From: an uncultured Clostridia bacterium
GTDB lineage: Bacteria; Bacillota; Clostridia; Oscillospirales; Acutalibacteraceae
Assembly: GCA_945787805.1 (NCBI GenBank)
Contig: CALZID010000015.1
Location: 1 to 45,936, forward strand
Direction: 5' to 3'
DNA: 45,936 bases
The stretch's first letter is position 1, and every line of letters starts with the position of its first letter. The position numbers and the translations under genes are program-made. The notes beneath the pieces are model-generated. The model was not told the origin of the DNA. It saw nothing but the letters and a program-made list of their open reading frames with translations, and did not search any database. Shown here piece after piece: positions 1-45,936 of this stretch.

Positions 1-61
1 GGTTTCTATGAGTTACAATTTCTATCCCTTCACTCCTTTGTTCAGTTTTCAGGGTGTATAA

Positions 62-137
62 GCACCTTTAGCTCAGTTGGTAGAGCACCTGACTCTTAAT
101 CAGGGTGTCCAGGGTTCGAGTCCCTGAAGGTGTACCA
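62..137 (+). tRNA. tRNA-Lys (anticodon CTT)
   Basis: A cloverleaf is readable by eye. The acceptor stem GCACCTT pairs with AAGGTGT, the T arm carries GGTTCGAGTCC, and the anticodon loop reads CTCTTAA with CTT as anticodon. The 3' CCA is encoded. It is the first of four RNA genes that form the tail of an rRNA locus. Confidence 0.96.
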
Positions 138-149
138 TCGAGATTTTAT

Positions 150-225
150 GGCCCGTTGGTCAAGTGGCCTAAGACTCCGGCCTCTCACGCCGGCAACACG
201 AGTTCGAATCTCGTACGGGTCACCA
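150..225 (+). tRNA. tRNA-Glu (anticodon CTC)
   Basis: Acceptor stem GGCCCGT pairs with ACGGGTC (one G-U). The anticodon stem CCGGC/GCCGG encloses loop CTCTCAC, giving anticodon CTC. The T loop is GTTCGAATC and CCA is encoded. The rarer CTC anticodon implies that a TTC-reading tRNA-Glu exists elsewhere in the genome (inference). Confidence 0.95.
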
Positions 226-275
226 TGGACTAAAAAGGTCATATACAAATAATCGGCTTAAAGGGTCGATTCATA

Positions 276-392
<117 letters not shown>

Positions 393-398
393 AAATAT

Positions 399-474
399 TC
401 CTCTATAGCTCAGTCGGTAGAGCATGCGGCTGTTAACCGCAGGGTCGTTGGTTCGAGTCCAACTGGGGGAGCCA
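399..474 (+). tRNA. tRNA-Asn (anticodon GTT)
   Basis: Acceptor stem TCCTCTA pairs with TGGGGGA. The anticodon stem TGCGG/CCGCA encloses CTGTTAA, giving anticodon GTT. The T loop is GGTTCGAGTCC and the 3' end GCCA is encoded. It starts only a few bases after the 5S rRNA and was probably processed from the same transcript. Confidence 0.95.
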
Positions 475-476
475 AA

Positions 477-594
477 AAATTCCGTTCACGATAGTGGACG
501 GAATTTTTATTTATTCACTATTAACTATTCACTTTTCACTAAAAGCTTTTCGTGAACGGAATTTCAGGTAAGAAGTAAGAGTGAATAGTGAATA
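477..594. repeat. Interleaved inverted repeats after the RNA operon
   Basis: Two pairs of inverted repeats interlock. AAATTCCGTTCACG at 477-490 recurs inverted at 551-564. TTATTCACTATT at 511-522 recurs inverted at 583-594. The first arm can therefore pair either locally (the terminator) or with the distal copy. GTGAATAGTGAATA-type tracts like this look like remains of a small interspersed repeat, but I cannot name a family. Confidence 0.6.
479..508 (+). terminator. Rho-independent terminator of the rRNA/tRNA transcript
   Basis: An 11-bp stem (ATTCCGTTCAC with GTGGACGGAAT, one G-T pair) is followed by a T run at 504-508. It sits directly after tRNA-Asn, where the rRNA operon should end. Confidence 0.85.
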
Positions 595-600
595 ACTATA

Positions 601-629
601 TTGTCAAATGTAGTTAATGTTGTTACAAT
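601..629 (+). promoter_or_regulatory. Probable sigma-A promoter of the four-helix-bundle gene
   Basis: TTGTCA at 601-606 and TACAAT at 624-629 are separated by exactly 17 bp. The start codon is about 25 bases further on. Confidence 0.6.
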
Positions 630-653
630 ATATTTGTGAAAGGAGGTAATCTT

Positions 654-953
654 ATGAAGGAAAGCCCTTTAATTAATAAATCTAAAGCATTTGCACTTGA
701 AGTTTTAAAGGTTTGTAAGGAATTACGAGCAACTAAGTGTGAAGTTGTATTGATAAATCAATTTATTCGTTCCGGTACAAGTATTGGTGCAAATATTCGT
801 GAAGCGTTTTATGCACATAGTAAAGCTGATTTTGTTTCCAAACTTCAAATTGCGTTAAAAGAGTGTTATGAAACAGAGTATTGGGTTGAACTTCTGATAG
901 ATGGCGGATACTACAATAATAAAGAAATAGTTGAGAACTGCATCGAAATTTAA
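654..953 (+). CDS. Four-helix bundle protein (23S rRNA intervening-sequence protein family), truncated
   Basis: The 99-residue product has the typical start of this small all-helical family (KAFALEVLKVCKEL) and its central signature (FIRSGTSIGANIREA, then SKADFVSKLQIALKECYETEYWVELL). The function of these proteins is unknown. They are often encoded inside rRNA genes or near repeats, and this one sits just after an rRNA/tRNA cluster. The ATG at 654 was chosen because AGGAGGT at 641-647 is a strong ribosome-binding site; an upstream in-frame GTG at 636 overlaps that site. The reading frame is stopped by TAA at 951-953, but the same frame continues to 1001 with KILISSINTAKENMK, which is what the family's last helix looks like. 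The gene has therefore probably suffered one nonsense change (TTA to TAA) and may be non-functional. Confidence 0.82.
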   Translation: MKESPLINKSKAFALEVLKVCKELRATKCEVVLINQFIRSGTSIGANIREAFYAHSKADFVSKLQIALKECYETEYWVELLIDGGYYNNKEIVENCIEI

Positions 954-1014
954 AAGATATTGATTTCATCAATTAACACTGCAAAAGAAAATATGAAATA
1001 AATTTACTTTTAGT

Positions 1015-1047
1015 AGTTTGATTTTCGTTACATAAACACAGAAATCC
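1015..1047 (+). repeat. Direct repeat, left copy (33 bp)
   Basis: This 33-bp stretch, beginning AGTTTGATTTTCGTTACATA, recurs at 1280-1312 with two mismatches. The two copies frame the terminator and the hairpin array, so the block between them may have arrived by insertion or arisen by duplication. Confidence 0.75.
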
Positions 1048-1076
1048 AAGTCCTTTTTGGGACTTGGATTTTTTTA
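1042..1076 (+). terminator. Rho-independent terminator after the four-helix-bundle gene
   Basis: A perfect 12-bp stem AAATCCAAGTCC / GGACTTGGATTT with a short T/G loop is followed by a run of T. It lies 41 bases after the last stop codon of the truncated gene. Confidence 0.88.
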
Positions 1077-1077
1077 T

Positions 1078-1265
1078 CCAAGCCGACAGGCTTGGTATAT
1101 CACCACGCTGAAAGCGTGTATATCATCAACTCGCAAAGCGAGTTGTATCTCATCACACCGTTAGGTGTGCATAAAAAATCTGTCGCCTTGATGATATACA
1201 ACGACTGCACCGTTGATGATATGCAATTCCTTTCGGAATTGATGATATACAAATCCTGCGGATTT
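1078..1265. repeat. Array of seven short hairpins with a 10-bp linker that flips orientation
   Basis: Seven small palindromes with different sequences lie about 25 bp apart: 1078-1095 (CCAAGCC/GGCTTGG), 1104-1118 (CACGCT/AGCGTG), 1128-1144 (AACTCGC/GCGAGTT), 1154-1169 (CACACC/GGTGTG), 1200-1214 (AACG/CGTT), 1225-1240 (AATTCC/GGAATT) and 1251-1265 (AAATCC/GGATTT). The linkers in the first half read TATATCATC or close variants. Those in the second half read GATGATATAC or GATGATATGC, the reverse complement. The array is thus two oppositely oriented halves meeting near 1170-1190. Open frames across it look like artefacts of the repeat. This is not a CRISPR, because the hairpins vary and only the linker is conserved. 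Confidence 0.8.
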
Positions 1266-1279
1266 AATAGTGTTAAAAC

Positions 1280-1312
1280 AGTTTGATTTTCGTTACATAA
1301 ATACAAAAATCC
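1280..1312 (+). repeat. Direct repeat, right copy (33 bp)
   Basis: It matches 1015-1047 at 31 of 33 positions. Together the two copies bracket 1048-1279, which contains the hairpin array. Confidence 0.75.
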
Positions 1313-1326
1313 CGAATGCGAAAAGA

Positions 1327-1351
1327 CAATCAGGGGACGGTTCTATGATTG
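1327..1351. repeat. REP-like hairpin with GGGGACGGTTCT loop
   Basis: CAATCA at 1327-1332 and TGATTG at 1346-1351 form a 6-bp stem around GGGGACGGTTCT. From memory, this GGGGACGGTTCT motif within a short stem occurs near IS200-like/REP-associated tyrosine transposases in many genomes. No transposase is present here, so it would be a solitary copy. Confidence 0.5.
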
Positions 1352-1380
1352 ACTATATTTTTTGTATAATATAGTAATTT

Positions 1381-1463
1381 AAAGTGGGCAAGTTATTTTT
1401 CTAACTTACACACTTTATTTTACAATCTCGAACGAGATATACAACAGTGACTATGTTGTCACT
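1381..1463. repeat. Further non-coding hairpins between the array and the next gene
   Basis: The stretch contains a nested stem (AAAGTG/CACTTT at 1381-1386 and 1411-1416, enclosing AAGTTA/TAACTT), then ATCTCG AA CGAGAT at 1425-1438, the linker-like bases ATAC, and AGTGAC/GTCACT at 1446-1463. The hairpin-linker-hairpin pattern resembles the array at 1078-1265. I see no credible coding sequence from 1002 to 1821. Confidence 0.5.
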
Positions 1464-1582
1464 CTTGAAAATCTTCCGAAGTTTTGATTAGTGTATCCAA
1501 TGTTTACCGGCAGTTTACGAATCACCGCATTTTATTGCAACACAGAAATTCAAACACATACATAACCGAATTTCAGTAATTC

Positions 1583-1608
1583 AACCGAATTATGAAGTTC
1601 GGTTTTTT
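1583..1608 (+). terminator. Hairpin with T run (terminator-like, orphan)
   Basis: AACCGAA at 1583-1589 pairs with TTCGGTT at 1598-1604, and a T run follows. No gene ends just upstream. The sequence after it, GATGATATATGC at 1609-1620, repeats the linker of the hairpin array. It may therefore be one more unit of that repeat and not a working terminator. Confidence 0.45.
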
Positions 1609-1821
1609 GATGATATATGCATTATAATTTCGATTGCGTGATATTTTATTGCTTACTGTTTTGAAATAAATCTTAACTGTATCTTATAACGGCGGAAGAT
1701 TAACGATAACAGTATCGTTTTAGCGGCATACCCCGAATACCGAGAAACAATCTGCAAATATGAGAATTTTTCCACAATTTCGGTAAATACTATTCTAAAC
1801 TGAAATAAAAGGAGAATTCTT

Positions 1822-2256
1822 ATGATTGAGCAAGATACAATTAAACTGCTTCGTGAATGTGACGCAGGTATTAAAATGGGAGTTTCGTCCATTGACGATG
1901 TTTTGGAGTATGTGAAGTCCGACAGACTGAAAAAAGACCTTGAAGACTCAAAAGAAGAACATAAAAAACTTGATACGGAATTGCAGGCGCTCCTTGACCG
2001 TTACCGTGACGACGGCAAGGACCCAAACCCTATGGCAAAGGGTATGTCTTGGCTGAAAACCAATATGAAGCTTGTTATGAATGAGTCGGACCACACAATT
2101 GCGGACCTTATTACAGAAGGGTGCAATATGGGCGTGAAATCTTTAAATAAATACCTTAATCAATATGTTGCGGCAGATGAAAAATCAAAAGATGTCTGCA
2201 AACGGCTCATAAATCTTGAAGAAGATTTAACAATTCAAATGCGACAGTTTTTATAA
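1822..2256 (+). CDS. Small helical protein, DUF2383/ferritin-like type (hypothetical)
   Basis: The protein has 144 residues, is rich in Lys, Asp and Glu, and shows no signal peptide or membrane segment. It looks almost entirely alpha-helical. Its layout (a helix pair around residues 20-65, a Gly/Pro-containing turn DDGKDPNPMAKGMSWLKTNM, then two more helices) resembles the DUF2383/PA2169-type four-helix proteins of the ferritin-like fold. That match is by eye and not secure. The start is supported by AAAGGAGAATTCTT just before the ATG. It stands alone between a repeat field and a divergent-looking promoter region. The function is unknown, and no metal-ligand pattern can be defended. Confidence 0.75.
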   Translation: MIEQDTIKLLRECDAGIKMGVSSIDDVLEYVKSDRLKKDLEDSKEEHKKLDTELQALLDRYRDDGKDPNPMAKGMSWLKTNMKLVMNESDHTIADLITEGCNMGVKSLNKYLNQYVAADEKSKDVCKRLINLEEDLTIQMRQFL

Positions 2257-2267
2257 TAAAAAACAAA

Positions 2268-2318
2268 GGGGTGAGAGCGTGCCTTGTCAGCACTCGGCAT
2301 GCGTCTTGCCCCTATTTT
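2268..2318 (+). terminator. Imperfect long hairpin, possible terminator
   Basis: GGGGTGAGAGCGTGCC at 2268-2283 pairs with several wobbles to GGCATGCGTCTTGCCCC at 2296-2312, followed by TATTTTG. The T run is weak. It separates the 1822-2256 gene from the next promoter. Confidence 0.4.
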
Positions 2319-2319
2319 G

Positions 2320-2356
2320 TTGACTTTTTACATGCGGTTTGTTATAATTATAACAA
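2320..2356 (+). promoter_or_regulatory. Promoter with an 18-bp perfect palindrome on the -10 box
   Basis: TTGACT at 2320-2325 and TATAAT at 2343-2348 are spaced by 17 bp, a near-consensus sigma-A promoter. A perfect palindrome, TTGTTATAATTATAACAA, covers 2339-2356 and includes the whole -10 box. It is well placed to be a repressor operator. The gene directly downstream begins with an HTH domain, which makes autoregulation the simplest guess. Confidence 0.75.
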
Positions 2357-2381
2357 TGAATGATAAGGCAAGGGTACAGTT

Positions 2382-3815
2382 ATGTTGAACGGATTTTACT
2401 CAAAAAAAATAACTGAATTAAGAGATAAAAACAATATGTCCGTTAAAGAACTTGCTGACGGAACAGATGTGGATGAGCAAACTGTACTCTCTTGGGAAAC
2501 GGGAGAAAGTGTTCCCACCGCAGAGAATTTTTATAAAATGGCAAAGCTTTTCGGTGTGTCAATGGATGTATTTTTTGACGCTGAAGAGCATAAAAAATCC
2601 ATTGAAAAAATGAACGGAATGGAGTCGTTAAATCAGCTTTACAGAATCGGCTGCGGTCCGTCAAGCTCACACACAATGGGGCCCGAAAAGGCGTGTATTC
2701 TCTTTAAAGAAAAAAATCCGAATGCCGACAGGTTTAAAGCGGTTTTATACGGTTCGCTTGCAAAGACGGGTAAGGGGCACTGCACCGATAAGGTTATTGA
2801 AAACACATTGGCACCTACGCCTTGTGAAGTTGAATTTGACTGTCTGAAAAGCGATATCGAGCATCCGAACACAATGGATTTATCGGCTTTTAAAGACGGC
2901 GAACAGATTGATTTTATTCGGGTATTCAGCGTTGGCGGCGGCAGAATCGAGCTTGAAGGCAGTAAATCCGCAAATGAACCGATTGTCTATAAATTGAGCA
3001 CCTTCAAAGACATTAAAGCATATTGCAAAGAGAAAAAATATCGCTTATGGCAATATGTTGACGAAGTTGAAGGTGAATACATTTGGGATTATCTGCGTGT
3101 TGTCTGGAAAACAATGAAGGACGCAATCGAGCGCGGAATTGAAGACGAAGGAGTTCTCCCGGGCGGACTTGAAGTGCAGAAAAAAGCGAAATATCTTTAC
3201 AATATGGAGCATATAGGTGAGAGTGCAGAAACAAGAGAAAACCGAGAGGTTTGCTCTTATGCTTTTGCGGTAAGCGAGCAGAATGCGTCGGGCAACAGAA
3301 TTGTAACTGCACCGACCTGCGGTGCGTCGGGCGTTGTGCCGGCGGTGCTTTACTATATGCAGTTAAAGCACGGATACACCGACCGACAGATTTTAGAAGC
3401 ACTTGCAACAGCGGGGCTTATTGGTAATCTCATTAAAACAAATGCCTCAATTTCGGGTGCGGAATGTGGTTGTCAGGCAGAAGTCGGAACAGCTTGTGCA
3501 ATGGCTGCGGCGGCTCTCGGTGAGCTTTTCGGATTAAAAAGCGATAAGATTGAATATGCTGCCGAAATTGCAATTGAGCATCATTTGGGGCTCACCTGTG
3601 ACCCGATTTGCGGACTTGTGCAAATTCCGTGTATTGAGCGAAATGCGGTTGCGGCAATGAGAGCAATCAATGCGGTGAACCTGGCAAGCTTTTTAAGTGA
3701 AACAAGAAAGATTTCACTTGACAGTGTTGTTGAAACAATGAAAAAAACAGGGCTTGATATTCGGTCTGCTTATCGAGAAACAAGCGAAGGCGGTCTTGCA
3801 ACACTTAATATTTAA
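2382..3815 (+). CDS. L-serine dehydratase (Fe-S type) with N-terminal XRE-type HTH domain
   Basis: Residues about 8-65 form an XRE/Cro-type helix-turn-helix (KKITELRDKNNMSVKELA, then QTVLSWETGESVPTAENF). Residues about 80-477 are a one-chain L-serine ammonia-lyase: beta domain with GPSSSHTMGP at 92-101, then the alpha domain with TAPTCGASG (C312), SGAECGCQAEVGTA (C361, C363), HHLGLTCDPICGLVQ (C405, C409) and IPCIERNA (C416). Family enzymes convert L-serine to pyruvate and ammonia with an oxygen-sensitive [4Fe-4S] cluster in the cytoplasm. The catalytic part is about 400 residues, a little shorter than the roughly 450 of E. coli SdaA. The HTH fusion is the unusual part. Together with the palindrome on its own promoter it suggests an enzyme that also controls transcription (inference). 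The ribosome-binding site is weak (AAGG/AAGGG). The gene is monocistronic. Confidence 0.9.
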   Translation: MLNGFYSKKITELRDKNNMSVKELADGTDVDEQTVLSWETGESVPTAENFYKMAKLFGVSMDVFFDAEEHKKSIEKMNGMESLNQLYRIGCGPSSSHTMGPEKACILFKEKNPNADRFKAVLYGSLAKTGKGHCTDKVIENTLAPTPCEVEFDCLKSDIEHPNTMDLSAFKDGEQIDFIRVFSVGGGRIELEGSKSANEPIVYKLSTFKDIKAYCKEKKYRLWQYVDEVEGEYIWDYLRVVWKTMKDAIERGIEDEGVLPGGLEVQKKAKYLYNMEHIGESAETRENREVCSYAFAVSEQNASGNRIVTAPTCGASGVVPAVLYYMQLKHGYTDRQILEALATAGLIGNLIKTNASISGAECGCQAEVGTACAMAAAALGELFGLKSDKIEYAAEIAIEHHLGLTCDPICGLVQIPCIERNAVAAMRAINAVNLASFLSETRKISLDSVVETMKKTGLDIRSAYRETSEGGLATLNI

Positions 3816-3858
3816 AAATGCATGTGGGAAAGTGCATTGTGAATAGGGGTATGGAAAA

Positions 3859-4818
3859 ATGATTTGTCCTAATTGTAAAAGAGAGAATGTCAATGAATAT
3901 GCAACGGTGTGTGCATATTGTGAGCATGAGCTTTATCAAGGAAATACAGAACAAAAAGCGAGCGAATTAGCTCAAAAACAAAAAAAGGATAAGATGAATT
4001 CAATAATTAAAACATTGATTTCAATTATTCTCGTTATTGCAATAGCAATTGTTGCTTTGATAATTCCAAAGCCTGATAAAACCGGCGGTGAAAGCACTAC
4101 AAACGGCGGCGGTGAAAGCACTACAGCAGCGAACGGAGAAGTAACTGTTCCAAATAATCCTTCGAATACAGACGAACAAACAACTGTAAAGAGTGAAGAC
4201 GGTAAATATGCGAACACGAACAGCGAAAAGACCACAGAAGAAATAGTTGCTTATTTTAATAAGAATGCAAACAGAGTTAAAACTGAAGCTACAAAGGTTG
4301 TTAAGAATTACGAAGACCGTGAAGTCAGCAACATTCAAGCATCTGATTTGCTTAAAAGGACAGCAGGCGGAGTTATGGACGCTGCATTTAAAGATGATAC
4401 GGAACCCATTGTTTACGGTACCCGTGAAGAAATCGTTGAGAATTTTCAAGTGCCTAATCAGACCTATGTGAGCAAAATCACGGCTGAAGATGTGGCAGAG
4501 GCAACTTTTACAGAAGAAGGCAATCAATATATAATCACAATTCGTGCTAAAGATGAGAAAAATCCGACAGTCGGCAAGGGTGTAGGTGCTGCATTCGATA
4601 TTATTGAAGCAAGTGAGGTCCAATCAAAAGCACCGTCATTTGTCAAAGAGTTTTCAACCGACTATCACAATTGTGTTGTGAAAGCAACCTTTGATAAAGC
4701 AACGGGAAGAATGGTGTCTGCAAATTATACAGTCAGACTGACACTTTTCGTAACCGCTTTCAGCGAGAATGCTTCAATGGACCTTTCGTTTGAAAAAGAC
4801 TATACAATTACATATTAA
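3859..4818 (+). CDS. Zinc-ribbon membrane protein with an extracytoplasmic domain (hypothetical)
   Basis: The protein has 319 residues. It opens with a zinc ribbon (CPNC at 3-6 and CAYC at 18-21) that should face the cytoplasm. A charged helix follows, then one membrane segment at about 49-70 (IIKTLISIILVIAIAIVALI). Next is a low-complexity Gly/Ser/Thr linker with two GGGESTT-like repeats (about residues 75-110), and then a roughly 200-residue polar domain ending in beta-rich sequence. The topology (zinc ribbon in, globular domain out) is common among Firmicute envelope proteins of unknown role. AGGGGT at 3845-3850 supports the start. The gene ends at a shared bidirectional terminator. I do not recognise the outer domain. 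Confidence 0.8.
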   Translation: MICPNCKRENVNEYATVCAYCEHELYQGNTEQKASELAQKQKKDKMNSIIKTLISIILVIAIAIVALIIPKPDKTGGESTTNGGGESTTAANGEVTVPNNPSNTDEQTTVKSEDGKYANTNSEKTTEEIVAYFNKNANRVKTEATKVVKNYEDREVSNIQASDLLKRTAGGVMDAAFKDDTEPIVYGTREEIVENFQVPNQTYVSKITAEDVAEATFTEEGNQYIITIRAKDEKNPTVGKGVGAAFDIIEASEVQSKAPSFVKEFSTDYHNCVVKATFDKATGRMVSANYTVRLTLFVTAFSENASMDLSFEKDYTITY

Positions 4819-4833
4819 GTAAAACTATCAAGC

Positions 4834-4854
4834 GGTGCGCCGAGTCGTCGCACC
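4834..4854. repeat. Near-perfect 21-bp palindrome, likely interspersed repeat remnant
   Basis: GGTGCG, then CGA, g, TCG, then CGCACC forms a near-perfect palindrome with one mismatch, followed by CTACAA. It lies just after the stop codon of the zinc-ribbon gene, is GC-rich compared with its surroundings, and has no T run. This suggests a small mobile or REP-like remnant and not a terminator. Confidence 0.5.
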
Positions 4855-4882
4855 CTACAATGTTAACTTACACCATAAAAAC

Positions 4883-4916
4883 AAAGACCTAAGTTCGATT
4901 TTGAACTTAGGTCTTT
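4883..4916. terminator. Bidirectional Rho-independent terminator
   Basis: A perfect 14-bp stem (AAAGACCTAAGTTC / GAACTTAGGTCTTT) with loop GATTTT lies between two convergent genes. A and T ends on both sides allow it to serve both strands. Confidence 0.9.
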
Positions 4917-4928
4917 GCTATTGTCTTT

Positions 4929-6035
4929 TCAGCAATATTTTTTTGTGATTTCAAGCATTTCGTTCATTTTATTTTCCATATCCGCAACCAGAGCGAACTG
5001 GGTGCGGCAACGAACTAAATTATGGTCATCATAATCGGTGTGAAAATATGTATCTCCGTTAAGATAATCCATAAGAAAACGGATTCCGCATTCATATGTC
5101 ATAATTTTTGCGCCGAAGGGAAGAAGCTCTTTTTCAAGGTCTGTGAGCGCATGCTTTGCACTGCTCAAATAGCCCTTAACATAAGCCTCATACAATTCAA
5201 GGCTCAATGAAACCTTGCTGACATCTTTTTCATCTTCTGCCGCTGTGTTTGCACCGAAACGAATACTGTCGCCGAAATCATAAAGTGAAAGTCCCGGCAT
5301 AACAGTATCAAGGTCAATAATGCAAATTCCCTTGTTTGTTTTATTGTCAAAAAGAATGTTGTTAAGCTTTGTGTCGTTATGAGTAACTCTAAGCGGTAAT
5401 TTGCCTTCGTTGATTAAATCTACAAGCACATGCGCGTCTTTTTCTCTTGCGAGAGCAAATTCAACTTCTTTTTCTGCATTTGAAAGTCTGCCCGAAAGAT
5501 TATCGTCAACAGCTTTTTTGAAATCAGCAAAACGAGAAACCGTGTTGTGAAAATTGGGAATTGTTTCAACAAGAGAAGCGCTGTCATAGTCGGCAAGAAT
5601 ATTCTGAAATTCACCGAACGCAACACCGGCATTATAGAAATCGTTTTCGTTTTCTATTGAGTTGCAGGTATAAACATCGTCCACAAATTCATAAATACGC
5701 CAACAGGCATTGCCTTCGTCAAGATAATAATATTTGCCCTCGATTGTGGGAAGAAATGTGAGTGTGCATCTATTTGCATAAGGAGAATTGACTTCTTCGT
5801 TTTTTTTGCGGATGTGTTTTGTAACACCTACAATATTATTCATAAGCCCGTCGGGGTCTTTGAAAATATCGGTACACACTTTTTGAAGAGTATATTTCTT
5901 TACATTCCCGTTTTCGTTGAAAGTTAAAACGAAAGTACTGTTAATAAGACCGTCTGTATTGACAACATAATCAACAAACTCGCCTTTAATATTAAAAAGA
6001 CGGCAAAGTTTTTCGAGATTAAATGGAATAGACAT
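4929..6035 (-). CDS. NahK-like aminoglycoside-phosphotransferase-fold kinase (probable sugar 1-kinase)
   Basis: The 368-residue protein has the APH/choline-kinase fold. The nucleotide loop region reads VVNTDGLINSTFVL, the catalytic loop is RVTHNDTKLNNILFD, and the metal site is CIIDLDTVMPGLSLYDFGD. The last two match closely, from memory, the N-acetylhexosamine 1-kinase (NahK/LnpB-type) group, often mis-annotated as mucin desulfatase. NahK phosphorylates GlcNAc/GalNAc at C1 with ATP. The substrate of this protein is not proven. The ATG at 6035 was chosen because GGGGTG lies 8 bases upstream on the minus strand; a longer TTG start at 6068 has no ribosome-binding site. The gene has its own promoter and a shared terminator. 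It has no lacto-N-biose phosphorylase or sugar transporter beside it, unlike typical nahK loci. Confidence 0.82.
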   Translation of the reverse strand: MSIPFNLEKLCRLFNIKGEFVDYVVNTDGLINSTFVLTFNENGNVKKYTLQKVCTDIFKDPDGLMNNIVGVTKHIRKKNEEVNSPYANRCTLTFLPTIEGKYYYLDEGNACWRIYEFVDDVYTCNSIENENDFYNAGVAFGEFQNILADYDSASLVETIPNFHNTVSRFADFKKAVDDNLSGRLSNAEKEVEFALAREKDAHVLVDLINEGKLPLRVTHNDTKLNNILFDNKTNKGICIIDLDTVMPGLSLYDFGDSIRFGANTAAEDEKDVSKVSLSLELYEAYVKGYLSSAKHALTDLEKELLPFGAKIMTYECGIRFLMDYLNGDTYFHTDYDDHNLVRCRTQFALVADMENKMNEMLEITKKYC

Positions 6036-6082
6036 TTTTACACCCCAATATTTTTTTGTTACAAACAAAATTCTATTTTTTA

Positions 6083-6111
6083 ATTATATCTTGAATATGC
6101 ATTTTAGTCAA
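6083..6111 (-). promoter_or_regulatory. Sigma-A promoter of the NahK-like gene
   Basis: On the minus strand TTGACT (6111-6106) and TATAAT (6088-6083) are separated by 17 bp, close to consensus. It is divergent from the pyrH promoter about 50 bp away. Confidence 0.85.
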
Positions 6112-6158
6112 TGGCAATTTTGCAAAATAAATTATGCGGTAATTGTGCAAAAATACCC

Positions 6159-6187
6159 TTTACATAAAAGGATTTTTAAGGTAAAAT
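6159..6187 (+). promoter_or_regulatory. Sigma-A promoter of the pyrH-polC operon
   Basis: TTTACA at 6159-6164 and TAAAAT at 6182-6187 are spaced by 17 bp, about 50 bases before the pyrH start codon. No attenuator-like hairpin is visible between promoter and gene. Confidence 0.78.
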
Positions 6188-6237
6188 AGACTAAATATGA
6201 TAATCGTTAAACAGGGTTATCACGGAGGTGTTTTTTT

Positions 6238-6951
6238 ATGGAACCAAAATATAAAAGAGTGCTTCTCAAGGTCAGCGGCGAAGTGCTGGCAGGCGAGAAT
6301 AAGCACGGATTCGATTTTAATACTGTGAACAGCGTTTGTTCTGCAATTAAAGAAATGACGGATTTGGGAACAGAAGTTGCAATCGTTGTGGGCGGCGGTA
6401 ATTTCTGGCGCGGCCGCAGCAGCGGTGATATGGACAGAACAAGAGCTGACCATATCGGAATGCTTGCTACTGTTATGAATTCATTGGCACTTGCAGACTC
6501 ACTTGAACAGTTAGGCGTAATTGTCAGAGTTCAAACTGCTATTGAAATGAATAAAATCGCAGAACCTTATATCAGCCACAGAGCAAAGCGCCATCTTGAA
6601 AAAGGCAGAGTTGTGATTTTCGGCTGCGGAACAGGTAACCCCTTCTTCTCAACTGACACAGCAGCAGCTCTTCGTGCGGCTGAAATTGATGCAGACATCA
6701 TCTTCAAAGCAACAAATGTTGACGGTGTTTATGACAAGGACCCGAACCGTTTCAGCGATGCAATCAAATATGATGTTATTACTCATCAAGATATTCTCAG
6801 TAAAGGATTAGCGGTTATGGATAGCACAGCGGCTTCCCTTTGCAGAGATAATAATATTCCGCTTCTTGTTTTCAACCTTCAACAGCCTGAAAATATGGTT
6901 AAAGCTGTTATGGGTGAAAATGTCGGTACAGTCGTAATTTCAGAGAAATAA
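6238..6951 (+). CDS. pyrH: UMP kinase
   Basis: The 237-residue protein has the bacterial UMP kinase fold of the amino-acid-kinase family. It catalyses UMP + ATP to UDP + ADP in pyrimidine nucleotide synthesis. Visible motifs are LLKVSGE near residue 10, [11 protein letters not shown] around 50-60, [13 protein letters not shown], and [18 protein letters not shown]. The start is preceded by CGGAGGTG. It opens a long operon through polC, with frr 12 bases after its stop codon. In many Firmicutes pyrH follows rpsB-tsf; here those genes are absent and pyrH has its own promoter. Confidence 0.97.
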
Positions 6952-6963
6952 GGAGAATGATTT

Positions 6964-7518
6964 ATGAATACAGTATTTGATACAATGAAAGAAAAAATGA
7001 ACAAAACCGTCGGTGCTCTTGAAAAAGAGTATGCAGGCATGAGAGCCGGCAGAGCAAACGCTTCAATTCTCGACAAGATTGTTGTTGACTATTACGGTGT
7101 TCCCACACCTGTTCAGCAGATGGCGGCTATCTCAGTTAATGAAGGCAGAATTCTTGTTATTCAGCCATGGGATGTCAGCACAATCAACCCGATTTCAAAA
7201 GCAATTCAGGCTTCCGATATCGGCATAAATCCAATGAATGACGGCAAGGTTATCCGTCTTACATTCCCGCCTCTTACGGAAGAGCGCAGAAAAGCTCTCT
7301 GTAAAGATGTCAGCAAAATTGCAGAAGATTCAAAGGTTGCTATCCGTTCAATCCGCAGAGATGCGATGGATAAAATTAAAGCTATGAAAAAGAATAGTGA
7401 AATCACTGAAGATGACCAGAAAAATGCTGAAACAAAAATTCAGAAGATTACAGATGATTTCATAAAAGAAATTGATGAAGTTGCCGATAACAAAGAAAAA
7501 GAGATTATGGAGATATAA
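6964..7518 (+). CDS. frr: Ribosome recycling factor
   Basis: At 184 residues the length is normal. It contains the conserved AGMRAGRANASILDKIVVDYYG segment near the N terminus, then INPMNDGKVIRLTFPPLTEE and KAMKKNSEITEDDQK. RRF, with EF-G, splits the post-termination ribosome. AAGGAGAATGATTT gives a strong ribosome-binding site. The pyrH-frr pair is conserved across bacteria. The next 70 bases before uppS are unusually structured. Confidence 0.97.
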   Translation: MNTVFDTMKEKMNKTVGALEKEYAGMRAGRANASILDKIVVDYYGVPTPVQQMAAISVNEGRILVIQPWDVSTINPISKAIQASDIGINPMNDGKVIRLTFPPLTEERRKALCKDVSKIAEDSKVAIRSIRRDAMDKIKAMKKNSEITEDDQKNAETKIQKITDDFIKEIDEVADNKEKEIMEI

Positions 7519-7575
7519 GCAAATTGCGGGGTGAAGGGTCTGTTCGGTAGAATGGATAATTCTGCCCCGATTTGC
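7519..7575 (+). other. Structured frr-uppS intergenic segment
   Basis: GCAAATTGCGGGG at 7519-7531 can pair imperfectly with CCCCGATTTGC at 7565-7575. An inner hairpin AGAAT/ATTCT lies at 7549-7563. There is no T run, so it does not look like a terminator. It immediately precedes uppS, which lacks a visible Shine-Dalgarno sequence, so the fold may affect translation or RNA processing. Confidence 0.5.
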
Positions 7576-7588
7576 ATATTTTAAGATT

Positions 7589-8323
7589 ATGAGTGATATT
7601 AAAATTCCTGAATTTTCAGTTTTACCGCAGCATATCGGAATTATTATGGACGGTAACGGAAGATGGGCAAAACAGAGAAATCTTCCACGCTACAAAGGGC
7701 ATATTGAAGGTGCAAGGGTGTTCCGCAAAATCGGTGAGTTTGCCGCCGATGTGGGCGTTAAATGTATGACATTTTATGCTTTCTCAACAGAAAACTGGAA
7801 ACGCCCCCAAGAAGAAGTTGATGCGATTATGCAGCTTTTTCGCGAATATTTAATCGAAGCGGAAGACAGAAAAGCCGAAAACGAAGAAAAGGGTATTTCT
7901 CTGCGTTTTATCGGTGACAGAAAAGGTCTGCCCGACGATATTTTGGCTTTGATGGAGCATACTGAAAAAGAGAGCAGTAACAAAAATAATGTTATTCTTA
8001 ATATTGCGGTGAATTACGGCGGCCGTCACGAAATAGCCGAGGGCGTTAAAGAAATTGCAAGAAAAGTGCAAAGCGGTGAAATAAATCCCGACGATATTAC
8101 AGAAGATATGATTTCAGCTTCGCTTTATACAAAAAACATTCCTGACCCCGACCTTATAATCAGACCCGGCGGAGAATGTCGAACTTCAAATTTTTTGACT
8201 TGGCAATCCGCCTATGCAGAGCTTTATTTTACAGATGTTCTCTGGCCTGATTTTACAGAAGAAAATCTTCTGGAAGCATTGAGAGAGTTTGAGAGGCGTA
8301 ACAGACGCTTTGGCGGTGTGTAA
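7589..8323 (+). CDS. uppS: Undecaprenyl diphosphate synthase
   Basis: The 244-residue cis-prenyltransferase has HIGIIMDGNGRWAKQRNLPR at about 16-35 (catalytic Asp in MDGNG), FYAFSTENWKRPQEEV, and the C-terminal DLIIRPGGECRTSNF and WQSAYAELYFTDVLWPDF. It makes the C55 lipid carrier used for peptidoglycan and surface glycans, including those of the cluster at 26-34 kb. The ATG at 7589 sits at the usual distance from the catalytic motif but has no recognisable ribosome-binding site. It is followed by cdsA after 25 bases. Confidence 0.96.
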   Translation: MSDIKIPEFSVLPQHIGIIMDGNGRWAKQRNLPRYKGHIEGARVFRKIGEFAADVGVKCMTFYAFSTENWKRPQEEVDAIMQLFREYLIEAEDRKAENEEKGISLRFIGDRKGLPDDILALMEHTEKESSNKNNVILNIAVNYGGRHEIAEGVKEIARKVQSGEINPDDITEDMISASLYTKNIPDPDLIIRPGGECRTSNFLTWQSAYAELYFTDVLWPDFTEENLLEALREFERRNRRFGGV

Positions 8324-8348
8324 TTTAGATAATTGAGAGGAAAAAACT

Positions 8349-9215
8349 ATGGTTAAAAGAATAATTTTCGGCCTTTTATTAACCGCATTTGGTATAACAA
8401 TGTTAGGGCTGAGATATACATTTTTGGTAGATATTGTTATTGCGGCTATATGTGTTGTTGCAACCTATGAGCTGAACCATGCGGTTAAGCTTAAAAATAA
8501 GCCTATAATGGTATTGAGCCTCTTGGCGTCTGCTTCGGTGCCTTACTATTATGAATACGGTGAATATCTTAACAAATTACCCTTAAATCTTGATGCAAAA
8601 TACCTTGTTTGTCTATACATTCTTGTCCTTTGCATATTTATGCTGTTTGAATATGAAAACACAAAGTTTTCACATGTTGCAACGGTTGTTTTGTCGTCTT
8701 TGGGCATTCCTTTTGCGGTTACGAGTCTTTTGTATTTGCGTGATATTGATATACACTTTCCCCAACATAACTATAACGAAAATCATGGGCTTTTTCTTAT
8801 GCTTTTTGCAATGTTCTGTGCGTGGATTACCGATTCGGCGGCTTATTTTGTCGGCAGCTTCTTAGGCAAACATAAACTTTGTCCGAAAATCAGCCCCAAG
8901 AAAACCGTTGAAGGTGCTATCGGCGGTGTGTTAGGCTGCGTTATAGCGTCGGTTATTCTTTATGCGGTGTTCGTAAATTTCGTGTTCAAAGCGGAAAGCG
9001 GAAATTACATAGCAGTTGCGTTAATGTCGGCAATCTTATCTGTTGTGGGTATGTGCGGTGACTTAACGGCGTCTGTAATCAAGCGCAATTTCGGAATTAA
9101 AGATTTCGGCAAGCTGATTCCCGGCCACGGCGGAATGCTTGACCGTTTTGACAGTATAATCTTTGTGCTTGTGGCACTCTATGCGGTTTTCAATATTTTT
9201 GGAGTTGTTATCTGA
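8349..9215 (+). CDS. cdsA: Phosphatidate cytidylyltransferase (CDP-diacylglycerol synthase)
   Basis: This integral membrane protein of 288 residues has about eight hydrophobic segments. It carries the family signature SVIKRNFGIKDFGKLIPGHG followed by GMLDRFDS near the C terminus, and an upstream ITDSAAYFVGSFLGKHKLCP. It converts CTP and phosphatidate to CDP-diacylglycerol for phospholipid synthesis. GAGAGGAAAAAAC precedes the ATG. Its TGA overlaps the dxr ATG by one base (TGATG), which indicates translational coupling. Confidence 0.96.
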   Translation: MVKRIIFGLLLTAFGITMLGLRYTFLVDIVIAAICVVATYELNHAVKLKNKPIMVLSLLASASVPYYYEYGEYLNKLPLNLDAKYLVCLYILVLCIFMLFEYENTKFSHVATVVLSSLGIPFAVTSLLYLRDIDIHFPQHNYNENHGLFLMLFAMFCAWITDSAAYFVGSFLGKHKLCPKISPKKTVEGAIGGVLGCVIASVILYAVFVNFVFKAESGNYIAVALMSAILSVVGMCGDLTASVIKRNFGIKDFGKLIPGHGGMLDRFDSIIFVLVALYAVFNIFGVVI

Positions 9216-10375
9216 TGACAGGAGTTACTAAAAAACTAAGCATTTTAGGCTCAACCGGCTCAATCGGTACACAGAGCCTTGAAACAGCGAAAAAGTGCGG
9301 TTACTCTGTTTCCGCACTTTCGGCATATTCAAATGTAGATTTAATTGAAGAACAAATCCGTGAGTTCAAACCGAAAATTGCGGCTCTTGTTGACGAAAAA
9401 GCGGCGGCGGAGTTAAAACTTCGTGTTGCAGACACAAATACCAAAATACTTTCGGGAATTTCAGGCGTTTGCGAATGTGCCGCAGAAGACGATGCGGATA
9501 CAGTAATAAATGCAGTTGTGGGTATGGCAGGGCTGAAGCCCACGCTCACCGCCATTGAATGCGGCAAAAAGATTGCCCTTGCAAACAAAGAAACTCTTGT
9601 TGCGGGCGGACTTTTAGTAACAACAAAGGCAAAGGCAAAGGGTGTTGATATTTTGCCCGTTGATTCGGAACACTCTGCGATTTTTCAGTGCTTACAGGGA
9701 AAACCTGCAAACAGAGCGCTTAAAAGAATTATTTTAACTGCATCGGGCGGTCCTTTCTTCGGTAAAACAAAAGAAGAACTCGAAAAAGTGACGGTTGCAG
9801 ACGCTCTTAAACACCCAAATTGGAGTATGGGACAAAAAATAACCATTGACTCTGCTACAATGATGAATAAAGGGCTTGAACTTATTGAAGCGGTGTGGCT
9901 TTTCTCGGTTCATCCGTCAAAAATCGAAATTGTAGTGCACAGAGAGAGCATCGTTCACTCTGCGGTTGAATACACCGATAATGCCGTGATTGCACAATTG
10001 GGGCTTCCCGATATGAAAATCCCAATTCAATATGCACTCACATACCCCGAAAGAATAGAGTCCCTTACGGGTGAACTCGATTTGACAAAGCTTTGCACTC
10101 TCACATTTTATAAACCTGATTATGACACATTCAAGTGTATGAACATCTGCCGTGAAGCCATCACCCGCGGCGGATTATACCCTGCATTTGCAAATTCGGC
10201 AAATGAACAGGCAAATTTAATGTTCCGAAAAGGTGAAATCGGATTTTTAGAAATCGGTGAATTGGTTGAAAGAGTAATGAACGACGCACCGAGAGTTGAG
10301 AGTTATACGGCGGAAGATGTTTATGAAGCAGACAAAACCGCAAGAGAATTAGTTATCAAATACGCAAACAAATAG
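9215..10375 (+). CDS. dxr: 1-deoxy-D-xylulose 5-phosphate reductoisomerase
   Basis: The 386-residue protein has the NADPH-binding start LGSTGSIGTQSLE. Catalytic motifs follow: VDSEHSAIFQCLQGK, ILTASGGPF and WSMGQKITIDSATMMNKGLE, with a helical C-terminal domain after them. It performs the second step of the MEP isoprenoid pathway (DXP to MEP). The same operon holds ispG, a later MEP enzyme, and uppS, which uses the product. The start overlaps the cdsA stop. Confidence 0.97.
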   Translation: MTGVTKKLSILGSTGSIGTQSLETAKKCGYSVSALSAYSNVDLIEEQIREFKPKIAALVDEKAAAELKLRVADTNTKILSGISGVCECAAEDDADTVINAVVGMAGLKPTLTAIECGKKIALANKETLVAGGLLVTTKAKAKGVDILPVDSEHSAIFQCLQGKPANRALKRIILTASGGPFFGKTKEELEKVTVADALKHPNWSMGQKITIDSATMMNKGLELIEAVWLFSVHPSKIEIVVHRESIVHSAVEYTDNAVIAQLGLPDMKIPIQYALTYPERIESLTGELDLTKLCTLTFYKPDYDTFKCMNICREAITRGGLYPAFANSANEQANLMFRKGEIGFLEIGELVERVMNDAPRVESYTAEDVYEADKTARELVIKYANK

Positions 10376-10396
10376 TTTTTAGAAAGCAGTGATTTT

Positions 10397-11455
10397 TTGG
10401 AAATCTGGACTAAAATATGGCCTTATCTTGTAGCCATAGTGTTTTTCGGACTTCTCATTTCGATACACGAATTAGGTCATTTTACCTTTGCAAAGCTCTT
10501 TAAAGTTAAAGTTAATGAGTTTGCTTTGGGAATGGGACCTGCAATATTCAAAAAGAAAAAAGGCGATACAACCTATGCTCTCCGTCTTTTACCCATCGGC
10601 GGATATGTGAGTATGGAGGGCGAAGATGAAGAAAGTGCCGACGAAAATGCATTCAATCGCAAAAAAGTGTGGCAAAAATTCATAATTGTTGCGGCAGGGG
10701 CTACAATGAACCTCATTCTCGGTATTGTAATTGTGGCGACAATCCTTTCAATAGACGGCCTTATCGGTACAAATAAGATTTTAAGATTTCACGAAAACGC
10801 AGTCAGTCAGCAAACAGGGCTGAAAGAAGGCGACGAGCTTTTAGAAATTGACGGTCACAGACTCTTTTCCGATATGGATATTTCATTTCTTATGGGCAGA
10901 AGTGATGACGGAGTTTTTGATATGGTAGTCCGTCGTGACGGCGAAAAGGTTGAACTAAAAGATGTCACCTTTAAATCGGTAAAAGAAGATAAATATCTTC
11001 ATATCGAATATGATTTTATAATTTTAGGCGAAGAACCCAATGTGCTCAATGTGGCGTCAACTGCGGTTAAACAAACTGTTTCGATTGCCCGTCTTGTGTG
11101 GTTGAGCCTTTTCGATTTGGTAACGGGACAATACGGCTTAACCGATTTGTCAGGGCCCGTGGGTACGGTAAATGTTATTGCAGATGCGGCGGCCGGTGCA
11201 ACACAGAGCAAGGCCGGTCTTATAACAGCTCTGACAATGATGGCATTTGTGTCGATAAATATCGGCGTTTTCAATCTTTTGCCACTTCCTGCCCTTGACG
11301 GCGGCAGACTTTTCTTTCTTGTGATTGAAGGCATAAGAAGAAAGCCCGTCAACCCTAAATATGAAGGGTATGTTCACGGTGCAGGGCTTGCACTTTTGTT
11401 GCTTTTAATGTTGGTGGTAACCTTTAACGACATTTTGAATTTAGTCAAAAATTAG
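10397..11455 (+). CDS. rseP: RseP/site-2 family zinc metalloprotease
   Basis: The 352-residue intramembrane protease has HELGHF at residues 24-29 (zinc ligands and catalytic Glu), a PDZ domain around 125-185 and the C-terminal NLLPLPALDGGRLFF motif that provides the third ligand. Members cleave membrane anti-sigma factors or signal-peptide remnants within the bilayer (RasP in Bacillus). The start is a TTG at 10397. No ATG occurs before the active site, and the bases GTGATTTTTTGGAA around it are identical to the TTG start region of the hydrolase at 44559. Confidence 0.95.
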   Translation: MEIWTKIWPYLVAIVFFGLLISIHELGHFTFAKLFKVKVNEFALGMGPAIFKKKKGDTTYALRLLPIGGYVSMEGEDEESADENAFNRKKVWQKFIIVAAGATMNLILGIVIVATILSIDGLIGTNKILRFHENAVSQQTGLKEGDELLEIDGHRLFSDMDISFLMGRSDDGVFDMVVRRDGEKVELKDVTFKSVKEDKYLHIEYDFIILGEEPNVLNVASTAVKQTVSIARLVWLSLFDLVTGQYGLTDLSGPVGTVNVIADAAAGATQSKAGLITALTMMAFVSINIGVFNLLPLPALDGGRLFFLVIEGIRRKPVNPKYEGYVHGAGLALLLLLMLVVTFNDILNLVKN

Positions 11456-11467
11456 TTGGTGATAAAA

Positions 11468-12520
11468 ATGACAGAACGCAGAAAAAGCCGTGTAGTTACG
11501 GCGGGCAATGTAAAAATCGGCGGGAATAATCCCATTTCGGTGCAGTCAATGCTCAACGCCCCCGCAGAAGATGCAGATGCAAATGTAAGACAAGCAGTGG
11601 CTCTCGAAAAAGCAGGGTGCCAAATTGTGCGTCTTACAGTGCCGAATAAAGAAGCGGTTAAAACTCTTTATGCGGTTAAAAACGCTGTGAAAATTCCCGT
11701 TGTTGCAGATATTCACTTTGACTATCGCTGTGCACTTGAAAGTGTAGCCGCAGGGGTGGACAAGGTTAGAATAAATCCCGGAAATATCGGTGACGATGAA
11801 AAGGTCCGTGCGGTCGCAGACGCTTGCAGACTTCACAATGTGCCTATCAGAATCGGCGTAAATTCAGGCTCACTTGAAAAAGAACTCCTTGCAAAATACG
11901 GTGCACCGACACCCGAAGCAATGGCAGAAAGCGCAATGTATCATATAAAACTGCTTGAAAAGTTTGATTTTAACGATATTGTTGTTTCAATTAAATCTTC
12001 CGATGTTCAAAAAATGGTGAAAGCGTATAGATTAGTAGCGGATATGTGTGATTATCCCTTGCATTTGGGCGTTACGGAAGCCGGCACACATAATATGGCG
12101 CTTGTAAAATCAAGTATCGGCATAGGCTCGCTTCTCCTTGACGGAATAGGGGACACCATTCGTGTTTCTATGACGGCCGACCCCGTAACAGAAATCAAAG
12201 CGGGCTATGACATATTAAAGGGTGCAGGTATTAAAACCGACTGCGCTCAGATAGTTTCCTGTCCCACTTGCGGCAGAACAAAAATCGACTTAATCGGACT
12301 TGCGGAAAAAGTTGAAAAAGCGCTTGCAAACTATAATAAACCTATAAAAGTAGCGGTTATGGGTTGCGTTGTCAACGGCCCCGGTGAAGCAAAAGAAGCA
12401 GACATCGGTGTTGCCGGCGGTGACGGATGCGGCGTAATATTTAAAAACGGCGAGGTTCTCAAAAAAGTAGCAGAAAACGAAATTGTAGATGAACTTTTAA
12501 AAGAAATCGAAAGAATGTAA
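11468..12520 (+). CDS. ispG: 4-hydroxy-3-methylbut-2-en-1-yl diphosphate synthase (flavodoxin)
   Basis: The 350-residue GcpE/IspG protein has a TIM-barrel N-terminal part (KIGGNNPISVQSMLN, VADIHFDYRCALE, KVRINPGNIG) and an Fe-S C-terminal part with CPTCGRTKID and the later Cys in VMGCVVNGPGEAKEADIG. It reduces MEcPP to HMBPP in the MEP pathway with a [4Fe-4S] cluster. The ATG at 11468 was preferred over an in-frame TTG at 11456 because GGTGAT lies 5 bases before the ATG. It starts 12 bases after the rseP stop codon. No proS follows it, unlike the common rseP-ispG-proS-polC order. Confidence 0.96.
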   Translation: MTERRKSRVVTAGNVKIGGNNPISVQSMLNAPAEDADANVRQAVALEKAGCQIVRLTVPNKEAVKTLYAVKNAVKIPVVADIHFDYRCALESVAAGVDKVRINPGNIGDDEKVRAVADACRLHNVPIRIGVNSGSLEKELLAKYGAPTPEAMAESAMYHIKLLEKFDFNDIVVSIKSSDVQKMVKAYRLVADMCDYPLHLGVTEAGTHNMALVKSSIGIGSLLLDGIGDTIRVSMTADPVTEIKAGYDILKGAGIKTDCAQIVSCPTCGRTKIDLIGLAEKVEKALANYNKPIKVAVMGCVVNGPGEAKEADIGVAGGDGCGVIFKNGEVLKKVAENEIVDELLKEIERM

Positions 12521-12534
12521 CGGTGTGAATAAAT

Positions 12535-15500
12535 ATGGCAATAGTAAAATCTCTTTTGGGGGAGTTTTTTGATTGTGAACGAAATCTTGATATTGCAGTG
12601 GCAGATGTTTTAGGCCTTTCAATATCGGAGGCAAACAAAACCGCAAAGCTCACAATTAAACCCTACAGAAAAATTGAAGAACAAAGAATAAAGGCTCTTG
12701 AGAGTGAACTTTCAAGAGCTGTTAATGTCAATATGACAATTGAATGTGACGAAACCCGCACGGGCTTTCACACTCAATATATGGATTTAGTCATTGAAAT
12801 TTTGAAGTCAAAAGTTTATGTGGCAAACGGATTTTTTAAAGATGCTAACTATGAACTTTTTGACAAGGAATTAAAAATAAACCTTAAAAAAGGCGGAAAA
12901 GACATTCTTCTCTCGGTTGATTGCGACAAAGAAATTGAAAAAATCATTCGGGGAATTTTCGGCTTTGAATGTACGGTAATACTCAGTCAGGGTGAATATA
13001 ACGCCGAAGAAGCAATTGATATGATGCAGAAAAAGGCGGATGAAGAAACAAAGAGAATTCAGGCAGAAGCAATTGTCAAAGAAAGAAAGCTCGAAGAAAA
13101 TGAGTTTAGTCCCGAAGTTTCTTACACTTATACCGATGACGATGCTCCGCCCGAAATGAACGATATGGGCGGCTTTTTGGACGATATGTCCGTCGATTTT
13201 GAGTCGGAAGAAAATACGGATTTTGCTTCTCTCATCAAATATGATACATTAAAGCCTATTTACGGAGGCTCTATAAGACTTTCACATCTGCAGCAGCTTT
13301 GCGATGTAAATCTTGAAAGCGGTGCAGTAGCCGTCTGGGGCGATGTTTTCGGTCTTAATGTAAGGCAGACAAAGGACGGAAAAAGCAATATTATCACCTT
13401 TAATATTACAGACGATACATATTCTTACGGCGTTAAAGTCTTTGAAAGAGTTAATAAATGTGAAGCTTTCTTAGGCGCATTGAAAGACGGAATAACCGTT
13501 GTTGTCCGTGGGCGTGTAAACTTCGATAAATATGCCAATGAAGTAGTTATTGACGCAACCGCAGTCAACACAATTGAAAGAAAATATAAACAGGACAATG
13601 CCGAGAAAAAGCGTGTGGAATTGCACTTGCATACTAATATGTCCGCAATGGACGGTATGACTTCTGCCGATAAGCTTGTTAAAAGGGCGCTGGATTGGGG
13701 ACATCCTGCAATCGCAATCACCGACCACGGTGTAGCGCAAGGCTATCCGGACGCTATGAAAATGGGCGAAGGCAAAGACATTAAACTCATTTACGGTGTT
13801 GAGGGTTATCTCATTGACGATGTGGGAAATCCCGATACAGACTATAAATCCTTACCGAGATATCATATCATCATTCTTGTTAAAAATGCGGTAGGACTTA
13901 AAAATCTTTATAAGCTTATTTCACTTTCCAATGTTAAATATTTCTATAAGCGTCCCCTTATGCCGCGCTCCGAAATCATTAAACTCAGAGAAGGGCTTAT
14001 TATCGGCTCGGCATGTGAAGCGGGTGAGCTTTACAGAAGCATAGTTTTTAATGAGAGTGAAGAGAGAATTCGTGAAATTGCAGAATTTTATGATTATCTT
14101 GAAATTCAGCCTAACGGAAACAATCAGTTTATGATTAGAAGCGAGCGTGAAGAATATGCTCACATCAAAACTGTTGAAGATTTAGAAAACATAAACCGCA
14201 AAATAATTGCCCTTGCCGACAGCTTGGGAAAACTCGTCTGTGCAACGGGCGATGTGCATTTTCTTGACCCGAAAGACGCACAGTTCAGAGCAATTCTCAT
14301 GGCAGGTCAAGGCTTTAAGGATGCGGACGAGCAAGCACCGCTATATTTTAAAACAACCGAAGAAATGCTTGAAGAATTTTCCTATTTAGGTGAAGAAACA
14401 GCATACGAGGTTGTTGTTGAAAATACAAATAAAATTGCAGATATGATAGAACAGGTGCGGCCTATTCCAAAGGGTACATATCAGCCGTCAATTCCCGGAG
14501 CGGAAGACGAGCTTAGAAAAATCTGTTGGGATAAAGCAAAAGACTGGTACGGCGACCCGGTGCCCGAATATGTTGCAGACAGACTTAACCGTGAGCTTGA
14601 CTCGATTATTGCAAACGGATTTGCCGTGCTTTATATCATCGCACAAAAGCTTGTTTGGGATTCGGAAGCGCACGGTTATCATGTGGGCTCCCGTGGTTCT
14701 GTCGGTTCATCTTTCGTTGCAACCATGGCGGGTATTTCGGAAGTTAATCCCTTGGCGCCCCATTATCGTTGTGCAAAGTGTAAACACAGTGAATTTTTCT
14801 TAAAGGGTGAATACGGTTCGGGCTTCGATATGCCGCCGAAGAATTGTCCCAATTGTGATATTCCCATGGTCCGTGACGGTCACGAAATCCCCTTTGAAAC
14901 CTTCTTGGGCTTCCACGGAGACAAGGCTCCCGATATTGACCTGAATTTCTCAGGTGATTATCAAGGCTGTGCTCACAGATATACAGAAGAATTGTTTGGC
15001 CGTGACCATGTGTTCAAAGCGGGTACAATTGCAACCGTTGCCGACAAAACCGCCTACGGATTTGTTAAAAAATATCTTGAAGAGCGCAAGAAGGTTGTAA
15101 CCCGTGCCGAAGAAGACAGACTCACAAAGGGGTGCACGGGAATTAAGCGTACAACAGGTCAGCACCCCGGGGGAATGGTTGTTGTTCCCAATGAATTTGA
15201 TGTCTATGACTTCACCGCAGTTCAATTCCCTGCCGACGACACTTCATCGGATATGGAAACTACTCACTTCGACTTCCATTTCCTGCACGATACAATTTTA
15301 AAGCTTGATATTCTCGGCCATGATGTGCCCACACTCTATAAGCATCTTGAAGATATGACGGGTATTCCCGTTATGGATGTGGATGTGTGCGACCCTAAAA
15401 TAGTCAGCCTTTGCACAAGTCCCGAAGCGTTGGGGGTTACTGCGGAAGATATCGGTTGGAAAACAGGCACTCTTTCAATCCCCGAAATGGGTACGGGCTT

Positions 15501-16383
15501 CGTTTGCCAAATGCTTTTGGAATCTCAGCCCAAAACATTCTCCGACCTTTTGCAGATTTCGGGTCTTTCTCACGGTACTGATGTTTGGCTCGGCAATGCT
15601 CAGGAGCTTATTAAAAACGGTACTTGCACAATTTCCGATGTTATCGGTACCCGTGACAGTATTATGACTTATCTTATGCACAAGGGACTTGACTCCGGTC
15701 TTGCATTTAATATTATGGAAAAAACCCGTAAGGGTATGGTTGCAAAATTCGGCTTCCCCGAAGGTGCAGAAGAAGAAATGAGAAAATGCAATGTGCCGGA
15801 ATGGTATATGGAATCTTGCAAAAAGATAAAATATATGTTCCCCAAGGCTCATGCGGCAGCTTATGTTATTGCGGCACTTCGTCTCGGGTGGTACAAAATA
15901 TATAAACCCACAGAATATTACACTGCATTTTTGACTGTCCGCGGCGGTGATTTAGATGCGGTAACCGTGCTTCAAGGTCACGATGCGGTGCGGCGCCGTC
16001 TTGCAGATTTGCGGGGTAATCCAAACGAGAGAAAAGTGCTCACAGCAAAAGAAAAAGACCAATTCACTGCTTTACAGGTTGTCAATGAAATGATGGCTCG
16101 AGGCGTTGAGCTTTTACCCGTTGATATTTATAAATCACGGGCAACCGAATATTTTATTGAAGACGGAAAAATCAGAATGCCGTTCTCGGCTCTTTCGGGT
16201 GTCGGCGAAAATGCCGCAAAAGGATTAGCCGACGGACAGAATGACGGCAAGGGCGCTTTTGTTTCAATTGACGATTATCAAGCAAGAACAGGAGCTTCAA
16301 GTGCGGTTATTACAGCGCTTAGAGAAGTGGGTGCATTTGAAGGTATGCCCGAAACTGCACAAATGAGCTTCTTCGGATTTTGA
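12535..16383 (+). CDS. polC: DNA polymerase III PolC-type alpha subunit lacking the exonuclease insert
   Basis: The 1282-residue PolC has, in order: PolC-type N-terminal domain (about 1-170), OB fold (about 240-340), PHP domain beginning at VELHLHTNMSAMDGM (about 361), zinc-binding CAKCKHSEF and CPNC (about 746-775), catalytic core with PDIDLNFSG (about 799) and a finger/C-terminal region with DVWLGNAQELI. It replicates chromosomal DNA as part of the holoenzyme. Normal PolC (about 1440 residues) has a DEDD-type 3'-5' exonuclease inserted in the PHP domain. Here GVEGYLIDD runs into HIIILVKN with only about 17 residues between, so the insert is absent. PHP metal-ligand candidates (HLH, TDHG, GVE, GSACEAGE, GDVHF) are retained. 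The start has a GGTGTG-type site. This is the last gene of the operon. Confidence 0.95.
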   Translation: MAIVKSLLGEFFDCERNLDIAVADVLGLSISEANKTAKLTIKPYRKIEEQRIKALESELSRAVNVNMTIECDETRTGFHTQYMDLVIEILKSKVYVANGFFKDANYELFDKELKINLKKGGKDILLSVDCDKEIEKIIRGIFGFECTVILSQGEYNAEEAIDMMQKKADEETKRIQAEAIVKERKLEENEFSPEVSYTYTDDDAPPEMNDMGGFLDDMSVDFESEENTDFASLIKYDTLKPIYGGSIRLSHLQQLCDVNLESGAVAVWGDVFGLNVRQTKDGKSNIITFNITDDTYSYGVKVFERVNKCEAFLGALKDGITVVVRGRVNFDKYANEVVIDATAVNTIERKYKQDNAEKKRVELHLHTNMSAMDGMTSADKLVKRALDWGHPAIAITDHGVAQGYPDAMKMGEGKDIKLIYGVEGYLIDDVGNPDTDYKSLPRYHIIILVKNAVGLKNLYKLISLSNVKYFYKRPLMPRSEIIKLREGLIIGSACEAGELYRSIVFNESEERIREIAEFYDYLEIQPNGNNQFMIRSEREEYAHIKTVEDLENINRKIIALADSLGKLVCATGDVHFLDPKDAQFRAILMAGQGFKDADEQAPLYFKTTEEMLEEFSYLGEETAYEVVVENTNKIADMIEQVRPIPKGTYQPSIPGAEDELRKICWDKAKDWYGDPVPEYVADRLNRELDSIIANGFAVLYIIAQKLVWDSEAHGYHVGSRGSVGSSFVATMAGISEVNPLAPHYRCAKCKHSEFFLKGEYGSGFDMPPKNCPNCDIPMVRDGHEIPFETFLGFHGDKAPDIDLNFSGDYQGCAHRYTEELFGRDHVFKAGTIATVADKTAYGFVKKYLEERKKVVTRAEEDRLTKGCTGIKRTTGQHPGGMVVVPNEFDVYDFTAVQFPADDTSSDMETTHFDFHFLHDTILKLDILGHDVPTLYKHLEDMTGIPVMDVDVCDPKIVSLCTSPEALGVTAEDIGWKTGTLSIPEMGTGFVCQMLLESQPKTFSDLLQISGLSHGTDVWLGNAQELIKNGTCTISDVIGTRDSIMTYLMHKGLDSGLAFNIMEKTRKGMVAKFGFPEGAEEEMRKCNVPEWYMESCKKIKYMFPKAHAAAYVIAALRLGWYKIYKPTEYYTAFLTVRGGDLDAVTVLQGHDAVRRRLADLRGNPNERKVLTAKEKDQFTALQVVNEMMARGVELLPVDIYKSRATEYFIEDGKIRMPFSALSGVGENAAKGLADGQNDGKGAFVSIDDYQARTGASSAVITALREVGAFEGMPETAQMSFFGF

Positions 16384-16404
16384 TAAAGTTGTGCAATATA
16401 TTAC

Positions 16405-16441
16405 TTGACGGAATTACTTTATTGTGCTAACATATTAGCAC
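16405..16441 (+). promoter_or_regulatory. his operon promoter with palindromic operator
   Basis: TTGACG at 16405-16410 and TAACAT at 16428-16433 are spaced by 17 bp. A perfect inverted repeat, GTGCTAA-CATA-TTAGCAC, covers 16424-16441 and the whole -10 box. The site is typical for a repressor. A TrpR-family HisR/YerC-type regulator is the leading candidate, because that family is known to control his genes in Firmicutes. I cannot confirm the motif match. Confidence 0.78.
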
Positions 16442-16478
16442 GCTAAAGTAAAACTGCAAAAGAAACAAGGTATTTTTA

Positions 16479-17669
16479 ATGAAAAATTATTCAAAAATTA
16501 CTCCCGAAGGCACAAAAGACTATCTCGCACTTGAATCGAGAGCCATTCGTTGTGCCGAAAAAAGACTTTCCGCTCTTTATAAATCAAAGGGCTATGAGAA
16601 AGTAATGACTCCCACAATTGAATTTTTTGATGTTTTCAATCGTGAAAGCTCGGGTTACAGCCCTGAAAATTTATACAGTCTTACAGATTCATACGGCAGA
16701 CTTTTAGTGCTTCGTCCCGATTCAACGCTTCCAATCGCCCGTCTTGCTTCAACAAGACTTCAAAATGCGGTTTTGCCACTTAGAATTTATTACAATCAAA
16801 GCGTTTTTCTTCGTCAAAAGAATTTGACGGGCAGAAGTGATGAGTCCACACAAAGCGGTATTGAGCTTATGGGTGTTGGCGGAATTCGTGCAGATTTAGA
16901 AGTAATCGCAACAGCGGTTGAAGCAATTGAGAGCTGCACATCGGCAGACTTCAAATTAGAAATCGGCCATGCAGGATTTTTTAAAGACCTTTGCAGTAAT
17001 CTCAATGTAGATGAAGAAACAGTCGGCTCAATTTATGACTGTGTTGAGAGCAGAAACTTTGTTTCTCTTAATAAAATACTTGATAAAATCGGTGAAAACA
17101 GCGTAACGGAATGTATCCGCAATTTGCCGAGATTTTTCGGCGGATTAGATATTATCGAAAAAGCAAAGCAAATAGGCATTGGCCACGAAAGTCTTGAATA
17201 TTTAAAAGAGCTTTACATTCAGCTTGAAAAAATGGGACTTTCAGAGAAGATTATCATAGATTTAAGCCTTGTAAACCGCACAAATTATTACACGGGCATC
17301 ATCTTCAAAGGCTACCTTGACGGAAGCGGAATTTCGGTTGTGTCGGGCGGCCGTTACGACTCTCTTGCGGGGGAATTCGGAAAGGATATGCCGTCAACAG
17401 GCTTCGGCATTGAAACAGGTGCGTTGGCAACCGTAATGATTTCAAGAAACGAAGTCGAAGAAGATATTGTGCCGCAGATTATCGTCTGGGGCGCCGATAA
17501 CTACATAACAAATGCTCTTGAATATTCAAAAACATTGAGAAGTAAAAATATTTTCTGCGAAATATCAAACTTTTCTACTGCCGAAGAAACAATTGAATAT
17601 GCAAAGCAAAAGAATATAAAAACAGTTTGCGTCATTGACAAAAACGGAATGAGCGAGGTGCAGTTATGA
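16479..17669 (+). CDS. hisZ: ATP phosphoribosyltransferase regulatory subunit
   Basis: The 396-residue protein is a paralogue of histidyl-tRNA synthetase: TPEGTKDYLALES at the start, motif-2-like RPDSTLPIARLAS, then YYNQSVFLRQKN, and GGRYDSLAGEFG with TGFGIETG near 300-320. Family members bind short-form HisG and give it allosteric control in the first step of histidine synthesis. The neighbouring short HisG fixes the assignment as HisZ and not HisS. A small C-terminal domain (about residues 330-396) is present. The ribosome-binding site is AAGG. The stop codon overlaps hisG by ATGA. Confidence 0.93.
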   Translation: MKNYSKITPEGTKDYLALESRAIRCAEKRLSALYKSKGYEKVMTPTIEFFDVFNRESSGYSPENLYSLTDSYGRLLVLRPDSTLPIARLASTRLQNAVLPLRIYYNQSVFLRQKNLTGRSDESTQSGIELMGVGGIRADLEVIATAVEAIESCTSADFKLEIGHAGFFKDLCSNLNVDEETVGSIYDCVESRNFVSLNKILDKIGENSVTECIRNLPRFFGGLDIIEKAKQIGIGHESLEYLKELYIQLEKMGLSEKIIIDLSLVNRTNYYTGIIFKGYLDGSGISVVSGGRYDSLAGEFGKDMPSTGFGIETGALATVMISRNEVEEDIVPQIIVWGADNYITNALEYSKTLRSKNIFCEISNFSTAEETIEYAKQKNIKTVCVIDKNGMSEVQL

Positions 17670-18295
17670 GCTTGAGAATAGCGCTCACAAAGGGCAGACT
17701 TGAAAAACAGACGGTTGAACTTTTCGAGAAAATGGGGCTTGACTGCGACGAGCTTATCAACAAAGGCAGACGCCTCATCTTAAAAGTCAATGATTATGAA
17801 GTTGTTCTTGCAAAAGCCGCCGATGTTATAACTTATGTTGAACACGGTGTTTGCGATATCGGCATTGTGGGCAGAGATACCATTGTTGAAAACGGAAAAA
17901 GCTTTTATGAGATGATGGATTTGAATTTGGGCAAATGCGATTTTGCACTTGCAACAAAAAAAGGTACAAACTTTTTTGACGGATTTAACACAAAGCGAAT
18001 TGCATCAAAATATCCCAATGTTACAAAAGCATATTTTGAAGGCAAGGGAATGGATGTTAAGATTATAAAAATCGAAGGCTCTGTTGAGTTGGCACCCCTT
18101 TTAAACCTTGCAGACGGAATCGTTGATATTGTTGAAACCGGTACAACACTTAAAGAAAACGGTCTGGAAGTTGTTGAAAAGATTATGCCGATTTCAGCAA
18201 GAGTTATTGTAAATATGGCAAGTATGAAACTTCGCCGACAAGAAATAGATGAATTTTTAGAAAAATTGGGAAAAGTTATCCCAAAGGGTGAATGA
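17666..18295 (+). CDS. hisG: ATP phosphoribosyltransferase, short form
   Basis: The 209-residue catalytic subunit has IALTKGRLEKQTVELFEKMG at the N terminus, the DIGIVGRDT segment, and the PRPP-binding LADGIVDIVETGTTLKENGL. It joins ATP and PRPP in the committed step of histidine biosynthesis. Its length marks the short form that needs HisZ and lacks the C-terminal histidine-binding domain. It overlaps hisZ by four bases (ATGA) and hisD follows at once. Confidence 0.96.
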   Translation: MSLRIALTKGRLEKQTVELFEKMGLDCDELINKGRRLILKVNDYEVVLAKAADVITYVEHGVCDIGIVGRDTIVENGKSFYEMMDLNLGKCDFALATKKGTNFFDGFNTKRIASKYPNVTKAYFEGKGMDVKIIKIEGSVELAPLLNLADGIVDIVETGTTLKENGLEVVEKIMPISARVIVNMASMKLRRQEIDEFLEKLGKVIPKGE

Positions 18296-18296
18296 T

Positions 18297-19586
18297 ATGA
18301 TAAATACGGTTGTTGCAGACGGAAAAAATGAAGAAGCTTTAATTGCGGCTCTTAAAGAGAGAAGCGGTGAAGTTGACAAAAAAGTAACTGCTGCGGTTAC
18401 TGAAATTTTAGAAAATGTAAAACTTAACGGTGACAAAGCAGTTAGGGAATACACAATAAAATTTGACGGTAAAGCACCTGAAAACACAGAAATCTCAAAG
18501 GAAGAAATCGAGAAATCCATTGAGAATTGCGATGAGTTTTTTGTAAAAGCTCTTATGGACGCTGCCGAAAATATTCGTGATTTTCACGCCCGTCAAAAAC
18601 AGCAAAGCTGGCTCACACCCAAAGAAAACGGTGTTATTATGGGCCAGCGTGTTCGCGGACTTGAAAGAGTGGGTATTTATGTGCCCGGCGGTACTGCGGC
18701 TTATCCGTCAAGTGTGCTTATGAATGCAATCCCGGCAAAAATCGCAGGGGTTAAAGAAATTATTATGGTAACTCCCCCTGCAAAAGACGGAAAACCCAAT
18801 CCCGATATTCTTGCTGCCGCAAAAATCGCAGGAGTTGACAGAGTATTTTTAATGGGCGGTGCACAGGCGGTTGCGGCGCTTGCTTTTGGTACGGAAACTG
18901 TGCCGAAAGTTGATAAAATTGTGGGACCGGGCAACATTTTCGTTGCCACCGCAAAGAAGCTTTTATACGGTACTGTTGATATTGATATGGTTGCAGGGCC
19001 AAGTGAAATTTTAATTGTTGCAGATGACAGTGCAAACCCGAAATTCTTAGCGGCTGACCTTATGAGCCAGGCAGAGCACGATGTGTTGGCTTCTTCAATT
19101 CTTATTACAACAAGCAAAAAAATCGCAGAAGAAACAAAAAAGGAGTTAGCCCGTCAGTGCGCAACTCTTTCCCGTAAAGAAATAATAGAAAAATCCCTTA
19201 AAGATTTCGGCGCAATTATTGTTTGCGATTCAATGGATAAGGCTGTTGATTTTGCTAACAGATTAGCACCCGAGCACCTTGAAATGTGTGTCGAAAATTC
19301 GCTCGATTATATCGGCAGAATGGATAATGCGGGCAGTGTGTTCCTTGGAAATTATTCACCCGAGCCCTTGGGTGACTATTTTGCAGGGCCCAACCATGTG
19401 CTCCCCACAAGCGGTACAGCGAGATTTTTCTCACCGCTTTCAGTTGACAGTTTTATTAAAAAATCAAGTTTTATTTATTATACAGAAGAAGCGCTTCGTG
19501 ACTGCAAAGACAAGGTTGTTTCCCTTGCAGAAACCGAGGGCTTGACTGCTCACGCAAACTCAATTAAGGTTAGATTTGAGGACTAA
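18297..19586 (+). CDS. hisD: Histidinol dehydrogenase
   Basis: The 429-residue NAD-dependent enzyme carries out the last two steps, L-histidinol to L-histidine. Visible motifs are GLERVGIYVPGGTAAYPSS, VGPGNIFVATAKKLLYG, DMVAGPSEILI, QAEHDVLASS (Gln/His metal ligands), LAPEHLE and AGPNHVLPTSGTARF. The ATG at 18297 is preferred over a GTG at 18288, because AAGGGTGA lies just before the ATG and overlaps the GTG. With the ATG start it begins one base after the hisG stop. Confidence 0.96.
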   Translation: MINTVVADGKNEEALIAALKERSGEVDKKVTAAVTEILENVKLNGDKAVREYTIKFDGKAPENTEISKEEIEKSIENCDEFFVKALMDAAENIRDFHARQKQQSWLTPKENGVIMGQRVRGLERVGIYVPGGTAAYPSSVLMNAIPAKIAGVKEIIMVTPPAKDGKPNPDILAAAKIAGVDRVFLMGGAQAVAALAFGTETVPKVDKIVGPGNIFVATAKKLLYGTVDIDMVAGPSEILIVADDSANPKFLAADLMSQAEHDVLASSILITTSKKIAEETKKELARQCATLSRKEIIEKSLKDFGAIIVCDSMDKAVDFANRLAPEHLEMCVENSLDYIGRMDNAGSVFLGNYSPEPLGDYFAGPNHVLPTSGTARFFSPLSVDSFIKKSSFIYYTEEALRDCKDKVVSLAETEGLTAHANSIKVRFED

Positions 19587-19588
19587 AA

Positions 19589-20641
19589 ATGTTTCAGCTT
19601 AACGAAAAAGTAAAAAACTTAACACCCTATGAGCCAATCAGCGGTACTTATGAAATCCGTCTTGACGCCAACGAGTCATTTTTAACAGTTCCCGAAGAAA
19701 TCGAGAATGAAATGGTTTTAGCACTTAAAAATGTTGCTCTTAACTGTTACCCTGACCCCATGGCAACAAAACTTATAAAAGGTTTTGCAGACTATTTTGA
19801 TGTAGATGCAAACTGTGTAACGGCAGGTAACGGTTCCGATGAAATCATTTCGGTTATAATGAACGCATTTTTGCAAAAAGGGGATAAAATTTTAACTCTT
19901 GAACCCGATTTTTCAATGTATCGTTTCTATGCTGAAATCGCAGAGTGTGAAAGTGTAAAATATCAAAAGAATGATAATCTTGATGTAAATATTGACGATG
20001 TAATCGCACTTGCCAATAGTGAAAATGTCAGAATTATTATCTTCTCAAACCCTTGTAACCCTACATCAAGAATTGTTACAAGAGAAGAAGTGAGAAAGCT
20101 TATAACAAGTGTGGATTCTCTTGTTGTCCTTGACGAAGCATATATGGATTTTGCAGACGAGAGTCTGCTTTCTGAATTTCAAAATTACGACAATTTGATT
20201 ATTTTGAAAACTTGCTCAAAGGCATTGGGCTCAGCGGCGTTAAGACTGGGCTTTGCGGTTGCCGATAAGACTTTAACCAATGTAATTCGTGCGGTGAAAT
20301 CACCCTATAATGTGAATTCGGTTTCGCAAGCTTTGGGTGAAGTTATTTTCTCACACCCCGATTACATTGATTATTGCATTAAAACAGTTGTTGAATCAAG
20401 AAAAGAGTTGTATAATAAAATTCTTGAAATCAATAGCGATAAAATCGAAAAGGTTTATGAAACAAATACAAACTTTGTATTTTTAAAAGTGAAAAACGCA
20501 AAGGATGTATTTGAAAAAATGAAAGAAAACAGCATTATCATTCGCAATATGGGTGATTATTTGAGAATTACCGCAGGTACAAAAGAAGAAAACGAAAAAA
20601 TGCTTGAAGCTTTCAAAAAAGTGTTGGAGGAATTAGAATGA
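19589..20641 (+). CDS. hisC: Histidinol-phosphate aminotransferase
   Basis: The 350-residue PLP enzyme of fold type I has RLDANESF at the N terminus, GNGSDEIISVIM around 80-91, NPCNPTSRIVT, LDEAYMDF and the Schiff-base lysine in LKTCSKALGSAALRLGF. It transaminates imidazole-acetol phosphate to histidinol phosphate. TGAGGA before the ATG is the ribosome-binding site. The stop overlaps hisB (ATGA). Confidence 0.95.
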   Translation: MFQLNEKVKNLTPYEPISGTYEIRLDANESFLTVPEEIENEMVLALKNVALNCYPDPMATKLIKGFADYFDVDANCVTAGNGSDEIISVIMNAFLQKGDKILTLEPDFSMYRFYAEIAECESVKYQKNDNLDVNIDDVIALANSENVRIIIFSNPCNPTSRIVTREEVRKLITSVDSLVVLDEAYMDFADESLLSEFQNYDNLIILKTCSKALGSAALRLGFAVADKTLTNVIRAVKSPYNVNSVSQALGEVIFSHPDYIDYCIKTVVESRKELYNKILEINSDKIEKVYETNTNFVFLKVKNAKDVFEKMKENSIIIRNMGDYLRITAGTKEENEKMLEAFKKVLEELE

Positions 20642-21210
20642 GAACTGCAACAATTGAGAGAAAAACTAAAGAAACCGATATAAATTTAACTCTCTGTCTT
20701 GACGGCGGAGAAGTACATGTAAACACAGGCATCGGTTTTTTTGACCACATGCTCACAGCCTTTGCAACTCACGGGGGATTCGGTCTTCAAGTTACATGCA
20801 AGGGTGATTTAGAAGTTGATTGTCACCACACGGTTGAAGATGTGGGAATAGTGCTGGGCAAAGCACTTTATGAGTGCTTGGGAGATAAATCCAACATTGT
20901 TCGATACGGCAGTTTTTTTGTGCCCATGGATGAAGCATTGGGCTTTTGTGCAGTGGATATTTGCAACCGTGAATATCTCGTTTTTGAAGCATATTTCCCC
21001 CAGGAAAAGTGCGGTGACTTTGACTCTTGTATGTGTGTTGAATTTTTTCGTGCTGTTGCAGATAATGCAAGAATAACATTGCATCTTCGTGCCCCTTACG
21101 GGGATAATTCTCACCATATCGCAGAAGCAATTTTCAAGGCATTCGGTCATGCCATGAGCATTGCAACGAAAACCGCCGACAAAACTCTCTCTACAAAGGG
21201 GACTCTTTAA
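20638..21210 (+). CDS. hisB: Imidazoleglycerol-phosphate dehydratase
   Basis: The 190-residue single-function HisB has the two metal-site motifs GIGFFDHMLTAFATHGGF and DCHHTVEDVGIVLGKAL, then the second copies FFRAVADNARITLH and SHHIAEAIFKAFGHAM. It dehydrates imidazole-glycerol phosphate, the product of HisHF. No HisN-type phosphatase domain is attached. The start overlaps the hisC stop, and hisA follows after 3 bases. Confidence 0.97.
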   Translation: MRTATIERKTKETDINLTLCLDGGEVHVNTGIGFFDHMLTAFATHGGFGLQVTCKGDLEVDCHHTVEDVGIVLGKALYECLGDKSNIVRYGSFFVPMDEALGFCAVDICNREYLVFEAYFPQEKCGDFDSCMCVEFFRAVADNARITLHLRAPYGDNSHHIAEAIFKAFGHAMSIATKTADKTLSTKGTL

Positions 21211-21213
21211 CAG

Positions 21214-21927
21214 ATGATTATTTTTCCTGCAATAGACATAAAAGATAAAGAATGTGTGCGGCTTTATAAGGGCGATTTCGCCACAGCGGGCAAGGTTGCA
21301 GATTCATATATGGAAACTGCTTTGAGCTTTAAAAAAGCAGGTGCAGAGTGGATTCACATGGTTGACCTTAACGGTGCTCTTGACGGTGTTCGCATAAATT
21401 CGGAAATATTTCTCGATGTGGCAAAAAACAGCGGACTCAAAGTTGAAGTCGGTGGCGGAATTCGCACGATGAACGATGTTGATTTCTATATACAGAACGG
21501 TATTGAGCGTGTTATAATCGGCTCGGCGGCACTTAAAAATCCACAGCTTGTAAAAGAAGCATGTAGAGAATTCGGCGACAAAATTGCGGTTGGAATTGAT
21601 GCTAAAAACGAAATGGTTGCAACAGAAGGCTGGACGGAGAAAAGCGACACGCACTATATCGACCTTGCAAAGAGAATGGAAGATTTTGGCGTAAAGTATA
21701 TTATCTTTACAGACATTGACTGTGACGGAATGCTTTCAGGACCGAATCTTGAACAACTCATAAAACTTAACAACGCAGTTTCTTGCAGTATCACTGCAAG
21801 CGGCGGAATTAAAGATATTCAAAACATAACAGACCTTAAAAATGCAAATATGTACGGTGCAATATGCGGCCGCTCAATTTACAGCGGAACATTAAATCTC
21901 AGTGACGCAATCAGGGAGGCAAAATAA
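21214..21927 (+). CDS. hisA: ProFAR isomerase
   Basis: The 237-residue TIM barrel has [19 protein letters not shown] (first catalytic Asp), [25 protein letters not shown], and [14 protein letters not shown] with the second catalytic Asp. These distinguish HisA from its paralogue HisF. In most Clostridia hisH precedes and hisF follows hisA. Here hisB, hisA and hisI are directly adjacent, so both subunits of imidazole-glycerol-phosphate synthase are missing from the operon. Confidence 0.94.
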
Positions 21928-21928
21928 A

Positions 21929-22243
21929 ATGAACCTTGATAAATACTTCGTAAAAGCAGAGTTAATTCCTGCAATTATTCAAGAAGAAAGCACGGGAGAA
22001 GTTTTAATGCTTGCATATATGAATAAAGAGTCCATGGCAAAAACTCTTGAAACAGGCTACACTTGGTTTTGGAGCCGCTCCCGACAGGAGTTGTGGAATA
22101 AGGGCGCAACTTCGGGGCATCTTCAAAAGGTTATTTCTATCCACGGAGATTGTGATGACGATACATTACTAATAAAGGTTGAGCAAACGGGTCCCGCTTG
22201 TCACACAGGCAGTAAATCTTGTTTCTTCAATAAAATCAAATAG
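21929..22243 (+). CDS. hisI: Phosphoribosyl-AMP cyclohydrolase
   Basis: The 104-residue HisI domain has [32 protein letters not shown] and the metal-site [20 protein letters not shown]. It opens the adenine ring in the third step of the pathway. The ATG at 21929 follows a strong AGGGAGG; an in-frame GTG at 21902 lies inside hisA and has no such site. It is separate from hisE, not fused. Confidence 0.96.
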
Positions 22244-22253
22244 GGTGAATAAA

Positions 22254-22580
22254 ATGAATGATACATTAACAAATCTTTATGAAACAATTCTCGAAAGAAA
22301 AGCAAATCAGCAAGAAGGCTCATACACTTGCTATCTTTTTGAAAAAGGACTTGACAAAATTCTCAAAAAAGTCGGTGAAGAATGCTCCGAAACTATTATC
22401 GCCGCAAAAAACGGTAACAAAGAAGATACCGTCGGCGAAATCAGTGACCTTATTTTCCATCTTTTTGTTATGATGGCGAACGAAGGCATTGCCGTTGAAG
22501 ATGTTATGGCAGAGCTCGATAAGAGAAGCAATAAAACAGGAAATCTCAAAACATTTCATCAAGTTGATAAAAATTCATAA
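22254..22580 (+). CDS. hisE: Phosphoribosyl-ATP pyrophosphatase
   Basis: The 108-residue HisE has the all-helical MazG-like fold with KKVGEECSETIIAAKNGNKE and GEISDLIFHLFVMM carrying the acidic Mg-binding residues. It hydrolyses PR-ATP to PR-AMP and diphosphate. AGGGTGAATAAA gives the start at 22254. It is the last his gene of the operon. A peptidase gene follows within 20 bases with no terminator between. Confidence 0.95.
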   Translation: MNDTLTNLYETILERKANQQEGSYTCYLFEKGLDKILKKVGEECSETIIAAKNGNKEDTVGEISDLIFHLFVMMANEGIAVEDVMAELDKRSNKTGNLKTFHQVDKNS

Positions 22581-22599
22581 CAGTTAAGGAGAAGCAGAT

Positions 22600-24066
22600 A
22601 TGAAAATTTTATGGATTATTTTAGGCCTTTTAGGACTTTTCATCGTGATTACACTTATTCGTGCAATCTTTTTTAAAGAGAAGAAAAACGGTAATGTTAA
22701 GCTTGAGCCTGAAAAGGTAAACCTTGAAAAGTATTGTAAGGATTTAAGTGATGCAATTCAAATTAAGACAATTTCTAACTATGACAGAGAGCTTGTCGAT
22801 TGGAATGAATTCGACAAATTCCACGCATTTTTAGAAGAAAGATTCCCGCTTGTACATAAAACAATGAGCAAAACCGTTGTGGGCGATGCAAGCCTTGTTT
22901 TTGAATGGAAAGGCAGTGACGAAAGTCTTGACGGTATCGCTATGCTTGCGCACCAAGATGTTGTGCCCATTACGGCGGGTACAGAAAATGACTGGGAGCA
23001 CGAGCCGTTCAGCGGTTACAATGACGGTGAATTTATCTGGGGCAGAGGCGCTATGGATATGAAAAACCACCTTATCGCCGTTATGGAATGTATGGAAGAA
23101 TTGATTGCAGAGGGCTATCAGCCCAAGCGCTCGGTTTTCATTTGTCTCGGTCATAATGAAGAAGTTGTTGCTGCTCCCGATAACGGAGCAAAGCAGATTG
23201 CTGCATATCTTAAAGACAAGGGCGTGCACCTTGAAGCAGTCCTTGACGAAGGCGGTGCAATTCTTCCCGTTAAACTGGGCAAACTTCTCGACATAAATCT
23301 TACAGGTGTGGGCATCGCAGAAAAAGGCAGCGTCAATTATAAAGTCAGCGTAAATGCAAAGGGCGGACATTCATCACAACCCCCAAAGCATACTGCTGTG
23401 GGTAAGCTTGCAGATGTTATTAAGGATATTGAAAATCATCAGTTCAAGGCAACAATGCCCGATTATCTTAAACAACTCATTAAGAGAGTCGGTATGAATG
23501 CAGGATATCCTTTGAGAGTTGTGCTTGTTAATGCGCCAATTTTAAGACCGCTCATTCTTGCAATTATGAAAAGAATTCCTGCGGCGGCATCTCTTGTTCG
23601 CACCTGTACAGCAGTTACTATGGCAGAAGGCAGTCCGCAGTTTAACATTTTGCCGCAGAAAGCAAGCGTAACCATAAATTTCCGCACAATGCCCGGTGTT
23701 ACAATCAAAGATGTTGAAAATCACATTCGTGACAGTGTAAAGAATAAAGATATTGAACTTGAATTTCTCACAGGTAAGGAGTCTTCAATTCTCTCACCCA
23801 CCGATTCAAAGGCATTTAAAACAATTAAGGAATTAAGCGAAGCACAAAACAGTAAAAACCTTGTTACTCCATTCTTGGTAATGGGTGCAACAGACGCATA
23901 TAACTATGAGCCTGTTTGCGAGAATATCTACCGCTTTGCCCCCTTTGTTGCAGATACAAAGCTTCTTCTCTGCACTCACGGTACAAACGAAAGAATTCCC
24001 ATTTCTTGCTGTGAAGATGCAATTGCATTCTTTAAGCGTTACATCCGTCGAATGACAAAAGATTGA
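22600..24066 (+). CDS. M20 family metallopeptidase, membrane-anchored (PM20D1/CPS1-like)
   Basis: The 488-residue protein begins with a hydrophobic anchor (about residues 2-26) followed by a Lys-rich stretch. The M20 catalytic domain has MLAHQDVVP (metal His and Asp), WGRGAMDMKNHL (bridging Asp), and GHNEEVV (catalytic and metal Glu). The late metal His is probably the one in LLCTHGTNERIP. The order and the closing HGTNE motif fit the carboxypeptidase S/PM20D1 branch, which hydrolyses dipeptides or N-acyl amino acids. It shares the his transcript and ends at a strong terminator. A direct role in histidine supply, such as cleaving His-containing peptides, is only a guess. Confidence 0.9.
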   Translation: MKILWIILGLLGLFIVITLIRAIFFKEKKNGNVKLEPEKVNLEKYCKDLSDAIQIKTISNYDRELVDWNEFDKFHAFLEERFPLVHKTMSKTVVGDASLVFEWKGSDESLDGIAMLAHQDVVPITAGTENDWEHEPFSGYNDGEFIWGRGAMDMKNHLIAVMECMEELIAEGYQPKRSVFICLGHNEEVVAAPDNGAKQIAAYLKDKGVHLEAVLDEGGAILPVKLGKLLDINLTGVGIAEKGSVNYKVSVNAKGGHSSQPPKHTAVGKLADVIKDIENHQFKATMPDYLKQLIKRVGMNAGYPLRVVLVNAPILRPLILAIMKRIPAAASLVRTCTAVTMAEGSPQFNILPQKASVTINFRTMPGVTIKDVENHIRDSVKNKDIELEFLTGKESSILSPTDSKAFKTIKELSEAQNSKNLVTPFLVMGATDAYNYEPVCENIYRFAPFVADTKLLLCTHGTNERIPISCCEDAIAFFKRYIRRMTKD

Positions 24067-24076
24067 AATTAAGAAC

Positions 24077-24109
24077 AAATAAAGCCACCCGAATTGGGTG
24101 GCTTTATTT
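24077..24109. terminator. Bidirectional terminator between the his operon and uxaC
   Basis: A perfect 14-bp stem AAATAAAGCCACCC / GGGTGGCTTTATTT with loop GAATT lies between convergent genes. The A/T-rich base can act on either strand. Confidence 0.92.
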
Positions 24110-24118
24110 GTCTATATC

Positions 24119-25525
24119 TTATTCAAGTCCGAAATATTTTTTTGCGTTGTTAAACGAAATATCTTCAACAATCTGTGAAAGAAATTCAATGTCGCAAGGA
24201 TATTTGCCTTCTTCAACCAAATCGCCTATGATTTCACATAAAATTCTTCTGAAATATTCGTGGCGGGGATATGAGAGAAAACTGCGTGAGTCTGTAACCA
24301 TACCGACAAATTTACCGAGCACGCCGAGATTTGCGAGAGCTTTCATCTGTTCTCTCATACCGTCATAGTTGTCGTTAAACCACCAAGCAGAGCCAAACTG
24401 AATTTTTGATGCCGCTTCCGTGCCCTGAAAATTGCCGAGCATTGTACCGAGCACATAATTATCCTTGGGATTAAGTGTGAAAAGTACGGTTTTCGGCAAC
24501 GAATCCTTAACTGCAAGAGAGTCAAGATAGCGAGAAAGTCCGTGCGCTAAATTATAGTCGTCAACCGAGTCAAAGCCTGTGTCGGCACCGAGCAGATTAA
24601 ACATCTTTGTGTTGTTGTTTCTCATTGCACCGAAATGCAATTCCATAACCCAACCGCGCTTTGCGTATTCCGCACCGAAAAACTGTAAAAGTGCTGTGCG
24701 ATATTGGTCTGATTCTTTAACCGTAAATGTTTCTCCGCCCTTGAGAGCTTTTGCAAAAATCATTTCTAATTCTTCGTCGGTTGCTTTTTCAAAGGGACAA
24801 TAATTCAAAGCGTGGTCACTTGCTCTGCATCCCATTTCGTCAAAGAAGCTTATTCTCTTTTCAAGGGCTGTGAGTAAATCCTTGAATGATTTTATATCCA
24901 TATCGGCAGCCTTTTCCATAGCCTTAATCCAAGGTACAAAAGCGTCAGTATCAATGAGAAATGACTTGTCGGGACGAAAAGCGGGGAGTACCTTGCATTT
25001 AAAACTCTTGTCTTCTGCCAATAGTTTGTGATACTCAAGAGTGTCTGCCGCATCATCGGTTGTGCATACACAATACACATTTGACTTTTCAATCAATTCA
25101 CGGGGAGTAAATCCGCCTGCTTCAATCTGACGGTTGCATTCTTCCCAAATTTCTTCGGCGGTAGCGCTTGAAAGCGGCTTCGTAATACCAAAATATCTTT
25201 GCAGTTCAAGATGAGTCCAATGATAAAGGGGATTACCGATGCAATAGGGTAAAGCTTCAGCGTATTTCATAAATTTTTCTTTCGGGGTGCTGTCGCCTGT
25301 GATGTATTTTTCGTCAATGCCGTAACCACGCATACCGCGCCATTTATAGTGGTCGCCGCCAAGCCAAAGCTCAGCGATATCACGGGGTTTGCGGTTCTCA
25401 TAAATCTCTTTGGGAGAAAGATGGCAATGCCAGTCAAAAATGGGGGTGTTTTTTGCACCTTTATCAAAAATTTGTTGTGCGGTTTGGGTTGTTAAAAGAA
25501 AATCGTCACCCATAAATTGTCTCAT
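24119..25525 (-). CDS. uxaC: Glucuronate (uronate) isomerase
   Basis: The 468-residue TIM-barrel enzyme of the amidohydrolase group has FDWHCHLSPKEI near residue 31 (metal His-X-His), WLGGDHYKWRGMRGYGI, VMELHFGAMRNNN and the late GKFVGMVTDSRSFLSYPRHEYFRRI. It interconverts D-glucuronate and D-fructuronate, or galacturonate and tagaturonate, at the entry to pectin and glucuronide breakdown. AAAGGTGATTTT precedes the ATG at 25525. No uxuA, uxaB, kdgK or hexuronate transporter lies beside it, so the rest of the pathway must be elsewhere. Confidence 0.96.
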   Translation of the reverse strand: MRQFMGDDFLLTTQTAQQIFDKGAKNTPIFDWHCHLSPKEIYENRKPRDIAELWLGGDHYKWRGMRGYGIDEKYITGDSTPKEKFMKYAEALPYCIGNPLYHWTHLELQRYFGITKPLSSATAEEIWEECNRQIEAGGFTPRELIEKSNVYCVCTTDDAADTLEYHKLLAEDKSFKCKVLPAFRPDKSFLIDTDAFVPWIKAMEKAADMDIKSFKDLLTALEKRISFFDEMGCRASDHALNYCPFEKATDEELEMIFAKALKGGETFTVKESDQYRTALLQFFGAEYAKRGWVMELHFGAMRNNNTKMFNLLGADTGFDSVDDYNLAHGLSRYLDSLAVKDSLPKTVLFTLNPKDNYVLGTMLGNFQGTEAASKIQFGSAWWFNDNYDGMREQMKALANLGVLGKFVGMVTDSRSFLSYPRHEYFRRILCEIIGDLVEEGKYPCDIEFLSQIVEDISFNNAKKYFGLE

Positions 25526-25657
25526 AAAATCACCTTTTTAAAAGAATAAATTTTGCGGTTTTTTCTATTTTATCACAAATTTTCCGAAAAGCATATAGAA
25601 ACTGCAAAAAATTCCTGACTTTTACAGTTTTGCTATTCTCTAACTCATAAGAAACTA

Positions 25658-25686
25658 TTGAAAAAACAGTTGTAATATGGTAGAAT
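25658..25686 (+). promoter_or_regulatory. Sigma-A promoter of yebC (and probably the glycan cluster)
   Basis: TTGAAA at 25658-25663 and TAGAAT at 25681-25686 have a 17-bp spacer, 45 bases before the yebC start. No other promoter or terminator is evident before the downstream glycosyltransferase genes. Confidence 0.78.
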
Positions 25687-25730
25687 TAGATGATTATAAA
25701 TAAAATTTTTAAACCGAGAGGTATGTTTTT

Positions 25731-26471
25731 ATGTCAGGACATTCAAAATGGAGTACAATCAAAAGAAAAAAAGAAAAAACAGATAACGCCAGAGCTAAGG
25801 TGTTCACCAAAATCGGCCGTGAAATTGCAGTTGCCGTTAAAGAAGGCGGACCGGACCCGGCAGGTAACTCAAAGCTCAAGGATGTAATCGCAAAAGCAAA
25901 GGCTGCAAATGTGCCCAATGATAATATCGACAGAATTATTAAAAAGGCGGCGGGCGAGGGCAGTGCCGACAATTACGAAGAAATCGTATATGAAGGATAC
26001 GGTCCGTCAGGTATTGCGGTTATCGTTGAAACACTTACGGACAACAGAAACAGAACAGCTGCCGATGTCCGTCACTATTTTGATAAATGTGGCGGCAATA
26101 TGGGGCAAAGCGGTTGCGTTTCATTTATGTTCAGCCGTCAAGGCGTAATCATTTTTGAAAAAGACGGAATTGACGAAGACAAGCTTATGGAAGACGCACT
26201 TGAAGCAGGTGCCGTTGACTTTATCACGGACGACGAAATCTATGATGTCAGAACAGAGCCCAATGATATGGGAGCAGTTCGTGATGACCTTGAAGCAAAG
26301 GGATATACTTTTGTTTCGGCAGAAGTGGAATATGTTCCAAGCACTTACACAGCACTTTCAAACCCTGATGATATTAAGAATATGGGCAGAATGCTCGAAA
26401 TGTTTGAAGATAATGACGATGTTCAAAATGTTTATCACAACTGGGAGAATGAAGACGATTACGAAGGCTGA
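25731..26471 (+). CDS. yebC: YebC/PmpR family protein
   Basis: The 246-residue three-domain protein has the family start [20 protein letters not shown], then [47 protein letters not shown] and [12 protein letters not shown]. It has long been annotated as a DNA-binding regulator. Recent work links the family to ribosomes stalled on proline-rich sequence; which applies here is not visible. AGAGGT serves as ribosome-binding site. It lies 28 bases ahead of the first glycosyltransferase. Confidence 0.95.
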
Positions 26472-26499
26472 TTGATTTATCTTCAAAAGGGGTGTTAGT

Positions 26500-27687
26500 G
26501 TGAAAATTCTATTGGTTTCACAGCATTTTTATCCGGATAATTTTCGTGTGAATGACATTGCTAAAGAATTGGTATCAAAAGGTCACAGCGTAACGGTGCT
26601 CACTTCACTGCCCGACTATGCAACAGGCAAGGTTCCGGATGATTGCAAGGGGCGCAAAAACAGAAAAACGGAATGGAACGGTGTAAAGGTTATCCGCAGT
26701 TTTTCTGTTGCAAGACGAAGCGGTGTGCTTTTCAGAATGCTCAACTATGTTTCGTTCTTTGTGTCGGCAACATTAAAGGCGTTCTTTATGAAAGAAAAAT
26801 TTGATGTTGTAATGTGTTATCAAACCTCCCCCGTTCTTATGGCAAATGCCGCAAGAACTTATGCCAAGAAAAATAAAGTGCCGTTCTTCCTTTATTGCCT
26901 TGATTTGTGGCCCGAGTCACTTAAAGCATGGCATGTGGGTGAGGGCAATCCTTTGTTCACACTGATTTCTGCTTATTCAAAAGGAATTTATAACAGTGCA
27001 GACTTATTGGGTGTTACTTCTGAACCCTTTATTAAATATAATAACGAAGTTAATAATGTGCCCCTTGAAAAAATGGTTTATCTTCCGCAACACGCAGAGT
27101 CTTTAGAACTCAAAACAAAAGATTTTGACGGTAAAACAGTTTTTGCCTTTGGCGGAAATATCGGCAGTGTGCAGAATATCGAGTGCATTATTCGTGCGGT
27201 TGCAAAAATAAAAGATACAGAGAATTATTCTGTTGAGATTTACGGCGACGGAAGTGAGCTTGAAAATTGCAAAAAATTATCAGCCGAGCTTGGTACGGAT
27301 GAAAAAATCACTTTCTTCGGCCGTGTCGATTGGGCAACACTCAAAGAAAAGTATGAAAATGTTGACGCTTTCTTGCTCACATTAAAGCCCGAAGGCATTA
27401 TCGGACAAACTATTCCCGCAAAATTACAGGAATATATGTCCGGTGCAAGACCTATTATAGCATCTATTGAAGGTGCCGCAGAAAAAGTGATTAAAGAGTC
27501 AGAATGCGGAATTTGTGTAGCGGCGGATGACAGTGATGCACTGGCGGCTGCAATGCAAGATTTCGTTCAAAACAGAGAGAAATATGCCCTTTGCGGTGAA
27601 AACGGAAAGAAATACTTTACAGAGCATTTTACACGGGAAAAATTCATTGCGGACCTTGAAGGTTATTTTGAGAGCATTATGAAATAA
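26500..27687 (+). CDS. Glycosyltransferase family 4 (WbuB-like)
   Basis: The 395-residue GT-B enzyme has the N-terminal LLVSQHFYPDNFRVNDIAKE, LYCLDLWPESLKAW, and a C-terminal nucleotide-sugar domain with FAFGGNIGSVQNIE and the PEGIIGQTIPAKLQEYMSGARP region. Family members add GlcNAc- or fucosamine-type sugars to lipid-linked O-units; the sugar cannot be read from the sequence. The start is GTG at 26500, supported by AAAAGGGGTG. It opens the surface-glycan cluster and has no signal peptide, so it should act at the cytoplasmic face of the membrane. Confidence 0.9.
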   Translation: MKILLVSQHFYPDNFRVNDIAKELVSKGHSVTVLTSLPDYATGKVPDDCKGRKNRKTEWNGVKVIRSFSVARRSGVLFRMLNYVSFFVSATLKAFFMKEKFDVVMCYQTSPVLMANAARTYAKKNKVPFFLYCLDLWPESLKAWHVGEGNPLFTLISAYSKGIYNSADLLGVTSEPFIKYNNEVNNVPLEKMVYLPQHAESLELKTKDFDGKTVFAFGGNIGSVQNIECIIRAVAKIKDTENYSVEIYGDGSELENCKKLSAELGTDEKITFFGRVDWATLKEKYENVDAFLLTLKPEGIIGQTIPAKLQEYMSGARPIIASIEGAAEKVIKESECGICVAADDSDALAAAMQDFVQNREKYALCGENGKKYFTEHFTREKFIADLEGYFESIMK

Positions 27688-27699
27688 TTGGTGAAAATT

Positions 27700-28881
27700 A
27701 TGAAGGTTTTTCAAATAAATTCAACCTGCGGTTACGGCAGTACGGGCAGAATTGCAGTCCAAATACAAAAAGAAGTTGAGAATAACGGCGGCGAGGGCAT
27801 TATTGCTTTCGGCAGAAACAATGCTCCCGACGGCGTAAATTCATACAGAATAGGCTCCGACCTTGATGTTAAGCTTCACGGTGCCCTTTCAAGAATTACA
27901 GACAGACAAGGCTTTTATTCAAGCGGTGCAACCAAAAAACTTATTGAGAAAATTAAAGACTATAACCCCGATATTATTCATCTTCACAATATTCACGGAT
28001 ATTATCTCAATGTGAAAATGCTTTTTGACTTTCTCGCAGAGTATGGCAAACCGATAGTATGGACTTTGCATGACTGCTGGGCATTTACGGGGCATTGTGC
28101 ACATTTTGTATCCGCCGATTGTGAAAAGTGGAAAAACGGTTGTTATTCTTGCCCCTTAAAAAAAGAGTATCCCGCAAGTCTTGTAATGGATAACTCGAAA
28201 AAGAATTATAATGACAAGAAAAACCTTTTTACAAGGCCTAAAAATATTACACTCGTAACACCGTCAAAGTGGTTGGGTGATTTTGTCAAAGACTCGTTTT
28301 TAGGGAAGTACCCTGAAAAAGTCATAAATAACGGTATCGATATTGGCGTTTTTAAGCCTACTCAAAGCGATTTTAAAAAGAAATATGAAATTGAAGATAA
28401 AAAGATAATACTTGGTGTCACAAATGTTTGGACAGATAAGAAAGGTCTTCACGATTTTTATAAACTTAGCGAAATGATAGACAATGACTATAAAGTCGTA
28501 CTTGTAGGTTTAACAGATGCTCAACTTACCGAGTTGCCGAAAGGTATTATCGGAATAAAAAGAACAAGCAGCATAAAAGAACTTGCTGAAATATATACTG
28601 CGGCAGATGTTTTTGTGAACGCAACTTATGAAGATAATTACCCTACAACAAACCTTGAAGCAATTTCTTGCGGTACTCCGGTTATCACATACAATACGGG
28701 CGGAAGTCCCGAAAGCGTTACTGAGGGTAACGGATTTTGTGTGCCTCAGGGTGATATAAATGCACTGTGCGAAGCGATAAAAAAAGCCGACGGATGCAAA
28801 AACTTCGATGCTCAGGCATTTGACGCTTCGTCAAAATATAAAGAATATGTTGAATTATACATGGAATTGATAGGTGACTGA
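27700..28881 (+). CDS. Glycosyltransferase family 4
   Basis: The 393-residue protein has VFQINSTCGYGSTGRIAVQI at the start (donor/acceptor loop), WTLHDCWAFTGHCAHF with a Cys-rich patch (CEKWKNGCYSCP) typical of one EPS transferase group, and VNATYEDNYPTTNLEAISCG, the GT4 EX7E-type region. It probably extends the repeat unit. The ATG at 27700 has GGTGAAAATT before it; a TTG at 27688 is less likely. It starts 12 bases after the previous stop and ends so that licD begins one base later. Confidence 0.9.
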   Translation: MKVFQINSTCGYGSTGRIAVQIQKEVENNGGEGIIAFGRNNAPDGVNSYRIGSDLDVKLHGALSRITDRQGFYSSGATKKLIEKIKDYNPDIIHLHNIHGYYLNVKMLFDFLAEYGKPIVWTLHDCWAFTGHCAHFVSADCEKWKNGCYSCPLKKEYPASLVMDNSKKNYNDKKNLFTRPKNITLVTPSKWLGDFVKDSFLGKYPEKVINNGIDIGVFKPTQSDFKKKYEIEDKKIILGVTNVWTDKKGLHDFYKLSEMIDNDYKVVLVGLTDAQLTELPKGIIGIKRTSSIKELAEIYTAADVFVNATYEDNYPTTNLEAISCGTPVITYNTGGSPESVTEGNGFCVPQGDINALCEAIKKADGCKNFDAQAFDASSKYKEYVELYMELIGD

Positions 28882-28882
28882 T

Positions 28883-29713
28883 ATGGAAAATTTTGATTAT
28901 TTACCGAAACTTCATAACTGTCAATTAATTATTGCAAGAGAAATAAAGAGAATTTGCGACGAAAACAATATCAAATATTTTATTATTGCAGGTACTCTTT
29001 TAGGCGCCGTTCGTCACGGCGGATTTATTCCGTGGGACGACGATATGGATATAGGAATGCTCCGTAATGACTATGAACGCTTCATTTCTGCGGCAAAAAC
29101 GGAACTTGGCGAAGATTTCTTTTTACAAACAACGGAAACCGATGAAAACTACGGACTGCCTTTTGCAAAAATTCTGCTTAATGATACTGTGCTTGTTGAA
29201 GCTTCTGCCGGCAGTAACGCAAAAAAAGGTATTTTTGTTGATGTGTTCCCGTTTGATGTTGCACCGGAAAATGCGGATAACAGAGAGAAACACAATAAGC
29301 AGACCTATTTTTATAAAAGACTTTTACTTGCAAAACTCAATTACAAAGTCTGCGGCGAAAAGGACTATGTTAAAAAAGCGGTTTATTCCGCATTAAAGGT
29401 AATGGCAAGTGCTTACTCTCACGATAAACTTTGTGAAAAATTAGAAAATGAAATCACAAAGTATAACGGTGAAAAATCAACAGAAATTGTAAATATCGGC
29501 GGTGCTTACGGCTATAAAAAAGAAACAATCAAAAGCCGTTGGGTTGACGAAACGGTTGAAATCCCCTTTGAAGATATGACAATTTCCGCACCGAAAGAAT
29601 ATATTGAATATCTTGAATCTTTTTACGGCGATTATATGACCCCGCCTCCCGAAGACAAAAGATATAACCGACACAGTGTTGTGGAACTTGACTTTGGAAA
29701 ATATTCCGATTAA
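28883..29713 (+). CDS. LicD family phosphotransferase
   Basis: The 276-residue protein shows the LicD/fukutin core: IAGTLLGAVRHGGFIPWDDD with the continuing MDIGML, then FVDVFPFDVAP and the closing YGDYMTPPPEDKR. Such enzymes transfer a phospho-alcohol from a CDP donor (choline, glycerol or ribitol) to a glycan. The next gene makes CDP-glycerol and no choline genes are present, so glycerol phosphate is the likely group (inference). The ATG at 28883 has AGGTGACTGAT upstream. Confidence 0.92.
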   Translation: MENFDYLPKLHNCQLIIAREIKRICDENNIKYFIIAGTLLGAVRHGGFIPWDDDMDIGMLRNDYERFISAAKTELGEDFFLQTTETDENYGLPFAKILLNDTVLVEASAGSNAKKGIFVDVFPFDVAPENADNREKHNKQTYFYKRLLLAKLNYKVCGEKDYVKKAVYSALKVMASAYSHDKLCEKLENEITKYNGEKSTEIVNIGGAYGYKKETIKSRWVDETVEIPFEDMTISAPKEYIEYLESFYGDYMTPPPEDKRYNRHSVVELDFGKYSD

Positions 29714-29725
29714 AGGAGTAAAAAT

Positions 29726-30115
29726 ATGAAAAAAGTAATTACATACGGTACATTTGACCTGCTTCATTACGGTCACATTCAGTTGTTGCGCCGTGCAAAA
29801 GAATACGGCGACTATCTTGTTGTGGCATTGTCAACAGATGAGTTTAACTGGAATGCAAAACAGAAAAAATGTTATTTCAGTTATGAACAGAGAAAAATGC
29901 TCCTTGAGTCAATCAGATATGTTGACCTGGTTATTCCCGAAGAAAACTGGGAGCAAAAAGTCTCAGATGTTCAGGAATTCAAAATTGATACTTTCGTAAT
30001 GGGCAATGACTGGGAGGGCAAATTCGATTTTCTCAAAGACTACTGCGATGTTGTATATTTGCCGAGGACTCCCGAAATTTCAACAACGCAAATCAAAAAG
30101 GATTTGGGAAAATAA
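29726..30115 (+). CDS. tagD: Glycerol-3-phosphate cytidylyltransferase
   Basis: The 129-residue nucleotidyltransferase has YGTFDLLHYGHIQLLRRAKE (HXGH motif), LSTDEFNWNAKQKKCYFSYE with the EQR segment, and the C-terminal RTPEISTTQIKKDLG. The length and motifs are those of TagD/TarD, which makes CDP-glycerol from CTP and sn-glycerol 3-phosphate. A strong AAAGGAG site precedes it. No TagF polymerase lies near, so a poly(glycerol phosphate) teichoic acid is less likely than decoration of a glycan by the adjacent LicD enzyme. Confidence 0.95.
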   Translation: MKKVITYGTFDLLHYGHIQLLRRAKEYGDYLVVALSTDEFNWNAKQKKCYFSYEQRKMLLESIRYVDLVIPEENWEQKVSDVQEFKIDTFVMGNDWEGKFDFLKDYCDVVYLPRTPEISTTQIKKDLGK

Positions 30116-30117
30116 AA

Positions 30118-31218
30118 ATGAAAAGAATTCTAATTTTCGCACCTACGGCACCTACAAGCGGTATAACGCAGTATGTGCTTAACATACTCGGCAAAATGGA
30201 CTCTAAGGATATAAGATTTGATATTTTGTCATTTCGTAATGAGCGCTTGAAAAAATGGGCGGAGAAACACGGCGGCGAGTATTTTGAATTTGATATTTCA
30301 ATGTATAAGCATCCCGTTTTATACAGAAAGTTTTTGAAAGAGGTTTTTTCAAGAGAGTACGATGTTGTTCATTACAATATTTCTACAATTTCAACGCTTT
30401 TAATTTTCAAATATGCAAAGAAATATTCAAATGCTCGGCTGATTGTTCATTCTCATGCATGCTCGATTGAAGCTCAATCCAAACTGCGATATATTGTGTT
30501 TGATTATGTTCACAAGTTTTTGCGTGCTTTTGCAAATCGTTACTCTGATTACAAATGTGCCTGCTCCGTTCTTGCCGCAGAGTGGATGTACGGTAAGAAC
30601 GCGGCAAAGAACGCAATAATTCTTAATAATGCCATTGATATTGAAAAATTTTCTTATAATGAAAATTACAGAAATGAGTTAAGAGAAGAACTGGGAATAA
30701 AAACAAAATATATTTTGGGACATATTGGGCGTTTTGCCGTTCCTAAAAATCACAGTTTTATTCTTGATGTTTTTGCAGAGTTGTTGAAAAGAAATGAAGA
30801 TTGTACACTCGTTTTAATAGGCAACGGCGAACTTGAAAACCAAATTAAGCAAAAAGCAAAAGAACTAAAAATTGAAAACAGTGTGATTTTCATAGACTTT
30901 CAGGAAGATATTTACATATATTATTCCCTGTTCGATTTATTCGTAATGCCGTCTTTATTTGAGGGGTTGCCCATAACTCTTGTGGAGGCACAGGCAAATG
31001 GCTTATCTTCACTTGTCAGTGACGCAATCACCCGTGAAAGTGATTTAACAGGGTTGGTTGAGTTCTATTCGCTTGAAAACGGCAGTGACAAATGGGCAGA
31101 AAAGATAAACGAAAAACTTGGCTTCGTGGGCAGAATTGACACTGCGAAAATGATTGAGGAAAGAGGATTTTCATTAAAAAGTCAGGCAGAAATACTTAAC
31201 AGCCTGTTTTTTAACTGA
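30118..31218 (+). CDS. Glycosyltransferase family 4 (capsule/EPS type)
   Basis: The 366-residue GT-B enzyme has IFAPTAPTSGITQYVLNIL at the start, HYNISTISTLLIF, ARLIVHSHACSIE, and a Rossmann-like second half with GHIGRFAVPKNHSFILDVFA and the EX7E region in VMPSLFEGLPITLVEAQANG. The sugar is unknown. It is spaced two bases from tagD and 17 bases from the polymerase gene, so it belongs to the same transcript. Confidence 0.9.
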   Translation: MKRILIFAPTAPTSGITQYVLNILGKMDSKDIRFDILSFRNERLKKWAEKHGGEYFEFDISMYKHPVLYRKFLKEVFSREYDVVHYNISTISTLLIFKYAKKYSNARLIVHSHACSIEAQSKLRYIVFDYVHKFLRAFANRYSDYKCACSVLAAEWMYGKNAAKNAIILNNAIDIEKFSYNENYRNELREELGIKTKYILGHIGRFAVPKNHSFILDVFAELLKRNEDCTLVLIGNGELENQIKQKAKELKIENSVIFIDFQEDIYIYYSLFDLFVMPSLFEGLPITLVEAQANGLSSLVSDAITRESDLTGLVEFYSLENGSDKWAEKINEKLGFVGRIDTAKMIEERGFSLKSQAEILNSLFFN

Positions 31219-31235
31219 TTTGAGGGATTTTGGAT

Positions 31236-32711
31236 ATGGTAAAGAAAATATCAAATATTGTTTTCAATGTTTTTTATTATAAAGTTGCATTAATGTTTTT
31301 CCTTATACCCACCATTCTCGTGTATTGCGTGAGTTTCAGTTACAAACCATTGTTTTTTATGATGGGCTGGGGTGCGGTAATTTGTCTTTATGACCTTTTT
31401 GTAAGACGGAATTTTGTAAAAGCAAGGGGAATGCTCTGGCTGATTGGATTTTTATCCGTATTTGCCCTGGCGGTTGTTTTGAATTATAAAATAGACTTTT
31501 CCCTTAACTTTTCAAGCTGGGCATATTGTGTAATCGCTTTGTTTCTGTTATATCCCGATTCCGCAACAAAAGATAAGCAAACTGCCCTTAAAGAACTGTC
31601 CGTAATAAATAATGTGTATATTGGAATGACTACCGTCTTTTCAACAATATCGTTGGGAATGTTTGTATGCCTTTACGGAAAAAGAATTCAGTACGGCGAC
31701 CAAACTTATTCAATAGGCTGGGATTTTAACAGACTTTTCGGCGTATATTCAAATACAGGATATATGATAACCGCAATAGGTCTTGCAATAATCGTTATTC
31801 AGATTATTGTTGTTAAGGCAAAAAGCGGCAAAATCAAAAAGCCCTATATGGCATTTTTAATATATACGGCAGTGGTTAATTACTTCTCAATGTGTTTGGA
31901 AAATGCAAAGGGCGCATTTATTTCATTGGCAGGTTTTGCGGCAATACTCGCTTTCTTTGCCGTATTCAGATTTATGTATAAAAAAGGCAAAAAAGCAGTT
32001 GTGGGTTATGCGGTTTCGATTTTCAGCGCTGCCATGGCGGTTGTATTGCTGTTCGGCTCAATTTATGCAATTCGCCCTGTTCTTGCCTATGTTCCCGTTG
32101 TATATCATGACCTTGGCGGAAAATATTATAACGAAGATGACAAGCAAAACGAGAATCCCGACGGTTCTGAGGACGAAGATGAAAAAGAACACAGCGGAAT
32201 TGATATTGACCGTGATATTCCCGAAGAATACGGCTTTTTAACAGGCAGAACAATAATATGGAGATTCGGTATTCAGGAATTTTTGAAAAAACCGATTTTC
32301 GGTCACGGGCCTCAGTCCCACAGAGCATATTTTGTTGTGGATAACTATTTAAGACATTTCCACAACCTTATTATTCAGACTATCGTCAGTGTTGGCACGG
32401 TCGGTTCGGTATTTATTTTCGGTTTCTTTATCACGGTTTTCCTGTTCCTTTTGATAAAACTTCTTAAAAAAGGAAGAAGCGATGAGGATGGATATTTTGT
32501 TGGAGCGGTAATTCTTGCATTTTTGGGAATGTTGTTAATAAACAGTATGGCGGAAGTAACAGTGCTGTTCATTACTAAATTCGCAATGTTCCTTTTCTGG
32601 ATGTATATCGGTTATATTCAGGCATTTGTTGAAAGCGATAAAAAGCCGAAAGGAACAGTATTCCTTGAAAGTGTCAATGATAAAATTAACGGTATTTTTA
32701 AGAAAAAATAA
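31236..32711 (+). CDS. O-antigen polymerase/ligase-like membrane protein (Wzy type)
   Basis: The 491-residue protein has about ten to twelve membrane spans. A long acidic outer loop (near residues 297-330, with NPDGSEDEDEKEHSGID) is followed by FLKKPIFGHGPQSHRAYF and NYLRHFHNLIIQTIVSVGTV, the G-H-G and H-N-X-X-I-Q pattern of the Wzy_C/O-antigen ligase family. It would polymerise lipid-linked repeat units outside the membrane. The ATG at 31236 has GAGGG at 31222-31226; a TTG at 31230 is too close to that site. Its position between transferases and flippase fits. Confidence 0.88.
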   Translation: MVKKISNIVFNVFYYKVALMFFLIPTILVYCVSFSYKPLFFMMGWGAVICLYDLFVRRNFVKARGMLWLIGFLSVFALAVVLNYKIDFSLNFSSWAYCVIALFLLYPDSATKDKQTALKELSVINNVYIGMTTVFSTISLGMFVCLYGKRIQYGDQTYSIGWDFNRLFGVYSNTGYMITAIGLAIIVIQIIVVKAKSGKIKKPYMAFLIYTAVVNYFSMCLENAKGAFISLAGFAAILAFFAVFRFMYKKGKKAVVGYAVSIFSAAMAVVLLFGSIYAIRPVLAYVPVVYHDLGGKYYNEDDKQNENPDGSEDEDEKEHSGIDIDRDIPEEYGFLTGRTIIWRFGIQEFLKKPIFGHGPQSHRAYFVVDNYLRHFHNLIIQTIVSVGTVGSVFIFGFFITVFLFLLIKLLKKGRSDEDGYFVGAVILAFLGMLLINSMAEVTVLFITKFAMFLFWMYIGYIQAFVESDKKPKGTVFLESVNDKINGIFKKK

Positions 32712-32716
32712 GTTTT

Positions 32717-34273
32717 ATGAGAAGTAGAAGCAAAAAAGTTTTAATCAATTCAATATTTGGCGTCGGCGGGTATGCTCTTTTAATGCTCAGCAATTTTATA
32801 ACCCGTTCGGTTTTTGTTGACCAATTAGGTCTTAGTATGGCGGGGGTTGACACCACATTTAAGAATTTTTTGCAGGTGTTGTCCCTTGCAGAATTGGGTT
32901 TAAGCACGGGCTTATTATATAAGCTTTACAAACCCATTGAAGAAAAAAACAACAGAGAAATCAAGAAAATTCTCAATTTTTATAAACAGGCATACAAAAT
33001 TATTGCATCAGTATTTATGGGCGGCGCAGTAATTCTCGCTTTTGTGGTTAATTTCTTTGTTGAAGATACTGACAAATCACCGGTTTATATTTCTTTCTTA
33101 TTTATCCTTTATGCTGGCGACACAGTTGCATCATATTTGTTTGCAAACAGAAAAGCGCTGATAGTTGCGGACCAAAACAACTATCTTGTAAACAGAAACG
33201 ATGCGTTTATATCTCTTATAACGCTTATAAGTCAGGTAACACTTTTATATCTCACAAAAAGCTTTATAGTGTATGCCGTTGTGAAAATTGTTTGCAGACT
33301 CATCGGTGCATCTTTAATCGGCAACAAGTTTAAAAAGATGTATCCCGAAATTGCAAAAGACCCTTCAAAAGAAACCATTACCGGTGAAGAAAAGAAGAGT
33401 CTTATTAAGAATATGAGCGCTATGCTCTGCCACCGCGTCGGCGGAGTGAGCGTTACGGCAACGGGCTCTGCCATTATTTCAAAATTACTGGGCACGGTTC
33501 AAGCAGGTATTTACGGAAACTATATTTTAATCACAAACACCTTGATTATGCTTGTAACACAGGTGTTTAACGGAATAACAGCAAGCTTCGGCAATATTAT
33601 AACCGTTGAAAGCAAAGAAACAATTATTAAGCGTTTTAATCTTCTTTATTTCTTTAACTATTTGATTTTTTCATTTTTTACCGTGTCCGTGGGCATTCTT
33701 ATTCAACCCTTTATGAGATTGTGGATGCACGATGACCCGAATAGCCTGTTTTCTTATGATACCGTAATTTTACTTCTCTGCTATTTCTATATTTACGGTA
33801 TGCGCCGAGTTGTTTTAATGGCAAAGGACAGTGCGGGACTTTACAGACAGGACCAATGGTTTGCGATTGTTGAAGCAATACTCAATATTTTATTGTCGGT
33901 TGCATTTGTGCTTTACACAAAGTCAATCAACGGCATTATTATTGCAAACACTTTGAGTATGCTTATTATTCCTATGTGGACACAGCCGCACATCGTGTAT
34001 AAGCATATACTCGGTGAAAAGGTAATTAAATACTACATTAAATATATCTTATATGCCGGTGTGACGGTGGGCTCTTTCGCATTGACTTATTTTGCCGCAG
34101 AGCGTATTACAAGAAACACAGAAAACATATTTATTGAATTGATTTTAAGAGCAATTGTATGCGTTGCAATTCCAAATCTTATAAACCTAATTCTGTTCTG
34201 TAAAACAAGTGAGTTCAAAGAGCTGTTGCAACTGGTTTTAGGCGTGTTGAATAAAAAGATTAAGAAGGGTTAA
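32717..34273 (+). CDS. Polysaccharide flippase (Wzx/MATE-like)
   Basis: The 518-residue integral membrane protein has about twelve to fourteen spans and the N-terminal NSIFGVGGYALLMLSNFITR of the polysaccharide-transport group of the MOP superfamily. It probably moves the undecaprenyl-linked repeat unit across the membrane for the polymerase encoded just upstream. The ATG lies 5 bases after the polymerase stop and has no clear ribosome-binding site, which suggests translational coupling. Confidence 0.88.
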   Translation: MRSRSKKVLINSIFGVGGYALLMLSNFITRSVFVDQLGLSMAGVDTTFKNFLQVLSLAELGLSTGLLYKLYKPIEEKNNREIKKILNFYKQAYKIIASVFMGGAVILAFVVNFFVEDTDKSPVYISFLFILYAGDTVASYLFANRKALIVADQNNYLVNRNDAFISLITLISQVTLLYLTKSFIVYAVVKIVCRLIGASLIGNKFKKMYPEIAKDPSKETITGEEKKSLIKNMSAMLCHRVGGVSVTATGSAIISKLLGTVQAGIYGNYILITNTLIMLVTQVFNGITASFGNIITVESKETIIKRFNLLYFFNYLIFSFFTVSVGILIQPFMRLWMHDDPNSLFSYDTVILLLCYFYIYGMRRVVLMAKDSAGLYRQDQWFAIVEAILNILLSVAFVLYTKSINGIIIANTLSMLIIPMWTQPHIVYKHILGEKVIKYYIKYILYAGVTVGSFALTYFAAERITRNTENIFIELILRAIVCVAIPNLINLILFCKTSEFKELLQLVLGVLNKKIKKG

Positions 34274-34274
34274 A

Positions 34275-35075
34275 ATGCAAAATCTCAAAAATAAAAAACT
34301 CTTTCTTCTTGATATGGACGGAACAATTTATGAAGGCGCTCGTCTTTTTGAATGTGTAAATGAGTTTTTGGCTCATATAGGAAAAATCGGCGGGCAATAT
34401 GTGTTCATTACAAACAATTCCTCCCGTTCGGTTAAGGATTATGTTATAAAGCTTTCAAATATGGGAATTAAGGTTACCGAAGACAATTTCTTTACTTCTT
34501 CACAGGCGACCGCCCTTTATCTTAACGAGCATTTTGAAGGTAAAAAGATTTATTGTATGGGCACCGCTTCAATGCTTGAAGAAATGAAAAAATTCGGCGT
34601 TAATATCACTACCGAAGCAGACGAAGATGTCGATTGTATCTGTGTCGGGTATGATACCGAGCTTACATATAAAAAGCTTTGGGATGTTTCATATCTTTTG
34701 CAGACGAAAAAGGATATTTCTTATATTGCAACAAATCCTGACAGGGGATGCCCGACGGAATTCGGACTTGTGCCCGACTGTTTTGCAATTTGCGAAGCAA
34801 TAAATTATGCAACAGGTCGCAGACCGTTATATATCGGCAAGCCCGACGGTTTTATGATTGATTATTCGGTTGCCCGTTCTCCTTTTTCAAAAGAAGAAAC
34901 CGTTGTAATCGGTGACAGACTTTATACCGATATCGCATCGGGTGTGAATGCAAGGGTTGACACAATCTGCGTGTTAAGTGGCGAAAGCACTATAAAAGAT
35001 ATTGACAACAGTGAAATTAAACCCACCTATGTTTATAGGGATATCAAAGAAATTTTAGATTTATTACAGGGGTAA
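34275..35075 (+). CDS. HAD-IIA family phosphatase (NagD/AraL-like)
   Basis: The 266-residue HAD hydrolase has motif I FLLDMDGTIYEG, motif II FITNNSSRS, cap segment CICVGYDTELTYKKL, and motif III/IV GKPDGFMIDY with VVIGDRLYTDIASGVNA. It should dephosphorylate small sugar phosphates or similar metabolites. The substrate is not readable. The start is one base after the flippase stop with AAGAAGGG upstream. It may be a housekeeping gene that shares the transcript and not part of glycan synthesis. Confidence 0.9.
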   Translation: MQNLKNKKLFLLDMDGTIYEGARLFECVNEFLAHIGKIGGQYVFITNNSSRSVKDYVIKLSNMGIKVTEDNFFTSSQATALYLNEHFEGKKIYCMGTASMLEEMKKFGVNITTEADEDVDCICVGYDTELTYKKLWDVSYLLQTKKDISYIATNPDRGCPTEFGLVPDCFAICEAINYATGRRPLYIGKPDGFMIDYSVARSPFSKEETVVIGDRLYTDIASGVNARVDTICVLSGESTIKDIDNSEIKPTYVYRDIKEILDLLQG

Positions 35076-35080
35076 TAATT

Positions 35081-35635
35081 ATGCAATATGATGCATTTGA
35101 CGCAGGAATTGAATTGGGCGGACTTCGCAACAGAGACGATATCCGTCTTCTCATTTGCTATTTGTTAAAGAGTGTAGATGCACCGATGACAAGACAGCTT
35201 ATGAACGAAGCAATGCAGGAAGATGGTCTTGCAAACTATTTTGAAGTCGGTCAGGCAATTGAAGAGCTTTTGAAAACAGGCAATATTACTGCCGACATTT
35301 TAGATGACGAAGAAGTTCTGTCAGTTACCGAGAAAGGCAGAGAAGCGGCAGAGCTTTTGCAGACATCATTGCCTAAAACTGTTCGTGAAAAAGCGATAAA
35401 TTCAGCCATCAGATTAGTAACAAGAGCAAAAATCGAGCGTGAAAATAAGATTGAAGTTGAAAAGCACGACGATGGCGGATACACTATAACATTCACTCTT
35501 TTTGACAGGGGTACAGAGCTTATGAAGCTCTCAATCTATGTGGTTGACAGTTTGCAGCTTGAAACCGTCAAAAACAATTTTATTGACGACCCCGTTAAAG
35601 TTTATTCAACAATCATTACATCTCTTACTGTATAA
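35081..35635 (+). CDS. DUF4364 family protein
   Basis: The 184-residue protein matches the Clostridial DUF4364 pattern: LRNRDDIRLLICYLLKSVDA, a winged-helix-like N-terminal half with GQAIEELLKTGNITAD and VTEKGREAAELLQTSLP, and a beta-rich C-terminal half. The N-terminal part looks like a DNA-binding winged helix, but its function is unknown to me. It overlaps comF by one base, so the two are translationally coupled. Confidence 0.85.
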   Translation: MQYDAFDAGIELGGLRNRDDIRLLICYLLKSVDAPMTRQLMNEAMQEDGLANYFEVGQAIEELLKTGNITADILDDEEVLSVTEKGREAAELLQTSLPKTVREKAINSAIRLVTRAKIERENKIEVEKHDDGGYTITFTLFDRGTELMKLSIYVVDSLQLETVKNNFIDDPVKVYSTIITSLTV

Positions 35636-36351
35636 TGGGCAAAATAAAGAACATAATACTGTGGCTGTTTTTTACTGATAAATGTACCTATTGCGGCAAG
35701 CTTTTAAGCTGCGGTGAAACTCTTTGCGAAAATTGTAAAGACAATTTGCCGAGAATTGTGGGGGAGCGCTGTAAATTCTGCGGTGTTGCCAAAGAGAGAT
35801 GTAAATGCAATAAACACAGAATGAGATATGACGGTGTAACAGCGCCCTTTTATTATGAAGGCTCGGTCGCAGACGGTATTGCCCGACTGAAATTCGGCGG
35901 AAAAGACTATATGGCATATTATTTTGCAAAAGATATGGCGCAATCGGTAAAAGATAATTTCAGCAATGTGAATTTTGACTGTATTACCTTTGTGCCCGTT
36001 GCAGGGCTTCAAAAACGCCATAGAGATTATAATCAAAGCGAACTGTTGTCGGCAGAATTGGGAAAAGTGTTGCATTTACCTGTGAAAAATGTAATGGTAA
36101 AGCTATATGACAACAACATTCAACATGAAGCGTCTCAAAACAGACGAAAGGGCAATGTGCTGGGCGTTTATGATGTTAAAGATAATGCGAATGTTAAAGG
36201 CAAAACAATTTTGTTGGTTGATGACATCAAAACAACGGGGGCAACCTTAAATGAGTGCGCCAAGATTTTAAAAATTCGCGGTGCGGAAAAGGTTTATTGC
36301 GTAACAGCTGCAATGACGGGCAAAAAGGTGGCAAAAAGCCTTGACAATTAA
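35635..36351 (+). CDS. ComF family protein (double zinc ribbon plus phosphoribosyltransferase domain)
   Basis: The 238-residue protein has an N-terminal Cys4 zinc ribbon (CTYCGKLLSCGETLCENC), a second Cys cluster (CKFCGVAKERCKC) and a type I phosphoribosyltransferase domain ending in ILLVDDIKTTGATLNECA. ComF homologues take part in DNA uptake or in nucleotide salvage; no comFA helicase is adjacent. The start overlaps the DUF4364 stop (TAATG). The last gene before the valS leader. Confidence 0.92.
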   Translation: MGKIKNIILWLFFTDKCTYCGKLLSCGETLCENCKDNLPRIVGERCKFCGVAKERCKCNKHRMRYDGVTAPFYYEGSVADGIARLKFGGKDYMAYYFAKDMAQSVKDNFSNVNFDCITFVPVAGLQKRHRDYNQSELLSAELGKVLHLPVKNVMVKLYDNNIQHEASQNRRKGNVLGVYDVKDNANVKGKTILLVDDIKTTGATLNECAKILKIRGAEKVYCVTAAMTGKKVAKSLDN

Positions 36352-36394
36352 CAGTTTTACTGTTAAAATCTTCTGGAATTGAATAAATAAAACA

Positions 36395-36636
36395 CTATGA
36401 TAAGGTATAAGATTTTTTGAGTGCGCTTTCAGAGAGTTGTCGTTCGGTGCGAGACAATACAACCCTAAAATCGTCGTCGCTTTTGAGTGGTTTTGCCTAA
36501 AACTTATATGTCGTTAAGCAAAAACGGGTAATCTTCGTTAAAGATTTTAAGCGGTCGTTATTAAAATAACGGCAATTTGAGTGGTACCACGGAAAATTTT
36601 TTCGTCTCATACAGTTTGTATGGGGCTTTTTTTTTT
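36395..36636 (+). promoter_or_regulatory. T-box riboswitch of valS with terminator
   Basis: The non-coding leader contains the T-box core GAGTGGTACCACGG at 36579-36592 and then a terminator at 36604-36636 (GTCTCATAC / GTATGGGGC with wobbles, and ten T). The upstream Stem I region includes AGAGAG and GGTGCGAGA at 36431-36453. Two overlapping GTC triplets at 36473-36478 could be the specifier, matching valine. In known T-boxes uncharged tRNA stabilises an antiterminator. Start and specifier are estimates. Confidence 0.9.
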
Positions 36637-36663
36637 ATATATAAACCGAAAGGAATGAAATAT

Positions 36664-39366
36664 ATGTCTAAGGAACTTGAAAAACAGTATAATCCTAAGA
36701 ATGTTGAAGACAGAATATATAAAGACTGGCTCGACAAAAAATATTTCCACGCTAAAAGAGAAGAAGGCAAAAAGACTTACACAATTGTAATTCCGCCTCC
36801 AAACATTACCGGGCAGTTGCACATGGGCCATGCTCTTGACAACACATTGCAGGATATTTTGATTCGTTATCACAGAATGGCGGGTTATGATACACTTTGG
36901 CTTCCCGGCACTGACCACGCATCTATTGCTACCGAGGCAAAAATCGTTGAAGCAATGAGAAAAGAAGGCGTTACAAAAGAAGATTTAGGCCGTGACGGCT
37001 TTTTAGAGCGTGCTTGGGACTGGAAAAAACAATACGGCGGCAGAATTATTGAGCAGTTAAAGAAAATGGGCTCGTCTTGTGACTGGGACAGAGAAAGATT
37101 TACTCTCGACGAAGGCTGCAGTAAGGCTGTCAACGAAGTTTTCTGCCGTCTTTACGAGAAAGATTTAATCTATCGCGGTAACAGAATGGTTAACTGGTGC
37201 CCTTGCTGTAACACATCAATTTCCGACGCTGAAGTTGAATACGAAGAAAAAGACGGCAATTTCTGGCATCTTCTTTATACCGTAAAAGAAACAGGCGAAA
37301 AACTCGAACTTGCCACAACAAGACCTGAAACGATGCTCGGCGATACGGCAGTTGCTATCAATAAAGATGACGAAAGATATAAGCATCTTCACGGCTGCCA
37401 TGTAATTCTTCCTTTGCTCAACAAAGAAATTCCGATTGTATGCGACGAGCATGCCGATATGACAAAGGGTACGGGCGTTGTTAAAATTACTCCCGCTCAT
37501 GACCCGAATGACTTTGAAGTGGGTCAAAGAAACAATCTTCCCATTGTTCGCACATTCACTTATGACGGCCGTATGACCGGAGCGGAAGATAAGAGAATTG
37601 CCGACGAGCTTATCGCAAGCGGCAGAGCGGCAGAGAATGAGCCGGAGGTACTTGACTGCGGTAAATATGCCGGTATGACAACAATGGAAGCAAGAAAAGC
37701 AATTCTCGCAGACCTTAAAGAAGGCGGATATATCAAGGAAATTGAACCCCTGAAACACGAAGTCGGCACTTGTTACCGTTGCCACAGTACCATTGAGCCG
37801 ATGGTTTCAAAACAGTGGTTTGTTCGTATGGTGCCTCTTGCAAAGCCCGCTATTGAAGCAGTTGAAAAAGGCGAAACAAAGTTTATTCCCGAGAGATTTA
37901 CAAAGAACTATCTTAACTGGATGAACGGTACTCGTGACTGGTGTATTTCCCGTCAACTTTGGTGGGGACACAGAATTCCCGCATGGTATTGTGACGATTG
38001 CGGCGCAACAACGGTTGCAAAGACAGAAGTTACAACTTGTCCAAAATGCGGCGGTAAAAACTTATGTCAGGATGAAGATACTCTTGATACATGGTTCTCA
38101 TCGGCACTCTGGCCTTTCTCAACTCTCGGCTGGCCTGAACAGACAGAAGATTTGAAGCATTATTATCCCACAAACACACTTGTTACAGGCTACGATATTA
38201 TCGGCTTCTGGGTATCCCGAATGATTTTCTCAGCCCTTGAATACACAGGCGAAGTTCCTTTTGATACTGTTCTTATTCACGGACTTGTTCGTGACGCTCA
38301 GGGCAGAAAGATGTCAAAATCATTGGGTAACGGTATCGACCCCCTTGAAATTATCGACCAATACGGCGCTGACGCATTAAGATTTACTCTTGCAACAGGT
38401 AACAGTCCCGGAAACGATATGCGTTTCTCCGACGAAAAGGTTGAAGCAAGCCGAAATTTTGCAAACAAGATTTGGAATGCTGCCCGTTTTATTCTTATGA
38501 ATCTTGACGAAAACGAAAAAGCGCCGTATATTCCAAATAATCTTGCAATTGAAGATAAATGGATTTTGTCAAAATACAATGACCTTGTAAAGGATGTTAC
38601 GGAGTCACTTGAAAAATTTGAGCTTGGTATGGCAGTTCAAAAGCTCTATGACTTTATTTGGGATGTCTTCTGCGACTGGTATATTGAAATTGCAAAAATC
38701 CGCCTTAACGGTGAAGACGCAGACGCGAAGGCAACTGTTAAAGCAGTTTTGGTTTATGTAATGTCAAACACACTTAAGCTTTTGCATCCGTTTATGCCGT
38801 TTATCACAGAAGAAATCTGGCAGACATTACCCCACGACGGCGACTCAATTATGATTTCACAGTGGCCTGTTTACAGCGGCGAACTCAATTTTGCAAAAGA
38901 CGAAACCGAAATGGAAAGAGTTATGACCGCAATTAAAGCAGTCCGTAACCGCCGCGCAGAAATGAATGTTCCGCCGTCAAAGAAAGCAAAGCTCTTCATT
39001 GAAACCGCTTGTGAAAACACATTCTCAGAAGGCGCTGATTTCTTCATTAGACTTGCAAGCGCAAGTGAAGTTGAAATCGTAAAAGGTTTCGACGGCGGAG
39101 ATATGGTTACCGTTATCACAGAAGACGCTAAAATCTTTATTCCCCTTGATGAGCTTGTTGATTTCAAGGCAGAGCTTCAGCGACTTGAAAAAGAAAAAGC
39201 AGCGGTGGAGAAAGAAATCGCATTTGTTTCAGGCAAGCTTAACAATCAAAACTTCGTTGCAAAAGCACCCGAAGCGCTTGTAAACGAACAAAGAGAAAAG
39301 CTTAATAAGTATAACGAAAAACTTAATATGCTCAACGAAAGTATCGCAAAAATTCAAAATAAATAA
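36664..39366 (+). CDS. valS: Valyl-tRNA synthetase
   Basis: The 900-residue class I synthetase has [16 protein letters not shown] (HIGH motif), a large editing domain with [13 protein letters not shown], two Cys clusters (CPCC and CYRC plus CDDCG, CPKCGG), [14 protein letters not shown] (KMSKS), the anticodon-binding domain and a C-terminal coiled coil (about 835-900). It charges tRNA-Val. The ATG at 36664 was chosen with AAAGGA at 36649-36654; a longer frame from 36577 runs through the T-box core and is an artefact. It is monocistronic and ends at a strong terminator. Confidence 0.98.
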
Positions 39367-39382
39367 AATTGATGCTTTCTGT

Positions 39383-39416
39383 AATACCGCGTGTCATTCG
39401 GCTCGCGGTATTTTTT
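39383..39416 (+). terminator. Rho-independent terminator of valS
   Basis: AATACCGCG pairs with CGCGGTATT around a 12-base loop, followed by a run of six T at 39411-39416, 17 bases after the valS stop. Confidence 0.9.
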
Positions 39417-39480
39417 ATGGCTTTCTCTTGGGGTGTAGATTATATTGCAAAAAAAATTTTAAAAATTCTTTGATAAAATA

Positions 39481-39509
39481 TTGACAAACTCAAAATGGCG
39501 TTTTATAAT
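39481..39509 (+). promoter_or_regulatory. Full-consensus sigma-A promoter of the TetR-ABC operon
   Basis: TTGACA at 39481-39486 and TATAAT at 39504-39509 match both consensus hexamers exactly with a 17-bp spacer. A promoter this strong normally needs tight repression, consistent with the tandem repeats directly downstream. Confidence 0.93.
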
Positions 39510-39516
39510 AAAACTA

Positions 39517-39555
39517 TGTTATACAACATTGTTACACAACAGTGTTACACAAAAG
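39517..39555 (+). promoter_or_regulatory. Three tandem 13-bp repeats, probable TetR operator
   Basis: TGTTATACAACAT (39517-39529), TGTTACACAACAG (39530-39542) and TGTTACACAAAAG (39543-39555) follow each other without a gap just past the -10 box. Each has weak TGTT...AACA symmetry. The position over the transcript start and before a TetR gene suggests a repressor site. Confidence 0.75.
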
Positions 39556-39582
39556 TGCCAAATAAGGAAGGAAGTGCAATAA

Positions 39583-40224
39583 GTGCCCCCAAAGCCAAAA
39601 TATACAAAAGAAGAAATCGCATTAACCGCATTGCAGATAATAAAAGAAGAGGGCGTTGCCGCATTGACTGCACGAAGTCTCGGTGCAAAGCTGGGAGTAT
39701 CGGCAAGACCGATATTTACCGCTTATCAGAACATGGACGATGTTAAACAGGCGGCAAGAATGATTGCAATGAAAGAGTTTGAAACCTATGCAAGCGACTT
39801 TGCCGGTTACACTCCCGCTTTCAAAAGAGTGGGAATGTTGATGGTGTCCTATGCGGTAAACGAACCTGAAATGTTCAAACTCCTGTTTATGCAGGAGCAC
39901 AAAGAAAACCGAAGCTTTGACGATACAATGTCAGACCTGGGCAACATGGTAAATGTTTGCGTTCGGCTCATCGAAACCGACTATCAACTCTCAGAAGACG
40001 AAGCAAAAACATTGTTTCAACAGATGTGGGTTCACGCTTACGGGTTAGGTGTTATGTGTGCCATGAAGGTCTGTGACTTTTCCGAAGAAGAAATCTCAGA
40101 AATGCTGGGGCAGACATTTGCGGGATTCATTATGATGTTGAAATCGGGTAAAAAAGATATGTGCGGCATGCAGCCTGCAAAAGATTTTAACGGTTCAATA
40201 AACGATATTCCATATTTAAAATAA
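39583..40224 (+). CDS. TetR/AcrR family transcriptional regulator
   Basis: The 213-residue protein has an N-terminal helix-turn-helix (ALTALQIIKEEGVAALTARS, then GAKLGVSARPIFTAYQNMDD) and an all-helical ligand domain resembling the TetR_C group found in Clostridia. It starts with GTG at 39583; GGAAGG lies about 12 bases upstream, and an earlier GTG is followed at once by a stop. It probably represses its own operon and the ABC exporter. The inducer is unknown. Confidence 0.9.
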   Translation: MPPKPKYTKEEIALTALQIIKEEGVAALTARSLGAKLGVSARPIFTAYQNMDDVKQAARMIAMKEFETYASDFAGYTPAFKRVGMLMVSYAVNEPEMFKLLFMQEHKENRSFDDTMSDLGNMVNVCVRLIETDYQLSEDEAKTLFQQMWVHAYGLGVMCAMKVCDFSEEEISEMLGQTFAGFIMMLKSGKKDMCGMQPAKDFNGSINDIPYLK

Positions 40225-40239
40225 GAAAAGGTGATATTT

Positions 40240-40950
40240 ATGCTTAGAATTGAACATTTAACAAAAATATACGGTGACAAAAAAGCGGTTGATGATTTGT
40301 CACTGCATATAGCCCCCGGTGAAATCTACGGGTTTATCGGTCACAACGGTGCGGGTAAAACAACCACTATTAAAGCATGTTGCGGCATTTTACAAGCGGA
40401 TAACGGCGAAGTGCTGATAGACGGCATTTCAATTAAAGACAATCCTATTGAGGCAAAGAAAAGAATAGCCTACATTCCCGATAATCCCGATTTATATGAA
40501 TTTATGACGGGTATTCAGTTTTTGAATTTCATAGGTGATGTGTTCAAGGTTCCTGCCGAAGAAAGACAGGCTAAAATCGGAAAATATGCAGACCTTTTTG
40601 AAATTACAAATGACCTTGCGCAGCCCATATCGGCATATTCCCACGGTATGAAACAGAAGCTTGCGGTTATTTCGGCGCTTATTCACGAACCGAAACTGCT
40701 GATTATGGATGAGCCGTTTGTAGGTCTTGACCCGAAAGCGTCGCATATTCTGAAAGAATTGATGCGTGACCTTTGCAACAGAGGCGGTGCTATTTTCTTC
40801 TCGACTCATGTGCTTGAAGTTGCCGAAAAGCTTTGCGATAAAGTTGCTATTATCAAAGGCGGCAAACTTATTAAATCGGGCACAAAGGACGAAGTTAAAG
40901 GTGACGCATCCCTTGAAAATGTATTTCTTGAACTGGAGGGAGACAAATGA
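40240..40950 (+). CDS. ABC transporter ATP-binding protein
   Basis: The 236-residue ATPase has Walker A GHNGAGKTTT, the Q-loop region YIPDNPDLYE, signature YSHGMKQK (usual ABC-2 variant), Walker B LLIMDEPFVGLD and the switch His in FFSTHVLEVAEKLC. It pairs with the permease encoded next, which overlaps by ATGA. The ATG at 40240 has AAGGTGATATTT before it. Such pairs export drugs, peptides or lipids; the cargo cannot be read from this sequence. Confidence 0.95.
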   Translation: MLRIEHLTKIYGDKKAVDDLSLHIAPGEIYGFIGHNGAGKTTTIKACCGILQADNGEVLIDGISIKDNPIEAKKRIAYIPDNPDLYEFMTGIQFLNFIGDVFKVPAEERQAKIGKYADLFEITNDLAQPISAYSHGMKQKLAVISALIHEPKLLIMDEPFVGLDPKASHILKELMRDLCNRGGAIFFSTHVLEVAEKLCDKVAIIKGGKLIKSGTKDEVKGDASLENVFLELEGDK

Positions 40951-42542
40951 CAAAAACTCTCCTGAAAAAACAGTTGGCCGAAGTTTTTTCATGGCTGTTT
41001 CAAGATAAAAAAAGCGGTAAAAACCGCACGAGAAACGGAGCAATAGGCTTCGGACTTCTTTATCTTTTCCTTTTTGGAATGTTGGGCGTGATCTTTTATA
41101 CAAGCGCCGTCACTCTTTGCGGACCGCTTTGTGAAGTCGGATTAGGTTGGTTATATTTTGCTATTATGGGGCTTATTTCGGTGGTGCTCGGTGTGTTCGG
41201 CAGTGTGTTCAGCACTTATTCTTCACTGTATAAAGCAAAGGATAACGACTTGCTTCTCTCACTTCCCGTATCACCCTCAAAGGTGCTTATTGCAAGACTT
41301 TTCGGCATATATACGGTTGGGCTTATGTATGAATTGATAGTAATGATTCCCACCGTTATTGTCTGGTTTATTTACGGTAAATTTACTGTTGCAGGCGGAA
41401 TATTCTCGTTGCTTGTTCCTTTTATTCTGTCATTTTTTGTACTGACTCTCTCCTGTATTTTAGGCTTTGCAGTGGCGCTTGTGGGGAGCAGACTGAAACG
41501 CAAGAATATAATTACGGTGATTTTATCCCTTATATTTTTAGGCGCATATTATTATCTGTCCTCTCAGACCTATGTGTTGCTCCAGACGATTCTTGCAAAC
41601 CCGCAAAAAGTGGGTGACGGAGTAAAAAATGCCATCTACCCATTTTATTGTATGGGACGGGGCACAGAGGGCGACTTTATTTCAATGCTTATCTTTACGG
41701 CAATTATTGCAGCTCTTTTCGCAATTGTCTATTTCATATTGGCAAAGAGCTTTATAAGCTTAACTACAGTAAACAAAGGAAATGTTAAAGTAAAATATAA
41801 AGAGAAAAACATTAAATCTTCAAGCGTCGGTCAGGCACTTCTCAAAAAAGAGCTGCGTCGTTTTGTAGGCAGTCCCACATATATGTTAAACTGCGGATTG
41901 GGTATAGTGTTTATGATAATCGGCGTTGTGGCATTGATTATCAAAGGCTCCGTCGTTAAAGGTATGATAGATGATATCTTTGACGGTAACACTCAGTATA
42001 TTCCTTTGATGATTGCGGCGGCAATTGCTCTTGTTTCATCAACCTGTGACATAAGCGCACCGTCGGTTTCGCTTGAAGGCAAAAATATATGGATTGCACA
42101 GGTTTTGCCCATTTCCGGCTTTGCTCCGTTAAAAGCCAAAGCGACGGCACACTTGTGGCTGACCTTACCGCCTGTTATTATATTCACGGTAACGGTTGAA
42201 GCAGTGTTGAGAATTTCGGTTGCCGACAGCATTACAATCCTTGCGACAGTGGTATTATTTGTGTTGTTTTCGGCACTTGCCGGGTTGTATTTCAATCTTA
42301 AACTGCCGAATCTTACATGGACAAATGAAATTATCCCCATAAAGCAGGGAATGAGCGTAATGCTTTCACTGTTCGGGGGATGGGTGCTTGTTGCAGCACT
42401 TGCAGTAATCTATTTTGTAGTTCGCAAATTCATTTCGCCGACGGTTTATCTTGCAATGGTAATCATATTGTTGGCGGTTGTCAGTGCGGTAATTTACCGT
42501 TGGCTTAAAACCAAGGGAACAAAAATATTTGAAACATTATAA
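40947..42542 (+). CDS. ABC-2 type transporter permease
   Basis: The 531-residue protein has roughly twelve membrane spans in two halves separated by a soluble segment (about 275-305, NVKVKYKEKNIKSSSVGQAL). The N-terminal part before the first span is basic (SGKNRTRNG). The stretch TYSSLYKAKDNDLLLSLPVS near residue 91 is typical of Firmicute permeases of the putative ABC exporter group. It overlaps the ATPase gene by four bases and is followed after 12 bases by the LiaF-like gene. Confidence 0.9.
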   Translation: MTKTLLKKQLAEVFSWLFQDKKSGKNRTRNGAIGFGLLYLFLFGMLGVIFYTSAVTLCGPLCEVGLGWLYFAIMGLISVVLGVFGSVFSTYSSLYKAKDNDLLLSLPVSPSKVLIARLFGIYTVGLMYELIVMIPTVIVWFIYGKFTVAGGIFSLLVPFILSFFVLTLSCILGFAVALVGSRLKRKNIITVILSLIFLGAYYYLSSQTYVLLQTILANPQKVGDGVKNAIYPFYCMGRGTEGDFISMLIFTAIIAALFAIVYFILAKSFISLTTVNKGNVKVKYKEKNIKSSSVGQALLKKELRRFVGSPTYMLNCGLGIVFMIIGVVALIIKGSVVKGMIDDIFDGNTQYIPLMIAAAIALVSSTCDISAPSVSLEGKNIWIAQVLPISGFAPLKAKATAHLWLTLPPVIIFTVTVEAVLRISVADSITILATVVLFVLFSALAGLYFNLKLPNLTWTNEIIPIKQGMSVMLSLFGGWVLVAALAVIYFVVRKFISPTVYLAMVIILLAVVSAVIYRWLKTKGTKIFETL

Positions 42543-42554
42543 AGGAGAATAATT

Positions 42555-43238
42555 ATGAAAAAAGCAAATAGAATTATATGGGGTGTTTTGTTGGTTCTTG
42601 CCGGCGGAATACTTGCATTGAAATCTCTTAACATTCTTAACATCGACATTTTCTTTGACGGCTGGTGGACATTGTTCATCATTGTACCGAGTATCGTCGG
42701 ACTCATAAACGAGCGTGATAAAACGGGAAGCATCATAGGTCTTATCGTGGGCGTTGTACTTCTTCTCTGTGCCCGTGATATTCTTAACTTTGATATGCTC
42801 TGGAAGCTTGTTTTCCCTGCTATCATTATTATTGTGGGTCTTAAACTTGTGTTTGGCGGAGTGTTCAACGGAAAATCAGATAAAATTATGGCAGAAATGA
42901 AAGCCGACGGAACAAATGTTGTAAACGGATTTGCCGCATTCTCGGGTCAGGACCTTTACTTTAACAACGAAGTGTTCAACGGCGCAGAACTCAACGCGGT
43001 TTTCGGCGGTATTAAATGTGACTTGCGCGGCGCAATAATCGAAAAAGACTGTGTAATAAACGCAAGTGCAATCTTCGGCGGAATTGACATTTTTGTACCG
43101 GATTATGTGAATATTAAAGTCCGTTCAAATTCGTTGTTCGGCGGTGTTTCCGATGGAAAACATACAAATTCACCCAATAATACAGTTACATTGTATATTA
43201 ACGGCACAGGCTTATTCGGAGGAGTTGAGATTAAATGA
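42555..43238 (+). CDS. LiaF-like membrane protein
   Basis: The 227-residue protein has about four N-terminal membrane segments (including IIWGVLLVLAGGILAL and SIIGLIVGVVLLLCARDILN), then a beta-helical C-terminal domain with repeated FGG elements (VFGGIKCD, IFGGIDIFVP, LFGGVSDG, LFGGVEIK). This is the LiaF/DUF2154 'cell wall-active antibiotics response' pattern. LiaF in Bacillus restrains the LiaRS two-component system; no LiaRS genes lie here. AAAGGAGAATAATT gives a strong start. It overlaps the next gene (ATGA). Confidence 0.9.
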   Translation: MKKANRIIWGVLLVLAGGILALKSLNILNIDIFFDGWWTLFIIVPSIVGLINERDKTGSIIGLIVGVVLLLCARDILNFDMLWKLVFPAIIIIVGLKLVFGGVFNGKSDKIMAEMKADGTNVVNGFAAFSGQDLYFNNEVFNGAELNAVFGGIKCDLRGAIIEKDCVINASAIFGGIDIFVPDYVNIKVRSNSLFGGVSDGKHTNSPNNTVTLYINGTGLFGGVEIK

Positions 43239-44110
43239 CAAGCTTTCAAAAAACAGTTAAATATATTGCGGTTGCATTCGCTTTGTTTTTGATTGTCAGT
43301 ATTTTCAGCGGAATTCTCGGCGCATTGGGATTTTTAGGCGGCTTTGCCGTGAATAGTGACGACCCTGTGGGCGAAATGAAAGCATATACGGTTTCAAACA
43401 ATATCGACGAACTGGATATTGATATTTCTGCCGCACAGCTTGTAATAAACAACGGCGATGAATTCAAAGTGTCAAGTAATAACAAATATCTTAAAGTCAC
43501 AGAAGAAGGAAATCGCCTTGTGATAAGCGAAACAGACCGTGTGATTTCAAAATCAAGTAACAAAATTCTTGTTGAAATCACTGTTCCCGAAGATATAGTT
43601 TTGAAATCTTCAAAAATCACAACAGGAGCCGGCAAGGTGAGTGTAAAGACTCTTTCAAGTGAAAAAATTTATTTTGAATTAGGTGCGGGTCAGGTTGAAA
43701 TTGAAAATCTAATCGCAACACATTCTTCAAAAATAGTCGGCGGTACGGGACAAATCAATATTAAAAACGGCACATTGAAAAATCTCGACCTTGAAATGGG
43801 CGTGGGCGAGTTAAGATTCAGCGGCGCATTAAAAGGCAGTTGTGATATGGATATGGGCGTAGGTGCCGCACATATCAATTTGCTGGGCAAACTTGACGAT
43901 TATCGCATCGAACTTGAAAAAGGGATTGGAGAAGCACGGATAGACGACAAGAGTTATTCCGATAATTCAACTGTCGGCAGCGGTGAAAACACTGTCGAAA
44001 TTGAGGGCGGTGTCGGCGGAATTTATATTGATTTTGAAGAAATCACAACTAAAAATCCAGAAACAACCACCGCTTTGAATGACTCTGCAACCCAAGCACT
44101 CACAGCATAA
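43235..44110 (+). CDS. DUF4097 family putative membrane-anchored beta-strand protein
   Basis: The 291-residue protein starts with one membrane anchor (YIAVAFALFLIVSIFSGILG, about 10-35) and continues as a repeating beta-strand domain of the DUF4097/adhesin-like type (GAGKVSVKTLSSEKIYFELG, GVGAAHINLLGKL). Its C terminus is Thr-rich. DUF4097 proteins often sit beside LiaF- or ABC-type envelope-response genes, as here. The function is not known. It ends the TetR operon at a strong terminator. Confidence 0.88.
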   Translation: MTSFQKTVKYIAVAFALFLIVSIFSGILGALGFLGGFAVNSDDPVGEMKAYTVSNNIDELDIDISAAQLVINNGDEFKVSSNNKYLKVTEEGNRLVISETDRVISKSSNKILVEITVPEDIVLKSSKITTGAGKVSVKTLSSEKIYFELGAGQVEIENLIATHSSKIVGGTGQINIKNGTLKNLDLEMGVGELRFSGALKGSCDMDMGVGAAHINLLGKLDDYRIELEKGIGEARIDDKSYSDNSTVGSGENTVEIEGGVGGIYIDFEEITTKNPETTTALNDSATQALTA

Positions 44111-44113
44111 TAG

Positions 44114-44160
44114 AAAAATGAGTTGTAAAAAAACAATAGTTTTTTACAACTCATTTTTTT
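44114..44160 (+). terminator. Rho-independent terminator of the TetR-ABC-LiaF operon
   Basis: AAAATGAGTTGTAAAAAA pairs with TTTTTTACAACTCATTTT around loop CAATAG and is followed by further T. Confidence 0.92.
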
Positions 44161-44182
44161 GGTGGAGACGGAGAGGATCGAA
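44160..44182 (-). repeat. Duplicated 3' tail of tRNA-Ala (23 bp)
   Basis: The 23 bases are identical to 44338-44360, which encode the CCA end, the 3' acceptor strand and part of the T arm of tRNA-Ala. The copies are 178 bp apart in the same orientation. This is what an attachment-site duplication or a decayed tRNA gene would leave. Confidence 0.8.
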
Positions 44183-44214
44183 AAAGGCAAGCCTTTTTCA
44201 TTTGCTACGCAAAT
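44181..44214. repeat. Pair of small hairpins related to the 1.1-kb array
   Basis: AAAAAGGC/GCCTTTTT at 44181-44198 and ATTTGC/GCAAAT at 44200-44214 are followed by ATCATATTATATG. The hairpin plus ATATCAT linker matches the style of 1078-1265. The rest of 44215-44300 is GC-rich and non-coding, with GTCG/CGAC pairing, and I cannot assign it. Confidence 0.5.
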
Positions 44215-44302
44215 ATCATATTATATGTCCGTGCTCCTCCGCCTACGGCGAACCGTCGCACATGGACGACAGAGTTCGATCATTGTGTTTATCTCAATAC
44301 GC

Positions 44303-44335
44303 AAAAAAGGAAGTCTGTCAAAATAACAGACTTCC
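44303..44335 (-). terminator. Rho-independent terminator of tRNA-Ala
   Basis: On the minus strand a 10-bp stem GGAAGTCTGT / ACAGACTTCC is followed by six T, three bases after the encoded CCA of tRNA-Ala. Confidence 0.9.
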
Positions 44336-44337
44336 GA

Positions 44338-44413
<76 letters not shown>

Positions 44414-44423
44414 AAGTGATATT

Positions 44424-44452
44424 ATTCTAACACAAATAAATGCGTTTTTCAA
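44424..44452 (-). promoter_or_regulatory. Promoter of tRNA-Ala
   Basis: On the minus strand TTGAAA (44452-44447) and TAGAAT (44429-44424) are spaced by 17 bp, 11 bases before the tRNA. Confidence 0.82.
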
Positions 44453-44502
44453 TAAATTTGTTTATAATTTTTGGCGCAATATGCTTAATTTGCTATTTTC
44501 TA

Positions 44503-44531
44503 TGGAAAATTTCGATGATATGTGATAAAAT
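44503..44531 (+). promoter_or_regulatory. Probable promoter of the alpha/beta hydrolase gene
   Basis: TGGAAA at 44503-44508 and TAAAAT at 44526-44531 have a 17-bp spacer, 28 bases before the start codon. The -35 hexamer is weaker than others in the window. Confidence 0.55.
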
Positions 44532-44558
44532 ATACTATCAAATTTTGTAGGTGATTTT

Positions 44559-45704
44559 TTGGAATTCTTAACAAAGGAATATAATTTCCCGTCACATTCG
44601 GGATTGTGCGACATTTTCGCTCAAAGCGCCGCACCCATTGACTATGGCTCAATAAAGGGAATTGTGCAGATTTCACACGGTATGGCTGAATATTCAAACC
44701 GATATAATCGCTTTGCTCTGGAGCTTTGCAAACAGGGTTATGCGGTGTTTATCAGCGACCATATAGGTCACGGCTCATCAATTACCGACAAAAATATGCT
44801 GGGATTTTTCGGCGAAACTGACGGTGAAGAGCATTTTGTTGAAGACTTGAAAACCTTGACCGATATAATCAAAACCGAATACCCAAACTTGCCGTTTTTT
44901 ATGTTGGGGCACGGAATGGGCTCTCTTATTGCGAGAAAATACACGGCAAAATATGGTTATCTGCTTGACGGCGTGATTTATACGGGCACAAGCGGAGAGA
45001 ATGCGGCTGTGGGCGTAGGCATTCAGCTTGCAAATACATATATTAAGCAAAACGGACCGATGTACCGTTCCGAGCTTATTGATACTATCGCTTTCGGCGC
45101 CTATAACAGAAAAACCGAGAAACGAACACATTGCGACTGGGTTTCCCGAGATGAAGCGGAAGTGGACAAGTTTATTGCGGACGACCTTTGCGGATATAAA
45201 TATACCGTCAGCGGTATGAAAGCATTGTTTAATATGGTTAAACAGGTTTCTTCAAGAAGATGGTATAATTCTGTGCCGCTTAGTATGCACATTCTAATGC
45301 TTTCAGGCTCAAAGGACCCGATAGGGAATTACGGCAAGGGTGTTGAGGAAGTTTATAAAAAGCTTAAAAAGACGGGGCATAAGAATGTGACAATGAAGCT
45401 TTATGACGGTGCCCGTCACGAAATTCTCAACGAAATCAACCGTCAAGAAGTTTATGATGACATTATAAACTGGCTTAACGAGAAAGTTGATATCCATAAA
45501 GAAGAATCCGCTCCGGCGGTGGTTGTACCCGCTATTGACGAAATTCCGAACCCTGAAGAGTTGGCAGAAATCAATGAGAAAAAGATTGAAGAAATCATAG
45601 AACAGGTTGAAGAGATAATCCCCACAACCGAAGATGCAATCGAAGAAAAAACAAAAGAAGTGGTTGCCGAAATAATGGCGGAAGAAATTCAAGACGAAGA
45701 ATAA
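44559..45704 (+). CDS. Alpha/beta hydrolase (Hydrolase_4/lysophospholipase-like) with altered nucleophile elbow
   Basis: The 381-residue protein has the serine aminopeptidase S33/monoglyceride-lipase layout: IVQISHGMAEYSNRYNRFA (about residues 31-49), FISDHIGHGSS, the nucleophile elbow FMLGHGMGSLIARKY (about 115-129), the acid in LSGSKDPIGNYG and the His in YDGARHEILNE. The elbow normally reads G-H-S-M-G. Here the codon is GGA, so the catalytic Ser is Gly. Asp and His are kept. Residues about 310-381 form an acidic, Glu/Pro-rich helical tail not found in ordinary lipases. The start is TTG at 44559 with TAGGTGAT before it, matching the rseP start region. A pseudoenzyme or a shifted nucleophile (the Ser two residues after the elbow) is possible. 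Confidence 0.9.
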   Translation: MEFLTKEYNFPSHSGLCDIFAQSAAPIDYGSIKGIVQISHGMAEYSNRYNRFALELCKQGYAVFISDHIGHGSSITDKNMLGFFGETDGEEHFVEDLKTLTDIIKTEYPNLPFFMLGHGMGSLIARKYTAKYGYLLDGVIYTGTSGENAAVGVGIQLANTYIKQNGPMYRSELIDTIAFGAYNRKTEKRTHCDWVSRDEAEVDKFIADDLCGYKYTVSGMKALFNMVKQVSSRRWYNSVPLSMHILMLSGSKDPIGNYGKGVEEVYKKLKKTGHKNVTMKLYDGARHEILNEINRQEVYDDIINWLNEKVDIHKEESAPAVVVPAIDEIPNPEELAEINEKKIEEIIEQVEEIIPTTEDAIEEKTKEVVAEIMAEEIQDEE

Positions 45705-45750
45705 ACAAGCCCCGCCCTGCGATTTGTTGTTTTTTGCTTCGGGTCATTTT

Positions 45751-45854
45751 GCGGGACGATGTGGGTAGCGAAGCGGCGGCGAGGTAGTGAATGGCAATCC
45801 GGTGGATTGTCAGAGCCGAGCCGTGACCGAACCGCAGTGAGACTCATCGTCCCC
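45751..45854. repeat. Folded non-coding element, likely interspersed repeat
   Basis: GGGACGATG at 45753-45761 pairs with CATCGTCCC at 45845-45853, closing a roughly 100-nt GC-rich domain. Inside it GGCAATCC/GGATTGTC at 45793-45811 forms an 8-bp hairpin. Its base composition is unlike the surrounding AT-rich DNA. No open frame explains it. The rest of the window to 45936 is AT-rich with no recognisable gene. Confidence 0.55.
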
Positions 45855-45936
45855 TACGATAAACGATTATACATTAAAAACAGGGGTTGTAAAAAAAGTG
45901 TAGACCGCATAAAACACCATATATAAAGGTTTTTTA

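Follow-up and report, generated by a model that had tools for sequence, protein, structure and literature searches.

A clostridial family of Fe-S L-serine dehydratases fused to an XRE-type HTH domain, with a candidate self-operator that is absent from the lineage of the analysed window

Can an enzyme that breaks down serine also control its own gene? The question is raised by the gene at 2382..3815 on the forward strand of the window, the whole 45,936-nucleotide stretch of DNA analysed here, which is contig 15 of a 1.84-Mb clostridial genome. The gene encodes a protein of 477 residues from an ATG start (open reading frame and domain search). The first-pass annotation described a serine dehydratase fused to a helix-turn-helix (HTH) domain, with a palindrome on its own promoter, and proposed a one-gene feedback switch in which the HTH represses transcription. 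It placed the unit at 2320..3815; 2320 is the start of the -35 box, and the gene itself begins at 2382.

By sequence and predicted structure, the protein is a single-chain Fe-S L-serine dehydratase fused to an XRE-type HTH domain. The HTH occupies residues 1-65 (2382..2576), a linker follows at residues 66-79 (2577..2618), and the enzyme body comprises residues 80-477 (2619..3812), all on the forward strand. Pfam HTH_3 matches residues 12-64 (E 4.5e-13; 49.5 bits against a cut-off of 23), SDH_beta begins at residue 82, and SDH_alpha spans residues 230-473 (E 1.3e-78). The NCBIfam model sda_mono (TIGR00720) gives 393.8 bits, above its cut-off of 345.1. In the alignment with the L. pneumophila enzyme 4rqo, cysteines pair with C364, C406 and C417, which we take to be the Fe-S ligands; all 21 of the fusion proteins that were aligned share these three. 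In the AlphaFold model the helices of the HTH fall within residues 2-64, and the enzyme body comes after a stretch of low confidence at 67-76. The HTH fold is predicted with good confidence; confidence is low again for the C-terminal residues 459-477 and for two loops. A Foldseek search with the whole protein matches 4rqo (E 1.3e-25, TMq 0.69). With the HTH alone the E-values are weak (only 0.03-0.04); the rmsd is 1.0-1.4 Å over about 62 residues to the DNA-binding domains of SinR and P22 c2. The description of an XRE-type HTH and a complete enzyme in one polypeptide thus agrees with Pfam, TIGR00720, AlphaFold and Foldseek. The protein shares its whole enzyme body with the TIGR00720/4rqo enzyme and differs in the extra N-terminal HTH of about 65 residues and the linker. 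The fusion is the only SDH_alpha gene found in a search of the window genome.

The promoter of the gene consists of a -35 box TTGACT (2320..2325) and a -10 box TATAAT (2343..2348), both on the forward strand and separated by a 17-bp spacer, with 11 of 12 consensus matches. Shuffles lead one to expect 4.4 promoter-like sites, and the scan lists three in the window; the count by itself is therefore no evidence. The -10 box is covered by a perfect 18-bp palindrome, TTGTTATAATTATAACAA (2339..2356), as had been reported. No other perfect ungapped palindrome in the window reaches 16 bp. Sixty shuffles of the window gave 0.33 palindromes of at least 18 bp on average (maximum 2), and shuffling the 125-bp intergenic stretch 3000 times never gave one of 18 bp or more. 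Directly 5' of the fusion is a DUF2383-like gene (1822-2256; MIEQDTIKLLRECDAG...), named from a weak domain match. Between the two, at 2268-2312, is a GC-rich sequence with imperfectly inverted arms (GGGG...CCCC), after which comes TATTTTGTT; judged by eye, it may be a terminator of the upstream gene, and it is absent from the terminator-scan list.

The fusion is widespread in Clostridia, including many gut clostridia, as judged from homologue surveys in which a match beginning at residue 10 or before was called a fusion. The survey sets overlap. Fusions were found in 6 of the 11 genomes with a match in the genus (39 searched), in 23 of 90 in the order (394 searched) and in 12 of 46 in the class (391 searched); among the six genomes with a match in the phylum (398 searched), the sole fusion is the window's own. 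A quickly built tree of 88 enzyme domains requires 10 changes of the fused or unfused state, against 29 in shuffles. Four of these are forced by well-supported branches, and 35 forks of the tree are without resolution. Two homologues from the genus of the window, 87% identical, lack the HTH (L007 in genome G015, and L008 in genome G013, which is 9% contaminated). L007 retains the first nine residues and continues directly into the enzyme, as after an in-frame deletion; the HTH domain can therefore be lost.

Upstream regions were compared between 39 fusion and 49 unfused loci. The fusions leave out near-copies on the same contigs (L098, L100, L101, L106) and matches whose locus was not fetched (G262, G735:C9, G209), and include both members of the near-twin pairs L037/L038 and L046/L047. 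The unfused set leaves out loci with an unclear start or not taken (L044, L069, L105, L109, L135, L136), and L010-L019, L077-L089 and L143-L176 lie outside it.

A palindrome survey of these regions yielded a dyad, TCAACC-N3-GGTTGA. Scored as TCAAC-N5-GTTGA with up to two mismatches and within 150 bp upstream, it is present at 24 of the 39 fusions and at none of the 49 unfused genes (Fisher 1.1e-11, with kinship ignored); shuffles of the 39 regions gave 0.15 on average and never more than 2. The exact core CAAC-N5-GTTG is found at 19 of 39 fusions and again at no unfused gene. In 22 of the 24 cases the dyad begins 90-127 bp before the start codon, the others being L055 (-68) and L049 (-35). The tree offers only four independent, supported pairs that differ in the fusion; the dyad tracks the fusion in 2.5 of them on average and never goes the opposite way (sign test p ~0.25). 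Fifteen fusions are without the dyad, and five of these carry the canonical helix described below (L045, L048, L058, L073, L075). The dyad was also considered as an operator of the neighbouring gene and rejected as such: among the 22 loci examined, the gene next upstream is mostly a different one. L051, L052 and L056 have in common an upstream neighbour that looks lipoprotein-like from its first residues.

The dyad follows the recognition helix of the HTH. The helix A(V/I)SKWE occurs in 29 of the 39 fusions, 24 of which have the dyad; none of the 10 fusions with other helices does (p 4.7e-6, with only three helix changes on the tree). The association was also read in the reverse direction, from regions with a perfect TCAACC-N3-GGTTGA in genomes without a fusion match, of which the first 20 listed were taken. 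A plain XRE gene follows the dyad in 14 of them, with an AV(S/H)KWE helix in 14 of 14; the HMM used to spot these genes was built from fusions and thus favours that class. From dyad to proposed XRE start is 86-150 bp in 13 regions and 201 and 260 bp in L253, which has two sites. At the other 6 of the 20 regions this HMM found no XRE gene. In the forward direction, 12 XRE genes were chosen by similarity to the HTH of the window protein (L026 and L027 are near-identical). CAAC-N5-GTTG lies within 250 bp upstream of eight, against 0.03 in shuffles (maximum 1); one of the four genes that do not fit, L030, has an AVSKWE helix and no dyad within 250 bp upstream. Because reverse test, forward test and helix association point the same way, the dyad is assigned to the A(V/I)SKWE class of HTH, and the HTH half of the fusion very probably binds the promoter region of its own gene.

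The explanation that best accommodates these observations, to which we give a probability of roughly two in three, is that the family consists of trigger enzymes: Fe-S L-serine dehydratases whose XRE HTH, at the N-terminus, belongs to the AV(S)KWE class and would bind a dyad with the core CAAC-N5-GTTG, commonly TCAAC-N5-GTTGA, 5' of their own promoter in most members. The enzyme would thereby govern how much of itself is made, activation being the most likely mode, and serine or the cluster's state could plausibly gate this control, as the first-pass annotation had suggested. In the lineage of the window, the gene would have come to lie behind other genes, the dyad would have been lost, and the recognition helix would have drifted. 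In the window species the gene now has its own strong promoter, and the -10 box of that promoter sits in an unrelated palindrome, probably the target of another repressor. Support for a one-gene switch extends to the family, where the dyad tracks fusion and recognition helix, and not to the palindrome for which it was proposed.

Activation is suggested by the position of the dyad. Promoters were called automatically, and a distance from dyad to -10 box is available for 23 fusion promoters; in L049 the -10 box is upstream of the dyad. Between the end of the dyad and the -10 box are 43-45 bp in eight promoters and 52-54 bp in twelve, with outlying values of 32, 33 and 83 in three; shuffled spacers fall into the two bands in 1.9 of 24 cases (maximum 6). 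The two spacing classes are about one helical turn of DNA apart. With +1 taken to lie 12 bp beyond the first base of the -10 box, the dyad is centred at roughly -63 or -73, which is comparable to the positions occupied by class I activators such as CRP. The -35 boxes of the fusion promoters are often poor (TTTATA). Because of the spacing classes, the CRP-like position and the poor -35 boxes, self-activation is moderately favoured for the family, and self-repression is the less favoured mode and rather unlikely. Repression by the HTH of its own promoter, as originally proposed, is thus doubtful for the family, in which the dyad is upstream of the promoter in nearly all cases. In L049 the dyad is just downstream of the -10 box, which argues for repression in that species. 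The plain XRE promoters, counted without L253 and its two dyads, have 43-45 bp in 11 of 19, 55-56 bp in three and other distances in five, several of the promoter calls being weak. In promoters of the 52-54 bp class, for example L064-L068, GTTG(A/G) occurs at a fixed place after the -35 hexamer TTTATA; it is perhaps a second half-site.

The window copy itself departs from this pattern. Its helix (core DEQTVLSWE) reads TVLSWE instead of A(V/I)SKWE, and the best match to TCAACC-N3-GGTTGA has four mismatches; because helix and dyad are both wanting, it is not classed here as a working member of the predicted trigger-enzyme family. Nine of the ten fusions with a changed helix and no dyad are within 30 bp of, or overlap, the upstream open reading frame, and the window copy (125 bp) is the exception. 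The four closest fusions (L003-L006) are from the same genus and 84-88% identical to the window protein; they start 6, -4, -4 and -4 bp from the preceding gene, which in L003 is a DUF386 gene. The order in the L003 genome is DUF2383-like gene, DUF386 gene, fusion; in the window the fusion, with its own promoter, follows the DUF2383-like gene. It can be inferred that the window species lost the middle gene and gained a promoter. A DUF2383-like gene is thus 5' of the fusion in both genomes; a similar gene is 3' of the fusion in L061, which belongs to another family.

The HTH of the window lineage may by now be a relic, or an appendage with a structural role that has given up specific DNA binding, a reading to which we give nearly even odds. 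It would account for the changed helix, the missing dyad, the operon position of the sister genes and the existence of two close homologues that do without the domain (L007, L008). The domain is also evolving faster than the enzyme: in pairs within the window clade the HTH is 63-89% identical and the body 89-97%, with dN/dS of 0.07-0.28 (five pairs with finite dS) against 0.03-0.05. Dyad-bearing pairs have 78-97% against 79-97% identity and dN/dS of 0.02-0.12 against 0.03-0.08, some dS values being saturated. The epoxidase HppE, whose HTH_3-like domain is a Foldseek match, provides an earlier example of an enzyme that bears a domain of this kind; we know of no regulatory role for that domain. 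Against this reading stand a dN/dS well under 1 and a fold predicted with good confidence.

Whatever the HTH now does, the palindrome probably serves a different regulator, and the leading candidate, we infer, is the repressor Rex. In excerpts of PMC8457756, PMC9600882 and PMC5367854, the clostridial Rex box consensus is given as TTGTTAANNNNTTAACAA, and a limit of two mismatches is employed in published scans (PMC5367854, excerpt). The palindrome TTGTTATAATTATAACAA agrees at 12 of the 14 fixed positions and so falls within that limit. It shares with the Rex box, as given there, the length of 18 bp and the outer arms, and differs in an inner pair that is A..T in the Rex box and T..A in the palindrome. 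Rex, sensing NADH/NAD, would shut the serine dehydratase promoter by occupying a site that covers the -10 box. An equal match arose in only 6 of 2000 shuffles of the intergenic stretch, and the window genome encodes a Rex protein (PF06971; G000:C1:246146-246784). Boxes with 0-2 mismatches are found in 6 of 16 adhE-type upstream regions of the genus (AdhE being named from its aldehyde dehydrogenase domain and an 898-residue frame); two of these are perfect, and that of the window genome has one mismatch. Against this, sites with up to two mismatches are not enriched genome-wide (163 against 185 for the reversed control), exact TTGTTA-N6-TAACAA occurs once, as does its control, and before the putative acn-icd-rex operon of the window genome there is nothing closer than a 3-mismatch site. 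The two positions at which the palindrome deviates are inner bases related by symmetry, so its reader may be another protein that recognises palindromes. Rex is proposed tentatively, at somewhat less than even odds. At L054, an unfused serine dehydratase whose gene overlaps the upstream open reading frame, a Rex-like site (TTGTTAACTCAATATCAA) lies 125 bp before the gene and departs from the relaxed pattern at one position.

The first-pass annotation had the window HTH itself bind the palindrome and repress the promoter; operator and helix would then have changed together. The palindrome is exact and lies over the -10 box, the HTH is still under purifying selection (dN/dS as above), and with an altered helix a new operator is conceivable. 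However, the L003 fusion, which has the same helix core, has no site with up to four mismatches to the palindrome in the 3.5 kb upstream, and L004 and L006 have none with up to five; L005 has a 4-mismatch site at -488. Fusions that lack a palindrome at the promoter are what the annotation itself had named as contrary to its proposal; for this palindrome as such, L003-L006 are fusions of that kind. The related HTH class uses CAAC-N5-GTTG at a longer distance upstream, and the HTH-less L007 and L008 indicate that the domain is dispensable here. The proposal is accordingly improbable. As a conserved operator of the family, the palindrome was rejected: it is absent at L003-L006, and the family dyad differs from it in sequence and in place. 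A palindrome at a promoter beside an HTH gene need not be the site of that HTH.

At the loci that do have the family dyad, a separate AVSKWE-type XRE regulator could in principle read it in trans, since other genomes have plain XRE proteins of the same helix class adjoining the same dyad. The dyad is nevertheless absent from all 49 unfused genes, and where the HTH has been lost within the fusion clade the dyad is absent too. Among 29 fusion genomes, exact TCAACY-N3-RGTTGA is present as a single copy, at the fusion gene, in 14, a further point against a reader in trans. Three have it at the fusion and elsewhere, six elsewhere only and six not at all. The window genome is one of the six with sites elsewhere only; its single site, at C9:53308, is away from the serine dehydratase and looks coding from its translation. 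As background, 150 of 388 genomes of the order have a copy, so the dyad also occurs away from fusions; in the table of order genomes the reversed-dyad control seemed rarer (by look, without totals). Reading in trans is thus, in our estimate, even less probable than binding of the palindrome by the window HTH. Least probable is a terminator or RNA hairpin, suggested by a few dyads with long arms followed by T runs (L032, L043, L065) and rejected as the main reading, as the same sequence recurs behind differing genes at a fixed distance 5' of the -10 box, hence outside the transcript of that promoter, and an Rfam search at the dyads gave no family above threshold.

Few enzymes are known to regulate their own genes, and most of these come from model bacteria. 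PutA, BirA and NadR of E. coli are termed trigger enzymes in the part of PMC8249747 consulted, where PutA is described as having a single target, putA-putP. The fusion family, as predicted from its sequences, resembles these in that one protein would unite a metabolic activity with a DNA-binding domain directed at the promoter from which it is itself expressed. It differs in that the domain is XRE-type and the enzyme an Fe-S serine dehydratase, and in the site, which is upstream of the promoter, whereas PutA is described there as repressing. Autoregulated XRE-family regulators with upstream palindromes gave clear binding in 9 of 10 tested pairs (PMC12565409, excerpt). They share with the fusion family the HTH_3 domain and a palindrome upstream of their own gene; the effector half is an enzyme only in the fusion family. 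The main text of PMC12565409 has no match for TCAAC or GTTGA. Among the titles and abstract starts listed in the literature searches there is no description of an HTH-serine dehydratase fusion or of its dyad, which is no proof that none has been published.

The family could thus comprise single-target enzymes that activate their own genes from about -63 or -73 through CAAC-N5-GTTG, with serine or the cluster deciding whether activation occurs; in the window species the switch would have been dismantled and the gene passed to a redox regulator. This combined claim is put forward cautiously, as something short of an even chance. If true, it would tie the breakdown of serine in gut anaerobes to gene control and to an oxygen-sensitive cluster, in a form that can be tested and with a defined operator. 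A rule that relates helix to operator (SKWE helix, CAAC-N5-GTTG) would be useful for many uncharacterised XRE regulators. The outer bases of the site may follow the helix as well: five XRE genes with SRQ(S/A)(V/I)SKWE helices (L020, L021, L022, L025, L031) have GCAAC-N5-GTTGC and not TCAAC-N5-GTTGA, which hints at a code between helix and outer base.
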